Part shown: positions 1-64,000 of the stretch, one piece after another
How positions within the stretch are numbered: the stretch's first letter is position 1
Layout: the number at the start of each line of letters is the position of its first letter
From: an uncultured Bradyrhizobium sp.
Lineage (GTDB): Bacteria; Pseudomonadota; Alphaproteobacteria; Rhizobiales; Xanthobacteraceae
Assembly (NCBI RefSeq): GCF_947648125.1
Contig: NZ_CANSMR010000021.1
Span: forward strand, 1-64,000
Reading direction: 5' to 3'
DNA length: 64,000 nucleotides
Made by a program: the position numbers and the translations under genes
The notes under the pieces: generated by a model
The model's database searches: none
What the model was told of the DNA's origin: nothing
What the model saw: the letters and a program-made list of their open reading frames with translations, nothing else

Positions 1-3000
1 TGGACCCGACCTCGGCGCTGCCGGCCGGTCGCGTCAACACGGCCTGGTTCGATGCACCGGCGTTGAATAGCTTCGGCCTCGGCGGCCTCAACATCAACAC
101 CGCCAGCAAGATCGCGATCGACGCGCCGCTGCAATTGTCATCGGGCGCGCAAGTCAAGCTGATCGCTCCGACCGTCGATATCGGAGCCGACATCATCGCG
201 CGCTCCGGCAGCGTCCTCGTCAGCAACATCCTCAATGCCGCAACCGGCACGTTTGCGCTGACAAACGCGGCTGGGAGTGCGGCCCTGACGCTGGAATCCG
301 GCGCCGTCATCGATACGCGCGGCCTGTGGGTTAACGCGCAGACCAATCCGGGCAGCGTGTCGGGCCTGGCCTTCCTCGACGGAGGTAACGTCACCTTCGA
401 TTCTGTTCAGAACGTCACGCTCGCCGCCGGCAGCGCAATCGACGTGTCCTCCGGCGGAGCCGTCCTCCCTAACGGCAAGACGCAAGGCGGCAAAGGCGGC
501 AACGTCACGATTCTCGCGGGTCACACCCAGCAGAATGCCGGAACGCCGGGCGATGGAAATCTTGTTCTCGATGGTGCGATCCGCGCCTGGGGCGTCACTG
601 GCGGCGGCACCCTGACGATCTCGACGCCCGGCAACATCCTGATCGGCGAAAACGCCGAACTTGCCGGAGGTGTGCTGCCCGCAGGCACGCCGGCGCCGGT
701 CGCATTGAAGTTCGCCCAACCGCTCACCATCCCGGCGGGGCAGCCGCTGCCGGTGCCGCTAACGCTCACCTTCACCTCATTGGTCTATGACGTGCCGACC
801 CCGGTCGATATCCGGAGCGCGGGTGTGCCCAGTGTGCCGACCGGCGCGGACTGGACTGTTCCCACCGGAATCCTGGTGCAGACACGGGTGAACGGCAGCA
901 CGCAGTATTGGGGCTCGGGATCCGTGTTGCCGGCGGGCTCGACCATCTTCGCCTTTAATCTCGGAGGCAACACCGGTGATGTCATTCCGGCCGGCACAGT
1001 CTTTCCATCGAAAGTTTTTCCCAACGGCCTTCCGGTCCTGCCCTACCAGATCTCCTACGCAGCTGGGTCGGTTCAATCAACGCCGATGACTTACCCGGTC
1101 GGCAGCACTATTCCGGTCGGCGGGGTGATACCGCAAACCGTCGCCGTCGAGCCCGCGCCATCGCTCAATCCCGCGTTCTTCACCGCCGGCTTCTCCAATT
1201 ACGACATCAATGGCGGGCTGGGTGTTGTGGTGGCCAACAACACTGTGCTTGCGGCCGCGATGCCGGTCTACCGGTTCACAACTAGCAGTTATGCGGCACC
1301 GGCCGGCACCGATCCGTCGTCGGCGTTGGAGCTGTGGACCCCGCCGCTGTTCACCGGGGATCCGCGTAAGGCCACCGTGACCCAGCGCGGCGGCGCGAGC
1401 CTCACGCTGCGTTCGCTCATCAAGCCCACAACTGGCGGCGCGATCGTGGTTGGCGACGGCGCCTCGGTCAGCGTCGATCCGGGCCAGAGCATCACGCTCG
1501 ATGCCTTCGGTCAGATCAGCGTGTTCGGTAACCTCACCGCGCATGGCGGCAGCATCAATTTGGTCAATGATGCCTACGGTTCGCCGGTGCGAACAGGCTT
1601 CAACTTCGACCTGAGCGGCAACGGTCGCGGCATTTCGATCTGGGTCGATGCCGCTGCCAAACTCGATGTCTCGGGCCTGGCCTATCAGGCGTCCGATACA
1701 TCAGGACATCTATTCGGGAAGGCGACGGACGGCGGTTCCATCACCATCAATGGTGGCGGTGCCTTCGTGGTCGTGCGTCCGGGCGCCGAGCTCAATGCAG
1801 ATGGCACGCAGGTCGCGATCGATTTCGCGGCAGGCGGTGCGGCCTCGTCAAGCCGCCCACAGATGGTCACAACGAATGGCGGCTCCATTACGTTGTCATC
1901 GCAGAGCGGTCTCTATCTCGACGGCGATGTCCACGCCCTCTCCGGCGGAGCCGGCGCCTCCGGCGGCAGCCTGTCGATCGCGCTCACTACGCCGAACTTC
2001 GACGGGAATTACTTCCCCAAACTGGTGACGTCGGCCAATGTGGTCGTTCCGAGCCTGATGACCGTGGTGCAGGCGCGTCCGGATTCCTCGTTGCCGGAGG
2101 GCATCGCCCCGGGCACGGCCGCGTCGCATCTGGCGTTCGGCCAGGCGACCGTGAGCGTCGACATGGTCAAGGCCGGCGGGTTCGACAGCCTGACGCTGAC
2201 GTCCGGCGACTACATGGCGTTCTCCGGTAACGTGTCCCTTTCGTTGGGCCGGAGCTTGACGCTGACGGCAGCGGCGTTCACATCGGGGGCCCCGGTGTCC
2301 GGACCGATCGATCCCTCGATGCCGGCCACCATCGGCGACGTGAAGGTGTCGGCTCCCTACATCCTGTTTCGTGAAGCGACGGCCGTCGTCCCCGATGGGT
2401 CCGTCAGCGCCAGCATCCGTAATCCCGGTGGCGCGGCATTGCCGACATCAGCCACGTTCGAGGCCGACGCAAACCAGATCGACATCCAGGGTCTCATCCA
2501 GTTCTCAGCAAGGGCACCGAACAACCAGTTCGGGCCGGGATTCTTCACGACCAAGTTCGTCAGCCAGGGCGACATCCGCTTCCTGTCGATGCCCGGGGTT
2601 GTCGCAACCCAGTTGTCGACCAGCGGCAATCTCGAACTGCTCGCCGCGCAGGTCTATCCCGCGACCAACACCGTTGCCACCGTCATCGCAGGCAGTGGAA
2701 ATTCCGATCCGACGACGACGCTCACCATCGGACGCACCACCGATGCGATTCCGGACGCTCCGCTCTCCGTGTTCGGCCAGCTCGCGTTCCAGGCGCCGGT
2801 GATTGAGCAGGGCGGCATCGTTCGCGCACCGCTCGGTGTTTTGACCTTCGGCCTGGGCTGGCCAGTGTACACGCCACACGTTGATCTGCTGCCCGGCAGC
2901 CTGACTTCCGTTTCGATGGCAGGCCTGACCATCCCCTACGGCGGTACGATCGACGGGGTGACCTACACGTATAACGGCACCAGCATCCGTGCGATCGGCC

Positions 3001-6000
3001 TCACCAACTTCAACAATAACGGGCCGCAATCCGGCATCATCCTGGACGGGCAGTCGATCAACGTCGCGAGCGGCGCGATCCTCGATTTGTCGGGTGGCGG
3101 CACGCTCGCCGGCGCTGGTTTCGTGTCCGGACGCGGCGGCTCGGTCAACGTGATCAACACGCCGCTCGTCAACGCCAACCCTGCGACTCCCGTCAGCAAG
3201 GCGAGCGACAAGGTCTATGCCATCCTCCCTGGCTATAGTTCGGGCTACGCACCGATCGCGCCCGAAAACGGCGCCGGCGATCCTGCGATTGGTCAACAGG
3301 TCACCATTCCGTCCGGTGTCCCGGGACTGCCGGCGGGAACGTACACACTGCTGCCGTCCAACTACGCGCTGTTGCCCGGCGCATACCGTGTCGAACTCGG
3401 CGGCAGCACCACGACGCCGGTCGGCAGCCCGCTCACAATCGGCAACGGCACCTACGCTGCTTCGGTCACCACCGGCATCGCCAACACCGCGATCAAGGAC
3501 AGCCTGCCGGTGACGGCGCTGATCACCGCGGGCACCTCGGTCCGCAAATATTCGCAATTCAACGAGCAGAGCTACAGCGATTTCCTGCTTGCCAACGTGG
3601 CGCAATTCGGCGGCGTGCGTTCGCTGCTGCCGAGCGACGGCAAGACGCTCGAGATCATGTTCGAGAGGCCGAACGCCACCCCGATCGAACCTGTGCTCAC
3701 ATTCGACGGCACCGCGCTGTTTCAGGGTACGCAGGGCGGTAACGCCGGCCAGGTGGCGTTGCTGAATGTCGGCGAAATCTATGCTGACGCGCCGACCCAG
3801 GGATTTTCCAGTCCCTCGGTCGACGCCGCCGATCTCAATGCGCTCAAGGCGCCACGTCTCCTGATCAACGGAACCGTCATCATCTCGAATGGCGCGCTGT
3901 TCCTTAATCAGCCCTACGGTCATGATCTTTTCATCCGCGATGGCGTCTCCCTTTCCGCTGGGGAGATGTTCTTTATCGGCAACAATATCAGCGTCGGTAA
4001 CAACGTGACGCTCAGCACCATCGGACAGGGCGCAGTCCCGTTCGATTCCGTGTCGACGGGCATGAGCTATGCGGTCAGCCAGTTCACAGTGCTGGCGCTG
4101 TCCAATGGTAACGTCAACTTCCTTCCCTCGAATGTCGGCAACGGTTCGATTACCATCGGCGCCGGCTCGTCGCTCTATTCCGAAGGGACGCTGGCGTTCG
4201 TGACCAACGGCGCTTCCGCGATCGATCCGACCGCCCATTTCGGGTCGAGCAACATCGCGCTCGCGGTCGGCACCATCAATATCGGCGACGCCGCGACCGT
4301 GGCCGCGGCCGGCGCACCCGCCGGATTGATGTTCGATCAGACGCTGTTCAACACTCTTCTCCATGGCGATCCGCTGCATGGCGCGCCGGAGCTGAAGACC
4401 ATCACATTGTCTGCGGCGAATTCCATCAATCTGTTCGGAGGTGCCGGTCTGGATGCCACCGGCAGCGGTGTCAATCTGGTGCTGAACACCTCGGCGATCT
4501 ATGGCTACGGCGCAGCCGGCGACAGCTCCACCATCGCCGCCAACAAGATCACGTGGAATGGCGTGAGCGGGGCGATCCCGCCGGCGATCGCCGCAGGCGG
4601 GCCGGGCACCGGAGCCGGCATCCTCAATTTCGTCGCGGACGAGATTGACTTCGGCCGGTTTGCCTCGCTCGACGCAACGACCGCGAGCCGCGTGATCTAC
4701 GGCTTCAGCAACGTCAATATCGCCGCCAACTCGAGGATCGTCTCGGCCGGCAACAGCAAGCTGTTCGTCTACCAGTCGCCGAGCGCTGATCCCGCTGCCG
4801 TATTCGGCCAGAGCGGCAGCGGCGGCAATCTGACGCTGACGACGCCACTGCTGACCGGCGCGCAGAAGTCGATCATGGCCTATTCCGCTGGCGGCGCGCT
4901 CAATGTCGTCGCGCCCGCGGGTATTGCGCCAAGCGCAGCCGGGTCCACCGTGGCCGGCGCCGAGATCGACCTGACCGGCGGCAGCGTCGGGATCGACAGC
5001 ACGATCCTGTTGCCGAGCGGCAAGCTCGTGGTCAACGCGACGGGCGATATCGCACTCGGCGGCGCAAGCCGTATCGACCTCGGTGGTCGGCCGTCAACGA
5101 TTCAGACGGCGACCGTCTATGGCTTCGGCGGCACTGCGATCTTCAACAGCGCACAGGGCAGCCTGACGCAGCTTGCTGGCTCCATGATCGATGTCTCCGC
5201 GACCAACGCCGGTGCAGGATCGATCAGCATCGCTGCGGCGAACGGTCGGGTCACGCTGGGAGGCGCGCTCAACGGCGCGGCGACGGGTGGTTACGCCAGC
5301 GGTGACTTCAGTGTGTCCAGCGGCACGCTTTCGAGTTCGGACTTCGCCGCGCTCAACGCTCTGCTGACCCAGGGCGGGTTCTTCGACGCGCGTGCCTTCG
5401 ATATCAGGAACGGCGATCTCGTCATCGGCGACGGTGTGAAGGCAAGCAACGTCACGGTCGCCACCGACAACGGCAGCCTCACCGTCGTCGGCACCATCGA
5501 TGCGTCCGGTGCCGCACCCGGCACCATCCGGCTCTCGGCCGGCAATGGGCTCGCGCTGGCGCCGACCGCCGTGCTCGATGTTCACAGCACGGTGCTGCAG
5601 GTCGACAGCTACGGCCAGCCGATCGAGGCGAGGAACCGCGGCCATATCGAGCTGACCGCGGCAGGCGGCGCGCTCACGCTGGCATCTGGCGCCACCATGA
5701 ATCTTACCGCGCCGAACGGCGTTGCCTATGGCGACGTGGTGCTGAACGCACAGCGCACCGGCGAGACCTCGGGCGACATCGCCATCAACGCAGCGGGTCC
5801 GCTCAACATCAAAGGCGCCTACAGTATCGCGCTCAACGCGTTCTGGACCTATGACCTGCCGGGCGGAAGCACCATCACCCAGACAACGCTCGACGGCTAC
5901 GACACCGCGAGCACGGCCTTCATCAACGCCGCATTGGGCAATGCGGGTTTGGCGGCGCGCGTCGCAGGTCTGTCCGCGTATGGCAGCACCTACCATCTGC

Positions 6001-9000
6001 GGCCGGGCGTCCAGATCACATCGAGCGGCGACCTCTCGACCTCCGGCGATATCGATCTTGCCCAATATCGCTACGGCGCGGGCGCTGATCGCAATCCGAA
6101 TTCGGCAACCTACGGCGCCGGCGAGCCGATGGCCCTCGTGATCCGGGCCGGCGGCAATGTGACGGTCAAGGGAAGTATCTCGGACGGATTCAAATCATCA
6201 CCGGGAGCGCTGGCGAGCATCAGGATCTTCGACGTCACCAACAGCCCGTACTTCACCCAGCGCTCATTCAGCGGCTACACCTACTGGTACGACGGTCAGA
6301 CTGACGTTTACGTCGTGAGCAATTGGACGGTTCCGAACGACGACTTCTACAATTGGTGGATCAACAACTTCTGGGGCCCACTGGTCGATACCAATAACAA
6401 CTCCTACAACCCCGGAGATACGATTCCCGCCGGTACGATACTGAGTGCCAGCAACAGCTCTGGGTTCGCGTTTGAGCCCGGCAGCATGCCGACCGTTGCG
6501 GTTGTGGCGACGCCTGCAATTCCTGCGGCTCCGGGCACCGCGGCCGGAGCCCAGATGTTGGCGCCGGGGTCGCTCTCCGCGTCGATCCGGCTCGTGAGCG
6601 GCGCAGATCTTGCCGCCGCCGACCAACGCGCGTTGCAAACGACACAGGCACTCAATGGGAGCGGCAACCTGACGCTAAGCGATCCGGCCTACAATTCGTC
6701 GCGCAACGGCACGTTCTTCAGCGTGCTGCGCACCGGCACCGGCAGTCTCGACCTGCTGGCCGGCGGCAGCTTCAGCGAGGCCACGCCATATGGCGTCTTT
6801 ACGGCCGGCACCCAGGCGGCGCCGATCCTGGCGGCCGACGGCAGCAATCCCTACGATCTTGTCGGTGTCACCAGCAGCGGCAACTCGCACGCCTGGTACC
6901 CCGAGCATGGCGGCGACCTCCTGATCACTGCGCAACGGGATATCACCGGCAATCTCCAGATCGCGGACAACAACACCCGGTTCGCCGACTCCAATCTCAC
7001 CGCCAACTGGCTCCGGCTGCAAGGCGGTGGCGTCTCTGCCGATCCGGCTGCGTGGTGGATCAATTTCGGCTCGCTTGCGAAGACCGGCCCATTTAGCAAC
7101 AACCAGCAGCTCATCGGCTTCCAGGGCATCGGCACGCTCGGTGGCGGCAACCTGACTGTGATCGCGGGCGGCAATGCCGGCGTGACAGGCAACGGCTCGA
7201 CCGGCCTCGACCTGGCGGTCGCCTCGACCGGCCGTATTCTGCCGAATGGCACGCTGGTAGAGACCGGTGGCGGCAATCTGGTCGTGAAGATTGGCGGCGG
7301 ACTCAATCCGGTGGTGCCAACAACACCTAACGGTCAGGGTCAGGTGCCGGACTATTTCGGCTCGATCACCAACCTGCGTGGCGACACCACTGTCAGTGCC
7401 GGGTCGGTCGGCGCGCTGGCCCCGAACACCTGGCCATCCTATTTCGTTTCGTACGATCCGCGCGCCGTTGATCCCAACGTCTTCAAGCGCTCGCTCAAGA
7501 CGCCGGGGCCGCTCGTCATCCCGGGCGACGGCAGTGTCAGCATCACGACGCGTGGCGACCTCGTGCTCGGCGGCGCGGGCGACGCCGGCATGGCGTCGCC
7601 AGTCGATCTGAACGGCATTGCGTATACGGTACGCAACGCGGACGGCACTACGACGCTCATGAGCCGCGGGCAATCGAACTTCACATTGTGGACGCCGGCG
7701 ACCGCGATCGATCTCTACGCGGCGGGTGGTGATGCGGCCGTATTGAGCGGAGTTTCCTTCAGCGGCACGGCTTTCTTTCCGGGAACGCTGATCGTCGCAG
7801 CCGCCAACGGTGATATCCGCTTTATGGAGCCTGCGGCCGGCGGCGGAGTGCCGACAATCGAACTGCTGCCGTCGCCTCGCGGCCAACTCGAATTGCTGGC
7901 AGCCGGCTCGGTCTACGGGACGAGCCAGGTCGTGGCGATGTCGGGCGCGGACATGAGCACGCTGGCGACGCCGTTCAATCCCGTCTTTGCCACCGGCACC
8001 GGCGGCGCCGGCAGCAGCAACGCGTGGGCGAACGCCGCCAATCGCATCAATCCCATCAGTCCAATCGCTTTCGGCGAGGACACGCCCATCTCCAACCTGC
8101 ATGCAGGGGATGATCGGCCGGCCCTGGTCTATGCCGGCATCGACATTGTCGATCTCACCCTCGGCCAGGCGCAGCTGGAGAGCCCGAGTGCCGGCGCGTA
8201 TTTCTATCCGACCCACAGCACCTGGTATATCGCCGCCAAGCCCTTCGAGGTGATCGCCGGCCGCGATATCGTCGGCACCGGTCCCGTGCCCAGTGCGCTC
8301 CTGAACAATGGGCCGAACGATATCTCGCTGATGCAGGCCGGCCGTGACATCTTCTATCAATCGGTGACCGTTCTCGGCCCTGGTCTGCTTCAACTGCAAG
8401 CCGGCCGCAACCTGTACCAGGGCTATTACGGCTCCTTGGTCAGTGCGGGCGACATCGTTAGTCAGTCCAACACCACGGGCGGTGCGGGTATCGTCTCGAT
8501 CGCAGGCACCGGTATCAACGGCCCCGACTACACCGATTTCGCCAAGCTGTATTTCAACGCAGCGAACCAGCTTCCCGGCGACGGCACGCCGCTCGCCGGC
8601 AGCGGCAAGGTCGCCAAGACCTACGCCGACGAATTATACAACTGGCTGCACAAGCGCTTCTCGTCCGACCAGAACTATACCTACAAAGGCCAGTCCTACA
8701 TCTTCACCGGCACGAAGGACGACGCGCTGGCGTTCTTCCTCTCGCTGCCCATGGAGCAGCAGGGCGTGTTCGTCCGGCAGATCTACTACGCCGAGCTGAC
8801 GGCCGGCGGTCGCGAATACAACGACAGGGCCAGCAGCCGCTACGGCAGCTATCTGCGTGGGCGCGATGCGATCGCCACCCTGTTCCCGGATCAGGATGCA
8901 CAAGGTAATCCGCTGACCTATTCGGGCAAGATCACCATGTTCAGCGGCCTCACGAAGGACATTTTTAACAACATCTACGTTGCCGACGCCGGCATCAACA

Positions 9001-9821
9001 CCCAGTATGGCGGCGACATTCAGATCCTCAATCCGGGCGGGCAGACCATCATCGGGGTCGAGGGCGTGACGCCAGGTCCTGGTGCTGGCCTGATCACGCA
9101 AGGCCAGAACAGCAATATCGATGTGTATTCGCTCGGCAGCGTGCTGCTCGGCCAGAGCCGCATCATGACCACGTTCGGTGGCAACATCCTGGTGTGGTCG
9201 GCGATCGGCGACATCAACGCCGGCCGCGGCTCGAAGACGACGGTGATCTATACGCCGCCGCTGCGCACCTATGACGCGTATGGCAATATCAAACTGTCGC
9301 CGGCGGCACCGGCCAATGGTGCCGGCATCGCGACGCTCGCCCCCATTCCGGGGACGCCGCCGAGCGACGTTGACCTGATCGCGCCGCTCGGCACCATCGA
9401 TGCGGGCGAAGCTGGCATCCGTGTCTCGGGCAACGTCAACCTCGCCGCGCTGCAAGTAGTCAATGCCGCCAACATCCAGGTGCAGGGCACCTCGACCGGC
9501 ATTCCGACGGTGCAGGGGCCGCCGGTCGCAGCACTGACGGCGGCGTCGAACACCACCGCCGCCAGCCAGCAGGCCGCGGCGCCACCGCCAAAGAACAATG
9601 ACCAGCCGTCGGTCGTGATCGTGGAAGTGCTCGGCTATGGTGGGGGCGAGGGCGCCGCGCCGGATCCTGAGGAGGACGAACAAAAGCGGCGTAAGCGTAG
9701 GCAAGATCAGCACAGCTACAACCAGAACAGCGTGCTTCAGCTCGTCGGCAATGGTCCGCTTTCGGAAACGCAAAGGCAGGCGCTCACCACGGAGGAAAGA
9801 GCGAATCTCGAGACACGCTGA
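1..9821 (+). CDS. Filamentous-haemagglutinin-family giant exoprotein (TpsA type), 5' end missing
   Basis: The frame is open from the first bases of the window, so the true start lies upstream; the TTG at 63 is only an in-frame codon. About 3270 residues are present, rich in Gly, Ala, Ser, Thr and Asn. They show the irregular beta-helix style of secreted adhesins, with many GGN, GGD, AAGG and SAGD turns. Nucleotides 8620-9090 encode the conserved C-terminal region of filamentous-haemagglutinin-family proteins (QQGVFVRQIYYAELTAGGR, then a GGDIQILNPGG stretch). The tail is unusual: a Pro/Ala stretch, VVIVEVLGYGGG, then a highly charged EEDEQKRRKRR segment. By family this is a surface or secreted adhesin exported by a TpsB pore through an N-terminal TPS domain; both would lie upstream, outside the window. 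No cysteine-rich or toxin-like C-terminal domain is visible, so a CDI toxin role is unlikely. The family call is firm; the ligand is unknown. Confidence 0.9.
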   Translation, partial: DPTSALPAGRVNTAWFDAPALNSFGLGGLNINTASKIAIDAPLQLSSGAQVKLIAPTVDIGADIIARSGSVLVSNILNAATGTFALTNAAGSAALTLESGAVIDTRGLWVNAQTNPGSVSGLAFLDGGNVTFDSVQNVTLAAGSAIDVSSGGAVLPNGKTQGGKGGNVTILAGHTQQNAGTPGDGNLVLDGAIRAWGVTGGGTLTISTPGNILIGENAELAGGVLPAGTPAPVALKFAQPLTIPAGQPLPVPLTLTFTSLVYDVPTPVDIRSAGVPSVPTGADWTVPTGILVQTRVNGSTQYWGSGSVLPAGSTIFAFNLGGNTGDVIPAGTVFPSKVFPNGLPVLPYQISYAAGSVQSTPMTYPVGSTIPVGGVIPQTVAVEPAPSLNPAFFTAGFSNYDINGGLGVVVANNTVLAAAMPVYRFTTSSYAAPAGTDPSSALELWTPPLFTGDPRKATVTQRGGASLTLRSLIKPTTGGAIVVGDGASVSVDPGQSITLDAFGQISVFGNLTAHGGSINLVNDAYGSPVRTGFNFDLSGNGRGISIWVDAAAKLDVSGLAYQASDTSGHLFGKATDGGSITINGGGAFVVVRPGAELNADGTQVAIDFAAGGAASSSRPQMVTTNGGSITLSSQSGLYLDGDVHALSGGAGASGGSLSIALTTPNFDGNYFPKLVTSANVVVPSLMTVVQARPDSSLPEGIAPGTAASHLAFGQATVSVDMVKAGGFDSLTLTSGDYMAFSGNVSLSLGRSLTLTAAAFTSGAPVSGPIDPSMPATIGDVKVSAPYILFREATAVVPDGSVSASIRNPGGAALPTSATFEADANQIDIQGLIQFSARAPNNQFGPGFFTTKFVSQGDIRFLSMPGVVATQLSTSGNLELLAAQVYPATNTVATVIAGSGNSDPTTTLTIGRTTDAIPDAPLSVFGQLAFQAPVIEQGGIVRAPLGVLTFGLGWPVYTPHVDLLPGSLTSVSMAGLTIPYGGTIDGVTYTYNGTSIRAIGLTNFNNNGPQSGIILDGQSINVASGAILDLSGGGTLAGAGFVSGRGGSVNVINTPLVNANPATPVSKASDKVYAILPGYSSGYAPIAPENGAGDPAIGQQVTIPSGVPGLPAGTYTLLPSNYALLPGAYRVELGGSTTTPVGSPLTIGNGTYAASVTTGIANTAIKDSLPVTALITAGTSVRKYSQFNEQSYSDFLLANVAQFGGVRSLLPSDGKTLEIMFERPNATPIEPVLTFDGTALFQGTQGGNAGQVALLNVGEIYADAPTQGFSSPSVDAADLNALKAPRLLINGTVIISNGALFLNQPYGHDLFIRDGVSLSAGEMFFIGNNISVGNNVTLSTIGQGAVPFDSVSTGMSYAVSQFTVLALSNGNVNFLPSNVGNGSITIGAGSSLYSEGTLAFVTNGASAIDPTAHFGSSNIALAVGTINIGDAATVAAAGAPAGLMFDQTLFNTLLHGDPLHGAPELKTITLSAANSINLFGGAGLDATGSGVNLVLNTSAIYGYGAAGDSSTIAANKITWNGVSGAIPPAIAAGGPGTGAGILNFVADEIDFGRFASLDATTASRVIYGFSNVNIAANSRIVSAGNSKLFVYQSPSADPAAVFGQSGSGGNLTLTTPLLTGAQKSIMAYSAGGALNVVAPAGIAPSAAGSTVAGAEIDLTGGSVGIDSTILLPSGKLVVNATGDIALGGASRIDLGGRPSTIQTATVYGFGGTAIFNSAQGSLTQLAGSMIDVSATNAGAGSISIAAANGRVTLGGALNGAATGGYASGDFSVSSGTLSSSDFAALNALLTQGGFFDARAFDIRNGDLVIGDGVKASNVTVATDNGSLTVVGTIDASGAAPGTIRLSAGNGLALAPTAVLDVHSTVLQVDSYGQPIEARNRGHIELTAAGGALTLASGATMNLTAPNGVAYGDVVLNAQRTGETSGDIAINAAGPLNIKGAYSIALNAFWTYDLPGGSTITQTTLDGYDTASTAFINAALGNAGLAARVAGLSAYGSTYHLRPGVQITSSGDLSTSGDIDLAQYRYGAGADRNPNSATYGAGEPMALVIRAGGNVTVKGSISDGFKSSPGALASIRIFDVTNSPYFTQRSFSGYTYWYDGQTDVYVVSNWTVPNDDFYNWWINNFWGPLVDTNNNSYNPGDTIPAGTILSASNSSGFAFEPGSMPTVAVVATPAIPAAPGTAAGAQMLAPGSLSASIRLVSGADLAAADQRALQTTQALNGSGNLTLSDPAYNSSRNGTFFSVLRTGTGSLDLLAGGSFSEATPYGVFTAGTQAAPILAADGSNPYDLVGVTSSGNSHAWYPEHGGDLLITAQRDITGNLQIADNNTRFADSNLTANWLRLQGGGVSADPAAWWINFGSLAKTGPFSNNQQLIGFQGIGTLGGGNLTVIAGGNAGVTGNGSTGLDLAVASTGRILPNGTLVETGGGNLVVKIGGGLNPVVPTTPNGQGQVPDYFGSITNLRGDTTVSAGSVGALAPNTWPSYFVSYDPRAVDPNVFKRSLKTPGPLVIPGDGSVSITTRGDLVLGGAGDAGMASPVDLNGIAYTVRNADGTTTLMSRGQSNFTLWTPATAIDLYAAGGDAAVLSGVSFSGTAFFPGTLIVAAANGDIRFMEPAAGGGVPTIELLPSPRGQLELLAAGSVYGTSQVVAMSGADMSTLATPFNPVFATGTGGAGSSNAWANAANRINPISPIAFGEDTPISNLHAGDDRPALVYAGIDIVDLTLGQAQLESPSAGAYFYPTHSTWYIAAKPFEVIAGRDIVGTGPVPSALLNNGPNDISLMQAGRDIFYQSVTVLGPGLLQLQAGRNLYQGYYGSLVSAGDIVSQSNTTGGAGIVSIAGTGINGPDYTDFAKLYFNAANQLPGDGTPLAGSGKVAKTYADELYNWLHKRFSSDQNYTYKGQSYIFTGTKDDALAFFLSLPMEQQGVFVRQIYYAELTAGGREYNDRASSRYGSYLRGRDAIATLFPDQDAQGNPLTYSGKITMFSGLTKDIFNNIYVADAGINTQYGGDIQILNPGGQTIIGVEGVTPGPGAGLITQGQNSNIDVYSLGSVLLGQSRIMTTFGGNILVWSAIGDINAGRGSKTTVIYTPPLRTYDAYGNIKLSPAAPANGAGIATLAPIPGTPPSDVDLIAPLGTIDAGEAGIRVSGNVNLAALQVVNAANIQVQGTSTGIPTVQGPPVAALTAASNTTAASQQAAAPPPKNNDQPSVVIVEVLGYGGGEGAAPDPEEDEQKRRKRRQDQHSYNQNSVLQLVGNGPLSETQRQALTTEERANLETR

Positions 9822-9843
9822 GGAATAGTTTGGGGCCCTGAAC

Positions 9844-10386
9844 GTGGCTGATACCAACCAGGCTCGGCTGCGTGACCAGCTGGTGCAGAACTATGACGCC
9901 CTCATTGCGAGGCTGACGCGCCGCCTGGGCTCCTCAGACTTCGCCCACGAGGCTCTGCACGAGACATTCCTGCGGCTGGATCGGGTCACGGACGCGGTCC
10001 CGGTTCGCAGTCCGGCCGACTATCTCTTTCGCATCGCCATCAATGTCGCGAAGGATCGGTACAGAGCCCAGACCTATCGCGTCAGTGTATCCGAGGTCGA
10101 TACGCTGCTGGATGTCTGCGACGATCAGCCCGACGCCGCAAGGGTGGTCGAGGCGCGCTCCGAGATCGTGGCCTTCAAATGCGCGTTGGCCGAGCTTCCG
10201 GACAGGCCTCGCCGCGTGCTCCAGGGCATCTCGATCGAGGGCGCAACGGCACACGAAGTGGCGGCCCGTCTGCAGGTCAGTCTTCGCACGGTCGAAAATG
10301 ACCTCAGGCTGGCCTTGCGGCACTGTGCGACTGCTATTGGCCGCACGGTGGTCCGTCGCCTCGGCGGGCCGCGGCTGCGGTCGTAG
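9844..10386 (+). CDS. ECF RNA polymerase sigma-70 family factor (FecI-like)
   Basis: A 180-residue protein starting at GTG, 22 bp after the adhesin stop, so probably cotranscribed with it. Region 2 lies at about residues 10-75 (ALHETFLRLDR, then a DYLFRIAINVAKDRYR helix that would contact the -10 element). Region 4 lies at about 115-165, with the helix-turn-helix AHEVAARLQVSLRTVENDL. Size and two-domain layout are those of extracytoplasmic-function factors of the FecI group. These usually sit next to a FecR-type anti-sigma gene; none is visible downstream, and upstream is the adhesin. In many proteobacteria FecI/FecR-like pairs are linked to TPS adhesin loci, so a role in adhesin expression is plausible but inferred. 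The Shine-Dalgarno sequence is weak, which fits translational coupling. Confidence 0.9.
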   Translation: MADTNQARLRDQLVQNYDALIARLTRRLGSSDFAHEALHETFLRLDRVTDAVPVRSPADYLFRIAINVAKDRYRAQTYRVSVSEVDTLLDVCDDQPDAARVVEARSEIVAFKCALAELPDRPRRVLQGISIEGATAHEVAARLQVSLRTVENDLRLALRHCATAIGRTVVRRLGGPRLRS

Positions 10387-10690
10387 TCGATGTAGCAAGC
10401 GGCAATGGCTTCGTGACTGAAGCGCCGCATCATCGATGTTCTCAAGCAACGGGAAGGCTCGTCGCCGCTGGCGCGGCTGATCCCCTCGGATGACGGTGAC
10501 GCAGCCGGCGGCTGGCCGATCTGGCTGCTGCCGGTCAGAAGACCATCGCGCTCAATGCTCGAGAAGGCACGCCGGCAGATATCGTAGGTTTGGTTGGTAT
10601 GGGGAAAGGCGGTAGCCTTCCCCCATTACCCGACTTTGTGCGCTGAGCCGCAGTTTTCCACGAATAGGTGACGCCGCGCTGCGCACGCTG
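10387..10690. other. Gene-free 3' flank between convergent operons
   Basis: No open frame here has a credible start and Shine-Dalgarno sequence. One frame stays open from about 10423 to 10589, but it begins after a stop and resembles nothing I recognise, so it may be a decayed remnant. A stem-loop at 10596-10630 is listed separately. A wider inverted repeat pairs GTGCGC (10638-10643) with GCGCAC (10681-10686), just past the end of the neighbouring binding-protein gene. Confidence 0.5.
10596..10630. terminator. Stem-loop between convergent genes
   Basis: GGTATGGGGAAAGGC pairs with GCCTTCCCCCATTACC around a GGTA loop, giving about 14 bp with one bulge and one mismatch. It lies between the rightward sigma-factor gene and the leftward sugar-transport operon and could end transcription from either side. 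There is no T-tract, so it may be a transcript-end stabiliser rather than a strong intrinsic terminator. Confidence 0.5.
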
Positions 10691-11623
10691 CTACTTCAAC
10701 ATCGCCGCGACGTTGTCCTTTGTCACGACGTCGAGGCCGGTGTGGATGATCTCCGGCACCTTCTGGCCCTTCTTGATGGCAAGCAGCGTATCCATCGCCT
10801 TCTCGCCCATCTCGAACGGACGCTGGCCGATCAGCCCATTGGCATAACCCTCGTTCAGAAGCTCAAGCTGCATCCGGAGGGTGTCGGCCACGACGAGCGT
10901 GAACTTGCCTGCGTCGATCTCCTTCTTGCTCTTGCTGGCGAATGCCTTGAAGCCTTCCGGCGCGAACATCGGCCAGCCGCCGACCGGGATGATCGCAGCA
11001 AGGTCGGGAGTTGCGGTGCGCAGATCGGTCATCTGCTGAACGCCCAGCGCAGGGTCGTCGTTGCAGAAGGTCGGCGATCCCCCGACTTCGGTCCACTTCG
11101 AGCCCTTGAGTGCTTCGCGGACACCATCGACACGCTCGGCGAGGTTCGCCGCTCCCGGCCCGCCGGAGATCATCGCGTATTTGCCACCGTCGGGCCGGAG
11201 CTTCAGCAATTGCTTGCCGAGCGCGACGCCGAACTCCTTGTTGTCGGTGCCGATATAGGCAATCCGCTTCGAGCCAGGTGCGTCCGAGTCGAACGTGATG
11301 ACGGCGATGCCGGCCGCCGTCGCCGCCTCGATCGACTTGGTCATTGCGGCAACGTCGGCGACCGAGATGGCGAGGCCGTCCACCTTCTGGGTGATGAAGT
11401 CCTGGATGATCTGCGCTTGCGTCGCCGGCTCGTGTTCGACAGGACCCTTGTAGATGCATTCGATGTTGCCGAACTCCTTGGCGCGCTTCTGGCAGCCGTC
11501 GCGCGCGAAATCGAAGAACGGATTGTTCATCGCCTTGGGCACGATCACGAATTTGTAGCTCTGGGCAAGGCCGGGCGTCGCCATCATGGCGAGGACCGCG
11601 GCGGCTAGAAGTGTCTTCCTCAT
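10691..11623 (-). CDS. Sugar ABC transporter periplasmic substrate-binding protein
   Basis: The start at 11623 (MRKTLLAAAV) is set by GGAGGG six bases upstream and gives 310 residues; an in-frame codon five residues earlier lacks this. The first ~25 residues form a Sec signal peptide ending MMATPGLAQ. The mature protein is a RbsB-like periplasmic binding protein type 1: KAMNNPFFDFARDGCQ at the first ligand loop, TFDSDAPGSKRIAYIGTDN in the hinge region, and VVADTLRMQLELLNEG near the C-terminus. It is the last gene of ATPase-permease-binding protein, 96 bp after the permease. The set resembles the fructose-type FrcABC importer in having a single-domain ATPase, but sequence alone does not fix the sugar. 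Confidence 0.92.
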   Translation of the reverse strand: MRKTLLAAAVLAMMATPGLAQSYKFVIVPKAMNNPFFDFARDGCQKRAKEFGNIECIYKGPVEHEPATQAQIIQDFITQKVDGLAISVADVAAMTKSIEAATAAGIAVITFDSDAPGSKRIAYIGTDNKEFGVALGKQLLKLRPDGGKYAMISGGPGAANLAERVDGVREALKGSKWTEVGGSPTFCNDDPALGVQQMTDLRTATPDLAAIIPVGGWPMFAPEGFKAFASKSKKEIDAGKFTLVVADTLRMQLELLNEGYANGLIGQRPFEMGEKAMDTLLAIKKGQKVPEIIHTGLDVVTKDNVAAMLK

Positions 11624-11719
11624 TGCTTCCCTCCACATTTTTATTGTGCCTATTCCTCGAAATCAGCGGCTCCCGGAGACGGATAGGCGAACGTTCATGA
11701 TCCTCCGGGGACGAACTCG

Positions 11720-12802
11720 TCAGGCCATGCGCGAGCGGAGGCGATCGACCAGCACCGCTGCGATGATGATCACGCCCACCAAAGTCTGCTGCCAATAGGA
11801 GTTGACCTGCGCGAGCACGAGGCCGTTGCGGATCACCTCGAGCAGCACGCAGCCGACGATGGCTCCGAGCGGACCGCCGGCGCCGCCGGCGAGATTGGCA
11901 CCGCCGATGACGGCGGCCGCAATGACGTTGAGCTCGTAGGACGTCGCCATGTTTGCCGGCGCCGATCCCAGCCAGCCGCAGATGATGATGCCTTGCAGAC
12001 CCGCCGCGAGCGCGCAGATCACGTAGATCTCGATCTTCACCCGCACGACCGAAATACCGGTCAGCGCCGCCGCCTTCTCATTGCCGCCAACGGCAAAGAC
12101 GTGACGGCCGAAACTGGTGTGGTGCAGCACAACCGCCATCGCCACTGCGAGAACGACGAGGTAGATGAACGGCGTGGGCATACCGAACACGACGCCCGAC
12201 GTCAGCGTGTAGAAATAACTGGCTTCGGGGCCGCTGGGAAAGCTGCCGCGGCCGTTGGAGACGACGTAGCCGAGGCCACGCACGATCGAGAGCATGCCGA
12301 GCGTGGTGACGAAGGGCGACAGCCCGAGCACCGCGATGCAGAAGCCATTGGCGAGGCCGACGATCAGCGCGACGCCGAGTCCTGCCAGGATCGAGACGAG
12401 TAGAATCAATCCGGGCACATTGGCGATCACGGTCTTGCCGTCGCCGGCCAGATGCACGAACCAGTCCGCGCCGGGCATGCCCGGTGTCGAGATGTGCGTC
12501 ATGACCATCGAGGTGATCATCGCGGAAAAGCACATCATCGAGCCCACCGAGAGATCGATGCCGCCCGTGATGATGACGAAGGTCACGCCGAGCGTGGCGA
12601 TGGCGATGAACGAAAAATTCTTCGCCACATTCTGTATGTTGCCCTCGGTGAGGAAATAGGGGCTGGCGAAGTTCATCACCACGAACAGCGCCACCAGCGC
12701 GAGCAGGACGTAGCCGGTCTGCGAGGCAAACAAGCCGCTCTGCCACCATTTGGCTTTTCCGACATTGGTGAAGGTGATGGGAGATTCCAGGGGCGTGGCC
12801 AT
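11720..12802 (-). CDS. Sugar ABC transporter permease (RbsC/FrcC-like)
   Basis: A 360-residue inner-membrane protein with eight to ten hydrophobic segments. It carries the family's LGVTFVIITGGIDLSVGSMM block near residue 75 and the cytoplasmic GGNEKAAALTGISVVRVKIE coupling loop near residue 240, which contacts the ATPase. The ATG at 12802 is preferred over a GTG one codon earlier, because AGGAGG then sits seven bases upstream. That Shine-Dalgarno sequence lies inside the last codons of the ATPase gene, whose TGA overlaps this start, so the two are translationally coupled. It would form the homodimeric channel for the binding protein encoded next. Confidence 0.92.
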   Translation of the reverse strand: MATPLESPITFTNVGKAKWWQSGLFASQTGYVLLALVALFVVMNFASPYFLTEGNIQNVAKNFSFIAIATLGVTFVIITGGIDLSVGSMMCFSAMITSMVMTHISTPGMPGADWFVHLAGDGKTVIANVPGLILLVSILAGLGVALIVGLANGFCIAVLGLSPFVTTLGMLSIVRGLGYVVSNGRGSFPSGPEASYFYTLTSGVVFGMPTPFIYLVVLAVAMAVVLHHTSFGRHVFAVGGNEKAAALTGISVVRVKIEIYVICALAAGLQGIIICGWLGSAPANMATSYELNVIAAAVIGGANLAGGAGGPLGAIVGCVLLEVIRNGLVLAQVNSYWQQTLVGVIIIAAVLVDRLRSRMA

Positions 12803-13566
12803 CACGCAGCCTCCTTCGCTCCCGTGATGAGGGAGGTGACTTCCTCGGGGCTGGTGTCGCCGATCGCCTTGTCGGCGCGTTTCTCGCCGCGGCGCATGAC
12901 GACGACGCGGTCGCAGACCGCGAACACGTCGGGCATGCGGTGCGAGATCAGCATCACCGCGACACCCTGTTCCTTCAGGCGATGGATCAGGCTTAACACC
13001 TGCTCGACCTGGCGGACCGAGATCGCGGCCGTCGGCTCGTCCATCATCACGAGCTTGGCATTGGAGAGCCGCGTCCGCGCGATCGCGACCGCCTGACGCT
13101 GGCCGCCCGACATCTGTCTGACGAGGTCGTGCGGACGGGTCTCCGAACGCAGCTCGCCGAACAGCTCCAGCGCGCGCGCCGCCATCGCCTTGTGGTCGAG
13201 CAAGGCGAACGGACCAAGCTTGCGCTTGAGCTCACGGCCGAGGAAGACATTGGCCGCTGCCGTGAGATTGTCGGCGAGCGCGAGGTCCTGATAGACCACT
13301 TCGATGCCGATCGCGCGGGCATCGATCGGACGGGCGAAATGAACCGGCTTGCCGTCAAAGCGGATCTCGCCGTGGCTTGGCGGGAAATTGCCGGCGATGA
13401 TCTTGACCAGCGTCGACTTGCCGGCGCCGTTATCTCCCATCAGGCCGACCACCTCGCCAGGGGAAACGCGCAGGTCGACGCCATGCAACGCGCGAATGGC
13501 GCCGAACTCTTTCCCGATGCCCTTCAGCTCCAGGACCGCTAGCCCGGCGTCGTGAGGGGTCACCAT
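12802..13566 (-). CDS. Sugar ABC transporter ATP-binding protein, single-domain (FrcA-like)
   Basis: A 254-residue ATPase with one nucleotide-binding domain: Walker A GDNGAGKST near residue 44, signature MSGGQRQAVAIARTRL near 150, Walker B LVMMDEPTAAIS near 170, and H-loop LISHRMPDV near 204. Most importers of the ribose/galactose family use a ~500-residue fused double ATPase, as at 16243-17769. The single-domain form is typical of the FrcA branch and would work as a homodimer on the permease. It lies 39 bp after the OprB porin stop, so porin and importer are probably one transcript. Confidence 0.92.
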   Translation of the reverse strand: MVTPHDAGLAVLELKGIGKEFGAIRALHGVDLRVSPGEVVGLMGDNGAGKSTLVKIIAGNFPPSHGEIRFDGKPVHFARPIDARAIGIEVVYQDLALADNLTAAANVFLGRELKRKLGPFALLDHKAMAARALELFGELRSETRPHDLVRQMSGGQRQAVAIARTRLSNAKLVMMDEPTAAISVRQVEQVLSLIHRLKEQGVAVMLISHRMPDVFAVCDRVVVMRRGEKRADKAIGDTSPEEVTSLITGAKEAA

Positions 13567-13605
13567 GGCTGGCCTCGCTCAGGCATGCTGGCAAACCCCT
13601 CCAAC

Positions 13606-14955
13606 TCAGAAGTGCACCAGCGTGCGCAGACCAAGGACCCAGGCATTCTCGGTCTTGATGCCGGCGGCATTGTAGCCGCGCCCGCCGGGATTGATCACGT
13701 ACTGGGCGTCGAACTTGAGGTTCATCCAGCCGGTCGCCTGCCAGCCGTACCAGGCTTCGATCGGAACTTCGTTTCCGCCCGCATTCAGGGTGAGCGCAGC
13801 CGAATTCACGTGGGTCGTACCGACCGCGAAACCGACTTCGTCTTCGGGGCGCCAGGAGAACGTTCCGGTGTGCCTGAAGCCCAAGGCGACCTGATAGTCC
13901 TGATACGACGTCCGGTGATCGGCGACGGTCGTGTTGAGGAACACGTACCAACCCTGTGCCTTTGCACCCTCAACGGTCAGCCGCTGCAGGATCGACTCAT
14001 AGACGCCATAGCGGCCGCGTTGATCGCCCAGGTTCTGGTCGGAGACGCCGCCGATGCCGGGGGCGATCGCGATGATACCGGGGAGGCCGCCGTCGATCGT
14101 CGACGCGCTGTCATACCAGCCGCCGAAGCGCCAGGTCCCGTTCAGGGGGCCGCTCGGCGCCCAGACCACCTCGACCGGCACCAGCACGCCCGAGGCCCGG
14201 CTCGAGCCGGGGACGCCCGGCAGGAAGTAAGTCGCGGAGTCCGACGTCGTCAGATAGTTCGGATTGGCGTCGTAGACGCCGACCGAGAGCTGCCATTCCT
14301 TGGTGAAGTTGTAGTGTGCGACACCGGCCCATTGGCTGACCGGCCAGTTGTAGATGTAGCCACCCTGGATGTTGCCGGGCTGACCGCCGCAGAACGTCAG
14401 GTTGATGAACTCGCACAGGCCGAAGAAGAAGTCCGAGCCGACCGGAAGACGGCCGCCCTTGAGTTCAAGGCGGTCATCGAACAGTTTCTGCGAATAGTAG
14501 AGTTCGGTCAGGCGAAGAATGCTGCCGCGGCCGAATACTTCGTTGGTCAGCTGCAAGGCCGGAATGCCCGCTTCGTCGTTCAGGTTGCGGCCGAAGCGGT
14601 CGACCAGCGTGAGGCCGACCGTACCGCCCTGAATGCCGGCAAGCTTCGCCATATCGAACTTGGCTTGAAAGAACAGCTGTCCGGCTTGGGTCGCGGTGTT
14701 CCTGTTGCCACCCGACAAATTGCCGACGGCCTCGTCGCCCAGCGTCAGGGCCAGCGAGATACCCCGCTCCTTCAGCTGCGTCCTGCCAAGATCGCCGAAC
14801 AGATAGGGCCTGGTCCAGAAATCATCGGTCTCCGTGTAAGGCACAGGCGGAGCTTTGGTTAAAAGATCGGCTGCATGCGCGCCGCCCCCGAATAGAGATG
14901 ACAAGGCGATCCCCACGCCGCACGCCCACGCGGTGCTCACAGACCTAAGTGACAT
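13606..14955 (-). CDS. Carbohydrate porin, OprB family
   Basis: The start at 14955 (MSLRSVSTAW) follows GGGAG at an eight-base spacing and gives 449 residues; the longer frame adds 28 residues with no signal character. A signal peptide ends at GGGAHA, and the mature protein starts AADLLTKAPPVPYTETDDFWTRPYL. The rest alternates short aromatic-rich beta strands and turns (LFFQAKFDMA, GWYVFLNTT, WMNLKFDAQYVINPGGRG) and ends in Phe (LRTLVHF), the usual recognition signal for BAM insertion. By family it is a 16-18-strand outer-membrane channel for sugars. Its place between two sugar importers suggests that it feeds both periplasmic binding proteins. Confidence 0.88.
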   Translation of the reverse strand: MSLRSVSTAWACGVGIALSSLFGGGAHAADLLTKAPPVPYTETDDFWTRPYLFGDLGRTQLKERGISLALTLGDEAVGNLSGGNRNTATQAGQLFFQAKFDMAKLAGIQGGTVGLTLVDRFGRNLNDEAGIPALQLTNEVFGRGSILRLTELYYSQKLFDDRLELKGGRLPVGSDFFFGLCEFINLTFCGGQPGNIQGGYIYNWPVSQWAGVAHYNFTKEWQLSVGVYDANPNYLTTSDSATYFLPGVPGSSRASGVLVPVEVVWAPSGPLNGTWRFGGWYDSASTIDGGLPGIIAIAPGIGGVSDQNLGDQRGRYGVYESILQRLTVEGAKAQGWYVFLNTTVADHRTSYQDYQVALGFRHTGTFSWRPEDEVGFAVGTTHVNSAALTLNAGGNEVPIEAWYGWQATGWMNLKFDAQYVINPGGRGYNAAGIKTENAWVLGLRTLVHF

Positions 14956-15131
14956 TTTCTGCACTCCCAGCGTCCCCGGCTTTGTCCATTTGTGTCGCGT
15001 CCCCGCCCAAAGCCCTTTAGCCGGAACGCGCCCCGTCAATGTACCGATCCATCAACTTGAGATAGAAATCGCGCACACGGCAAAGCAACCTTGCACGTCG
15101 AACTCTCCCTCAAATTCTCCTCCTCAAGTCG

Positions 15132-15163
15132 CCGCGACCATGTTTGCCGCTCCCCGGTCGCGG
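15132..15163 (-). terminator. Stem-loop after the first sugar importer
   Basis: CCGCGACC (15132-15139) and GGTCGCGG (15156-15163) form a perfect 8-bp stem with a 16-base loop, 21 bases past the permease stop. It lies in the 229-bp gap before the porin gene, which otherwise holds only the porin promoter region. There is no T-tract, so it may attenuate or protect the transcript. Confidence 0.4.
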
Positions 15164-15184
15164 TGTTTCCTTATCGCGTCGTCG

Positions 15185-16242
15185 TCATGCCTGCTCGCCC
15201 GTACTTGTCCGTACCGCAGCTGCGCCGAGCGTCGATGTGCCATGCTTTCCCTGCGCAGGTGTCGCTTTCGGCGCCGTGCGGGCGAGGCCGGCCAGCGCGG
15301 CCTTGCGCCGCCGCCGGGCCTGCAACTGCTGATCCGCCAGCACGCCGATCAGAATCACGGTTCCCATCACCGCGAAGTTCAGGGAGTTCGGAATGCCGAG
15401 GATGTTCACGAGGTTCTGCAGCACCTGCAGCAGCGCGGTGCCCAGCACGATACCGAGAATCGAGCCTTCGCCGCCGCGCAGGCTGCAGCCGCCGAGGACG
15501 GCCGCCGCGATCGCATAGAGTTCGTAGAAATTGCCGAACGAACTCGGAGAGACCGAGTTGGTGTAGAAGACGAACATCACGGTCGAGACGCCGGCGAGGC
15601 CGCCGCTGATGACATAGGCGGTCGCGATCACGAGATTCGTTCTGATGCCGGAGTAGCGCGCCGCTTCCTCGTTCTTGCCTACGGCATAAAGCCAGCGTCC
15701 GTAGACCGAACGGTGCAGCAGCACGCCGAGGATCACCGCAAGGATGATCAGGAAGATGAAGGTGTTCGGAATGCCCGCGACATTGCCGGAGGCGATGTTG
15801 CTCAGCGTGCTGGCCTCATCGCCGTAGCCGAAGCCGCGCGTCGAATCGCTGGTGTAGTAGCGCGCGGCGCCGCGATAGATCAGCAGCCCGCACAGCGTCA
15901 CGATGAAGGGCTGCATCTTCAGCCGGGTGATCAGGAAACCCTGAATGCCGCCCAGCGCAAGCCCGCCCATGAGGACCAGCAACAGCGCGAAGGGCCAGGG
16001 CACCTGATACGTCGTCAGAAGGTCGATGAAGACGACGCCAAGCAGCGCGAACATCGAGCCGAGCGAAAGATCGATGCCTCCGGTGATGATGACTAATCCT
16101 TCGCCCAGCGCGAACACACCGAACAGGCCGATCAAATTGGCCATGTTCAGCAGGTTCACGAACGACAGGAAGGCCGGATTGATCGCGCCGGTGATGGCGG
16201 AGATCACCGCCAGCAGCAAGAACAGGCCGAGTTCCTTCTTCA

Positions 16243-16246
<4 letters not shown>
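15185..16246 (-). CDS. Sugar ABC transporter permease (RbsC-like)
   Basis: A 353-residue polytopic membrane protein with the family block GLVIITGGIDLSLGSMFALL near residue 50 and the coupling loop VGKNEEAARYSGIRTNLVI near 190. Its ATG overlaps the TGA of the ATPase gene as ATGA, so translation is coupled. The last ~40 residues are a basic, Ala/Thr-rich cytoplasmic tail (ARRRRKAALAGLARTAPK) longer than in most RbsC proteins. Partners are the double ATPase and the binding protein upstream. Confidence 0.92.
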
Positions 16247-17769
<1,523 letters not shown>

Positions 17770-17789
17770 TCGGCATGTCCTCCTGAAGC

Positions 17790-17818
17790 CCGCCCGGCGG
17801 CCTGTGGCGGCCGGGCGG
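17790..17818 (-). terminator. Intercistronic stem-loop after the binding-protein gene
   Basis: CCGCCCGGC (17790-17798) pairs with GCCGGGCGG (17810-17818), and the stem continues inward with GCC/GGC around a TGT loop after one G-G mismatch. It starts 15 bases past the binding-protein stop and ends just before the ATPase gene. Hairpins at this place in importer operons commonly raise the yield of binding protein relative to membrane components; that role is inferred. Confidence 0.6.
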
Positions 17819-17833
17819 TGAAGCCGACTGAAG

Positions 17834-18799
17834 TTACTTCTTCAGCAATTCCTTCAGTTGCCCGGCGAACTCCGCGACGTTGGTCTTGCTGATTACCTTG
17901 GTCGGCACGATCAGCTTGCTGTCCTTCGGAATCCAGGACTTGTCGCCGTTCAGCGTCTTGATGATGTTGGTGGCGGAGAGATAACCGAACTCGTAGGGCT
18001 GCTGCACGACCGTGGATTCGATCGTGCCGTCGGAAATGCCCCGCAGCGTCCGCTGGTCCTCGTCGAAGCCGACGATCTTCACCTTGCCGGCCTTGCCCGC
18101 GGCCTTCACCGCATCATAGATCAGCGGGGTCTCGTAGCTCCACAGGCCGGAGAGCAGTGCGATGTCGGGATATTTGACGAGCACGTTCTCCATGTTCGCC
18201 TTGGCCTTAGCAAAGTCCACCTGGTCGGTGAACACGTCGACCAGCTCGACCTTGGTGCCGGTGATCGATTCCTTGATGCCCTGTACCCGCTCGCGGGCGT
18301 TGTCGGCGTCCATCGTTCCAACGAACAGCGCGATCTTGCCGCCGTTCGGCAGCGCCTTCTTGATCTCCTCGCCGGCCTGCCGTCCGGCCGCGACGTTGTC
18401 GGTGCCGATATAGGCGAGACGGTTGCTCTGCGGTGCGTCACTGTCCGTCGTGATCAGCACGGTCTTGGCCGCGACCTTGTTGAGTTCTTCGGTTGCATGC
18501 GGCGCATCGTCGACCGAGATCGAGATGCCGGCGACGCCGCGCACCAGGAGGTCGTCCAACTCGCGCCGCTGGCCAGCCGCGGTGCCTTCGTTGGTGACGA
18601 TCAACTCGATATTGTATTCCGGGTGCTCTTTTTGCGCCTTCTCAAGCCCGCGGCCCGCGATGGTCCAGAAGTCGGCTGCGACGTTGGTCACCAGCGCGAT
18701 GGTCTTTTTCTGCTGCGCCTGTGCTATCCCCGTTACCATCGCGAACGCGGCTGCGCCCGCCAACAGCGGCACGATCAATCTTTTCATTGAGTCATTCAT
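17834..18799 (-). CDS. Sugar ABC transporter periplasmic substrate-binding protein (RbsB-like)
   Basis: The start at 18799 (MNDSMKRLIV) is preferred because AGGGAGG lies five bases upstream; it gives 321 residues. A signal peptide ends MVTGIAQAQ. The mature protein is a type 1 periplasmic binding protein: ALVTNVAADFWTIAGRGLEKA at the first lobe, ITTDSDAPQSNRLAYIGTDN in the hinge, and GFDEDQRTLRGISDGTIESTVVQQPYEFGY in the second lobe. Those last features are typical of ribose and xylose-type binders. It is the first gene of the leftward operon and diverges from the ROK regulator across a 241-bp intergenic region, so it is probably controlled by it. Confidence 0.93.
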   Translation of the reverse strand: MNDSMKRLIVPLLAGAAAFAMVTGIAQAQQKKTIALVTNVAADFWTIAGRGLEKAQKEHPEYNIELIVTNEGTAAGQRRELDDLLVRGVAGISISVDDAPHATEELNKVAAKTVLITTDSDAPQSNRLAYIGTDNVAAGRQAGEEIKKALPNGGKIALFVGTMDADNARERVQGIKESITGTKVELVDVFTDQVDFAKAKANMENVLVKYPDIALLSGLWSYETPLIYDAVKAAGKAGKVKIVGFDEDQRTLRGISDGTIESTVVQQPYEFGYLSATNIIKTLNGDKSWIPKDSKLIVPTKVISKTNVAEFAGQLKELLKK

Positions 18800-18875
18800 A
18801 TGCACCTCCCTGTCGACACCCCCGGTGAGGGGATTTCACGCTTGGCGCTTTTCACGCCTTATTTTATTCACGTAA

Positions 18876-18887
18876 CTAATAAATTAG
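18876..18887. promoter_or_regulatory. Candidate ROK-regulator operator
   Basis: CTAAT-AA-ATTAG is a perfect 5+2+5 palindrome in a markedly AT-rich patch between the divergent binding-protein gene and ROK gene, 77 bp before the former. Alphaproteobacterial ROK repressors (XylR/NagC type) are known to bind AT-rich TTAGT-type inverted repeats. The assignment rests on form and position only. Confidence 0.45.
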
Positions 18888-19040
18888 CGCGACAAAATGT
18901 CCAGTCAAGGATGTTCATGTTTAGGACTTCACGCAATAATAGTGAGAAGGTGATGTATTTCCGCCGCTACCTGCGCTTTTTGGCCAACATCTGAGTTGTA
19001 TCCGTTGAATAATTTCATCAAGCGAATTAAAAAAGCCGGC

Positions 19041-20312
19041 ATGAATGAGCAGTCCGAACCGCTGAGACGTGCTTCAAGTCTGGCCCGCGGATCGAACCGC
19101 GGCCGTCTCGTCGAGGTCTTGCGGCGTCAGGGGCCATTGCCGCGCGTCGAGCTCGCCCGCAGCACCGGGCTGAGCTTTCCGGCCATTTCGGCCATCACGT
19201 CGAAGCTGATGGCGGAAGACCTGCTGTGCGAAGCCGTGACGGATGCAGCGACGTCGTGGCCGGACGATACCGATGAAGAGGATGCGGATGGGCTGAACGG
19301 CCGCCGCCGCGGCCGGCCGGCGGTCCTGCTGACCCTCAACCCCGAGTTTGGCCGCATCATCGCCGTCTCGCTGCGCATGAACCTGATCGAAACATTGATC
19401 GCCGACTTCAGCGGCGCTGCCCTGGCGCAATCGCGGCTCGAACTCACGACCCGTGGGCTCGATGCGGGCGGGTTGTGCGATCTCGTGATCGCGCAGATCG
19501 AGGCCATGCTCGATGCGACGGCCACGCCGCGGCATCGGTTGCTTGGAATCGGGATCGCGCTGCAGGGCATCGTCGATGCCGACACCGGCCGGCATCTGTG
19601 GAGCCCGGCGCTGTCGATCACCGACGTCGATCTGGCGACGCCGGTCCGTGAGGCATTCGGCGTCGAGGTCGTGATGGCGAACGACGCGGTCGCGGTGGCG
19701 CTGGCCCTCGTGGCCGCCGAGCCGGCGCTGGCGCAGGGCCTCACGGCGACGCTCATGGTTGGTCACGGCATCGGCATGGGCATCGTTGTCGACGGTGAAG
19801 CACGCTGGGGGGCCGGCGCGGGCAGCGAGATCGGCCATGTCAAGTTGACGCCGAACGGCCCGCAATGCCGCTGCGGTCAGCGCGGCTGCATCGAGGCCCA
19901 TCTCGCCGACTATGCGCTCTATCGCGACGCCCGCACCTTTCTCGATTTGCCACCGGCGGTGTCGCAGCAACCATCGGAGGCGCAGATGGCTCTGTTGCGT
20001 GCGCGGGCACGCGCCGGCGATCCCCGTCTCGAGCAGCTATTCCGGCAGGCCGGCCATGCGCTTGCCGAGGCGGTCGCCACGACGATCTCGGTGCTGCGCC
20101 CGCATCATTTGATCCTCGCAGGTCCTGGCCTGCAGGCGTTCGACATGATGCGCGCTGCCTATGAGGAGCGGCTCGAGCAGGCGGTGTTGCCGTGGCTGCT
20201 CAAGTCCACCGCGATCCATGTGCGTCCAAGCGAGTCGGCGACGATTGTCGACGGCATGGTGCGGCGGACGCTGCGGGTGGTGGACCGAAACTACATGGAG
20301 ACGACCGAGTGA
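19041..20312 (+). CDS. ROK-family transcriptional regulator
   Basis: The ATG at 19041 (MNEQSEPLRR) gives 423 residues; a TTG 45 bases earlier is possible, and neither has a clear Shine-Dalgarno sequence. Residues ~12-65 form a winged helix-turn-helix (GPLPRVELARSTGLSFPAIS). After an acidic linker with NGRRRGRP comes a ROK sugar-kinase-like domain with the zinc-site motif CRCGQRGCIEAH near residue 275. Unlike true kinases it also has the N-terminal DNA-binding part, so it is a repressor-type regulator that senses a sugar. It diverges from the sugar-importer operon and is followed by the SDR gene, which suggests control of both. Confidence 0.92.
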   Translation: MNEQSEPLRRASSLARGSNRGRLVEVLRRQGPLPRVELARSTGLSFPAISAITSKLMAEDLLCEAVTDAATSWPDDTDEEDADGLNGRRRGRPAVLLTLNPEFGRIIAVSLRMNLIETLIADFSGAALAQSRLELTTRGLDAGGLCDLVIAQIEAMLDATATPRHRLLGIGIALQGIVDADTGRHLWSPALSITDVDLATPVREAFGVEVVMANDAVAVALALVAAEPALAQGLTATLMVGHGIGMGIVVDGEARWGAGAGSEIGHVKLTPNGPQCRCGQRGCIEAHLADYALYRDARTFLDLPPAVSQQPSEAQMALLRARARAGDPRLEQLFRQAGHALAEAVATTISVLRPHHLILAGPGLQAFDMMRAAYEERLEQAVLPWLLKSTAIHVRPSESATIVDGMVRRTLRVVDRNYMETTE

Positions 20313-20385
20313 ACCTCGGGGGCTGTGGCTCCTGGCTTGAGCCGCAGCAACGCAACCGACGCGCTTCAGGCGCCAAAGCGAGAGA

Positions 20386-21150
20386 ATGCCAATGCAGGGT
20401 GCCATCTATCCAAGCCTCAAGGACCGGACCGTCCTGGTAACCGGCGGCGGTTCCGGCATCGGCGAGGCCATTGTCCGCCAGTTCATCGGTCAAGGCGCAA
20501 GGGTCGGATTCATCGATATCGATGTGACGTCCTCGGAGCAGCTGCTGTCCGATTTGGGAGCGCATGCCCGCGTGCACTTCGAACACGCCGATCTGCGCGA
20601 CATCGGCGCGCTGCGACGCGCGGTTGCCGGCATCCGCGAGGCGCTCGGGCCGATCACCATTCTGGTCAACAATGCGGCGCGCGACGACCGTCACGCGATC
20701 GAGGACGTGACACCGGAATTCTGGGACGAGCGGATCGCCGTCAACCTGAAGCATCAGTTCTTCAGCGCCCAGGCGGTCGCACCGGACATGAAACAGGCAG
20801 GGGGCGGTTCGATCGTCAACATCGGCTCGGTGAGCTGGGTGATCGGTCAGGGCAACATGCCCTGCTACACCACGGCGAAATCAGCGGTTCAGGGCCTCAC
20901 CCGCGCGCTGGCCCGCGATCTCGGGCCGCACAACGTGCGGGTCAACTCCATCCTGCCCGGATGGATCATGACCCGGCGACAGCAGGATCTGTGGTTGACG
21001 CCCGAAGGTGTGGCCGAGCTGATGCAGCGCCAATGTCTCAAGCGCAAGCTCGTGCCCGATGACATCGCCCGCGTCGTCCTGTTTTTCGCCGCCGACGACA
21101 GCGGCGCCTGCACCAATCAGAGCCACATCGTCGACGGCGGCTGGGTCTAA
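20386..21150 (+). CDS. SDR-family NAD(P)-dependent oxidoreductase
   Basis: A 254-residue short-chain dehydrogenase. It has the nucleotide motif TGGGSGIGEA near residue 19, a conserved NNAAR near 92, the catalytic Ser in NIGSVSW near 145, and Tyr-Lys in YTTAK near 164. An acidic residue after the second strand (FIDIDV) favours NAD over NADP. The C-terminal block NQSHIVDGGWV is typical of sugar and polyol dehydrogenases. A second ATG two codons on is an equal start candidate. It lies 73 bp after the ROK gene in the same direction and may oxidise the sugar brought in by the neighbouring importers; the substrate is not determined. Confidence 0.9.
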   Translation: MPMQGAIYPSLKDRTVLVTGGGSGIGEAIVRQFIGQGARVGFIDIDVTSSEQLLSDLGAHARVHFEHADLRDIGALRRAVAGIREALGPITILVNNAARDDRHAIEDVTPEFWDERIAVNLKHQFFSAQAVAPDMKQAGGGSIVNIGSVSWVIGQGNMPCYTTAKSAVQGLTRALARDLGPHNVRVNSILPGWIMTRRQQDLWLTPEGVAELMQRQCLKRKLVPDDIARVVLFFAADDSGACTNQSHIVDGGWV

Positions 21151-21282
21151 CGACACGGCCGACCGCGTTGTCGAGTTGGACGGACCCGCGGCGAGCCTGA
21201 AGCGAAGCTGCGCCGGCTGGTGGTTCCCATGCTGTCGCGAAGGCAAATGTCAGGAAGCGGCCGGCCTGCCGCCAGCGTGTTG

Positions 21283-23652
21283 CTATGTATTGGGAGCTGT
21301 CTGATGCGAACGTATCAGATTGTCGGCCCACGCATCGGCAATGTGGGGAAGGGTCAGATCCTGCTTGCGATCGAGCAGCAGTTCGAGCACGCGCGGCGGG
21401 GTCAATGGAAGCGCCTGGATGCGCTTGCCTGTGGCGTTTGCAACCGCGCAGGCGACGGCCGCTCCGACGTTCAGGATCGGCACCTCGCCGGCACCCTTGG
21501 TCCCGAGCGGTCCGATTGACGGTGCACCCTCGTAAAGACTGATCTCCACCGGCACGACATCGAGCGCCAGCGGCACCCGATAGGTCTCGAAACCGCTCTG
21601 GCAGACGCGGCCGTTGCTGCCGATCGTGACTTCCTCGTGCAGCGCATAACCCAGCCCTTGCACGACGCCGCCCTGGATCTGGCCATGGATGGCGCGCGGG
21701 TTGAGCGCGCGGCCGACGTCCTGCACCACGCGATAGCTGAGCACCTCGACATGTCCGGTTTCCGGATCGACGGCGACCTCGCAGTCGTGGACGGCGAAGA
21801 CGGGGATATCGATCGCGTCGATGAAATGTCCGGCCACGCAGCCCGGCATCGCCGGCACGCCGGCGCCGGTGAAGGCGCCGGTGCCGGAGACCGGGCCAGC
21901 CAGCGCCTGGGCGCGGGTCGCGACCTCAGCGACGGTCCGGCCGGAGCCTGGCGCGCCGGCGATCTCGATCCGTCCGCCGCGCATGACGAGATCATCGGGC
22001 GCAGCCTCGATCATCTCGGAGGCGACCTTCAGGAGCTTCGTGCGCACCTCCTGCGCTGCCGACAGGCTGGCCGCGCCGAGCGAAACAGTGGTGCGGCCGC
22101 CGCCGACGCCGACGTCGTAACCGGCCGCATCGGTATCGGCGGCGCGGACGATCACATGCTCGGGTGCAATGCCGAGCGTGCTGGCCACGATCTGCGGCAG
22201 GCTCTGCATCATCGAGCCGGATCCAATCTCCACGCCCGACGTGACCAGCGTCGCCGTGCCGTCGGCATTCATGTTCACCGTCGCGGCCGATGGGCCGACG
22301 AAGACGAACCAGGTGCCGACGGTGGTCGCGCGTCCATAGAGCCGGCCGTCGGTGCGCGCTGGCGGCCGCGCTGCCGCATCGCGGAGCGTATCCATCCGCT
22401 CGAGCATCGGGCCGAGCACGTCGCCCTCGAATACCTGGCCGGTGGCGCCGAGATCCTTGTCGCCGAGCACATTGCGGCGGCGGAAGGCAAGCGGATCCAT
22501 TCCGATCCTCGCCGCGATCTCGTCGGTGTGGCGCTCCAGCGCAAAGGTGTTGTAGACGCCGTTGCAGCATCGGAACGCGCCATTCGGCGCCGTGTTGGTA
22601 TAGACCGCGCGCGAGACCATGCGCACGCTTCCAAGCCTGTAGTTTCCGCCGAGCGTGTGCGCGGTCATGGTGGTCAGGAAGATCTGTTCGCCGCCATAGG
22701 CGCCGCAGTCCATCAGGACGACCGCCTCGCGCCCCACGATATCGCCCTCGCGCGTCACCGCCGAGCGGATGCGGATATCGGCGTTCTCGCGGAACAGGCA
22801 GGTCAGCATCTCCTCCTCGCGTGAATTGACGAGGCGCACCGGCCGGCCGCTGGCGCGTGCGAGCAGGGCAGCGAAGGGTTCAACGGCCAGATCAAACTTC
22901 AGGCCGAAGCCGCCGCCGACCGGCGGCACCGTGACGCGGACCTGCGACGCAGGCACGCCCAGCAGGCGCGCGGTCGCATTGCGGACGCTCCACGGAACCT
23001 GCGTCGACGTCTCGATGTGGAAGCGTCCATCCTCGTAGCTCGCGACGACTGCGCGCGGCTCGAAGGCCACGTGGTTCTGCCGGCCGACGCGAAAGCAGCT
23101 TTCGATGATCTCGACCTCGGGCCGGGCAAAGGCGGCATCGACGTCGCCGCGCACGACTGTCGCCTCCCAGGCGACGTTGCCGCCGCGCGCGCTGCCTTCG
23201 AGCAAGACCTCATAGCTGCGCCAGTCCGGATGAACCAGTGGCGCGCCGGATGCCAGCGCATCCGCCATGGTCAAGACTGCGGGCAACGGCTCGATCTCCA
23301 CGTCGATCGCCGCGAGTGCGGCCTGTGCCTGCGCCAATGTGGCGGCTGCGACCGCGGCGAGCGGCTCGCCGTCGTAGCGGATGACGTCGCGGGCGAAGAG
23401 CGGGTGATCGGCGATGCCGATCCCGATCATGCCGGGCGCATCGGCCGCCGTCACGATCGCACGCACGCCCGGCATGCGGGCGGCCCTGGAGGTATCGAGG
23501 CGAATGATCCTCCCCGCCGGCACGCCGGCGCGCAGCACTGCGGCGTGCAGCATGCCCGGTAGATACCGGTCGATGGTGTAGCGGGTGCGGCCACGCAGCT
23601 TGTCGGCGGCGTCACGCCGGCGCAGATCCATCGTCGCGGAAACGTCTGACAT
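21283..23652 (-). CDS. Molybdenum hydroxylase large subunit (xanthine dehydrogenase/CoxL family)
   Basis: A 789-residue molybdopterin-binding subunit. It has the N-terminal a/b hammerhead (DKLRGRTRYTIDRYLPGMLHAAV), the cofactor motif GGGFG at residues 246-250, and the catalytic Glu at 723 in GTKGAGE. QNHVAFEPRAVVA precedes the cofactor site, as in the family. The motif usually written GAFRGxG reads GAFRCCN here (residues 358-364), with Cys362 at the place occupied in form I CO dehydrogenase by the copper-binding Cys. The rest does not look like form I CoxL. It is the last gene of the FAD-FeS-Mo set, the coxMSL order. The enzyme should hydroxylate a carbon next to a ring nitrogen, or an aldehyde; the substrate is unknown. 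Confidence 0.9.
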   Translation of the reverse strand: MSDVSATMDLRRRDAADKLRGRTRYTIDRYLPGMLHAAVLRAGVPAGRIIRLDTSRAARMPGVRAIVTAADAPGMIGIGIADHPLFARDVIRYDGEPLAAVAAATLAQAQAALAAIDVEIEPLPAVLTMADALASGAPLVHPDWRSYEVLLEGSARGGNVAWEATVVRGDVDAAFARPEVEIIESCFRVGRQNHVAFEPRAVVASYEDGRFHIETSTQVPWSVRNATARLLGVPASQVRVTVPPVGGGFGLKFDLAVEPFAALLARASGRPVRLVNSREEEMLTCLFRENADIRIRSAVTREGDIVGREAVVLMDCGAYGGEQIFLTTMTAHTLGGNYRLGSVRMVSRAVYTNTAPNGAFRCCNGVYNTFALERHTDEIAARIGMDPLAFRRRNVLGDKDLGATGQVFEGDVLGPMLERMDTLRDAAARPPARTDGRLYGRATTVGTWFVFVGPSAATVNMNADGTATLVTSGVEIGSGSMMQSLPQIVASTLGIAPEHVIVRAADTDAAGYDVGVGGGRTTVSLGAASLSAAQEVRTKLLKVASEMIEAAPDDLVMRGGRIEIAGAPGSGRTVAEVATRAQALAGPVSGTGAFTGAGVPAMPGCVAGHFIDAIDIPVFAVHDCEVAVDPETGHVEVLSYRVVQDVGRALNPRAIHGQIQGGVVQGLGYALHEEVTIGSNGRVCQSGFETYRVPLALDVVPVEISLYEGAPSIGPLGTKGAGEVPILNVGAAVACAVANATGKRIQALPLTPPRVLELLLDRKQDLTLPHIADAWADNLIRSHQTAPNT

Positions 23653-23667
23653 CCTTGCGTCTCCCGA

Positions 23668-24126
23668 TCATGTCGTGGCCAAGGCGAGCAGTGTCGCCTC
23701 GACGATGCGTTCATAGCCCGTGCAGCGGCAGATATTTCCGGTCAGCGCCATCACGATATCGTCGCGGGTGGCACCCGGCCGGGTCGTCAGCAAATGCGTC
23801 AGGCTTACCACCATGCCGGGAAAGCACATGCCGCACTGGACCGCATCGCTGGCCTCGAGCGCGGCCTGGATGCGGTTCAGCATTCCCTGAGGTGCAAGGC
23901 CTTCGACGGTACGGATCTCGCGGCCGTCGGCCAGCGCGGCGGGCAGCAGACACGAAGGCGTGGGTTCGCCGTCGACCAGCACCATGCAGGCGCCGCAAAA
24001 GCCCTCGCGACAAACAGGTTTCGCACCGGTCAGATGCATCTCTTCGCGCAGGATGTCGACCAACGGGGTGGCAGGATCGGCCGCAGAGGAGAGACGATCA
24101 CCGTTGACGGTCAGATTGAATCCCAT
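23668..24126 (-). CDS. Molybdenum hydroxylase small subunit, 2x[2Fe-2S]
   Basis: A 152-residue iron-sulfur subunit. The N-terminal plant-ferredoxin-like cluster uses Cys residues in CREGFCGACMVLVDG and PSCLLP. The C-terminal all-helical domain binds the second cluster through VQCGMCFPGM and GNICRCTGY. It carries electrons from the Mo site to FAD. The start at 24126 (MGFNLTVNG) has GGAG five bases upstream. An ATG at 24144 overlaps the stop of the FAD gene as ATGA but lacks a Shine-Dalgarno sequence, so either is possible. Gap to the large subunit is 15 bp. Confidence 0.92.
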   Translation of the reverse strand: MGFNLTVNGDRLSSAADPATPLVDILREEMHLTGAKPVCREGFCGACMVLVDGEPTPSCLLPAALADGREIRTVEGLAPQGMLNRIQAALEASDAVQCGMCFPGMVVSLTHLLTTRPGATRDDIVMALTGNICRCTGYERIVEATLLALATT

Positions 24127-24140
24127 GTCATCTCCGCGCG

Positions 24141-25034
24141 TCATGAGCCAAGTGCAGCGATCGCGGCGCGGCGGACGAGGCCGGGCAGCACGCTGAGGCG
24201 ATACCAAGCCGGCGCATCGACGCTGTCGCGGCCGACGAACTCGTCAGCCAGTTCGGCCGCACGGCGCGCCGCTGCTGCGGCGTCGAGTGGATGTCCGATC
24301 AGCGCCGCTTCAAGCCGAGGCCAGCGGCGCGCGCTCGGTTCGACCGATCCGACCGCGATCCGTGCCGCCTGGACGCGGTTCGCCGCATCGATGCCGACCG
24401 ATAGGCTGACGATGGCGACCGGATAGTCGCCCGCTCGGCGCAGCGGCAGGCGGGCATGGGCCGTCTTGCGCTCTACCCGAGGTACGATGATCCGTGTCAC
24501 CAGGCGGCCGGGTGCGAGTGTTGAGCGGATCGCGAGGAAATCCGCCAGGCCGATGCGCTCGTGACCGTCGCGGCCGGAGATCTCGACATCGGCATCGAGA
24601 CAGAGCAGCGCCGGCACGCAATCCGCTGCGGCGAATTCCGACGTCGCGAGATTGCCGCCGATCGTCGCCATCGCGCGGATCGCGGGGTTGGCGGAGCCTC
24701 CGGCGGCTGCTGCGAGGCCGGCAAATTCCGGAAGGCCGGCCAAGGCACCCGCAAGCGCCGCGTGCGTGACTGCCGCGCCGATCTCGATGGCCTTGCCGCC
24801 GATCCTGACTGCGGTCAGCTCGGCGATCCTTCCGATGGCGACATAGTGGGTCCTCAGCGGCTCGTGCCGGATCGGCGATCGCATGATCCATGTGCCGCCG
24901 GCCAAGGGAGCGCCACCGGCACCGTATTCGCTCAGTGCGTCGAGCGCTGCGGCGAGCGAGGGCGCCACATTGATCGACGCCGGCGCATCGCGCGACGAGA
25001 CCGGGATGTTCTGGATGGGAGAGCCTGACATCAT
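24141..25034 (-). CDS. Molybdenum hydroxylase FAD-binding medium subunit
   Basis: A 297-residue subunit of the CoxM/FAD_binding_5 type. It has an FAD pyrophosphate loop APLAGGTWIM near residue 42 (the family usually has AGGTDLM), a second FAD segment ATIGGNLATSEFAAADCVPALLCLDA near 123, and the C-terminal CO-dehydrogenase flavoprotein domain from about residue 185 (LRRAGDYPVAIVSLSVGID). It reoxidises the iron-sulfur subunit. Its ATG overlaps the stop of the second permease as ATGA, tying the enzyme to the transporter in one translational unit. Confidence 0.9.
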   Translation of the reverse strand: MMSGSPIQNIPVSSRDAPASINVAPSLAAALDALSEYGAGGAPLAGGTWIMRSPIRHEPLRTHYVAIGRIAELTAVRIGGKAIEIGAAVTHAALAGALAGLPEFAGLAAAAGGSANPAIRAMATIGGNLATSEFAAADCVPALLCLDADVEISGRDGHERIGLADFLAIRSTLAPGRLVTRIIVPRVERKTAHARLPLRRAGDYPVAIVSLSVGIDAANRVQAARIAVGSVEPSARRWPRLEAALIGHPLDAAAAARRAAELADEFVGRDSVDAPAWYRLSVLPGLVRRAAIAALGS

Positions 25035-26044
25035 TGCCGCCGCTCCTGCCGCAGGCGATCCAGCAGCACGCCGATGATGACGATCGCGCCGAGCACGACC
25101 ATCTGGACGTATCCGTCGATCCGGGTGAGGTTCATGCCGTTGGAGAGAATGGTGATGAACAGGGCGCCGAGCACGGCGGTGCCGACGCCGCCGCGGCCGC
25201 CTGCCAGGCTCGTCCCGCCGACCACGGCGCCGGCGATCGCCTGCAGCGAGAGCGCGCCGCCAAGGTTCGGTTCACCCGATCCGGTCCGCGCCGTCATCAT
25301 GATCGCACCGAGCGCGGCAAGCCCCGAGCACAGCACATAGGTTGCGACCAGGATGCGCTTGACCGGCAGGCCGGCGACCGCCGCGGCACGCGGGTTGGTG
25401 CCGATCAGATAGAGCGACCGGCCGAACACGGTGCGCGCCAGCAGCAAATGAAGCGCGATGCCGACCGCGAGGGTGATCACAATCGCCGCCGGCACGCCGA
25501 AGATGCTGCCGCTGTAGAATATCTGCGAGAACGGTGCCGGCACGCCTTGCACCGGCCGTCCGGACGAAAGGGTGGTCGCAATCCCAATCGCGATGTTGTA
25601 GCTGCCCAACGTCGCGACGAAAGGATTGACTCCGAGCAGCGCGACGACCACGCCGTTGAAGAGACCACACGCGATGCCAAGGGCGAAGCCGGCGCCGAGC
25701 CCGGCGAGCAGCACGGCGCCCGCGCCGTGACCAGACGCCGTGGCGCCGGCCATCGCAAGCGCGCTGCCGACGCTGACCATCGACACCGTCGGGCCAAGTG
25801 CAAGGTCGAAGCCGCGCGTCAGGATGACCACGGTCTGCGCCATCGCGAACAGCGCCAGATAGCTGGTCTGCTGTGCGATGTTGAGCAGATTGGCCGGCGA
25901 CAGCACCCCGCGGTCGACCGCGGCGAAGCCGAGCAACAACACTGCCAATGCGATCGGCAAGACGGCGCTCCAGAGCCGGCGGCCGAGTGTCAGCTTCGGC
26001 CGATCGGTGTCCTTGGCGGCAACGGTCAATTCGAGATCAGACAC
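25031..26044 (-). CDS. ABC transporter permease 2 (RbsC-like)
   Basis: A 337-residue polytopic protein. The GTG at 26044 (VSDLELTVAAKDTD) overlaps the end of the first permease by 8 bp; the longer frame adds 56 low-complexity residues that are read-through of that gene. It has the family block QTVVILTRGFDLALGPTVSM and the coupling loop IGTNPRAAAVAGLPVKRILVA. With the first permease it probably forms a heterodimeric channel, whereas most RbsC systems use one permease twice. Confidence 0.9.
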   Translation of the reverse strand: MSDLELTVAAKDTDRPKLTLGRRLWSAVLPIALAVLLLGFAAVDRGVLSPANLLNIAQQTSYLALFAMAQTVVILTRGFDLALGPTVSMVSVGSALAMAGATASGHGAGAVLLAGLGAGFALGIACGLFNGVVVALLGVNPFVATLGSYNIAIGIATTLSSGRPVQGVPAPFSQIFYSGSIFGVPAAIVITLAVGIALHLLLARTVFGRSLYLIGTNPRAAAVAGLPVKRILVATYVLCSGLAALGAIMMTARTGSGEPNLGGALSLQAIAGAVVGGTSLAGGRGGVGTAVLGALFITILSNGMNLTRIDGYVQMVVLGAIVIIGVLLDRLRQERRQ

Positions 26045-27053
26045 GCGGCTTGCTCCGTCGGCTGAGTTCGTCGAGCGCCACGGCTGCGACCATGATGATG
26101 CCGAGGAAGACCGGCTGAAGCCGCGAGTCGACGTGCAGGAGGTTGAGTGCGTTGCCCAGAATCGTGAGGAACAGTGCGCTGACGGCGACAATCTCGATGC
26201 GCCCGACGCCACCGCGCAAGCTGACGCCGCCGATCACGGCGGCGGCGATCGATTGCAGCATCATGCGATCGCCGCCGAAGCTTGCCTGGCCGGAGCCGAC
26301 CTGTGCCGTCAGTAGAATGCCGGTCAAGGCCGCAAGGACGCTCGAGACCACGTAGGTGCCAACGATATGGCGCTGGATCGTCACGCCCGACACCACGGCG
26401 GCGTCGGCATTGCCGCCGATCGCGTAGACGTAGCGGCCGAACAGCGTACGCCGCTGTGCAAACACCATCACCAGGATCACGATCAGCGCGATGTGGGCGG
26501 CGGTCGGCAGACCGAATGCCTGGGCGCGCCCGAAGCCTTTCACGAATGTCTCCGGCATGCCGTAAACGGGGATGCCGTTGGTGATCATGAGGCCGACGCC
26601 GGCGGTGGCGGACATCGTGCCCAGGGTCACCACGAAGCCGGAGACCTTGAGCTTTGCTACGCAGAAGCCGTTGACGAGCCCGACCGCGACGCCGCAACCG
26701 AGCCCGGCCGCGACCCCGCTTGCAATGATGAGGGCGTTGGAGCCGGGAAATGAGGCCGCGGTGGCCGCCATGGTCTTGGCCGTGACGACGCTCGCGAGGG
26801 CGACCACCGCGCCGACCGAGAGATCGAAGCCGCCTCCGATGATGACCAGCGCCTGGCCGCAGGCAACGATCGCCAGCAGCGAGGCGTTGCGCAGGATGTT
26901 GAGGACGTTGACGATGCCATAGAACTGCGCGTCGACTGCCGACATGCCGGCCACGAGCACCACAAGCAGGGCCGGCAGGAGCCCGATCCGGCCTGCGATC
27001 GACCGGAGGCTGACCGAGCCCCGTGGCGCTGCGGCGACCAGGGCCGTGTTCAT
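26037..27053 (-). CDS. ABC transporter permease 1 (RbsC-like)
   Basis: A 338-residue membrane protein with GQALVIIGGGFDLSVGAVVAL near residue 65 and coupling loop IGGNADAAVVSGVTIQRHIVG near 205. Eight or more hydrophobic segments are apparent. Its ATG overlaps the ATPase stop as ATGA. Clearly paralogous to permease 2 but diverged, consistent with a heterodimeric importer. Confidence 0.9.
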   Translation of the reverse strand: MNTALVAAAPRGSVSLRSIAGRIGLLPALLVVLVAGMSAVDAQFYGIVNVLNILRNASLLAIVACGQALVIIGGGFDLSVGAVVALASVVTAKTMAATAASFPGSNALIIASGVAAGLGCGVAVGLVNGFCVAKLKVSGFVVTLGTMSATAGVGLMITNGIPVYGMPETFVKGFGRAQAFGLPTAAHIALIVILVMVFAQRRTLFGRYVYAIGGNADAAVVSGVTIQRHIVGTYVVSSVLAALTGILLTAQVGSGQASFGGDRMMLQSIAAAVIGGVSLRGGVGRIEIVAVSALFLTILGNALNLLHVDSRLQPVFLGIIMVAAVALDELSRRSKPRV

Positions 27054-28588
27054 GCGACCTCCGCGGCGAGATGATCACGGAAGAAGCTCGAAAGCACATT
27101 CTGCTCGGTCTTCTCGGCGCCCGTCAGCTCGGCGGCGATGCGGCCCTGATGCATGACGTAAAGCCGGTTCGACAGCGCCAGCACCTCGGGCAATTCAGAC
27201 GACACCACGATCACGGCAGCGCCGGCCTCGACGAGACGCTTCATGAACTCGTAGACTTCGAGCTTGGCGCCGACGTCGATGCCAACGCTCGGCTCGTCGA
27301 ACAGGAACACGGTCAGCTCGCGCGTCAGCGCGCGTCCCAACATCACTTTCTGGCGGTTGCCACCCGACAGGGCGCCGGCGCTCCGTTCGATGTTCGGCGG
27401 CCTCAGCTGCAGCTGCTCCATGATGCCCGCGACCGTCACGCGTTCGGCGGTTTGCTTGAGTATGCCGAAGCGGGCGAAGGCGGGCAGGTCGAGCCCGGTC
27501 ATCGACGCGTTCTCGCGGATCGGTCGGGACAGCGCGAGCCCCTCGGCGATCCGGTTGGCGGGGAAGTAGGCGACGCCGCGCTTGAGGCTTTGTCTTGGCT
27601 TTGGAAATTCGTAGGGCGCGCCGTCGATCCGGATCGCGCCGGTTGACACGCGCTCGATGCCGTAGATGGCGCGGATCAGCTCCGACTTGCCGCAGCCGAC
27701 GAGGCCCGCGATGCCGGTGATCTCGCCGGCCCGGGCATGGAAATTGACCCCGCGGACGCTGCCGTCGGCGAGCGTCAGGTTCTCGACGTCGACCATCACC
27801 TTGTCCGGCTGGTGGGCGATCGCCGGAAACAGCAGGTCGATCGTGCGGCCGGTCATCAGTTCCACCAGTTCGCCGTCCGTCGACCTCGCGGCATCGAGGG
27901 TCCGGATGTGGCGGCCGTCGCGCAGCACCGTCACACGGTCAGCAAGGGCGCGGATTTCGCGCATGCGGTGCGAGACGTAGATCAGTCCGACATTCTGGCT
28001 CTTCAGGCGCGCGATCAGCTCGAACAGCCGCCCGGTTTCGCGTTCGGTCAACGACGCGGTCGGCTCATCTAAAATCAGAAGACGCACGCGGCTGAGCAGC
28101 GCCTTGGCGATCTCGGCCATCTGCTGATGCGCGCGGGACAGGTCGTCGATCCGTTGCGCGGGATCGAGGTCGAAGCCGAGCTCGTCGATCAGCGCCCTGG
28201 CGCGCTTGCGCATCTCGCGCGCGCGCAACATTCCGCCGCGCGTGACTTCGCGGCCAAGGAACAGGTTCTCTTCGACGGTGAGGCTCGGGATCAGCGAGAA
28301 CTCCTGAAACACCGGACTGATACCGATCTCTCGCGCGCGCTGCGGCGTCAGATGCTGGATTTCCTCGCCGCCGAAATGGAACGTGCCTTCGTCGGGTGGA
28401 AACGTACCGGATACGACATTGATCAGGGTCGACTTGCCGGCGCCGTTCTCGCCGAACAGGACGTGAAGTTCGCCGGCACGGACATCGAGGTCGACGCGGT
28501 CGAGCGCACGGACGCCGGTGAATCGCTTCGATATCCCCCGCAACTGAAGCAAGGGCTCGGCCGGCCTCGGGTCGATCTCGACGTTCAT
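27050..28588 (-). CDS. ABC transporter ATP-binding protein, double-domain (RbsA/MglA-like)
   Basis: The start at 28588 (MNVEIDPRPAEPL) follows GGAG at a six-base spacing and gives 512 residues; the ORF extends 13 residues further without support. The first domain has Walker A GENGAGKSTLINVVSG, signature LSRAHQQMAEIAKAL, Walker B LLILDEPTASLT and H-loop YVSHRMREI. The second has GLVGCGKSELIRAIYG, signature LSGGNRQKVMLGRAL and Walker B VFLFDEPSVGID. It powers the heterodimeric permease and lies between the TorT-like binding-protein gene and the permeases. Confidence 0.93.
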   Translation of the reverse strand: MNVEIDPRPAEPLLQLRGISKRFTGVRALDRVDLDVRAGELHVLFGENGAGKSTLINVVSGTFPPDEGTFHFGGEEIQHLTPQRAREIGISPVFQEFSLIPSLTVEENLFLGREVTRGGMLRAREMRKRARALIDELGFDLDPAQRIDDLSRAHQQMAEIAKALLSRVRLLILDEPTASLTERETGRLFELIARLKSQNVGLIYVSHRMREIRALADRVTVLRDGRHIRTLDAARSTDGELVELMTGRTIDLLFPAIAHQPDKVMVDVENLTLADGSVRGVNFHARAGEITGIAGLVGCGKSELIRAIYGIERVSTGAIRIDGAPYEFPKPRQSLKRGVAYFPANRIAEGLALSRPIRENASMTGLDLPAFARFGILKQTAERVTVAGIMEQLQLRPPNIERSAGALSGGNRQKVMLGRALTRELTVFLFDEPSVGIDVGAKLEVYEFMKRLVEAGAAVIVVSSELPEVLALSNRLYVMHQGRIAAELTGAEKTEQNVLSSFFRDHLAAEVA

Positions 28589-28616
28589 CCGCTTCTCCGT
28601 TGGCCGCGAGCCAGCA

Positions 28617-28636
28617 GGCAGGAGCATGCTCCCGCC
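28617..28636 (-). terminator. Intercistronic stem-loop after the TorT-like gene
   Basis: GGAGCATGCTCC (28621-28632) is a perfect 12-bp palindrome, extended by GGC/GCC after one mismatch, 32 bases past the binding-protein stop and before the ATPase gene. It probably stabilises the upstream message. Position parallels the stem-loops after the other binding-protein genes in this window. Confidence 0.5.
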
Positions 28637-28667
28637 TCGACCGTTCAGACCGGCTGCTTGACCATGC

Positions 28668-29774
28668 CTACTTGGCCTTGACCGAATAGACCGGCGTCCA
28701 GCTCGCGGGCGCCAGCACGAGATCCATCTGCAATTTCGGCACCGTGGTCTTGTCGATCACCGTGGCCACCGGCTGGACCAGGCTCATGACCGGCTTCTTC
28801 TCGATGAGACGCACCGCCTGGTCGATCGCGATCGCGCCTTCGCCGACGGGATATTGGGTTGCGAAGGCGAGGATGTCGCCGCGGTTCAGCGCGTCGAGCA
28901 TGGCCTGGTTTTCGTAGGACGACACGATCTTCAGGTCGCTTCGGCCCGCCTCGGCGACGGCACCGATGGCAGCTTCGGCGGTGGGGGCGGTGCCCCAGAT
29001 CACGTTCATGCCGGGATAGGCCTGCAATGCGTCCTGGATCAACTGGAGTTGCACGGCGACGCCGGAGTCGCCGAACTTCTCGGCCAGAATCTTGGCGTTC
29101 GAGTTCTTGGCGATGGCCTTCTTGAACCCTTCATTGAACGATTCCGCCCAGCCCGAGCCGGCTGGACCGGGGAACGTCGCGATGTTGAGCTTGTCGCCGG
29201 GCTTGGTCTGCGCCAGCAGGCCCTCGCCGGTGACTTCGCCCATGGCGACGAAGTCGACGTAATTGGCCGCGGGCAGCGCGTTCGGCGGCAGCGGATTGGT
29301 GACGCCGACCACCGGCACGCCCTTGGCCTTGGCTTCCTCGAACTTCTTGCTGAGGCCCGCGCCGGAGATCGCGCCGACAATGATCCCGTCCGGTCCGCTC
29401 GCCATGCAGTCATCGAATTGCGAAAGCTGCTTGGGCAGATTTTCGTAACCGCCAGCCTCGTAGAGGTTCATGTTGACGTTCATCGCCTCGGCCTGTTTCA
29501 CGATGCCGTAGGCAACGGCGACCCAGAAGCTGTCCTTCATGTGCGGAAACAGCACGCACAGCCTGTAGGGTTTCTCGGCCTTCGGCAGCGGCGTGTAGTC
29601 CGCCGGCTTCGGCGTGCCGGATGACGCATCGTACACCTTCATTGGAAACCACGGTGTCTCGGTCCCGGCCGCCGCCGGCGTGGCGGTGCTGGCAAGGGCG
29701 AGGGCCGCCGCGATGCCGAGCACGGAGCGGATCGGCGACAGTCGGTTGGAAGAAAGGCACGTCGTGATCGTCAT
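28668..29774 (-). CDS. TorT-like periplasmic substrate-binding protein of an ABC importer
   Basis: The ATG at 29774 (MTITTCLSSNRL) has AGGA eight bases upstream and gives 368 residues; the frame stays open far upstream, but only as a shadow of hyuB. A signal peptide ends ASTATPAAA. The mature N-terminus GTETPWFPMKVYDASSGTPK and the next block (YRLCVLFPHMKDSFWVAVAYG) resemble TorT, the periplasmic sensor of the trimethylamine N-oxide system. Here no TorS sensor kinase is nearby. Instead a complete ATPase and two permeases follow, so it should act as a transport binding protein. The ligand may be a small polar nitrogen compound; that is inference. Confidence 0.87.
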   Translation of the reverse strand: MTITTCLSSNRLSPIRSVLGIAAALALASTATPAAAGTETPWFPMKVYDASSGTPKPADYTPLPKAEKPYRLCVLFPHMKDSFWVAVAYGIVKQAEAMNVNMNLYEAGGYENLPKQLSQFDDCMASGPDGIIVGAISGAGLSKKFEEAKAKGVPVVGVTNPLPPNALPAANYVDFVAMGEVTGEGLLAQTKPGDKLNIATFPGPAGSGWAESFNEGFKKAIAKNSNAKILAEKFGDSGVAVQLQLIQDALQAYPGMNVIWGTAPTAEAAIGAVAEAGRSDLKIVSSYENQAMLDALNRGDILAFATQYPVGEGAIAIDQAVRLIEKKPVMSLVQPVATVIDKTTVPKLQMDLVLAPASWTPVYSVKAK

Positions 29775-29853
29775 AGCGCTATCCTCATGGTTTGAATGAA
29801 AGTGCAGGCGATGCGGGGGGAGGCGACGGCTTCGAATCCTCTTTTGGTGTGGA

Positions 29854-29874
29854 CCGCGCCGTCTGCCGGCGCGG
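29854..29874 (-). terminator. Stem-loop between hyuB and the TorT-like gene
   Basis: CCGCGCC (29854-29860) and GGCGCGG (29868-29874) form a 7-bp GC stem with a 7-base loop, 13 bases after the hyuB stop, in a 113-bp intercistronic gap. No T-tract follows. It could partly separate enzyme and transporter expression. Confidence 0.45.
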
Positions 29875-29887
29875 CTGCCGGTGACGA

Positions 29888-31849
29888 TCAGCCCGCTTTC
29901 CACATCGCGACCGAGCGCCGCTCGAATGCTTCGCGGAATTGACGGGTGGATTCGGGAAGCAGCGCGCCGGTGCCCCAGTCGAGGATCACCGCGTGGCTGC
30001 GGATCACGTCGAACGCGTTGATCTCTCCGTTGCGGTAGCGCTGCGCCACCATTTCCGGATCGAATCGGACATTGGCGACGCGCTCGGAGCGGATCTTGGT
30101 CCGGAGCGCAGCGGTCGCGACCTTGTCGACCTCGTAGTTGCAGAGCTCGGCGTCGATGGTGTGCACCACGACGCCATAGTCCTTGGCGGCACGCTCGACC
30201 GAGACATAGTCGTCCTTGATGTCCTCGATCACGAGGTTCGGATCGCGCTCCAGCGGATCGCCGAACCCGCCGCCGCCGGCGGTCGGACGCGAAAAGACGT
30301 CGCCTTCGCCGATCGGCACGTCCGAGAAGATCGAGCCCAATCGCTCCTCGGCCGCGCTGCCGGCGCGCTTCAGGGTCAGGCCGTGCGGCATCGACGGCAG
30401 GCCGCCCTCGATGCCCCACACGATGGCGCGCTCACGGTCGCAGATATAGGAGATCACGGTCTTCTCGGCCTGCAGCATCCGCGACGTCTTCACCACACCG
30501 GCGCCGCCGCGCCATTTGCCGGGGCCGGGCGAGTCCTTGAGGATCTCGCATTCGGTGGTCAGGATCGGGTTGGCGCGCTCCTGGCCTTCGACCGGCTGTG
30601 ACATCAGACCGGTGCCGAAGCAGGCGGTCGTGACATTGCTGCCGTCCTTGCCGTTGCGGCCGCCCCAGCCACCGGGCAGCCAGTCGTAGAACATGAAGAT
30701 CGGCTTGTCGGTGCTGCGGGCGTCGAGACCGCCGGTGAGCAGATATTCGAGATTGAAGGCGCAGGCGAGCGCCCGCTCCGGCATCAGCTTCGACCACATT
30801 TCGTAGATCGAGTTCATGATCTTCTCGAATGGCATCAGGAAGCCGGTGACTGCGATCGGCCATTTGGCATCGACGATCGAGCCTTCGGGGGCGATGATCT
30901 CGAAGCAGCGGTAGAAGCCCGAATTGAGCGGCAGATCGGGGAAGAAGGTCTTCATGCCGGCGGCGACCGCGGAAAAGGTCGCGCCGAACGCCGAGTTGTA
31001 GATCGAGCCGATGGTCGGATGGCTACCGGTGAAATCGTAGATCGCGCGGTCGCCCTTGATCGTCATCTTGATGCGGATCGGGATCATGCCTTCGCCGCCG
31101 GCCGGATCGCGGTCGATGTAGTCGACGGTTTCCCATTCGCCGTCAGGGAGCGCTGCGATGCGCTGGCGTGCCGAGCGCTCGACATAGTCCTGCACGGCGG
31201 CAAGCCCGGTCTCGACGGTATCGCGGCCGTATTTGCCGACCAGACGCAGGATCTCGCGTTCGCAGACCGCGGTTGCTTCGGCCTGTGCCTGGATATCACC
31301 GATGATCGAGGCCGGGTCGCGGGTGTTGGAGGCGATCAGATGCGCGACGTCCTTGCGCAAGCCGTTCTTGTCGAACAGGCGGACCGGCGTGATGCGCAGG
31401 CCCTCGCGGAACATCTCGCGGGCGGCGACGTCGAACGATCCCGGCACGCTGCCGCCGACGTCCGACCAGTGCCCGTTGGACTGGCTGAAGGCGATGATCT
31501 TGCCGTCGGCGAAGATCGGACGGATCAGCCGCACGTCGGAAAAATGCGTGCCGCCGGCATAGGGATCGTTGATCGCGAAGACGTCGCCCTCATGCATGTC
31601 GCCTTCGAAATGGCGCATCACGTCCTTGCAGGTGAAATGCAGCGTGCCGACGTGGACGGCGATATCCTGGTTGCCTTGCGCCGCACATTCGCCGTTGGCG
31701 TCATGCAGCGCGCTCGAGAAGTCGCGGTTATAGATGACGAAGGAGTAGCAGGTCCGCAGCACCTGCTCGCCCATCTGGTCGACGCTGGTGATGAAGGAAT
31801 TCTTCAGAACCTCGAAGGTTACGGGGTCGAGCGGGAGAGCTCCGGCCAT
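29888..31849 (-). CDS. Hydantoinase B/oxoprolinase family protein (HyuB)
   Basis: A 653-residue protein of the hydantoinase B family. Conserved blocks are DPVTFEVLKNSFITSVDQMG at the N-terminus, HVGTLHFTCKDV near residue 67, NDPYAGGTHFSDV near 94 with a likely metal-binding Asp and His, NGHWSDVGGSVPGS near 127, and AGGGGFGDPLERDP near 540. It is somewhat longer than many HyuB proteins (~520-600), owing to an extra C-terminal ~90 residues. With HyuA it forms an ATP-dependent enzyme; characterised relatives hydrolyse hydantoins, 5-oxoproline and lactams or carboxylate ketones. It starts three bases after the HyuA stop, whose last codons carry its AGGAG. Confidence 0.9.
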   Translation of the reverse strand: MAGALPLDPVTFEVLKNSFITSVDQMGEQVLRTCYSFVIYNRDFSSALHDANGECAAQGNQDIAVHVGTLHFTCKDVMRHFEGDMHEGDVFAINDPYAGGTHFSDVRLIRPIFADGKIIAFSQSNGHWSDVGGSVPGSFDVAAREMFREGLRITPVRLFDKNGLRKDVAHLIASNTRDPASIIGDIQAQAEATAVCEREILRLVGKYGRDTVETGLAAVQDYVERSARQRIAALPDGEWETVDYIDRDPAGGEGMIPIRIKMTIKGDRAIYDFTGSHPTIGSIYNSAFGATFSAVAAGMKTFFPDLPLNSGFYRCFEIIAPEGSIVDAKWPIAVTGFLMPFEKIMNSIYEMWSKLMPERALACAFNLEYLLTGGLDARSTDKPIFMFYDWLPGGWGGRNGKDGSNVTTACFGTGLMSQPVEGQERANPILTTECEILKDSPGPGKWRGGAGVVKTSRMLQAEKTVISYICDRERAIVWGIEGGLPSMPHGLTLKRAGSAAEERLGSIFSDVPIGEGDVFSRPTAGGGGFGDPLERDPNLVIEDIKDDYVSVERAAKDYGVVVHTIDAELCNYEVDKVATAALRTKIRSERVANVRFDPEMVAQRYRNGEINAFDVIRSHAVILDWGTGALLPESTRQFREAFERRSVAMWKAG

Positions 31850-31852
31850 GGT

Positions 31853-33880
31853 TCACTCCTTCACGCGGATGATGATGTTGAGATATTTGTCGACCTCGGC
31901 GGCGGCGCCGGGCGGCACGACGGTGGTCGCATCGAGCTGCTCGATGATCGCGGGGCCTTGAAAGGAGAAGCCGCAGGGCAGGTCGTCGCGCTGATAGACG
32001 GGCGTATCGAGCCCGCTGCCCTCGAACCAGACCCTGCGGCGGCTAACCGGCTCGGGGCTAGCGCCGGTTGGCTTGTGAACGGCAAATTCGGCCTTGGGAA
32101 CCACTCCGACCGCCTTCAGATTGAGACGGAAGAAGCTGACCGGCGCGCTGTCGCGGCGGAAATTGTATTCGCGCTGGTGCTCGGCGTGGAAGCTCTGCAC
32201 CAGGTCGGCAATCGCGCCGATCGGCTGCGGTGCGTTCACCGCGAGCGAACGCCACTGGCCGCGGTACATCATGTCGATCGACCGCTGCAGCACGATATCC
32301 TGCTGCGCGACGCCCTCATGGGTCAGCCGCGCGAGCGCGGCTTTCTCAAGTTCGGCGAACTGCGCTTCGATCTCGGCGGCGTCGGCGTCGGCTGCGTCGA
32401 CCATGCAGCTCTGCGAGAAATCGTGCTGCATGTCGACGAGCAGGCATCCGAGCGCGGAGGTCACGCCGGGGTTGGGCGGCACGATCACGACGGGAATCGA
32501 CAGCTCGCGCGCGACGTCGACGCCATGCAGGGCGCCGGCGCCGCCGAACGCCACCAGCGCAAAGTCGCGCGGGTCGTAGCCGCGACTGATCGAGATCAGC
32601 CGCACCGCATCCGACATGTTGGCGTTGGCGACCTTGACGATGGCGTCTGCGGCCTCGTGCAGGCCGAGGCCGAACGGCTTGGCGACGCCGCTCTCGACGG
32701 CTTTCCGCGCCAGCTCGGGGTCGAGCTTCACCTTGCCGCCGGCGAGGTCGGTGCCGAGCCGGCCCAGCGTCACGTTGGCATCGGTGTTGGTCGGCTGGGT
32801 GTTGCCGTTGCCGTAGCAGGCAGGTCCCGGATGGGCGCCGGCCGATTGCGGCCCGTTGCGCAGGGAGCCGGCCGGGTCGGTCCAGGCCAGCGAGCCGCCG
32901 CCGGCGCCGATGGTGAGCACCTCGATCGAGGCGAAGCGGATCGGATAGCCGAATTCGATATGCCAGTCCTTGGTGACGCGCGAGCGGCCCTCATAGGCGA
33001 GCGACACGTCGGTGGACGTGCCGCCCATGTCGAGGCCGATCGAATTGGGAAAGCCGCACAGGCCGGCGATATAGCGGCTGGCGATGGCGCCGGCGGCGAT
33101 GCCGGAGCCGGCGAGGCGCGCCGCGAAGTCCTTGACGCTCGCCGGCGTCATCACCCCGCCGCCGGTGTGCAGCAGCAGAAGGTCGCGGGTGTAGCCCTCG
33201 TGCGCAAGGCGTTCGCCGAGCCGGCTCGTATAGTTGACCACGACCGGGCTCACGACGGCGTTGGCGACCGTGGTCGAGAACCGCTCGTGCTCGAAGATCT
33301 CGGGAAGCACCTGCGAGGAGATCGACACCGGAATGTCGGGCATCTCCGCCAGCAGGATGTCGCGCATCGCGCGCTCATTGGCGCCGTTGAGGTAGGCGTT
33401 CATGAAGCAGACTGCGACCGCGGCGACACCGCGACGCTTGAGGATGCGGGCCACGTCGCGCGCGGCCTCGACGTCGAGCGGTTCGATCACCTTGCCGCCG
33501 GCATCGACGCGCTCGGGCACGGTCAGGCGATCGCGCCGCGGCACGTAGGGCCGCACAACGTCCTTGTAGGTGTCCCAGAGGTCTTCCTTGTTGGCGCGCC
33601 TGATCTCGATGACGTCGCGGAACCCCTTGGTCGTGACCACGGCGGTGCGGGGCAGGCGGCGGGTGATCAGCGCGTTGGTGGCGACCGTCGTGCCGTGCGA
33701 GAACAGCGCCACCCTGGAAAGATCGATGCCGGCCTTGGACACGCCGCCCATGATGCCTTCGATCGGATCGCGCGTGGAGGAGGTCTTCTCGATGCGGATG
33801 AGACCGGTCGTCTCGTCCATAATGCAGATGTCGGTGAACGTGCCCCCGACATCGACAGCCACACGAAGGTCCTGCACCAT
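31853..33880 (-). CDS. Hydantoinase/oxoprolinase family protein (HyuA)
   Basis: A 675-residue ATP-binding subunit. The N-terminal DVGGTFTDICIMDE is the phosphate loop of the actin-like/HyuA fold. FSHGTTVATNALITRR follows near residue 60, and the central domain has GLDMGGTSTDVSL near 283 and YDPRDFALVAFGGAGALHGVD near 435. It should phosphorylate the amide or enol oxygen of the substrate so that HyuB can open or carboxylate it. The start has AAGGAAG four bases upstream. It is the first structural gene of the operon, 190 bp after the AraC regulator gene, a gap that holds its promoter. Confidence 0.91.
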   Translation of the reverse strand: MVQDLRVAVDVGGTFTDICIMDETTGLIRIEKTSSTRDPIEGIMGGVSKAGIDLSRVALFSHGTTVATNALITRRLPRTAVVTTKGFRDVIEIRRANKEDLWDTYKDVVRPYVPRRDRLTVPERVDAGGKVIEPLDVEAARDVARILKRRGVAAVAVCFMNAYLNGANERAMRDILLAEMPDIPVSISSQVLPEIFEHERFSTTVANAVVSPVVVNYTSRLGERLAHEGYTRDLLLLHTGGGVMTPASVKDFAARLAGSGIAAGAIASRYIAGLCGFPNSIGLDMGGTSTDVSLAYEGRSRVTKDWHIEFGYPIRFASIEVLTIGAGGGSLAWTDPAGSLRNGPQSAGAHPGPACYGNGNTQPTNTDANVTLGRLGTDLAGGKVKLDPELARKAVESGVAKPFGLGLHEAADAIVKVANANMSDAVRLISISRGYDPRDFALVAFGGAGALHGVDVARELSIPVVIVPPNPGVTSALGCLLVDMQHDFSQSCMVDAADADAAEIEAQFAELEKAALARLTHEGVAQQDIVLQRSIDMMYRGQWRSLAVNAPQPIGAIADLVQSFHAEHQREYNFRRDSAPVSFFRLNLKAVGVVPKAEFAVHKPTGASPEPVSRRRVWFEGSGLDTPVYQRDDLPCGFSFQGPAIIEQLDATTVVPPGAAAEVDKYLNIIIRVKE

Positions 33881-34070
33881 GCGTCTTCCTTTCGAACAAG
33901 CGTTTCGCTGATCTTAGGCAGAGCGGCGGCCCGCCTTCTTGACGCTGAGCGCAGGAAGGCTTGTGCGAGAGAGCGAACCGCATGGCGGGCCACGCGTGCC
34001 CGGACCGGCGGCGGGTTGCCCGGGAAGCGGTCAGCCAAACGGTCAGGTGGGTGCGGTCGCGCTGCCGTGT

Positions 34071-35030
34071 TCAGGCGTTGCCGGCGCGCGAGGTGGCGCG
34101 CGCCTCGCTCGGGGTGCAGCCGAACCGGCCGCGATAGTTGCGGCTGAATTGCGCCTGGTCGGCAAAGCCCCATTGGTAGGCGATCTCGGAGATGCTCTTG
34201 CGGCAGCTCGCATCGCGCAGCAGGGCATCGCACATCGATAGCCGCTGGTTGCGGATGTAGGCGCAGACGGTCAGGCCCTCACCCTCGAAGATCTGGTGCA
34301 GATAGCGCAGCGAGATGCCGCAGCCGTCGGCGACCATCTGCGGCGTGAGCCGCATGTCGTCGAGGCGAGCACGGATGAACTGCTCGCAGCGCAGCAGATG
34401 GCCATTGCGCACCGAGGACGAGTGGCCGGTCAGCACACGGTCGTCGGATTCGATGGCCATCGCAAGCAGCTCGATGAGGTGCTTGCCCATCATCGCGCGC
34501 GCCGTCTCGTCCATTTCCTCGATCCGCTCACCGGAGAGGCGCAGCGTGTCGACGAACAGCGCGCCGACGCTGCGGCTGGCGTCGAATTGCAGCGTGGCGA
34601 GACGCTCGGGCCGCGAAATCCGGCTGCGCAGCACCGCGCTCGGGATCTTCAGACACCACAGCGCCGTCGGATCCTGATGGCTGAACTCGTAGGGGAGGTG
34701 GCTGCGCTCGATCAGGAACGCGCCCGGCCGGCAGTGCACGACCTTGCCGTCCTGCTCGAAACGGATTTCGGCGAGTTCGGGCACCGTGATCAGGAAGGAT
34801 TCCTCGCGCTCGCTTAGGAGGTGCCGTTCATGGCGCTTGTACAGCAGGCCGTTGGCGATGTTTCGCGAGACCGAGAGGGGGCCCATCGACCAGGCACCGA
34901 GGCGCGCATTGAAGTCGCGCGTGCTCGGGAAGCGCAGGTCGAGCGAGTAGTAAGTCTTCGAGACGACCTCCTGCCAGTACTGGCGGCGGGTCTGCGACGG
35001 GATGTCGTTGGTCGTATGGGTGACTTGCAT
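34071..35030 (-). CDS. AraC-family transcriptional regulator
   Basis: A 319-residue protein starting at an ATG with GGAG six bases upstream. Residues ~20-190 match the AraC-binding-like cupin-type domain (QYWQEVVSKTYYSLDLRF, then the KVVHCRPGAFLIERSHLPYEF block). The C-terminal ~100 residues are the double helix-turn-helix: MRLTPQMVADGCGISLRYLHQIFEGEG and CRKSISEIAYQWGFADQAQFSRNYRGRFGCTPSEAR. It sits directly upstream of, and in line with, hyuAB, so it is probably the activator of that operon and senses its substrate. Confidence 0.9.
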   Translation of the reverse strand: MQVTHTTNDIPSQTRRQYWQEVVSKTYYSLDLRFPSTRDFNARLGAWSMGPLSVSRNIANGLLYKRHERHLLSEREESFLITVPELAEIRFEQDGKVVHCRPGAFLIERSHLPYEFSHQDPTALWCLKIPSAVLRSRISRPERLATLQFDASRSVGALFVDTLRLSGERIEEMDETARAMMGKHLIELLAMAIESDDRVLTGHSSSVRNGHLLRCEQFIRARLDDMRLTPQMVADGCGISLRYLHQIFEGEGLTVCAYIRNQRLSMCDALLRDASCRKSISEIAYQWGFADQAQFSRNYRGRFGCTPSEARATSRAGNA

Positions 35031-35135
35031 GTCTCACTCCCCGCCGCCGGCTGTGCCTCCGGTCGTCGTGTCCCGGCCAAAGTTTGGCGAGGACTGCCGG
35101 ACGGCGTCAAGTCGAATAAAACGGAAACAGATATT

Positions 35136-36101
35136 CTAGATTTCGATCGCCTCCTCGGCCTGGTGCCGGTGATCCATGCCGACCGGAGGCCGGGCCGGCC
35201 CGACGCCCGCCACCGCAAAGCGCATGAAATCGCGGAACGCGGTCGCGGCGTCCGACTGCCTGGTGTCGCGCCGCCAGGCAAGACCAATATCCATGCTGGG
35301 CACCTCGTCCTCGATGACGCGGGTGTCGATCCGCTGTCCCTCAAGCGACCAGGGCCGGTAGATCAGGTCGGAGAGAATGGCGATGCCCATGCCGCCCGCG
35401 ACCATTGAGCGCACGGCTTCGACCGAGGAGGTGCGGAAGATCGTGTTCGGTTCGAGCGAGGCGTTGCTCCAATAGCGCATCGAGGTGTGCTTGGCCTCGT
35501 CGACCGTGAGCATGACGTAAGGGTAGGTGGCGATGTCGGCGAGATGGACCCGCTCGGCGCGGGTCAGTGGATGCTCGGGCGCAAGCCACAGGCGGCGCGG
35601 CGATCGCAGCAGAGTCTCGCTGGTCAGCTTGGCGTTGTCGCGCAGGTTGGAGACCAGCATCACCGCGAGATCGAGTGCGCCGTCGACGATCGCACGCTCG
35701 AGCACGTCGCGCGGCGCCTCGAACAGCTCGATCGTGATGCCGGGAAAGCTTGCCTGGAAGCGTTTCTGGTGGCGCGGCAGGAAATAGCCCGACACGGTGT
35801 AGGTGACGCCGATGCGGATCGTCCCGAACAGCGGCCCCGCCGACATCTGCGTGTTCCGCACCGCTTCGGCGACGGCGGCGAGGATTTGACGGCCCTGGGA
35901 CAGGAAGCGGCTGCCCTCCATGGTGACGGTCACGCCGTTCGGCGCGCGCTCCAGCAGGCGGGCGCAGACGGTCGCTTCGAGCTGCTGAATGGCCGCGGTG
36001 ACCGCGGATTGCGAGACGTTGAGGTCGATGGCCGCCTGGCTGATGCGCCCGGTCTCGGCGGCGGCGACGAAGTAGCGGATCTGTTTCAGAGAAACGGACA
36101 T
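35136..36101 (-). CDS. LysR-family transcriptional regulator
   Basis: The start at 36101 (MSVSLKQIRYFVAAAE) is that of a standard LysR protein, 321 residues; the frame extends 53 residues further upstream with no family match. The N-terminal helix-turn-helix is ISQAAIDLNVSQSAVTAAIQQLE, followed by the effector domain (GTIRIGVTYTVSGYFLPRHQKRF). It is strikingly similar to the LysR at 45517-46437: both share YTVxGYFLP, SMRYW, FRTxSVEAVRSMVAxGMGI and YRPWSLEGxRI. The two lie on either side of the liv-pxp-acc operon. This copy is downstream of pxpC, in the same direction, after 210 bp. Confidence 0.9.
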   Translation of the reverse strand: MSVSLKQIRYFVAAAETGRISQAAIDLNVSQSAVTAAIQQLEATVCARLLERAPNGVTVTMEGSRFLSQGRQILAAVAEAVRNTQMSAGPLFGTIRIGVTYTVSGYFLPRHQKRFQASFPGITIELFEAPRDVLERAIVDGALDLAVMLVSNLRDNAKLTSETLLRSPRRLWLAPEHPLTRAERVHLADIATYPYVMLTVDEAKHTSMRYWSNASLEPNTIFRTSSVEAVRSMVAGGMGIAILSDLIYRPWSLEGQRIDTRVIEDEVPSMDIGLAWRRDTRQSDAATAFRDFMRFAVAGVGPARPPVGMDHRHQAEEAIEI

Positions 36102-36311
36102 CGCGGTTGTTCCGATGTTGCCTAACTCATGAGCGGTGTTTCTCAGCCCGGCTGCATTCGTTGCAACTCTCGTGCCGACAGGTGCGGTGCTCGCGGTGAC
36201 GTCGATATCAGGCGTAGAGGCCGCAACCGACGGCCCGAAGCCTGGAATACGCGCGGTCACCCCGGATCGGTGGCCGCGGTCTTTGGCGGATAGCGACGCA
36301 GCTGCTGGCGG

Positions 36312-37289
36312 CTACGCCAGTGCGTTGTGCAGCTTGCCCAGCAACTCCGACCGGCTCTTGCGGGCCGCAAGCGCCTGGTTCATGTCGACCTTGACGAACT
36401 TCACCGGCGTGTTGGGTTGCAGCTGGCCGATGAGATCCATGTCCGCGGCGATCACGGTCCCGACCATGAAGTAGCCGCCGCCGGAGACTGCGTCACGATG
36501 CAGCACGATCGGTTCGGTGCCGCCGGGAACCTGGATCGAGCCGTAGGGATAGCAGGCATCGGTGATGTTGGACGGATCGGAGCCGGCGCCGAACGGCGGT
36601 TCGCGCGGAACGAATTCGAGCGGCTTGCCGCCCTTGAAGCGGTAGCCGATCCGGTCGGCCTCCGGCGCCACCTTCCAGGTGTCCGAGAAGAAGCCGTCGC
36701 CGGCCGCCTCGGTGATGCGGTGCCAGTAGAGACCGGGCATGGCGCGCAGTTCCGTCGGTATCCCTGCCGGCTGTCCGCGCAAATCCCTGGCAACGCTGCG
36801 TCCGTCCCTGCCTGTCGCGGCCGCACTGCCGATCGGCAGCTCGTCGCCGGCCTCGAGCTTGCGGCCCTTGAAGCCGCCGAGCGCGCCGAGCGCGTAGGTC
36901 GAGCGCGAGCCGAGGACGACGGGCACGTCGATGCCGCCGGCGACTGCGATGTAGCCGCGCGCGCCCTGCTTGAGGAAATCGAAGGAGAGGATCTGGCCGC
37001 GCTTCACCCTGAAACTGGTCCAGGTTTCCCGCGGCTCGCCGTCGAGTTTCGGCGGCAGCTCGGCGCCGGTGACCGCGACGGTCGCGTCCGCGGTGAATTC
37101 CAGCTCGGGTCCCATGAACACGGCCTCGAGCACGGCCGCACCTGGGTCGTTGCCGACCAGCAAATTGGCCGCGACCAGCGCGTGACGGTCCATGGCGCCG
37201 GAGAGCGGGATGCCGATGTGATAATAGCCCGGACGTCCGAGATCCTGGACGGTGGTCGCAAGACCCGGCTTCAAAACCTTAACGGCCAT
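36312..37289 (-). CDS. pxpC: 5-oxoprolinase subunit C-like / carboxyltransferase A-B domain protein (KipA family)
   Basis: The start at 37289 (MAVKVLKPGL) follows GGAG at six bases and overlaps the pxpB gene by 11 bp; 325 residues. Family blocks are GLATTVQDLGRPGYYHIGIPLSGAMDRHALVAANLLVGN at the N-terminus, RGYIAVAGGIDVPVVLGSRSTYALGALGGFKGR near residue 120, and GSIQVPGGTEPIVLHRDAVSGGGYFMVGTV near 245. This domain equals subdomains A and B of the carboxyltransferase part of urea carboxylase. With PxpB it makes the full carboxyltransferase fold. In bacteria PxpABC hydrolyses 5-oxoproline with ATP; here the accB and accC genes in the same operon suggest a biotin-dependent variant. Confidence 0.88.
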   Translation of the reverse strand: MAVKVLKPGLATTVQDLGRPGYYHIGIPLSGAMDRHALVAANLLVGNDPGAAVLEAVFMGPELEFTADATVAVTGAELPPKLDGEPRETWTSFRVKRGQILSFDFLKQGARGYIAVAGGIDVPVVLGSRSTYALGALGGFKGRKLEAGDELPIGSAAATGRDGRSVARDLRGQPAGIPTELRAMPGLYWHRITEAAGDGFFSDTWKVAPEADRIGYRFKGGKPLEFVPREPPFGAGSDPSNITDACYPYGSIQVPGGTEPIVLHRDAVSGGGYFMVGTVIAADMDLIGQLQPNTPVKFVKVDMNQALAARKSRSELLGKLHNALA

Positions 37290-38154
37290 GGAGAACTCCA
37301 TCGAGCTTGGCGTTGTAGGCATCAACGTCGCGGTTGAACTCGGTCAGCGAGAACGAGACGTCGCGGATCACAGGCGCAAAGCGGCCGGCGTCGACGTCGG
37401 CGACCGCTGCGTCATAGGCCGCCCGGTCGATCGGCTTCCACTTCACGATGTCGCCCGGTCGGAACAGGCACATGAAGTCGCGCAAATAGCTGATGTTCTG
37501 ATTGGGATCGTAGATCGGCATCGGCGTGATGCCGAACATCTGATAGCCGCCGGCGCCGCGCACCGAGTAGATGCAGCTGAAGCAGCCGCCATGTCCGACG
37601 GTAAGCTTCGGCGTGTCGGTGCGCGGGCGCAGATATTTCGGCGCCTGAAGCTGCCGCTTGCGCTCGACCATCTGGTAGAGGAAGGGCAGGCCGGCGACGA
37701 AGCCGACCATCGAGACGAACCAGGGCGCGCTGGAATGCGCCCTGATGAAGGCGTCGACGCCATCGAGGCCGTTGATGCGCGCGGCGTATTCGAGGTCGGT
37801 CCCGTTCGGATCCTGATGACGCTCGCGGAAGCGCATCAATGTCTCATGCGTCCAGGGATCGTTGTAGAGCACGGGAATCTCGATGATCCGCGTCTTGATC
37901 ACCGGTTCCGATTTCTCGGATGCGGAATCCAGCCGCTTCAGCTCGGTCAGGAGATCGTCCGGCTTGATCTGATCCGGATCGAACTTGACCTGATAGGATG
38001 CGTTGGCGGGGCAGATCTCGGTGACGCCCTTGATCTTGGCGTCGCGCACCGCATTGGTGATGAAGAGGCTCTTAAAAAAGGCCTCGAGCGACATCGCTTC
38101 GCCGACCTCGGCGAAAATGTGCTCGTCGCCGCCGAAGGAAAATCGAGTTTGCAT
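37279..38154 (-). CDS. pxpB: 5-oxoprolinase subunit B-like / carboxyltransferase C-D domain protein (KipI family)
   Basis: A 291-residue protein of the KipI/allophanate hydrolase subunit 1 family. Typical blocks are RIIEIPVLYNDPWTHE near residue 90, APWFVSMVGFVAGLPFLYQM near 142, and GHGGCFSCIYSVRGAGGYQMFGITPMPIYDP near 187. Related proteins are usually 230-240 residues; the extra length is mainly N-terminal. AGGAGG lies nine bases before the ATG. It corresponds to subdomains C and D of the urea carboxylase carboxyltransferase and should pair with the KipA-family protein encoded next. Confidence 0.87.
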   Translation of the reverse strand: MQTRFSFGGDEHIFAEVGEAMSLEAFFKSLFITNAVRDAKIKGVTEICPANASYQVKFDPDQIKPDDLLTELKRLDSASEKSEPVIKTRIIEIPVLYNDPWTHETLMRFRERHQDPNGTDLEYAARINGLDGVDAFIRAHSSAPWFVSMVGFVAGLPFLYQMVERKRQLQAPKYLRPRTDTPKLTVGHGGCFSCIYSVRGAGGYQMFGITPMPIYDPNQNISYLRDFMCLFRPGDIVKWKPIDRAAYDAAVADVDAGRFAPVIRDVSFSLTEFNRDVDAYNAKLDGVLHGR

Positions 38155-38197
38155 GACTAGCGGCCTCCTGTTGCTGACGGGGCGGAATCTCTCGCCA

Positions 38198-39598
<1,401 letters not shown>

Positions 39599-39611
39599 GG
39601 TTGGTCGGGGC

Positions 39612-39854
39612 TCAAACGTCGATTTCGGCGATCGGCTGGCCGGCCATCACGGCATCCTCGTTCTCGGCCAGGAAGCGAACGATCTTGCCGGCGGCGCCGG
39701 CCTTCACCTCATTGAACGATTTCATCACCTCGATCAGCCCGATCGTGTCGCTCTCCGCGACGACGTCGCCGTCGTTCTTGTAGACCGGCTTGTCGGGGGC
39801 GGGCTTGCGGTAAAAGATGCCTGGGAGCGGCGAGAAGATCTGCTGCGTTGCCAT
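39612..39854 (-). CDS. accB: Biotin carboxyl carrier protein, minimal domain
   Basis: Only 80 residues, essentially a bare biotinyl domain: FSPLPGIFYRKPAP at the N-terminus, the biotinylation site EVMKS with Lys45, and the closing hairpin ENEDAVMAGQPIAEIDV. E. coli AccB is about 156 residues with a long linker, which is missing here. It would shuttle carboxybiotin between the biotin carboxylase encoded 13 bp downstream and a carboxyltransferase, presumably PxpB/PxpC. GAGG precedes the start. Confidence 0.92.
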   Translation of the reverse strand: MATQQIFSPLPGIFYRKPAPDKPVYKNDGDVVAESDTIGLIEVMKSFNEVKAGAAGKIVRFLAENEDAVMAGQPIAEIDV

Positions 39855-39894
39855 GGTTTCCTCGTACGGTGATTGGTTTCTTTGCCGCGACGGC

Positions 39895-40623
39895 TCAGCG
39901 TGCGGTGAGATAGGGGCGAACCGCTTCGCGGACGGCCTCCGCGATGGCGACGGCGTTCGGCGTGTCGGAGTGAATGCAGATCGAATCGGCGCCGACCACG
40001 ATGTCGTTTCCCGCCACCGTACGCGTCTTGCCTTCGTTGACGGCTCTCGCGCAGCGAGTGGCGGCCTCGGCCGGGTCTTTCGCCTCGTGCTCGCGGGTGA
40101 TGATCAGGCTGCCATCGGCATTGTAGTCGAGGTCGGCATAGTACTCGGCGACGAAGGCGTGGCCGCGGCGCTCGTAGACCTGCTGGTGCAGCGTTCCCTT
40201 CATGCCGAGCAGCGGCACCTTGTAGACATCGGCGGCGTCAGCCACGGCTTCGGCGATGTCCTCGCTGCGCGACGCCATGCCGTAGAGCGCGCCGTGCGGC
40301 TTGATATGATTGAGCGCCATGCCTTCGGCATCGAGGAAGGCCTTGAGGGCGCCGATCTGGTAGAGCAGGCAGTTGGTCAGCTCCTCGCGGCCGATCTTCA
40401 TCTCCCTGCGGCCAAATCCCTGCAGATCCGGCAGCGAGGGGTGCGCGCCGACCTTGACGCCGAACTCCTTGGCGAGCTGCACGGTCTTGCGCATGTGGTT
40501 GAAGTCGGAGGCATGAAAGCCGCAGGCGACGTTGGCGACGTCGATATGGGGCATCAATGCCTTGTCGTCGCCCATCTTGTAGAGGCCGTAGGCCTCACCC
40601 ATGTCGCAGTTGATCACGACCAT
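39895..40623 (-). CDS. pxpA: 5-oxoprolinase subunit A-like, LamB/YcsF family
   Basis: The start at 40623 (MVVINCDMGEAYG) gives 242 residues, close to the family's ~250; GGAAGG lies about ten bases upstream. The longer frame adds 46 residues that fall in the intercistronic hairpin. Family signatures are INCDMGEAYGLYKMGDD, VANVACGFHASDFNHMRKTV, KVGAHPSLPDLQGFGRREM, NHIKPHGALYGMA and a C-terminal ICIHSDTPNAVAIA. The conserved Asp, His and Glu residues form the metal-type active site of PxpA, which cleaves the activated ring amide. It lies between the binding-protein gene and accB. Confidence 0.9.
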   Translation of the reverse strand: MVVINCDMGEAYGLYKMGDDKALMPHIDVANVACGFHASDFNHMRKTVQLAKEFGVKVGAHPSLPDLQGFGRREMKIGREELTNCLLYQIGALKAFLDAEGMALNHIKPHGALYGMASRSEDIAEAVADAADVYKVPLLGMKGTLHQQVYERRGHAFVAEYYADLDYNADGSLIITREHEAKDPAEAATRCARAVNEGKTRTVAGNDIVVGADSICIHSDTPNAVAIAEAVREAVRPYLTAR

Positions 40624-40664
40624 CTCCTGATTTCCTTCCAACTGGCTTTGCATACGACCGTCGC

Positions 40665-40702
40665 CGCCGCCCCGGGGTGCGTCCGGCGCACCCGGGGCGG
40701 CG
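40665..40702 (-). terminator. Long stem-loop after the Liv-type binding-protein gene
   Basis: CGCCGCCCCGGGGTGCG (40665-40681) pairs with CGCACCCGGGGCGGCG (40687-40702), about 16 bp with one bulged G and a 5-base loop. It starts ten bases after the binding-protein stop. It is the most stable-looking hairpin in the window. There is no T-tract, so it probably reduces rather than ends transcription into pxpA-accB-accC-pxpB-pxpC, or protects the transporter message. Confidence 0.65.
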
Positions 40703-40712
40703 CGTTGCCGGG

Positions 40713-41900
40713 TTACTTGGACACCAGATAATCGAGCGGGATCTTGTCCGAGATCGTCCACTGGTCGATTACCTTCGGCTTGCCGGCCTCGGTGTCGACG
40801 ATCAGGTAACGGCCCTGGTTCTGGTGGTGGATGTCCTTGGTGAAGGTGCGCGGCCCGAACAGCGTGGACTCGTCTTTCATCTTCTCGAGTTCGGCGACGA
40901 CGGGTGCCGCATCGGTCGACTTGGCGCGTTCGACCGCCTTGGCCCAGACATCGATCAGGACGTAGCCCGGATAGACGTACTGGCTGGACGGGTCGCCGCC
41001 GGTGACTTCCTTGTACTTCTTGTTGAACTCGTTGACCTTCGGGTTCGGATCGTCGCCGTAGACAGAGCCCTGCACGGGAACATAGAAGTTCGACAGATCC
41101 GGAACGGCGTTCAACCAGTAGCTGCCGTCGACGCCCGAGCCATTGAGGATCATCGACTTGATGCCGGCGGCGCGGATCTGCTTAATGGCGGAGACGGCGC
41201 CCGGCATCATCGTGCAGAGCATGATGGCGTCGGGTTCCTTCGGCAGGCTCTTGATGCGCGTGATCTGCGAAGCGATCGAGGCGTCATCGTTCTTGAAGGT
41301 GTCGCTGCCGACCAGCTTGGCCTCCTTCAGGCGCGGCAGCATCCAGTCGAAGCCGTCACAAATGCCCTTGTTGTAGACGGTCCAGCTGTCGAGCAGCCGA
41401 TAGAAGCTGCGCGCGTTCTTCTTGGTGTACGCCCATTCCGACATGGTTGCGCCCTGCACCGGTGCCAGCACCGAGGCCGAGAACGAGAACGGGCCGACGC
41501 CGGGAATGCCGGCCTTGATCGATTCGGCGCAGAGGAAGAAGGAAACCTTGCCGGCGGCCTGCGCCTGCAGCGCCGCGGGCGCACCGTAATCGTAGTCGCA
41601 GGAGACGATCACGAGATCGGCGCCCTGGTCGAGCACCGCAAGGCCGGCTTTGGCGCCTTCGGCCTGATCGGTCTTGGTGTCGGCAAACACCGGCTTGATC
41701 TTCTTGCCGAGCAGGCCGCCGGCCTTGTTGATCTCATCGATCCGGATCAGCGCCGCGTCCTGCGCCGGCTTGTCATAGGCCTGCATGAATCCGGATGCCG
41801 CGGTCGCAAAACCAACGACGATCTCGTCGGCCGCCTGGGCCGGCGTGAACCAGAGCGCGGATGCTCCGGCCAGAATGCCGAGTAATGTCGTAAAGCGCAT
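40713..41900 (-). CDS. Liv-type ABC transporter periplasmic binding protein
   Basis: The start at 41900 (MRFTTLLGILAG) has GGAGGAG six bases upstream; 395 residues. A signal peptide ends WFTPAQA and is followed by ADEIVVGFATAASGFMQAYDKPAQDAALIRIDEINKAGG, the usual opening of LivJ/amide-type binders. Later blocks include IKPVFADTKTDQAEGAKAGLAVLD and DPSSQYVYPGYVLIDVWAKAVERA. It lies between livM and pxpA, so it probably binds the compound that the downstream carboxylase/amidohydrolase processes, perhaps a lactam or cyclic amide. The ligand is not deducible from sequence. Confidence 0.9.
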   Translation of the reverse strand: MRFTTLLGILAGASALWFTPAQAADEIVVGFATAASGFMQAYDKPAQDAALIRIDEINKAGGLLGKKIKPVFADTKTDQAEGAKAGLAVLDQGADLVIVSCDYDYGAPAALQAQAAGKVSFFLCAESIKAGIPGVGPFSFSASVLAPVQGATMSEWAYTKKNARSFYRLLDSWTVYNKGICDGFDWMLPRLKEAKLVGSDTFKNDDASIASQITRIKSLPKEPDAIMLCTMMPGAVSAIKQIRAAGIKSMILNGSGVDGSYWLNAVPDLSNFYVPVQGSVYGDDPNPKVNEFNKKYKEVTGGDPSSQYVYPGYVLIDVWAKAVERAKSTDAAPVVAELEKMKDESTLFGPRTFTKDIHHQNQGRYLIVDTEAGKPKVIDQWTISDKIPLDYLVSK

Positions 41901-41930
41901 ATGCCACTCCTCCAATTTTGCAAACGAGCG

Positions 41931-43004
41931 TCAGTGCAGTTCTTTCAGTGCGGTCTGGACGGGCCGGGTCAGGCGCCGCTGCAACGGCCATCGGCGCCAG
42001 GAGAACTCCCGGTTGCGGGTCAATCCCGTCGGCAGGTACATCAGGATCACGATGGTGATGATGCCGATCGCGATCTCCTGCACGCCGTTGGGCAGGCCGA
42101 CGGTGTGCCCGCCCAGGCTGATGCCCTTCTCGAGATCACGGAACAGCTCGATCAGCACCGATATCGCGACCACGCCCGAGACCGAGCCGCTGAGGCTGTA
42201 CATGCCGCCGACCACCAGCATCGACAGCGTGATGAAGGTGGTCCGCAGATAGAATGCGCCCGGATTGACGATGCTCAGGAAATGCGCGTACAGCGCGCCG
42301 GCGAGCCCGATGATGAAGGCGCTGACGACGAAGGCGATCAGCCGTTCGCGGACGATGTCGATGCCGGAGGCGCTGGCGGCGACAGCTTCGTCGCGCGTGG
42401 CGCGCAGCGCGAGCCCCGAGCGCGAGATCGAATAGAGATAGGCGATCGCGATGGCCACGGCGCCGCCGATCCATGCGGTCCAGACATTCATGGTGGGCGG
42501 AATGCCGACGATCGAACCTTGTCCGCCCGTCACCGAATCCCAGTTCGAATAGACATTGTTGATGACGCCGAGCAGGCCGAAGGTCGCAATCGAGGCGGCA
42601 ATGCCCGACAGGCGCATGATGACGCGCCCGACGATCAGCGCGAACAGCGCGGCAAACAGACCGGAGATCGGCGTCGCCACCCACATCGGCAGTTGCGCGT
42701 GCAGCAACCACGCCGGCAGGCCCTTGAGCGTGATCGACTTCATCACCGGCGGAATGGTGAGCCAGGCGGTCATGTAGGCGCCGAGGCACATGAAGCTGAT
42801 ATGTCCGAACGACAGCAGGCCCGAATTGCCGACGAAGACATAGAGGCCGACCACCACCATGATGTTGATGAACATCTCGACCACGGTGCGGTTGAAGGCC
42901 CGGCTGCCGAACTGATAGGAGAGGGCGGCCATGATGAGCAGCGCCACGATCAGCACGATCGGCGTGATGATCGTTTGCCGGATGACGGACGGCCGCTGCG
43001 ACAT
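41931..43004 (-). CDS. livM: Branched-chain amino acid-type ABC transporter permease (LivM)
   Basis: A 357-residue polytopic protein. It has the LivM signatures VGNSGLLSFGHISFMCLGAYMTAWLT near residue 58, RDEAVAASASGIDIVRERLIAFVVSAFIIGLAGALYAHF near 200, and LSMLVVGGMYSLSGSVSGVVAI near 265. The C-terminal tail is short and basic. It starts three bases after livH and forms the channel with it. Confidence 0.92.
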   Translation of the reverse strand: MSQRPSVIRQTIITPIVLIVALLIMAALSYQFGSRAFNRTVVEMFINIMVVVGLYVFVGNSGLLSFGHISFMCLGAYMTAWLTIPPVMKSITLKGLPAWLLHAQLPMWVATPISGLFAALFALIVGRVIMRLSGIAASIATFGLLGVINNVYSNWDSVTGGQGSIVGIPPTMNVWTAWIGGAVAIAIAYLYSISRSGLALRATRDEAVAASASGIDIVRERLIAFVVSAFIIGLAGALYAHFLSIVNPGAFYLRTTFITLSMLVVGGMYSLSGSVSGVVAISVLIELFRDLEKGISLGGHTVGLPNGVQEIAIGIITIVILMYLPTGLTRNREFSWRRWPLQRRLTRPVQTALKELH

Positions 43005-43007
43005 CGA

Positions 43008-43922
43008 TCAGACCCTCTGCTTGGCGGATTTCGGTGCGAACAGGCCCTGCGGCCGCACCAGAAGGATGACGATGACGGCGCCGTAGACGAAAGCGTCGCG
43101 GAACACGCGGGCGTCGTGCGGCAAGGTCGCCTGGAACACGACGCTGGCCGCACCGATCAGGAAGCCGGCGGCAACGGCACCGGGAATGCTACCGAGGCCG
43201 CCGATCACGGTCGCGATGAACGCGATCAGCATCACGTTGGCGCCCATGCCGATGTCGGCGGTGCCGGAATTGGTCGCCAGGATCAGGCCGATCGCCGCCG
43301 CCAGCATGCCGCTGATGGCGAAGGCCAGCAGGATCACGCCGTTGGCGCGGACACCGAGCATGCGCGCCATGGTGAAATTATCGGCCGCCGCGCGCATCTC
43401 GAGGCCGTAGCGCGTGCGCTTCAGGAACAGGACGAGGATCACAAGCACGGCCAGCGTGATGATGATAGTCACGACCTGAAGCATCGGGATGTGCGCGCCG
43501 AGGACTTCGACCGGCAGGCCGAGGCTCGGCCACAGCGTGATCGACTTCGGCCGGCTGGAAAACAGCATGAGCAGGAGATGCCGGATGACAAAGCCGAGCG
43601 CGAAGGACGCGATCATCATCGTCGCCGGATTGGCGTTGCGGAAGCGGCGGAAGACGACGACCTCCGACAGAATGGACAGCGCGGCGCCGATCAGCAGCAG
43701 CAGCGGGATCAAAAGATAGAACGGCAACTGACCGGCAAACACGATCGCCGCGGCATCGATCGACGGCCACAGCATGGCGAAGACGCAGAAGGCGATGAAA
43801 TCGCCGTGGGCGAAGTTGACGAGCCGCATGACGCCGAAGATCAGGGCGATGCCGAGCGCGCCCAGCGCATACAGGCTGCCGAGGCTCAGCGCGTCGAAGA
43901 TGATCTGGAGCAACTCGCGCAT
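43008..43922 (-). CDS. livH: Branched-chain amino acid-type ABC transporter permease (LivH)
   Basis: A 304-residue permease with the typical start LLQIIFDALSLGSLYALGALGIALIFGVMRLVNFAHGDF, the coupling region YGLEMRAAADNFTMARMLGVRANGVILLAFAISG near residue 175, and GLGSIPGAVAAGFLIG near 240. It overlaps neither neighbour: its ATG comes one base after the livF TGA. Confidence 0.93.
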   Translation of the reverse strand: MRELLQIIFDALSLGSLYALGALGIALIFGVMRLVNFAHGDFIAFCVFAMLWPSIDAAAIVFAGQLPFYLLIPLLLLIGAALSILSEVVVFRRFRNANPATMMIASFALGFVIRHLLLMLFSSRPKSITLWPSLGLPVEVLGAHIPMLQVVTIIITLAVLVILVLFLKRTRYGLEMRAAADNFTMARMLGVRANGVILLAFAISGMLAAAIGLILATNSGTADIGMGANVMLIAFIATVIGGLGSIPGAVAAGFLIGAASVVFQATLPHDARVFRDAFVYGAVIVILLVRPQGLFAPKSAKQRV

Positions 43923-43923
43923 C

Positions 43924-44642
<719 letters not shown>

Positions 44643-44646
<4 letters not shown>

Positions 44647-45419
44647 GACGCCACGGCCGCTTCGGCTGCGACCGGTGGAATCAATTCGTCGCGCTGCGTG
44701 CCCATATAGGCATGCCGCACGGCATCGCTGTTGCGGATCTGGGCGGGCGGGCCGACTTCGATGATCTCGCCGGAATCGAGCACGAAGATGCGCTCGCAGA
44801 GCTCCAGCACGAGGCCGATATTGTGCTCGATCAGCAGCACGCCGACATTGAGCTCGGACGCGATCCTGCGGATGATGGCGGCGAGCTCGTGGCTCTCATG
44901 CTCCGACATGCCCGCCGCCGGTTCGTCGAGCAGCAGATATCGCGGCGTGCACATGATGGCGCGGCCGATGGCAACGCGGCGCTCGTCCGTATACGGCAGC
45001 GCGCCGGCAATGCTGTTGGCGAGATGCGAGATGCCGAGCCAGGCCATCACCCGCTCGGCCTCGCTGATCGCGTCGGGACGGCCTTGGCCGAGGCCGACGC
45101 CGGTCACTTCCAGGTTGTCCATGACGGGCAGGTCGCGGAAAAGGCGGCCTGACTGGAAGGTCCGCGCCACGCCTTTGCGTCGCAGCAAGTGCGCTGCAAT
45201 GCCGTTGAGCGGTTCGCCTTCCAGCTCCACGGTGCCCGCGCCGACCGGCTGGAAACCGGTCAATACATTAATAAGGGTGGTCTTGCCGGCCCCATTGGGG
45301 CCAATTAGTCCGGCGATATGCCCCCGCGGCACGGCCAGTGTAACGTCGGACAGCGCCTTCAGGCCTTCGAATTGGACGCTGACACCGCGCGCGACCAATT
45401 CCAAACCTTCGGACATCAT
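44643..45419 (-). CDS. livG: Branched-chain amino acid-type ABC transporter ATP-binding protein (LivG)
   Basis: A 258-residue ATPase with Walker A GPNGAGKTTLINVLTGF, the LivG feature GVARTFQSGRLFRDLPVMDNL, the degenerate signature LPYTDERRVAIGRAIM in place of LSGGQ (normal for LivG), Walker B YLLLDEPAAGMSEHE and H-loop LIEHNIGLVLELCERIFVLDSGEII. Two adjacent ATGs (45419, 45416) could start it. It is the first gene of the leftward ten-gene operon and diverges from a LysR gene. Confidence 0.93.
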
Positions 45420-45516
45420 CTCAACGCCTTCTCACCCGGAACCGACGGATTGATCTTTCCGTTCCGTCGCGGGATTGTAAAATTCGAAATATCGTTCGCT
45501 GATATCGGAAATTTTT
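45420..45516. promoter_or_regulatory. Divergent promoter region between livG and a LysR gene
   Basis: This 97-bp AT-rich gap separates the carboxylase/transport operon from its divergent LysR gene, the standard layout for LysR control. ATATCG occurs twice (45489-45494 and 45502-45507), 13 bp apart and next to TTCGAAAT, within 30 bp of the LysR start. These direct half-sites are candidates for the regulator's binding; the exact box cannot be fixed from one example. Confidence 0.5.
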
Positions 45517-46437
45517 ATGTCTCTGACGTTCCGTCAGGTTCGGCACTTCATTGCGACGGCGGAGAGCGGACGCGTTTCCGCTGCCGCGGCAGCTCTCAAC
45601 GTGACGCAATCGGCGGTCACGTCATCCATCAAGGCGCTCGAGGCCGAGCTCGGCCGCAAATTGTTCGACCGCCATTCCAACGGCGTGACGCTGACTTTTG
45701 ACGGTCACGAGTTCTTGCAGCGCGCCCGCGCGATCGAGGCGAGCGTGTCAGATGCGACGCGGGGGCCGCATCGCTGGGGAACACAGGTCGACGGTACCGT
45801 CGACGTGGCCGTGAGCTATACCGTTGCCGGATATTTCCTGCCGCCATTGCTGACGCGATTCTGGCGATCGTTTCCAGGCATCACGGTTCGGCTGCATGAG
45901 TTTCAACGCTATGCGATCGAGCAAAGCCTGATCAGCGGCAGCGTCGACGCGGCCATCATGCTGATCGCGAACCTGCATGACCGCCACTCCATTCGCTCGC
46001 GGCTGCTGTTGCGCTCGGCGCGCCGCTTATGGACATGCGTCAATCATCCACTGCTGCGCAAGGACAACATCAAGCTGACCGACCTCGCGAGCGAGCCTTA
46101 TCTGATGTTGACCGTTGATGAAGCCGAGCGCTCCGCAATGCGCTACTGGCAGCACACCGCGCACGTGCCCAACGTCATCTTCCGCACCCTGTCGGTGGAG
46201 GCCGTCCGCAGCATGGTCGCGACCGGGATGGGGATCACCATCCTGTCAGACATGGTCTACCGTCCCTGGTCGCTCGAGGGACATCGCATCGAGCTCAAGA
46301 CGCTTGATGACGACGTCCATACCATGGATGTCGGGCTTGCCTGGAAGGGCAACGCGACGCTTTCACCGGCGGCCCGCGCCTTCTGCGAGTTCGTCGCCCA
46401 TTCCTATCCCGGATCGGAGCCGTTCAAGCTCGACTAG
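45517..46437 (+). CDS. LysR-family transcriptional regulator
   Basis: A 306-residue LysR protein starting at ATG 45517. The helix-turn-helix is VSAAAAALNVTQSAVTSSIKALE near residue 20, and the effector domain begins GTVDVAVSYTVAGYFLPPLL near 90. It diverges from livG, so it is the natural regulator of the liv-pxp-acc operon. It is a close paralogue of the LysR at the other end of that operon (35136-36101), sharing several identical blocks in the effector pocket, such as MLTVDEA, FRTLSVEAVRSMVA and YRPWSLEG. The two may therefore sense related ligands. Confidence 0.92.
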   Translation: MSLTFRQVRHFIATAESGRVSAAAAALNVTQSAVTSSIKALEAELGRKLFDRHSNGVTLTFDGHEFLQRARAIEASVSDATRGPHRWGTQVDGTVDVAVSYTVAGYFLPPLLTRFWRSFPGITVRLHEFQRYAIEQSLISGSVDAAIMLIANLHDRHSIRSRLLLRSARRLWTCVNHPLLRKDNIKLTDLASEPYLMLTVDEAERSAMRYWQHTAHVPNVIFRTLSVEAVRSMVATGMGITILSDMVYRPWSLEGHRIELKTLDDDVHTMDVGLAWKGNATLSPAARAFCEFVAHSYPGSEPFKLD

Positions 46438-46476
46438 CGGCCCGGGGAGGCGCCATTCCAACTCAGCCATGGAATT

Positions 46477-46495
46477 ATTCGACCGGATGGTCAAT
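46477..46495. promoter_or_regulatory. Candidate TetR/PaaR operator upstream of the TetR gene
   Basis: Read on the minus strand, this site is ATTGACCATCCGGTCGAAT. Its first 15 bases match the motif before paaG (ATTGACCGTCCGGTC at 50265) at 14 positions. Both contain GACC-N4-GGTC, a symmetric core of the kind bound by TetR-family regulators. It lies 118 bp before the TetR start, consistent with autoregulation. Confidence 0.6.
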
Positions 46496-46612
46496 AAATG
46501 CTGGTTCGGACGCGGCCCCGCGCAAGCAGGGCGGTGGTCTCGGAATTTTTGCCGTCATTTAATTCACATCTCTGGACGAGAGCCGACTAGCCGGCTGGTG
46601 GAACGGAAAGAC

Positions 46613-47266
46613 ATGGCCCGATCGCGCGCCAAGGACTACGACGACAAGCGCCTCTCGATGCTGCATCGCTCGGCCGAGCTGTTTGCCGCATCGGGCTATG
46701 TCGGCACATCGATGAACACCATTGCCGACGCCTGCGGTGTCTCGAAGGCGCTGCTCTATCACTATTACCCTGACAAGGAGGCGATCCTTTTCGATATCCT
46801 GTCGTTGCATCTCGAGAAGCTGGTGGCGGCGGTTCGGAAGGCGAGCGTGTCGGCCGGCGATCCGGTTGAGCGTTTCAGGACGATCGTGGCGACCCTGCTC
46901 GAGCTCTACCGGCATGCCGACGCCGAGCATCAGGTCCAGATCGCGAGTCTCAAGCTGTTGCCGAAGGACAAGCAGCAGCCGCTGCTTGCGAGCGAGCGGA
47001 TCCTGGTCGGGATCATGTCGGATGCGCTCGCTGCGGCCGTGCCGGCAGCGAAGCAGAAGCGCGTCCTCAAGCCGCTGACGATGAGCGTCTTCGGCATGCT
47101 GAACTGGCACTATATGTGGTTTCGCGACGGCGGGCCGATGACCCGCGCCGAATACGCCGACTTCGTCGCGCAGCTGGTGCTGGCCGGTGCCGCGGAGGCG
47201 GCCGCCACCCGGCCGCGCAGCAAGGCAAAGCCCGCCGGCCGCAACCGGCAGGCCGAACTGCTCTGA
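46613..47266 (+). CDS. TetR-family regulator, probable PaaR-type repressor of phenylacetate genes
   Basis: The ATG at 46613 (MARSRAKDYDDKRLS) gives 217 residues; the frame is open upstream only as a shadow of the LysR gene. The helix-turn-helix is MNTIADACGVSKALLYHYYPDKEAILFDIL near residue 34. The C-terminal ligand domain includes LTMSVFGMLNWHYMWFRDGGPMTRAEYADFV, a pattern found in regulators of CoA-ester catabolism. It is convergent with paaZ (10-bp gap). By analogy with other PaaR regulators it would release DNA on binding phenylacetyl-CoA; the ligand is inferred. Confidence 0.85.
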   Translation: MARSRAKDYDDKRLSMLHRSAELFAASGYVGTSMNTIADACGVSKALLYHYYPDKEAILFDILSLHLEKLVAAVRKASVSAGDPVERFRTIVATLLELYRHADAEHQVQIASLKLLPKDKQQPLLASERILVGIMSDALAAAVPAAKQKRVLKPLTMSVFGMLNWHYMWFRDGGPMTRAEYADFVAQLVLAGAAEAAATRPRSKAKPAGRNRQAELL

Positions 47267-47275
47267 AGCGGGCGG

Positions 47276-49348
<2,073 letters not shown>

Positions 49349-49413
49349 CGAAATCGAATCCTCTGACTTTGTGATCAATGATGCGTCTTGCCTTGCGGGC
49401 GCAACGTTCAATT

Positions 49414-50205
49414 CTAGGCTCGTCCGACAAAGCGCGGCGTGCGCTTTTCGAGGAACGCGGTGACGCCTTCGGCATAGTCCGCCGACCGGCCCGCGCGGCC
49501 CTGCATGTCGCGCTCGAGATCAAGTTGCGCATCGAGCGTGTTGGTCTCGGAGGCATCGAGCGCCTGCTTGATCAACGCAAGACCATCGGTCGGCTGCGTC
49601 GCGAGCGAGGCGACGAGGGCGTGGGCCTCCGTCATCAGGTCGGAGTCCTCGACCACTCTCCAGATCATGCCCCATGTCTCCGCCCGCTCCGCGGAGATCG
49701 GTTCGGCGAGCATGGTCAACGCACGAGCCCGCGCTGTGCCGACGAGCCGCGGCAGGAACCAGGTGCCACCGGAATCCGGGACGAGGCCGAGCTTCGCGAA
49801 GGCCTGAATGAACTTGGCCGATCGCGCGGCGATCACGATATCGCAGGCAAGGGCCACATTCGCCCCGGCGCCCGCGGCCACGCCGTTGACGGCGCACACG
49901 ACCGGCATCGGAATGCTGCGCAGCTTGCGCACCAGCGGGTTGTAGTATTTTTCGATCGGCACCGAGAGATCAGGCGTTTCGCCCGGCGTGAACACGCCGT
50001 CCGAAAGATCCTGCCCGGCACAGAATCCGCGTCCCGCTCCGGTCAGGATCAACGCGCGGCAGGATTTGTCCTGCTCGGCTGCAATCAGCGCGGCCATCAA
50101 TACGGCGTGCAGATCGGCGCTGAATGAATTCAGGCGGTCGGGCCTGTTGAGCGTCAGGACGCGATATCCGGCGCGGATATCGGTCAACACCAAATCGCTG
50201 ACCAT
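49414..50205 (-). CDS. paaG: Phenylacetate pathway enoyl-CoA isomerase (PaaG)
   Basis: A 263-residue crotonase-fold protein. Oxyanion-hole blocks are GRGFCAGQDLSDG near residue 59 and GVAAGAGANVALACDIVIA near 108. The catalytic Asp is in LGLVPDSGGTWFLPRLVG at residue 144, the pattern of PaaG-type isomerases rather than two-Glu hydratases. It should convert the ring 1,2-epoxide of phenylacetyl-CoA to oxepin-CoA, the substrate of the PaaZ encoded next. A candidate TetR operator lies 60 bp upstream. Confidence 0.92.
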   Translation of the reverse strand: MVSDLVLTDIRAGYRVLTLNRPDRLNSFSADLHAVLMAALIAAEQDKSCRALILTGAGRGFCAGQDLSDGVFTPGETPDLSVPIEKYYNPLVRKLRSIPMPVVCAVNGVAAGAGANVALACDIVIAARSAKFIQAFAKLGLVPDSGGTWFLPRLVGTARARALTMLAEPISAERAETWGMIWRVVEDSDLMTEAHALVASLATQPTDGLALIKQALDASETNTLDAQLDLERDMQGRAGRSADYAEGVTAFLEKRTPRFVGRA

Positions 50206-50592
50206 GATTACCTCCCGTTGCGGCTTCTGATGACCGAGGTCGCATGACCTGCGACCGGATTACTATTGACCGTCCGGTCAGTCAATTATAATTATCCGCG
50301 CTCCGATGCCGACGACGTCTTCGGGCTTATCGGAGCGAGGACCATTTTAGTCCCGCTCGCGAATTCGGGCGCAACAAACACAACAAGACCAGAGCAATTT
50401 CGCGCGCGCTGCACCAAGCGCGTATTTGCGAAGCTTATGCGCAACCCTTGACACTTGTCAGATCGAAGCATCGGCGGAACCCGCGAAAGGTTCACGTTTG
50501 CAGCTGCGCTGCATGGCGCCCATGCTGCGGTGTGCGCCGCCACAAATCAGCCGTATATGAGCGGCGACTTCCGCTGCAATGAGGGCGAGCCG
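50206..50592. other. Intergenic region between divergent paaG and AraC genes
   Basis: A gap of 387 bp with no supported gene; the AraC frame is open back to 50455, but its N-terminal part there does not resemble the family. It contains the paaG leader, the candidate TetR operator at 50265-50286, a small perfect palindrome GACCGAGGTC at 50232-50241, and an AT-rich stretch after the operator (TCAATTATAATTATCC) suitable for a promoter. Confidence 0.5.
50265..50286. promoter_or_regulatory. Candidate TetR/PaaR operator upstream of paaG
   Basis: TTGACCGTCCGGTCAGTCAA (50266-50285) is an imperfect palindrome, 16 of 20 positions symmetric, and is flanked by A and T. It contains GACC-N4-GGTC and matches the site before the TetR gene at 46477-46495. 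Position 60 bp before the paaG start fits repression of paaG-paaZ. Confidence 0.62.
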
Positions 50593-51573
50593 ATGACAAT
50601 GCAGTCGGGCGATATCACAGGGTTTCGATTCTCGACCGCGCATTTTGGCGAGCGCGATCGCTTGCCGATCTTTCGCGAGCAGATCGGGCGGATGATCGTC
50701 AAGCTCGATCCGGAGCCGCTCGACGACGGCGCGTTTCATGCCGAAGCGAATGTGCGCGAATTGTCCGGGCTCGGCATCGGATCCTGGGCGTGCAGCAATC
50801 TCAAGATCGCAAGACCGCGCGAATTGCTCGACGGCACCGACGACCTGGTGCTGACGATCATCACGAGCGGCAACACCCGTGCCTCGCAGCGCGGCCGCGA
50901 TATCGAGCTCGGCCCGGGCCAGGCCGTGCTGCAGTCGAGCGCGGAAGCCGGCAACATGGTGGTGCCGGTGTCGCCGAGCCGCTTCGTCGGTCTCCGGTTG
51001 CCGCGCAAGGCGCTGGCCTCGCTGGTCAACGATCCCGAAGACATGCTGATCCGCCCTCTGCCGGCGAACACGGAGGCGATGCGCCTGCTGGCGCTTTACA
51101 TCAGGGAGCTCGACGACAGTTACCAGCTTTCGACTCCCGAGTTGCGCGGCGCCGTCGTCAAGCATTTGATCGATCTCGGCGCGCTGATCATCGGCGCCAA
51201 CCGGGATGCGGCGGTTGCCGCGGAAGACGGCGGACTGGCGGCTGCCCGGCTCGCCGCGGTCAAGGCCGACATCAGCGACAATCTCAGCTATGGCGACCTC
51301 ACGCTGCCCGCGGTGGCCGCCCGGCTGAAGCTCACGCCGCGCCATATCCAGCGGCTGTTCGAGAGCGCGGGTTCGACATTCTCGGAATTCGTGCTCGGCC
51401 AGCGTCTGGCGCGCGCGCATCATCTGCTGACCGATCCGCGCCACAGCCGCAGCGCCATCGGCACGATTGCGTTCGAAGTCGGGTTCGGCGATCTGTCCTA
51501 CTTCAACCGCACCTTCCGCCGGCACTACGGCGTGACGCCGTCGGATATTCGCGCGGTGCCGCGGCGTTCCTGA
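50593..51573 (+). CDS. AraC-family transcriptional regulator
   Basis: The start at 50593 (MTMQSGDITGFRF) is preceded by GAGG and gives 326 residues; upstream in-frame codons add a segment unlike the family. The N-terminal AraC-binding-like domain (IELGPGQAVLQSSAEAGNMVVPVSPSRFVGLRLPRKAL) is followed by a C-terminal double helix-turn-helix: LTLPAVAARLKLTPRHIQRLFESAG and SRSAIGTIAFEVGFGDLSYFNRTFRRHYGVTPSDIR. It diverges from paaG and could control genes to its right; the target is not evident. The same domain architecture as the AraC at 34071-35030. Confidence 0.9.
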   Translation: MTMQSGDITGFRFSTAHFGERDRLPIFREQIGRMIVKLDPEPLDDGAFHAEANVRELSGLGIGSWACSNLKIARPRELLDGTDDLVLTIITSGNTRASQRGRDIELGPGQAVLQSSAEAGNMVVPVSPSRFVGLRLPRKALASLVNDPEDMLIRPLPANTEAMRLLALYIRELDDSYQLSTPELRGAVVKHLIDLGALIIGANRDAAVAAEDGGLAAARLAAVKADISDNLSYGDLTLPAVAARLKLTPRHIQRLFESAGSTFSEFVLGQRLARAHHLLTDPRHSRSAIGTIAFEVGFGDLSYFNRTFRRHYGVTPSDIRAVPRRS

Positions 51574-51612
51574 CCGAACGGCTGAATTGCCGTTGTGTCG
51601 CCCGACCGCTTC

Positions 51613-51915
51613 TTACGGCTCTCCGCAACCCGGCACCCGGCGGATCTGTTCGATCAGCCGCTGGTGACGCTCTGCGGACAGCGCGCGCTCATTCGCGCAC
51701 ATCAGCATGGCGATGCAGGCCGCCTGTGGCGCGGACGGCCAGGCGATGCTGCCGTCGATCGCGCCGTCGCATTTGAGGTAGCCGTTCTTCGCATCCCAAC
51801 CGATCGCGCTTTCCGGTGCTGATGTCGCGGCTGCCGCGCTGACCGCCATTGCAACGAGCGCGGCGGATCGGAACGTGCAACGAAATTGTTCGAGAAGGCG
51901 CTTGTCAATCTTCAT
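51613..51915 (-). CDS. Small secreted hypothetical protein
   Basis: 100 residues from an ATG at 51915 (MKIDKRLLEQFRC). A hydrophobic segment (SAALVAMAVSAAAATSA) suggests export. The mature part has GWDAKNGYLKCDGAIDGSIAWPSAPQAACIAMLMCANERALSAERHQRLIEQIRRVPGC. Four Cys there could form two disulfides, and the MCANERALS...RVPGC pattern resembles small periplasmic proteins of unknown function in related bacteria. It is not a shadow: it faces the 3' flank of the AraC gene and diverges from the DUF4424 gene. Start choice is uncertain because no Shine-Dalgarno sequence is clear. Confidence 0.6.
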   Translation of the reverse strand: MKIDKRLLEQFRCTFRSAALVAMAVSAAAATSAPESAIGWDAKNGYLKCDGAIDGSIAWPSAPQAACIAMLMCANERALSAERHQRLIEQIRRVPGCGEP

Positions 51916-52110
51916 GGCGATCGGAAGTCGTGCGAGGCAGCCGATCATTAAGGGCGCATCAGCGCGCTCGCAAAGTCTGTCATCCTGTGTGATGTCGAAG
52001 AGAAAAGATCGCGGCCGTCGCGAACCTGTTGGGTATTCGCCGCACTCAAGGAGACGGATGCGACTGACTGCCGCGCGTTTTCTCCCCCAATCAAGAGAGA
52101 AGGAATGACC

Positions 52111-53124
52111 ATGCCTCCGATAGCCAAAGGGGCCTTTCTGATTCTGCTTGCCGTGTTGATGCCCTGGTGCGCGCGGGCGAATGACACGTCCGCCGCGCTC
52201 GAAACCGGGGGACTTCGCTTCAAGCAGGACCCCGATATCGTGATGCGTTCCGAGGATCTCTTCATCTCCGAGAAGCAGATCCGGATCGTCTACCGGTTCT
52301 TCAACACCTCGGCTGCCGACAAAACGATCATGATCGCGTTCCCGATGCCCGACATCGTCGGCAAGGAGGGCGACGAGAATATCGGGCTCCCGACCGACGA
52401 TCCCGAGAATATCTTTGATTTCCACGTCACCGTCGACGGCAGGGCGGCAGCGCCGCATCTCGAACAGACGGCGCTCGCGAACGACGTGGACCAGACGGCG
52501 CTGCTGCGGAAGCTCGGAATTCCGCTGATGCCGATCAGGGGGCCTGCGGGCGAGCTGCTCGACAAATTGCCGAAATCGAACTGGCCGCAGCTCGTCAAGC
52601 TTGGCATCGGCGCCATCGAGACCTACGGGTCGGGTGGCCCGATGCAGGATCATCTCGTGCCGACCTGGACGTTGCGCTCGGCCTATACCTGGACGCAGAC
52701 CTTCCCTGCGGGCCGGGAGATCACGTTCGAGCAGACCTACCGGCCGAGCGTTGGCGGCTCGGTGCAGACGATCATCGGCGCCGACAACTGGCGCAACAAC
52801 CCGGAAGCGCGAGAGTTTCTTGCGTCATATTGCATCGACGACGACCTGATCCGCACCATCGAGCGGGCGCGTGCGACGAAGCACGCTCCCTATCCGCCGT
52901 TCAGTGAACGGTCGATTGCCTATGTGCTCTCGACCGGCGCCAACTGGGCCGCGCCGATCGGCGACTTTCACCTCACCGTCGACAAGGGCGAGCCCAACAA
53001 TTTCGTCAGCTTCTGCGCTGAAGGCGTCAAGAAGACTGGACCGACGCGATTCGAGGTGCGGCACACCAACTTCACGCCGTCGCGAGATCTGAAGATCGTC
53101 ATCTTTGTTCCGAATCCGAATTAA
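52111..53124 (+). CDS. DUF4424-family exported protein
   Basis: 337 residues from ATG 52111, six bases after AAGGA; an ATG two codons earlier would abut that site. A signal peptide ends WCARA and is followed by NDTSAALETGGLRFKQDPDIVMRSEDLFISEKQIRIVYRFFN, the typical opening of DUF4424 proteins, which bear beta-rich periplasmic domains of unknown role. Other blocks are TIMIAFPMPDI near residue 73, FEQTYRPSVGGSV near 210 and a C-terminal FTPSRDLKIVIFVPNPN. Function unknown. Confidence 0.82.
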   Translation: MPPIAKGAFLILLAVLMPWCARANDTSAALETGGLRFKQDPDIVMRSEDLFISEKQIRIVYRFFNTSAADKTIMIAFPMPDIVGKEGDENIGLPTDDPENIFDFHVTVDGRAAAPHLEQTALANDVDQTALLRKLGIPLMPIRGPAGELLDKLPKSNWPQLVKLGIGAIETYGSGGPMQDHLVPTWTLRSAYTWTQTFPAGREITFEQTYRPSVGGSVQTIIGADNWRNNPEAREFLASYCIDDDLIRTIERARATKHAPYPPFSERSIAYVLSTGANWAAPIGDFHLTVDKGEPNNFVSFCAEGVKKTGPTRFEVRHTNFTPSRDLKIVIFVPNPN

Positions 53125-53153
53125 CTCCGGCAAGGATCATGCAATGATTGCGA

Positions 53154-53287
53154 ACATTGTTGTGTGATGTCGCATCCGTCCCAATCCTGGTCGCTTCCGT
53201 CCGAGCCTCGCATCGCTGAGTCGCCTAAAAGGCAGCCCCCTGTGATCGCCTGCGCGAGCGATCCACCGATAGCGATGCAGTGAGGCC
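53154..53287 (+). repeat. Duplicated intergenic element, copy A
   Basis: This 134-bp stretch before the acyl-CoA-dehydrogenase-like gene aligns without gaps over its first ~110 bp to copy B at 55111-55247. Conserved blocks are ACATTGTTG, ATGTCGCAT, GTCCGAGCCT, AAGGCAGCCCCC, GTGATCG and GCGATGCA. The end of the element carries the GAGG Shine-Dalgarno of the gene. A hairpin GATCGC (53244-53249)/GCGATC (53258-53263) is kept in copy B in a weaker form. A 38-codon ORF (53167-53283) runs through it and matches one in copy B, but nearly all shared codons are identical in sequence and most differences change the residue. That favours a DNA or RNA element over a protein. Confidence 0.7.
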
Positions 53288-53291
53288 ACCA

Positions 53292-54506
53292 ATGACAGAC
53301 ACCACCTCGTCGTTCGTCGATGCTGCCGCGGCGCTCGCGCCGCGGGTTCAGGCATCGGTGCTGGAGAGCGAGCAGTCGCGGCGGCTGCCTGTCCCGCTGG
53401 TTGAGGCGATGGCGCAGGCCGGGTTCTTTCGCCTCTGGATTCCGCGCGCCATCGGTGGCGAGGAGGCTGCCCCCATGACTCTCGTTCGGGTGGTCGAGGA
53501 GATCTCGCGCGCCGACGGTGCCGCCGGCTGGTGCATGGCCATCGGGGGCGCCTATGGCGTGTTCGGCGGCTATCTCGGGAAGGACGCCGCGCGCGACATC
53601 TATGGCAGCGATCCGCTGGTTCGAACGGCGGGCGCCTTGCGGCCGTTCGGGATCGCCAGGATCGTCGATGGTGGTTATCGCGTCACGGGCCGCTGGCCGC
53701 TCGGAAGCGGCTGCCAGCACTCCGGCTGGATGATCGGCAATTGCCGGATCTTCGACGGAGATCAGCCGCGGTTGCGCCCCGACGGCACCCCGGTGATGCG
53801 CTTCATGCTGTTTCCGACCGCGCAATGCGAGATTCTCGACACCTGGCACAGTATCGGGCTGCGCGGCACGGGCAGCCATGACTATGCGATCGCGGATGCC
53901 TTCGTGCCATCCACGCAGTCGCTCTCGTTCCGCGAACCGCCGGTGGAGCGGGGGCCGCTCTATGCGTTTCCGACCATTGCGCTGTTCGGGGCGGCGCTCG
54001 CCGCCGTGCCGCTCGGCATCGCCCGCCACGCGATCGACACTCTGGTCGAGCTTGTCGGACGAAAGATCGCAACGCGCTCGCGCAAGCTGCTCCGTGAAGA
54101 TGCGCTGATCCAAGCCGATCTCGGCCGCGCCGAGGCCTTGCTGGGTTCGGGACGGGCATTCCTTTACGGCAAGCTGGAAGAGGCGTGGCAGGCCGTCAGT
54201 GCCGGCAAGGTGCTCAGCGTTGCCGAGCGCGCCACGCTGTGGCTGGCATCGACCCATGCGGCGAACACGGCCAAGCAGGCGACCGAGCTGATGTTCGGTG
54301 CCGGCGGCTCGGCCGCGGTGGACGTGAGCTGCGGGCTCGAACGCTGCGTGCGAGACGTCCATGCTGCCGTCCAGCACCTCGCCTTGGCATCGGCCAACTA
54401 TCAGATGGCCGGTGAGGCGTATCTCGGCGCGGATATGCGGTCGACGCCCTTGCTCTTCTCCGATGACCGCGACGAAGCACGCCCTCTGTCCGCCAACCCG
54501 AACTAG
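53292..54506 (+). CDS. Acyl-CoA-dehydrogenase-like flavoprotein (possible group D monooxygenase)
   Basis: 404 residues from ATG 53292 (MTDTTSSFVDAAAALA), with GAGG upstream. The fold is that of acyl-CoA dehydrogenases: an N-terminal helical part (LVEAMAQAGFFRLWIPRAIGGEEA), the middle beta domain (GYRVTGRWPLGSGCQHSGWMIGNC, then DTWHSIGLRGTGSHDYAIADAFVP) and a C-terminal helical bundle. There is no obvious catalytic Glu for CoA-ester oxidation, and SGWMIGNC/GLRGTGSHD resembles reduced-flavin-dependent hydroxylases such as HsaA or HpaB relatives. No flavin reductase is adjacent. It is preceded by element copy A. Confidence 0.78.
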   Translation: MTDTTSSFVDAAAALAPRVQASVLESEQSRRLPVPLVEAMAQAGFFRLWIPRAIGGEEAAPMTLVRVVEEISRADGAAGWCMAIGGAYGVFGGYLGKDAARDIYGSDPLVRTAGALRPFGIARIVDGGYRVTGRWPLGSGCQHSGWMIGNCRIFDGDQPRLRPDGTPVMRFMLFPTAQCEILDTWHSIGLRGTGSHDYAIADAFVPSTQSLSFREPPVERGPLYAFPTIALFGAALAAVPLGIARHAIDTLVELVGRKIATRSRKLLREDALIQADLGRAEALLGSGRAFLYGKLEEAWQAVSAGKVLSVAERATLWLASTHAANTAKQATELMFGAGGSAAVDVSCGLERCVRDVHAAVQHLALASANYQMAGEAYLGADMRSTPLLFSDDRDEARPLSANPN

Positions 54507-54524
54507 CGCCGCCGCATTCCAACC

Positions 54525-55037
54525 ATGATGAACATGCCCAGGATGGTCCTGAAGCAGGCCCCGCGCCTGCCTCTCAGCATTGGCGGGTTGGCCGCCCCGG
54601 CATCGGCACAGTCCACCGATCCGCATCATCCGACGGTGCTCGGCGCCGGCGTCAATCGCGCCAACATCACCAATGATATCAGCGGTCATTACTACAGCTT
54701 CATGGCGGGGCCGGGCCATGTCGATGTCGAGCTCGCCTTCAAGGAGATGGGCGTGTTCGGCCGTCCGCTGCCGCAGCATCTCAACTTCGACTTCTGGAAT
54801 GCGGCCGGCGTTCGGCTGTCCCACATCGAAGTCCTGTGCCAGGGCAGCGTCGCCCGCCGGCACACCGATGCCGATTTGCCGGCGCGACAAAGGATCAATC
54901 TGGCGGTCTCGACGCAATGGGGCGCGATCAAGGTCGGCGGCTACTACGAGATCGAGCTGAAAGGCGCTGTCGAGGCGGCAGCACCGGTCGGAGCCGACGT
55001 CAAGCCGGCAGCGTCCGAGCCGCTGGTGCGGCCGTGA
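54525..55037 (+). CDS. Exported hypothetical protein
   Basis: 170 residues, 18 bp after the flavoprotein gene and probably cotranscribed. A short hydrophobic stretch (PLSIGGLAAPASAQ) looks like a weak signal peptide. The mature part (ANITNDISGHYYSFMAGPGHVDVELAFKEMG, then LNFDFWNAAGVRLSHIEVL) has the alternating pattern of a small beta-sandwich, loosely like pre-peptidase C-terminal domains of secreted proteins. No enzyme motif is visible. The exact start is uncertain: three ATGs lie within seven codons and none has a good Shine-Dalgarno sequence. Function unknown. Confidence 0.6.
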   Translation: MMNMPRMVLKQAPRLPLSIGGLAAPASAQSTDPHHPTVLGAGVNRANITNDISGHYYSFMAGPGHVDVELAFKEMGVFGRPLPQHLNFDFWNAAGVRLSHIEVLCQGSVARRHTDADLPARQRINLAVSTQWGAIKVGGYYEIELKGAVEAAAPVGADVKPAASEPLVRP

Positions 55038-55110
55038 TCGAACCATCACCAGCTATGTGCTGTCGCGCACACAGGACGATTCCAGGCGCCAATGCACGGC
55101 AACGTGTTTC

Positions 55111-55247
55111 ACATTGTTGCCCAATGTCGCATATGTCCAATTCCCCGTCGCCTCAGTCCGAGCCTGCTGCTCATCGCGCGCATACAAGGCAGCCCCCGGT
55201 GATCGTTGCGGCCGGCGATACCAGTCGATTGCGATGCATTGAGGCGA
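55111..55247 (+). repeat. Duplicated intergenic element, copy B
   Basis: The partner of copy A, upstream of the LivJ-like binding-protein gene. It begins with a perfect palindrome ACATTG-N5-CAATGT (55111-55127), of which only one half is intact in copy A. CAATG also occurs at 55090, so half-sites are clustered. The block AAGGCAGCCCCC (55186-55197) and the hairpin ATCGT/GCGAT (55202-55206 with 55215-55219, using one G-T pair) match copy A. A 42-codon ORF at 55124-55252 parallels that in copy A and reads RQPPVI in its middle. There is no Shine-Dalgarno sequence before either ORF. Confidence 0.7.
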
Positions 55248-55271
55248 CTTGAGACCATCAAGGAGAATATG

Positions 55272-56393
55272 ATGAAGTTTGCACTTCGAGGATACTTTCT
55301 TGCGCTTGGCGCGAGCCTGGCATTGTCCGGCGCGGCCATGGCCCAGGATATCAGTGTTGCCGTGGTTGGGCCGATGACCGGCTCGGAGGCGAGCTTCGGC
55401 CAGCAGTTCAAGAACGGTGCTGACCTCGCCATCGCCGACATCAATGCGGCGGGCGGCGTGCTCGGCAAGAAGCTGAAGCTGGAAGTCGGCGACGACGCCT
55501 GCGATCCGAAGCAGGCGGTGTCGGTTGCCGAGAAGATGGCGGGCGCGAAGATTCCGTTCGTGGTCGGGCACTTCTGCTCGTCGACCTCGATTCCCGCCTC
55601 GGACGCCTATGCCGAAGGTAATGTGCTGCAGATCACGCCGGGTTCGACCAACCCGCTCTTCACCGAGCGCGGATTGTGGAACACGTTCCGCGTCTGCGGC
55701 CGGGATGACCAGCAGGGCATGGTCGCGGCCGCCTACATCATCAAGAACTACAAGACCAAGAACGTCGCGATCATCCACGACAAGACGACCTACGGCAAAG
55801 GCCTTGCCGACGAAACGAAGAACGCCATCAACGCGGCGGGCGTGAAGGAAAAGCTCTATGAAGCCTACACCAAGGGCGACAAGGATTTTGCCGCGCTGGT
55901 GTCCCGCTTCAAGAAGGAATCGATCGATTTCGTCTATGTCGGTGGCTACTACGCCGAGGCGGCATTGATCCTGCGCCAGATGCGCGAGCAGGGCGTCAAT
56001 GCCGTGCTGATGGGCGGCGACGCCTTGGTCGACAAGCAGTTCGCCGCGATCGCAGGTCCGCTTGCCGAGGGCTCGCTGTTCACCTTCTCGCCCGATCCGC
56101 GCAAGAAGGTGACCGCAGCCGCGACCTTGAAGAAGTTCAAGGACAAGGGCATCGATCCGGACGGCTACACGCTCTACAGCTATGCCGCGTTCCAGATCTG
56201 GAGCCAGGCCGTTACCCGCGCCCAGACCACGGACGCCAGGAAGATCGCAGCGACCATCAAGAGTGGAAACTGGGATACCGTGCTCGGCAACATCAGCTAC
56301 ACGCCGAAGGGTGACATCACCCTGATCGACTACGTCGTGTACCGCCGCGACAAGGACGGCAACTACGCCGAGCTGCCGGCCGCCGGTCAATGA
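55272..56393 (+). CDS. Branched-chain amino acid ABC transporter binding protein (LivJ-like)
   Basis: 373 residues; AGGAG lies six bases before ATG 55272 and three before the adjacent ATG 55269. A signal peptide ends LSGAAMAQ. The mature protein opens DISVAVVGPMTGSEASFGQQFKNGADLAIADINAAGGVLGKKLKLEVGDD, and has VVGHFCSSTSIPASDAYAEGNVLQITPGSTNP near residue 95 and AIIHDKTTYGKGLADETKNA near 150, all classic LivJ/LivK features. No permease or ATPase genes are adjacent, so it must borrow a Liv transporter encoded elsewhere, perhaps livGFHM at 41931-45419. It is preceded by element copy B and followed by two strong stem-loops. Confidence 0.93.
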   Translation: MKFALRGYFLALGASLALSGAAMAQDISVAVVGPMTGSEASFGQQFKNGADLAIADINAAGGVLGKKLKLEVGDDACDPKQAVSVAEKMAGAKIPFVVGHFCSSTSIPASDAYAEGNVLQITPGSTNPLFTERGLWNTFRVCGRDDQQGMVAAAYIIKNYKTKNVAIIHDKTTYGKGLADETKNAINAAGVKEKLYEAYTKGDKDFAALVSRFKKESIDFVYVGGYYAEAALILRQMREQGVNAVLMGGDALVDKQFAAIAGPLAEGSLFTFSPDPRKKVTAAATLKKFKDKGIDPDGYTLYSYAAFQIWSQAVTRAQTTDARKIAATIKSGNWDTVLGNISYTPKGDITLIDYVVYRRDKDGNYAELPAAGQ

Positions 56394-56399
56394 TCGCTG

Positions 56400-56438
56400 G
56401 CCGCGACATCGGCGCTCCTCCCTGATCGATGTCGCGGC
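56400..56438 (+). terminator. Stem-loop after the LivJ-like gene
   Basis: GCCGCGACATCG (56400-56411) and CGATGTCGCGGC (56427-56438) form a perfect 12-bp stem with a 15-base loop, beginning six bases after the stop codon. It lacks a T-tract but is the natural end or stabiliser of this monocistronic message. Confidence 0.65.
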
Positions 56439-56448
56439 TGTGCCGGCT

Positions 56449-56500
56449 CACAGCGCCAACGGACCAACCCTCTGCCAGCCCCGGAGGTGTTGGCGCTGTG
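56449..56500 (+). terminator. Second stem-loop after the LivJ-like gene
   Basis: CACAGCGCCAAC (56449-56460) and GTTGGCGCTGTG (56489-56500) are a perfect 12-bp inverted repeat around a 28-base spacer, ten bases after the first hairpin. The rest of the 215-bp gap (56394-56608) holds only the leader of the membrane-protein gene. The tandem arrangement suggests strong transcript-end formation, or a regulatory site for the downstream gene. Confidence 0.5.
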
Positions 56501-56608
56501 ACGCCTGGTCCGCAGGAGTCACCGCGTCGAGCTGATCCCGCAACCACGATACCGTTGAATCCGATTTCGATCGATCACGGCAACCCAAGAGCCAACGAGA
56601 GGCAACAC

Positions 56609-57652
56609 GTGTCTGACATAAGCCTGAGCAATGGCAGCGGCCGCGACGGTTCAGCCGATTGGCACGCCGCGGGACAATCCCAAGGACCGTCTCAAGGACC
56701 GTCCCACTCCTACCCGCTGCTGGTGCGCGATCACGGTCTTGGCACCGCGCTGAAGCTGTTGCTCGAGACCCTGCCTTATGCGCTGGCGCGTTGGGGCGTG
56801 CTGCTGGCCTTTGCCGCGGCGTGCGCCATCTGGGCCGTGGTCGCGGTCGGCGGCGCGGTGTGGCTCGGCACCCATGTCGCCAGCGTGTTCGGCTATTGCT
56901 GGCTGCTTGGCATCCTGCTGCTCGGCGGATGGATCTGGGGTGCCATCCTGCGCTACACGCTTCATATCATCGCCTGCGGCCATGTCGCCGTGCTGACCGA
57001 GCTGATCACCCGCGGCAGCATCGGCAACGGCACCGAAGGGCAGTTCGCCTACGGCCGCCGGATGGTGATGGACCGGTTCGGCGAGGTCGCGGTCCTGTTC
57101 GGGCTTGGCGCGCTGATCCGCGCCGTGCTGCGCGCGTTTCACAATGCGCTCGATACGCTTGGCGATTGGCTGCCGGCGCCCGGCATGAAGGCGATCGTCG
57201 GTCTGCTCAACACCATCCTGTCGGCCGCGACGCGCTATCTGGACAAGGTGGTGCTGTCCTACGATCTGGCGCGCGGCGGCGACGATCCGAGGCGCAACAT
57301 CCAGGACGGACTGGTCTACTATTGCCAGAACGCCAAGCCGATCCTGACGACGTCGGTCTGGATGGTCATCGTCGAGCGGATCCTGAGCATCCTGCTTTGC
57401 CTGCTGCTGCTGGTCCCCGCCGGCGTGGCGACGGTCTGGTTGCCGGAGGCTGTCAGGGAGTATGGCGCCATGGTCACCGTCGTCATCGCCGCCCTGCTGG
57501 CGGTGACGGTGCGCGCGGCATTCATCCAGCCGCTATTCCTGATCTGCATGATGATCCGCTTTCACGCGCTGATCGAGAACCAGCCGATCAATTCGACCTG
57601 GGTCGGTTATCTCGACGGCCTCACAGACAAGTTCCGGCAGATCGAACGCTGA
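56609..57652 (+). CDS. Hypothetical polytopic membrane protein
   Basis: 347 residues from GTG 56609 (VSDISLSNGSGRD), six bases after GAGAGG; the frame is open upstream to 56429 but only through the stem-loop region. A soluble Ser/Gly/Gln-rich N-terminus of ~40 residues is followed by about six hydrophobic segments (including WGVLLAFAAACAIWAVVAVGG, GYCWLLGILLLGGWIWGAIL, RILSILLCLLLLVPAGVATVW and VTVVIAALLAVTVRAAFIQPL). The segment SAATRYLDKVVLSYDLARGGDDPRRNIQDGLVYYCQNAKPIL lies between membrane spans. I do not recognise the family; a distant likeness to choline-transporter-like proteins is too weak to use. Confidence 0.75.
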   Translation: MSDISLSNGSGRDGSADWHAAGQSQGPSQGPSHSYPLLVRDHGLGTALKLLLETLPYALARWGVLLAFAAACAIWAVVAVGGAVWLGTHVASVFGYCWLLGILLLGGWIWGAILRYTLHIIACGHVAVLTELITRGSIGNGTEGQFAYGRRMVMDRFGEVAVLFGLGALIRAVLRAFHNALDTLGDWLPAPGMKAIVGLLNTILSAATRYLDKVVLSYDLARGGDDPRRNIQDGLVYYCQNAKPILTTSVWMVIVERILSILLCLLLLVPAGVATVWLPEAVREYGAMVTVVIAALLAVTVRAAFIQPLFLICMMIRFHALIENQPINSTWVGYLDGLTDKFRQIER

Positions 57653-57736
57653 GATCGGCGGACGGCAGCTCGCGCCGAACTGCAAGCCAGCCGGCCGGAG
57701 TCTGATGCTAATGGTATTTCGCAACGGAGATGTTCG

Positions 57737-58594
57737 GTGACCCATATTTCGCTCGACAATGACGGCGTCAGACTTGCTGCTTCGCTCGATGGCCCGACGA
57801 ACGGTGAACCGATCCTGTTTCTGCACGGCCTGTCGCTCAGCCGGGACACATGGCAGGAACTCGGCGGTCGGCTGAAGGATCGATATCGGGTCTGGACCCT
57901 GGATTTCCGGGGACACGGGCACTCGGATCGGGCCCCGGGCTACGCGCTCGCCGATTATGTTTCGGACGCGGAGACCGCATTGGCCGCGATCGGGCGTCCG
58001 GCGGTGATCGTCGGGCACTCGCTCGGCGGCTGCGTTGCCGGTGTGCTGGCGCAGAGTGGTCATGCCAACGTGCGCGCCGCCTTCCTCGAAGACCCGCCGT
58101 GGTATCTTGGCCAGCCGGGCGAGTGGGAGAAATCGGCATTCCCAAAACTGTTTTCGATCGTCAGCGCGCGTCAGGCTGCGTGGCAGCAGGCGCGCGCACC
58201 ACTCGGCTCCTACCTGGCGTTCCTTGCGGACTCTCCGACGCCCATGGGCGGGATCGGCCGCGATCATTTCAACTCCCGTCATCTGTTGAGCCATGCGTCA
58301 GCGCTGCAGCGGCAAGACGGGCGGTGCTGGGCGGACGGAAACGTTGCGACTTCCGTGCTTGCGGCGATTCCGACCGGGCGGGAATTCCTCTGTCCCGTCA
58401 GGATCATTCAGGCCGATCCTGGATGTGGGGCGGCCTTGCTGGAGGACCACGATGCGCGCTTCGCGCACGACAATCCGCGTGCCGACATCGTTCGCTATGA
58501 GGGATGCGGCCATTCACCCCACCGCTCCATCGCGTTCGAGCAACGCTTCGCGGCGGATCTGCAAGCATTCCTGTCGAACCTGCAGCCGGCGTGA
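57737..58594 (+). CDS. Alpha/beta hydrolase
   Basis: 285 residues from GTG 57737, with GGAG upstream. Fold landmarks are ILFLHGLSLSRDTWQELGGRL (oxyanion region), TLDFRGHGHSDR near residue 55, the nucleophile elbow VGHSLGG with Ser95, and the catalytic His in YEGCGHSPHRS near 263. The acid is probably in the EDHDARF segment. Such enzymes are esterases, lactonases or C-C hydrolases acting in the cytoplasm; the substrate is not evident. It stands alone, 85 bp after the membrane-protein gene. Confidence 0.9.
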   Translation: MTHISLDNDGVRLAASLDGPTNGEPILFLHGLSLSRDTWQELGGRLKDRYRVWTLDFRGHGHSDRAPGYALADYVSDAETALAAIGRPAVIVGHSLGGCVAGVLAQSGHANVRAAFLEDPPWYLGQPGEWEKSAFPKLFSIVSARQAAWQQARAPLGSYLAFLADSPTPMGGIGRDHFNSRHLLSHASALQRQDGRCWADGNVATSVLAAIPTGREFLCPVRIIQADPGCGAALLEDHDARFAHDNPRADIVRYEGCGHSPHRSIAFEQRFAADLQAFLSNLQPA

Positions 58595-58641
58595 GCACGG
58601 GCGCGGCCGCCTCCCTTCACGAACCGAAGACGGGTAGATCC

Positions 58642-59481
58642 ATGCAAGAGACGTCCGGCTACGATCCGAACTATGTGATGGGGCGCTCGACCGCGGAGAC
58701 AGACCGGCTCAAGCGCCAGTCGCAGCTCTACGATGCGTCGACATGGCAGCTCCTGAAGGAGGCTGGGATCTCGCGCGGCATGAAAGTGCTCGACGTCGGA
58801 AGCGGAGCCGGCAGCGTGTCGTTCATCGCCGCAGGCCTGGTCGGCGAGAGCGGGGCGGTCGTCGGGGTCGACAGCAACCCCGCCATCGTCGAGGAAGCGG
58901 CAGGCACGGCACGCTCGCTCGGCCTGAGCCAGGTCTCGTTCCAGGTCGGTGACATCAACACGATCGAGCTCGACCGGGATTTCGATGCGGTCGTCGGCCG
59001 GCTCGTGCTGATCTATGTGAAGGATCCCGCGGCGCTGCTTCGGCACTTGCTTGGCCACGTCAAGCCCGATGGCATCGTGGCGTTCCAGGACCTCGACTGG
59101 GGCGAGGGGCCGATCGCCAATCCGCCGTCGCCGCTGCTGTCGCAGGCGTGGGGCTATGTAAAGGAGATGTTCGCGCGGGCGGGCTTGAACAATCGCATGG
59201 GCTTCGCGCTGCATGGCATCTTTATCGCAGCCGGGCTTGCGGCGCCGCGCATGAGTCTGTTTGCGCCCGTGGGCGGCGGCGCTGATTTCGACGGCTATGA
59301 CTACATGGCGAGCGGAATGCGCAGCAATCAGCCGCACATCGTCAAGCTTGGCGTCGCCACCGAGGCCGAGCTCGCGCTGGACAGCTTTGCCGAGCGGCTG
59401 CGGGCCGAAGCGGTTGCGGCGAACGGCGTGTTCGCGCTGCCGACCTTTGTCGGGGCTTGGTCGCGAAAGCCGCCGCGCTGA
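58642..59481 (+). CDS. Class I SAM-dependent methyltransferase
   Basis: 279 residues from ATG 58642 (MQETSGYDPNYVMG). The SAM-binding motif I is VLDVGSGAGSVSFIAAGLVG near residue 50, motif II is VVGVDSNPAIVEEA near 74, and VGDINTIELDRDFDAVVGRLVLIYVKDPAALL follows near 105. The opening YDPNYVMGRSTAETDRLKRQSQLYD resembles UbiE/Methyltransf_11-type small-molecule enzymes. The substrate is unknown. The frame is open upstream across the hydrolase end, so a GTG at 58591 is an alternative start. Confidence 0.88.
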   Translation: MQETSGYDPNYVMGRSTAETDRLKRQSQLYDASTWQLLKEAGISRGMKVLDVGSGAGSVSFIAAGLVGESGAVVGVDSNPAIVEEAAGTARSLGLSQVSFQVGDINTIELDRDFDAVVGRLVLIYVKDPAALLRHLLGHVKPDGIVAFQDLDWGEGPIANPPSPLLSQAWGYVKEMFARAGLNNRMGFALHGIFIAAGLAAPRMSLFAPVGGGADFDGYDYMASGMRSNQPHIVKLGVATEAELALDSFAERLRAEAVAANGVFALPTFVGAWSRKPPR

Positions 59482-59499
59482 GCGTGGAGAGCCCGGCCG

Positions 59500-59904
59500 T
59501 CACACATTCTGCGCAAAGCGCGTGGTGCCTGCGACCGGCGCGAGCCATGTGGCGGCGTGGTCGGTGTAGATCTCGATCTGCGGCTGCAACCCGTCCGTGT
59601 CATCGAGCGTGCCGGCCTTCACCACGACCTTGCCCGGCATCAGTGCCGTCTTCGCCAGGATCGGCGAGCCGCAGGTCGTACAGAAATGGCGATGCACCGG
59701 CTGGCCGCTGTCGCCAGTATCGATGAAGACGGCGGTTTCGCCGAACTGCCGGTAGTCAGCCTCGCGGATCACGAGGTTGAAGGAAAACAGGCTGCCGCTG
59801 TGCCGCCGGCAATGCGTGCAATGGCAGATCGCGATGCCGCGCGGCTCGGCCTTCAATTCGTAGCGCACCGCGCCGCACAGGCAGCCGCCCTTTCGGTCCG
59901 TCAT
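59500..59904 (-). CDS. GFA-family (CENP-V/GFA) zinc-binding protein
   Basis: 134 residues from ATG 59904, with GGAGG seven bases upstream. Zinc ligands are visible as GGCLCGAVRYEL (Cys8, Cys10), ICHCTHCRRHSG (Cys27, Cys29, Cys32) and HRHFCTTCGSPI (Cys75, Cys78), the full GFA set. The fold is related to glutathione-dependent formaldehyde-activating enzyme, but most small members have no proven activity. It lies 35 bp upstream of nothing in its own direction and ends 18 bp from the convergent methyltransferase gene. Confidence 0.92.
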   Translation of the reverse strand: MTDRKGGCLCGAVRYELKAEPRGIAICHCTHCRRHSGSLFSFNLVIREADYRQFGETAVFIDTGDSGQPVHRHFCTTCGSPILAKTALMPGKVVVKAGTLDDTDGLQPQIEIYTDHAATWLAPVAGTTRFAQNV

Positions 59905-59939
59905 GATGATTCCTCCCCGAACGTCGACCAGCATCTCGC

Positions 59940-60515
59940 TTAGGCGCCCACCACCGCGTCGACAAAAGTCGCGGCTGACTCCTTTAACTGCTTTCGGCTG
60001 TAGCCGGCGCGCTCCATCACGGCGAGGCCGCGCGTGAAGGTCACGATGACCCGCGCCAGCCGGTGGGCGTCGGCTGCCCGCCGTCCGCCCGGCGTGGCGC
60101 CGAGGGTCTTGCCGAGCAGCTGCTCGAGCCGGCCCAGCACATCCTGCACGCGCTGGCGCACCGCGGCGCTCGAAATCCCCGCATCGAGCGCCGTGCGCGT
60201 GGTCAGGCAGCCGCGCGCCGGCGAGCCGTCGGTCATGTTGACGATGATCATGTCGAAGAAACTTCGCAGAGCGGTGGTCGTGTCGCGGTGGGCCAGCGCA
60301 TTGCCCGCCGCTTCGAGGAACTGCGCGGCATATTGATCGAAGGCGCGCAGGAAGATCGCTTCCTTGTCGCCATAGGCGTTGTAGAGGCTGCCGCGCTGCA
60401 CGCCGGTCGCGGCCGCGAGGTCCTGCATGGTCGCGTCGTGCAGGCCCTTGCGCCAGAACACGTCGAGCGCGGTTGCGATCACGTTGTCCTCGTCGAACTG
60501 CCGCACGCCTACCAT
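59940..60515 (-). CDS. TetR-family transcriptional regulator
   Basis: 191 residues from ATG 60515 (MVGVRQFDEDNVIATAL), nine bases after GGAG; an ATG five codons earlier is possible. The helix-turn-helix is ATMQDLAAATGVQRGSLYNAYGDKEAIFLRAF near residue 33. The C-terminal domain has the ARGCLTTRTALDAGIS and VIVTFTRGLAVMERAGYSRKQL blocks of the AcuR/YjdC-like group, which answer to reactive small molecules. It diverges from a YdhR-type gene across a 42-bp palindrome, so it very probably represses that gene and itself. Confidence 0.9.
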   Translation of the reverse strand: MVGVRQFDEDNVIATALDVFWRKGLHDATMQDLAAATGVQRGSLYNAYGDKEAIFLRAFDQYAAQFLEAAGNALAHRDTTTALRSFFDMIIVNMTDGSPARGCLTTRTALDAGISSAAVRQRVQDVLGRLEQLLGKTLGATPGGRRAADAHRLARVIVTFTRGLAVMERAGYSRKQLKESAATFVDAVVGA

Positions 60516-60536
60516 GTGATTTCGCTCCATCAAGCT

Positions 60537-60578
60537 ATTCTTGACACTATCGTTAAGATTGACGATGATGTCAAGAAT
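60537..60578. promoter_or_regulatory. Palindromic operator between TetR and YdhR-type genes
   Basis: Outer arms ATTCTTGACA (60537-60546) and TGTCAAGAAT (60569-60578) are perfectly complementary. Inner arms ATCGT (60549-60553) and ACGAT (60562-60566) share the same centre. In all, 17 of 21 positions are symmetric. It fills the divergent gap and would cover the promoters, as expected for a TetR operator; the size allows two dimers. Confidence 0.72.
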
Positions 60579-60597
60579 GATGACACAGGAGACCGGG

Positions 60598-60912
60598 ATG
60601 ATTACCGCCATCACGACGTTCAGCTTGCCAAAGCCGATCACGCGCGAGGAAGCGCGCAGCATCTTCCTGAGCACCGCGCCGATCTATCGCGGCGTCCAGG
60701 GACTGTTTCGCAAGACCTATGTGCTGTCCGAGGACGGCATGACGGCCGGCGGCATCTATTTCTGGAATTCGCGGGGCGAGGCGGAAGCGCTGTACACCGA
60801 TGCCTGGCGCGCCCGCGCCCGTGAGAAATACGGCGCCGATCCGACGGTGACTTATTTCGAAAGTCCCGTGGTGGTGGATAATGTGACCAAGGGGATTGTC
60901 ACCGACCGGTAG
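60598..60912 (+). CDS. YdhR-family monooxygenase-like protein
   Basis: 104 residues from ATG 60598, seven bases after AGGAG. It opens MITAITTFSLPKPITREEARSIFLSTAPIYRGVQGLFRKTYVLSEDG and continues GGIYFWNSRGEAEALYTDAW, the dimeric alpha/beta-barrel pattern of YdhR and related antibiotic-biosynthesis-monooxygenase-like proteins. These act without metal or flavin or serve in small-molecule binding; activity is rarely known. Regulation by the divergent TetR through the palindrome is likely. Confidence 0.85.
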   Translation: MITAITTFSLPKPITREEARSIFLSTAPIYRGVQGLFRKTYVLSEDGMTAGGIYFWNSRGEAEALYTDAWRARAREKYGADPTVTYFESPVVVDNVTKGIVTDR

Positions 60913-60939
60913 CACCAGCGCAGCAACGGCGGAGGTGCT

Positions 60940-62070
60940 TCACAGCGCATTGAGCGCTCTGCGCGACGGGGCGAGCGGCAGCCATTCCGGAATCTGTCGC
61001 TTGGCGAGCCAGTATGGCCGCCAGATCGCGCGCCAGGTCGGGCGGTCGAGAGATGCAGCGCCCCATTTGCGTTGCGCCATGTCGATCCGCAACAGGTCGT
61101 GCGCATGCAGCCATTGGCGCGCTGCCCACCAAACCTCGCGCGGCACGGCGGTGTTTCGGATGCCCCTGAGCTCGGCGACCCCGGGTAGTGGATCGTCGAA
61201 GCGGACTGCAACCTTCAGGGTGGCGATGCGCTGCCCGCATCGCTTGACGCTCCAGAGCCGCGAGCGATTGTGGGCGAGATTGGTGCCGTAGCTGCGCAGG
61301 CAATTCTGCATGGCGTCGGCTTCGTCCGAGATATCCGTGGTCGAGTTCAGCGGGACGAAGTCGTAACCGTCAACGTGGCCCGGCTGCAGCCACATGTCGG
61401 CGATCTCCTGCGAGCCGAGGCTGACATGCAGGACAATCATTGTGTGCCACGCCTCGGCGGCAGCGAGCGCCGAGCCGATCTGCATGTTCGGTGTCCATCT
61501 CCGGTCGATCAGCGTATGTCCCAGCGTGGTCGGCTGGCTAGAGAACCACGCCCACAGGCTGACGAGCCGCAATCGCGCAGGATCGGTACGCGGCGGCGCG
61601 CGGACTAGCTCGCGCGCGATCCAGACGGCGGCCTGCGCGTGCGCGACTTCGGCAACCGTGGCGACGGATTGCAGCCAGATCGGCGCGAGCTTCGGCGATC
61701 GCGGCAGGTGGTTCGCGATCTGCCGGCGAAACAACTCGCCATCGGGAAGTGCCGTGATCGGACGTGTGAGCGCTTCCGGCGGAAGCCTTCGCAGCCACAG
61801 CGGAATGCGCGCCGCGGCTGCGGCATCCGGGAGGGACTGGCCATCGATGACGCGTGCGAGCGCACGCGCAGGATCGAGCCCGGTCCCCGGCACGGCTAAC
61901 GCAAACAGCAGCGCAGGAAAGCTTGCAGCAAGGTCGGCAAGACGCGTGTGCCGCACGGCCAGCGCGCGGATTCTTCCCTGAACGTGTGGGTGATATCTCC
62001 GCAGCTGTCGTTCGAGCAGCGCAGAGCGTGTGGCCACTCGACGAGAGGCCAGCAGAAGCGGCAAGGTCAT
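60940..62070 (-). CDS. PcfJ-like domain protein of unknown function
   Basis: 376 residues from ATG 62070 (MTLPLLLASRRVATRS); the frame continues upstream but through the leader hairpin. The first ~230 residues are helical and Arg/Leu-rich. The distinctive part is near residues 255-305: STTDISDEADAMQNCLRSYGTNLAHNRSRLWSVKRCGQRIATLKVAVR. It resembles the PcfJ-type core, in which a conserved Met-x-x-Cys-x-x-x-Tyr is followed by an ATLEV-like strand. PcfJ is named from conjugative plasmids, but chromosomal copies of unknown role are common. No conjugation genes are nearby. Confidence 0.72.
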   Translation of the reverse strand: MTLPLLLASRRVATRSALLERQLRRYHPHVQGRIRALAVRHTRLADLAASFPALLFALAVPGTGLDPARALARVIDGQSLPDAAAAARIPLWLRRLPPEALTRPITALPDGELFRRQIANHLPRSPKLAPIWLQSVATVAEVAHAQAAVWIARELVRAPPRTDPARLRLVSLWAWFSSQPTTLGHTLIDRRWTPNMQIGSALAAAEAWHTMIVLHVSLGSQEIADMWLQPGHVDGYDFVPLNSTTDISDEADAMQNCLRSYGTNLAHNRSRLWSVKRCGQRIATLKVAVRFDDPLPGVAELRGIRNTAVPREVWWAARQWLHAHDLLRIDMAQRKWGAASLDRPTWRAIWRPYWLAKRQIPEWLPLAPSRRALNAL

Positions 62071-62420
62071 GATATGGTTCCGCGAGCGCGGAGCCGTAAG
62101 GCCCGCGGCAGACTGGATTGCGTGTGGGCGTTGCGATTTCACCCGGGATTCGATCCCGGGACCCGCGTCAATTATCGCGCGGCGAACCCGGGAAGCGTGC
62201 AGACCTGAACAACGTCGCCTCCTGCATTGGAATTGCGGAGCGCTCCCATAGCCCATTTCCAACCGATAGGCAACGTGAAGTTGTCGATCGCATTTTAACG
62301 ATGCGTCGTGTGTGCGATGAGCCTCACCGCGCAGTTGGTGACCAAGGTCCCTTCACGATCCCGGTCAACGACGATAGTCTCGTGGGAGGGGCTAACAAGA
62401 AACGTAGGTGGGAGACTCCA
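62071..62420. other. Divergent intergenic region with a perfect hairpin
   Basis: A gap of 350 bp between the leftward PcfJ-like gene and the rightward aldo/keto reductase. CCCGGGAT (62142-62149) and ATCCCGGG (62153-62160) form a perfect 8-bp stem with a TCG loop. Its GGGATTCGATCCC core looks like a tRNA T-arm, but no tRNA can be built around it. Further right is an AT-richer stretch (GATCGCATTTTAACGATGCG, 62287-62306) that may hold the reductase promoter. No supported gene is present. Confidence 0.5.
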
Positions 62421-63461
62421 ATGACCCAACAACAACCCTCCGGTCGCGCGGCACTGCCGCGCCGCAGGCTTGGCCGCACCGGGCTCGATGTCTCCATTCT
62501 CGGCTTCGGCACTGCGCCGCTCGGCGACCTCTTTGCGCGGCTCGACGACGCCACCGCGATCGCAGCAGCGGAGCGGGCGTTTGCATTGGGCGTGAATCTG
62601 CTCGATTCCTCACCGCTCTATGGACATGGTCTCGCCGAGCATCGCTGCGGCACCGCGCTGCGCCGCGTGGCGCGCGACGACATCGTCGTCTGCACCAAGG
62701 TCGGGCGGTGGATGGACGCGTTCCACGGCCGCGGCGACGGCTCGAACTTCGTCGGCGGCGCGCCGCATCGCGCGGTGGTCGATTATTCCTATGACGGCAC
62801 CATGCGCTCCGTCGAGCAGTCGCTGCTGCGGCTCGGCACCGATCGCATCGACCTGCTCCTGATCCACGACGTCGACGTCTGGACCCATGGTGCCGATGCG
62901 ATCGAAGCCAGGTTCCGCGAGGCGATGGAGGGCGCCTATGTCGCGCTCGACAAATTGCGCGCCGAGCGTGTGGTCAAGGGGATCGGGATCGGTGTCAACG
63001 AGGCCGAGATGTGCGTGCGCTTCGCCAAGGCCGGCACGTTCGACACCATGCTGCTCGCCGGCCGCTACTCGCTGCTGGAGCAGCCGGCGCTTGCCGAATT
63101 CCTGCCGCTCGCGCAAGCCCAGGGCATCGGTGTGATGCTCGGCGGCGTGTTCAACTCCGGCATCCTGGCGACCGGCGCAGTTGCCGGCGCCAAGTACAAT
63201 TACAAGGACGCGCCGCCCGACGTGATGCAGAAGGTGGCGGCAATCGAGCGCGTCTGCCGCGCGCACGGCGTGGCGCTCGCGACCGCCGCGCTGCATTTCG
63301 CGCTGGGCCATCCGGCGGTCGCGAGCGTCGTGCTCGGCGCGCAGACGCCGCAGGAGGTCGAGCGCAACGCCGCCGCATTGTCGTCGCCCGTCCCCGCCGC
63401 GCTCTGGCGCGACCTGAAAGCCGAGGGGCTGCTCGACCAGCACGCGCCGGTGCCGGCATGA
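62421..63461 (+). CDS. Aldo/keto reductase (D-threo-aldose/L-fucose 1-dehydrogenase-like)
   Basis: 346 residues from ATG 62421, six bases after GGGAG; an upstream extension of the frame has no support. The catalytic tetrad is Asp62 and Tyr67 (NLLDSSPLYGHG), Lys93 (VCTKVGRW) and His149 (LLIHDVD). The start RRLGRTGLDVSILGFGTAPLG and the GRYSLLEQPALAEFLPLAQAQGIGVMLGGVFNSGIL block match the subgroup of aldose 1-dehydrogenases and pyridoxal dehydrogenases. It overlaps the next gene as ATGA. With a lactonase-type amidohydrolase after it, oxidation of a sugar such as L-fucose to its lactone is the likely reaction; the sugar itself is inferred. Confidence 0.9.
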   Translation: MTQQQPSGRAALPRRRLGRTGLDVSILGFGTAPLGDLFARLDDATAIAAAERAFALGVNLLDSSPLYGHGLAEHRCGTALRRVARDDIVVCTKVGRWMDAFHGRGDGSNFVGGAPHRAVVDYSYDGTMRSVEQSLLRLGTDRIDLLLIHDVDVWTHGADAIEARFREAMEGAYVALDKLRAERVVKGIGIGVNEAEMCVRFAKAGTFDTMLLAGRYSLLEQPALAEFLPLAQAQGIGVMLGGVFNSGILATGAVAGAKYNYKDAPPDVMQKVAAIERVCRAHGVALATAALHFALGHPAVASVVLGAQTPQEVERNAAALSSPVPAALWRDLKAEGLLDQHAPVPA

Positions 63462-64000
63462 CGCGGATCGATGCCCATCACCATGTGTGGCGACTTTCGC
63501 GCGCCGATTACGGCTGGCTGACGCCTGAACGCGGGCCGATCTACCGCGACTTCGGCTTGGCCGACCTGATGCCGCACCTCGCCGCGGCCGCCATCGACGG
63601 CACGATCCTGGTGCAGGCGGCGCCGACCGAGGCGGAGACGGCGTTCATGCTCGACGTCGCCAAAGGCGCGGAGCTGGTACGCGGCGTGGTCGGCTGGATC
63701 GACCTCGATGCCGACGACGCCGCGGCGCGGATCGATGCGATCGCCGGGCGCGAGCTGCTGGTCGGCCTGCGGCCGATGGTGCAGGACATCGCCGACGACG
63801 ACTGGCTGCTGCGGCCGGAACTGGCCGCGCCGCTCGAGGCCATGGCGCAGTACGGCCTCGTGTTCGACGCGCTGGTATTGCCGCGCCATTTGCCGCGGCT
63901 CGTTCAGGTGGTCGATGGCCATCCGGACCTGCAATTCGTGCTCGACCATTTCGGCAAGCCGCAACTCGCAACCGGCGACATCGCGGCCTGGAAGGACGAC
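63458..64000 (+). CDS. Amidohydrolase family protein (L-fuconolactonase-like), 3' end missing
   Basis: The ATG at 63458 overlaps the reductase stop by 4 bp, and the frame stays open to the end of the window, giving 181 residues. It begins MTRIDAHHHVWRLSRADYGWLTPERGPIYRDF, the metal-site opening of the amidohydrolase_2 family, and continues with GTILVQAAPTEAETAFMLDVA, VVGWIDLDADDAAARIDAIAG, LVGLRPMVQDI and LQFVLDHFGKP, all typical of L-fuconolactonase and related sugar lactonases. It would hydrolyse the lactone made by the preceding dehydrogenase. The C-terminal third is outside the window. Confidence 0.9.
   Translation, partial: MTRIDAHHHVWRLSRADYGWLTPERGPIYRDFGLADLMPHLAAAAIDGTILVQAAPTEAETAFMLDVAKGAELVRGVVGWIDLDADDAAARIDAIAGRELLVGLRPMVQDIADDDWLLRPELAAPLEAMAQYGLVFDALVLPRHLPRLVQVVDGHPDLQFVLDHFGKPQLATGDIAAWKDD

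Follow-up and report, generated by a model that had tools for sequence, protein, structure and literature searches.

Stretches A and B of the window (the whole 64,000-nucleotide stretch of an uncultured Bradyrhizobium sp. contig analysed here) very probably represent one activator-dependent promoter of the AraC/XylS type, present twice, with the regulator encoded at 50455-51573. A shared promoter/operator had been proposed for the two in the original prediction; our analysis supports this proposal and names the AraC-family gene, located 1.6 kb upstream, as the likely regulator (Table 1). The evidence for this reading comprises the tandem repeat of the element, the fixed spacing of its -10-like box, the presence of an AraC gene in the cluster, the co-occurrence of gene and element, the AraC fragments found in some genomes, the operators carried by some AraC paralogues, and agreement in layout with both XylS/Pm and the ARG box. 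AraC/XylS-type control is of an ordinary, known kind, and no new mechanism is proposed. The reading would give an AraC regulator target genes, along with a predicted site of binding and a promoter that can be tested, in a small regulon that is built of repeated promoter copies and in which natural losses of the regulator serve as experiments. Among the top-ranked matches in the open-licence literature, we found no paper describing this Bradyrhizobium element.

Table 1. Element copies A and B, their predicted promoter features and the associated genes in the window
Feature	Position	Strand	Basis
AraC/XylS-family regulator gene, proposed cognate regulator (start codon uncertain)	50455..51573	+	Pfam; co-occurrence with element
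Element copy A, whole conserved stretch	53154..53286	+	nhmmer profile, E 3.6e-33
Copy A distal operator half-site, TGTCGCATCCGTCCCA	53168..53183	+	sequence; direct-repeat scan
Copy A operator, proximal half-site (21 bp 3' of the distal one)	53189..53204	+	direct-repeat scan
Copy A -35-like GAGCCT, where the proximal half-site ends	53203..53208	+	inferred from 17-bp spacer to -10
Copy A -10-like TAAAAG	53226..53231	+	position; 27-bp distance rule
Acyl-CoA-dehydrogenase-fold flavoprotein gene behind A	53292..54506	+	ORF; NCBIfam
Element copy B, whole conserved stretch	55108..55245	+	nhmmer profile, E 3.6e-37
Copy B distal operator half-site, TGTCGCATATGTCCAA	55125..55140	+	sequence; direct-repeat scan
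Copy B operator, proximal half-site (21 bp 3' of the distal one)	55146..55161	+	direct-repeat scan
Copy B -35-like GAGCCT	55160..55165	+	inferred from 17-bp spacer
Copy B -10-like TACAAG	55183..55188	+	position; 27-bp distance rule
LivJ-like periplasmic binding protein gene behind B	55269..56393	+	PF13458

Copies A and B and the genes around them

With positions 53100-53300 as a blastn query for A, copies A and B align at 75% identity (E 9.4e-16), and they are the sole matches to A at E≤0.001 in the 8.57 Mb of their own genome. Their local alignment score is 103; the maximum for A against approximately 485 random stretches of the window is 25. The claimed alignment over about 135 bp was reproduced with the same conserved blocks, and the claimed nearness to gene starts also held: A lies just 5' of the flavoprotein ATG (53292) and B just 5' of the LivJ-like ATG (55269). 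The CATTG-N5-CAATG palindrome that had been described upstream is indeed perfect in copy B, but of the 40 aligned copies just 3 have it, each of them before LivJ, and it was rejected as a general feature of the element. In most of the genomes compared, copy A is closer to its counterparts in other species than to the copy B of its own genome, and the converse holds for B; judged by this likeness, the A/B duplication probably predates these species.

The best NCBIfam match of the flavoprotein is the HsaA monooxygenase (186.9 bits, below the cut-off of 450), and the best PDB match of the LivJ-like protein is 3ip5 (E 1.4e-111). The genes behind the copies would be compatible with one compound being taken up and oxidised. 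As to the inducer, our guess is an aromatic or amino-acid-like compound, aromatics being hinted at by the monooxygenase-like product and the PaaG/PaaZ-like genes nearby, and inducer screening could seek the substrate of the LivJ-type binding protein and the flavin monooxygenase-like enzyme. Open frames 54525-55037 and 56429-57652, each of which follows one of the two putatively element-driven genes, have no Pfam or NCBIfam match. On the minus strand, divergent from the AraC gene, the window contains adjoining PaaZ- and PaaG-like genes (47276-50205), matching TIGR02278 at 974 bits (cut-off 563) and TIGR02280 at 407 bits (cut-off 345), respectively.

Architecture of the proposed operator and promoter

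The core of the element consists of two tandem TGTCGC-N8-AA-like half-sites, 21 bp apart, followed by a -10-like TA(A/C)A. This arrangement, with tandem direct repeats approximately 21 bp apart beside a promoter, is that of an AraC/XylS operator. An iterated profile found 39 copies at E≤1e-4 and 40 at E≤1e-3 in a set made up of the window plus 18 loci taken from genomes with blast matches. All of these 40 but one (that of genome G003) contain the tandem repeat, defined as at least 17 of 22 positions matching GTCGCATNNGTCC twice at a period of 21-22 bp, and the repeat-bearing copies occur on both strands, 5' of unrelated genes. A scan for the repeat over 39 sequences, some from overlapping loci, gave 52 matches versus 3 on the reversed sequence.

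The spacing to the -10-like box is equally regular: counted from the first base of the second GTCC, TA(A/C/G)(A/G)(A/G) starts at 27 bp in 59 of 68 distinct segments, and one more segment has it at 28 bp. Eight segments fail this pattern, six having TAAGC/TAAAC at 27-28 bp, one having TATGA and one being a shifted false dimer. In a conservation profile of 33 aligned copies (of the 40, 7 were dropped as duplicates, divergent or degraded), the best-kept columns are those of the two half-sites, GTCGC-N-T-NN-GTCC, and of a TAAAAGG box. Another conserved box, CAA ... T-N2-T-N-G, is located 5' of the operator (53142-53165 and 55100-55120 in the window); it might be an additional contact for AraC, or else an UP element.

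The original prediction also included a leader RNA, which as a riboswitch or attenuator would be common to both genes. In A and B, sequence blocks remain conserved beyond the -10 (GTGATCG, GCGATGCA and TGAGGC), short hairpins can be drawn in both, and four copies that precede a different type of gene have slightly more stable folds than their shuffled versions (z -1.3 to -1.9). We nevertheless regard a leader RNA as hardly credible. When the 46 nt from the -10 box onward were compared with dinucleotide shuffles, the mean z over 32 distinct copies was -0.03 (0.43 for A and 0.73 for B), the minimum free energy folds differed, and Rfam gave no match at gathering score. The predicted 3' hairpin, which in copy A pairs GATCGC (53244-53249) with GCGATC (53258-53263) by eye, is not a fold common to the copies. 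Moreover, copy types C and D retain the operator and a TAA box in the absence of the 3' blocks, and it is in the half-sites and the -10 box that conservation is strongest, which further weakens the case for a leader.

Distribution of the element and its likely regulator in the genus

The original prediction would have been refuted by a lack of further copies in related genomes, and it survived this test: such copies are present at 1 to 5 per fetched locus and precede different genes. According to gene maps of the relatives' loci made with a simple ORF picker, the genes behind the copies, on either strand, encode LivJ, the flavoprotein, an unknown 188-aa product, a methyltransferase and a small product whose COX1 match is below cut-off, and the set varies among genomes. 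All profile copies lie within one gene neighbourhood, save one each in loci L059 and L061, which are found approximately 0.8 kb before an AI-2E-type transporter gene. A copy stands before LivJ in 28 of 28 loci and before the flavoprotein gene in all 17 loci having that gene. The exception is genome G159, in which the LivJ (69% identity) and flavoprotein (76%) genes have no element before them; there, the dimers lie beside AraC genes, one (21 bp) approximately 0.1 kb downstream of the AraC orthologue and the other (22 bp) separating a divergent pair of AraC genes.

The homology between A and B extends over some 135 bp and continues downstream of the promoter, as it would in a non-functional relic of a segmental duplication or in a mobile repeat. 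Such an origin is very unlikely: conservation is maximal in the half-sites and -10 box, the copies keep their places before LivJ and the flavoprotein gene (G159 excepted), and a mobile or genome-wide repeat was rejected because the window's own genome has two copies only.

The product of 50455-51573 matches PF14525 AraC_binding_2 at 66.9 bits (cut-off 27) and PF12833 HTH_18 at 74.1 bits (cut-off 33.6), which identifies it as a helix-turn-helix regulator. Its best NCBIfam matches are RhrA (1.8e-34; 119.4 bits against a cut-off of 500) and FeaR (2.2e-29; 102.9 bits against a cut-off of 199), and with scores so far below both curated cut-offs, assignment to either was rejected. In a protein search, the best 14 of 65 loci have 92-98% identity and are all from Bradyrhizobium.

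This gene and the element occur together. By blastn against 146 genomes of the genus, A was found in 15 and B in 17, including G023 over 29 bp only; an AraC orthologue of at least 75% identity is present in 13 of the 146, and all 13 have the element. Among 265 genomes of the genus, B was detected in 29 (blastn, E≤1e-6) and an AraC orthologue in 25 (E≤1e-150). Of these 25 genomes, 24 have the element by blastn and the remaining one, G159, has it by the profile (best E 1.5e-11). Fisher's test on the blast table of 265 genomes gives p 3.7e-28, a statistic that ignores descent, and the co-occurrence is partly a reflection of the common descent of one cluster.

In a search for sites allowing at most one mismatch in the 265 genomes, 88 matches were obtained versus approximately 36 for the reversed pattern; lone one-mismatch sites are thus unreliable. 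When the 88 were examined, 62 had an AraC gene of the window's type, or a fragment of one, no more than 5 kb away, and the remaining 26 comprised 19 of a third class (see below), 1 in G070, 5 apparent chance matches and 1 at 6 kb. The one-mismatch sites in G007, G061, G103, G214 and G219 were dismissed as chance, with no such AraC in the 10-12 kb fetched. A family-wide scan of 248 evenly drawn genomes, 17 of them of the genus, gave a match in 7, own genome included. Sites outside the genus were rejected: each of the other matches carries one mismatch, and the reversed-pattern control in the same table gave more matches than these.

Regulator losses, AraC paralogues and comparable systems

Five of the 30 genomes with the element are without an intact AraC gene: G010, G070 and G167 have fragments of 47-72 aa, G179 has broken pieces and G003 has no remnant. 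The exact 21-bp pattern is present before LivJ in 22 of 25 AraC-bearing genomes versus 1 of the 5 AraC-less ones. The AraC-bearing exceptions are G051 and G091, with a diverged 22-bp form, and G159, with none. The AraC-less group comprises G010 and G167, each with a mismatch, G179, whose period is 20 bp, G003, which has no dimer, and G070, whose operator is intact despite its AraC gene being a fragment. These counts, which ignore descent, suggest that the operator decays after AraC is lost.

Operators are also found beside some AraC paralogues. Six of 54 distinct AraC upstream regions reach an operator score of at least 17, a score reached by 2 of 1500 reversed control stretches. By identity to the local AraC, these are 6 of 22 regions in the 45-75% class (the six paralogues themselves at 45-53%), 0 of 20 below 45% and 0 of 13 orthologues. 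The other 16 of the 22 have no operator at this threshold, nine of them at 51-54% identity and one at 69%. The 13 orthologue upstream regions (approximately 75% identity or more) score 14 or less and so give no sign of autoregulation. In all six paralogues the operator is directed away from AraC. Five of the loci are orthologous to one another, being of one DUF3574 type, and hence not independent; the sixth is L122. In each of the five (L115, L118, L123, L125 and L131), the divergent operator beside the AraC paralogue faces either a DUF3574 gene, as matched in L118 and L123, or, at the corresponding position in L115, L125 and L131, a 141-aa gene. They may perhaps represent a second regulon type. 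A divergent operator also adjoins a second AraC gene (58-59% identity) or fragment inside the same cluster in L064 (12780-13130), L065 (13467-13820), L192, L196 and L197.

The site layout can be compared with two systems. XylS, of the Pseudomonas putida TOL plasmid, acts at Pm on two 15-bp direct repeats, each with a box A (TGCA), 6 bp and a box B (GGTA) (PMC5481539). The element similarly has paired direct repeats at a promoter, with TGTC-N6-GTCC half-sites 21 bp apart that touch the -35; unlike Pm, it lacks the TGCA/GGTA boxes and occurs as several copies in one cluster, and the likeness is one of layout. The ARG box of Pseudomonas ArgR is given as a tandem TGTCGCN6GNAA with a 5-bp gap and a less conserved second repeat (PMC10963909), or alternatively as TGTCGCN8AAN5 (PMC4997734). 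The first half-site of copy B (B1, TGTCGCATATGTCCAA) can be fitted to both layouts, and it matches the ARG box as stated there in all but one base: the first six bases, AA at positions 15-16 and the 21-bp period are shared, whereas position 13 is C here and G there. Half-site A1 differs in ending in CA, and the second half-sites begin with CGTCGC/GGTCGC. The regulator beside the element has an AraC_binding_2 domain, and the likeness to the ARG box is likewise one of sites.

In the mechanism that we infer, which extends to AraC binding, activation rather than repression, an effector and the start points, the AraC protein (50455-51573) would bind the two tandem 16-bp half-sites on one face of the helix, as their 21-bp distance implies. 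The proximal half-site would touch the -35 position, and bound AraC, given an effector, would recruit RNA polymerase to the weak -10 (TAAAAG/TACAAG). One regulator could in this way switch on separate transcription units, namely the flavoprotein and binding-protein genes here and others in relatives. A broader reading, possible but rather doubtful, is that Bradyrhizobium AraC paralogues spread their control by copying a promoter cassette of approximately 75-140 bp, which decays upon loss of the regulator. Its targets would be the flavoprotein, the binding protein, the methyltransferase, a small membrane protein and perhaps a transporter. If true, the growth and death of a regulon by duplication of whole promoters could be traced stepwise across species.

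Pseudomonas ArgR is an AraC-family regulator of the DJ-1/PfpI type. The operator could be real and yet be bound by some other AraC/XylS protein, such as one of this type reading the ARG-box-like half-site; we consider this unlikely. The own genome has 61 HTH_18 matches from which such a protein might come, and sites of a third class (such as TGTCGCGTCAGTCCAAACGCGTGTCGCAATAGTCC), fetched in 18 other genomes, lie 0.7-3.2 kb from an orthologue of a DJ-1/PfpI-type AraC gene in 14 of them (the domain was established in L175, and the others are assigned by orthology). In addition, copy B persists in the five genomes without an intact local AraC, three of which have the DJ-1/PfpI gene. That gene is still associated with the element (Fisher 1.1e-14) but tracks it less well than the local AraC does: both are present in 18 genomes, the element only in 11 and the gene only in 8 (own genome being counted as element-only at the cut-off of E 1e-110), compared with 24, 5 and 1 for the local AraC by blastn. 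The operators that some paralogues of the local AraC bear beside themselves also favour the local AraC as the regulator. The third class is represented in the own genome too, by a third tandem site, with one mismatch, located on contig 37 5' of a VWA-domain gene (L113:1632-1665).
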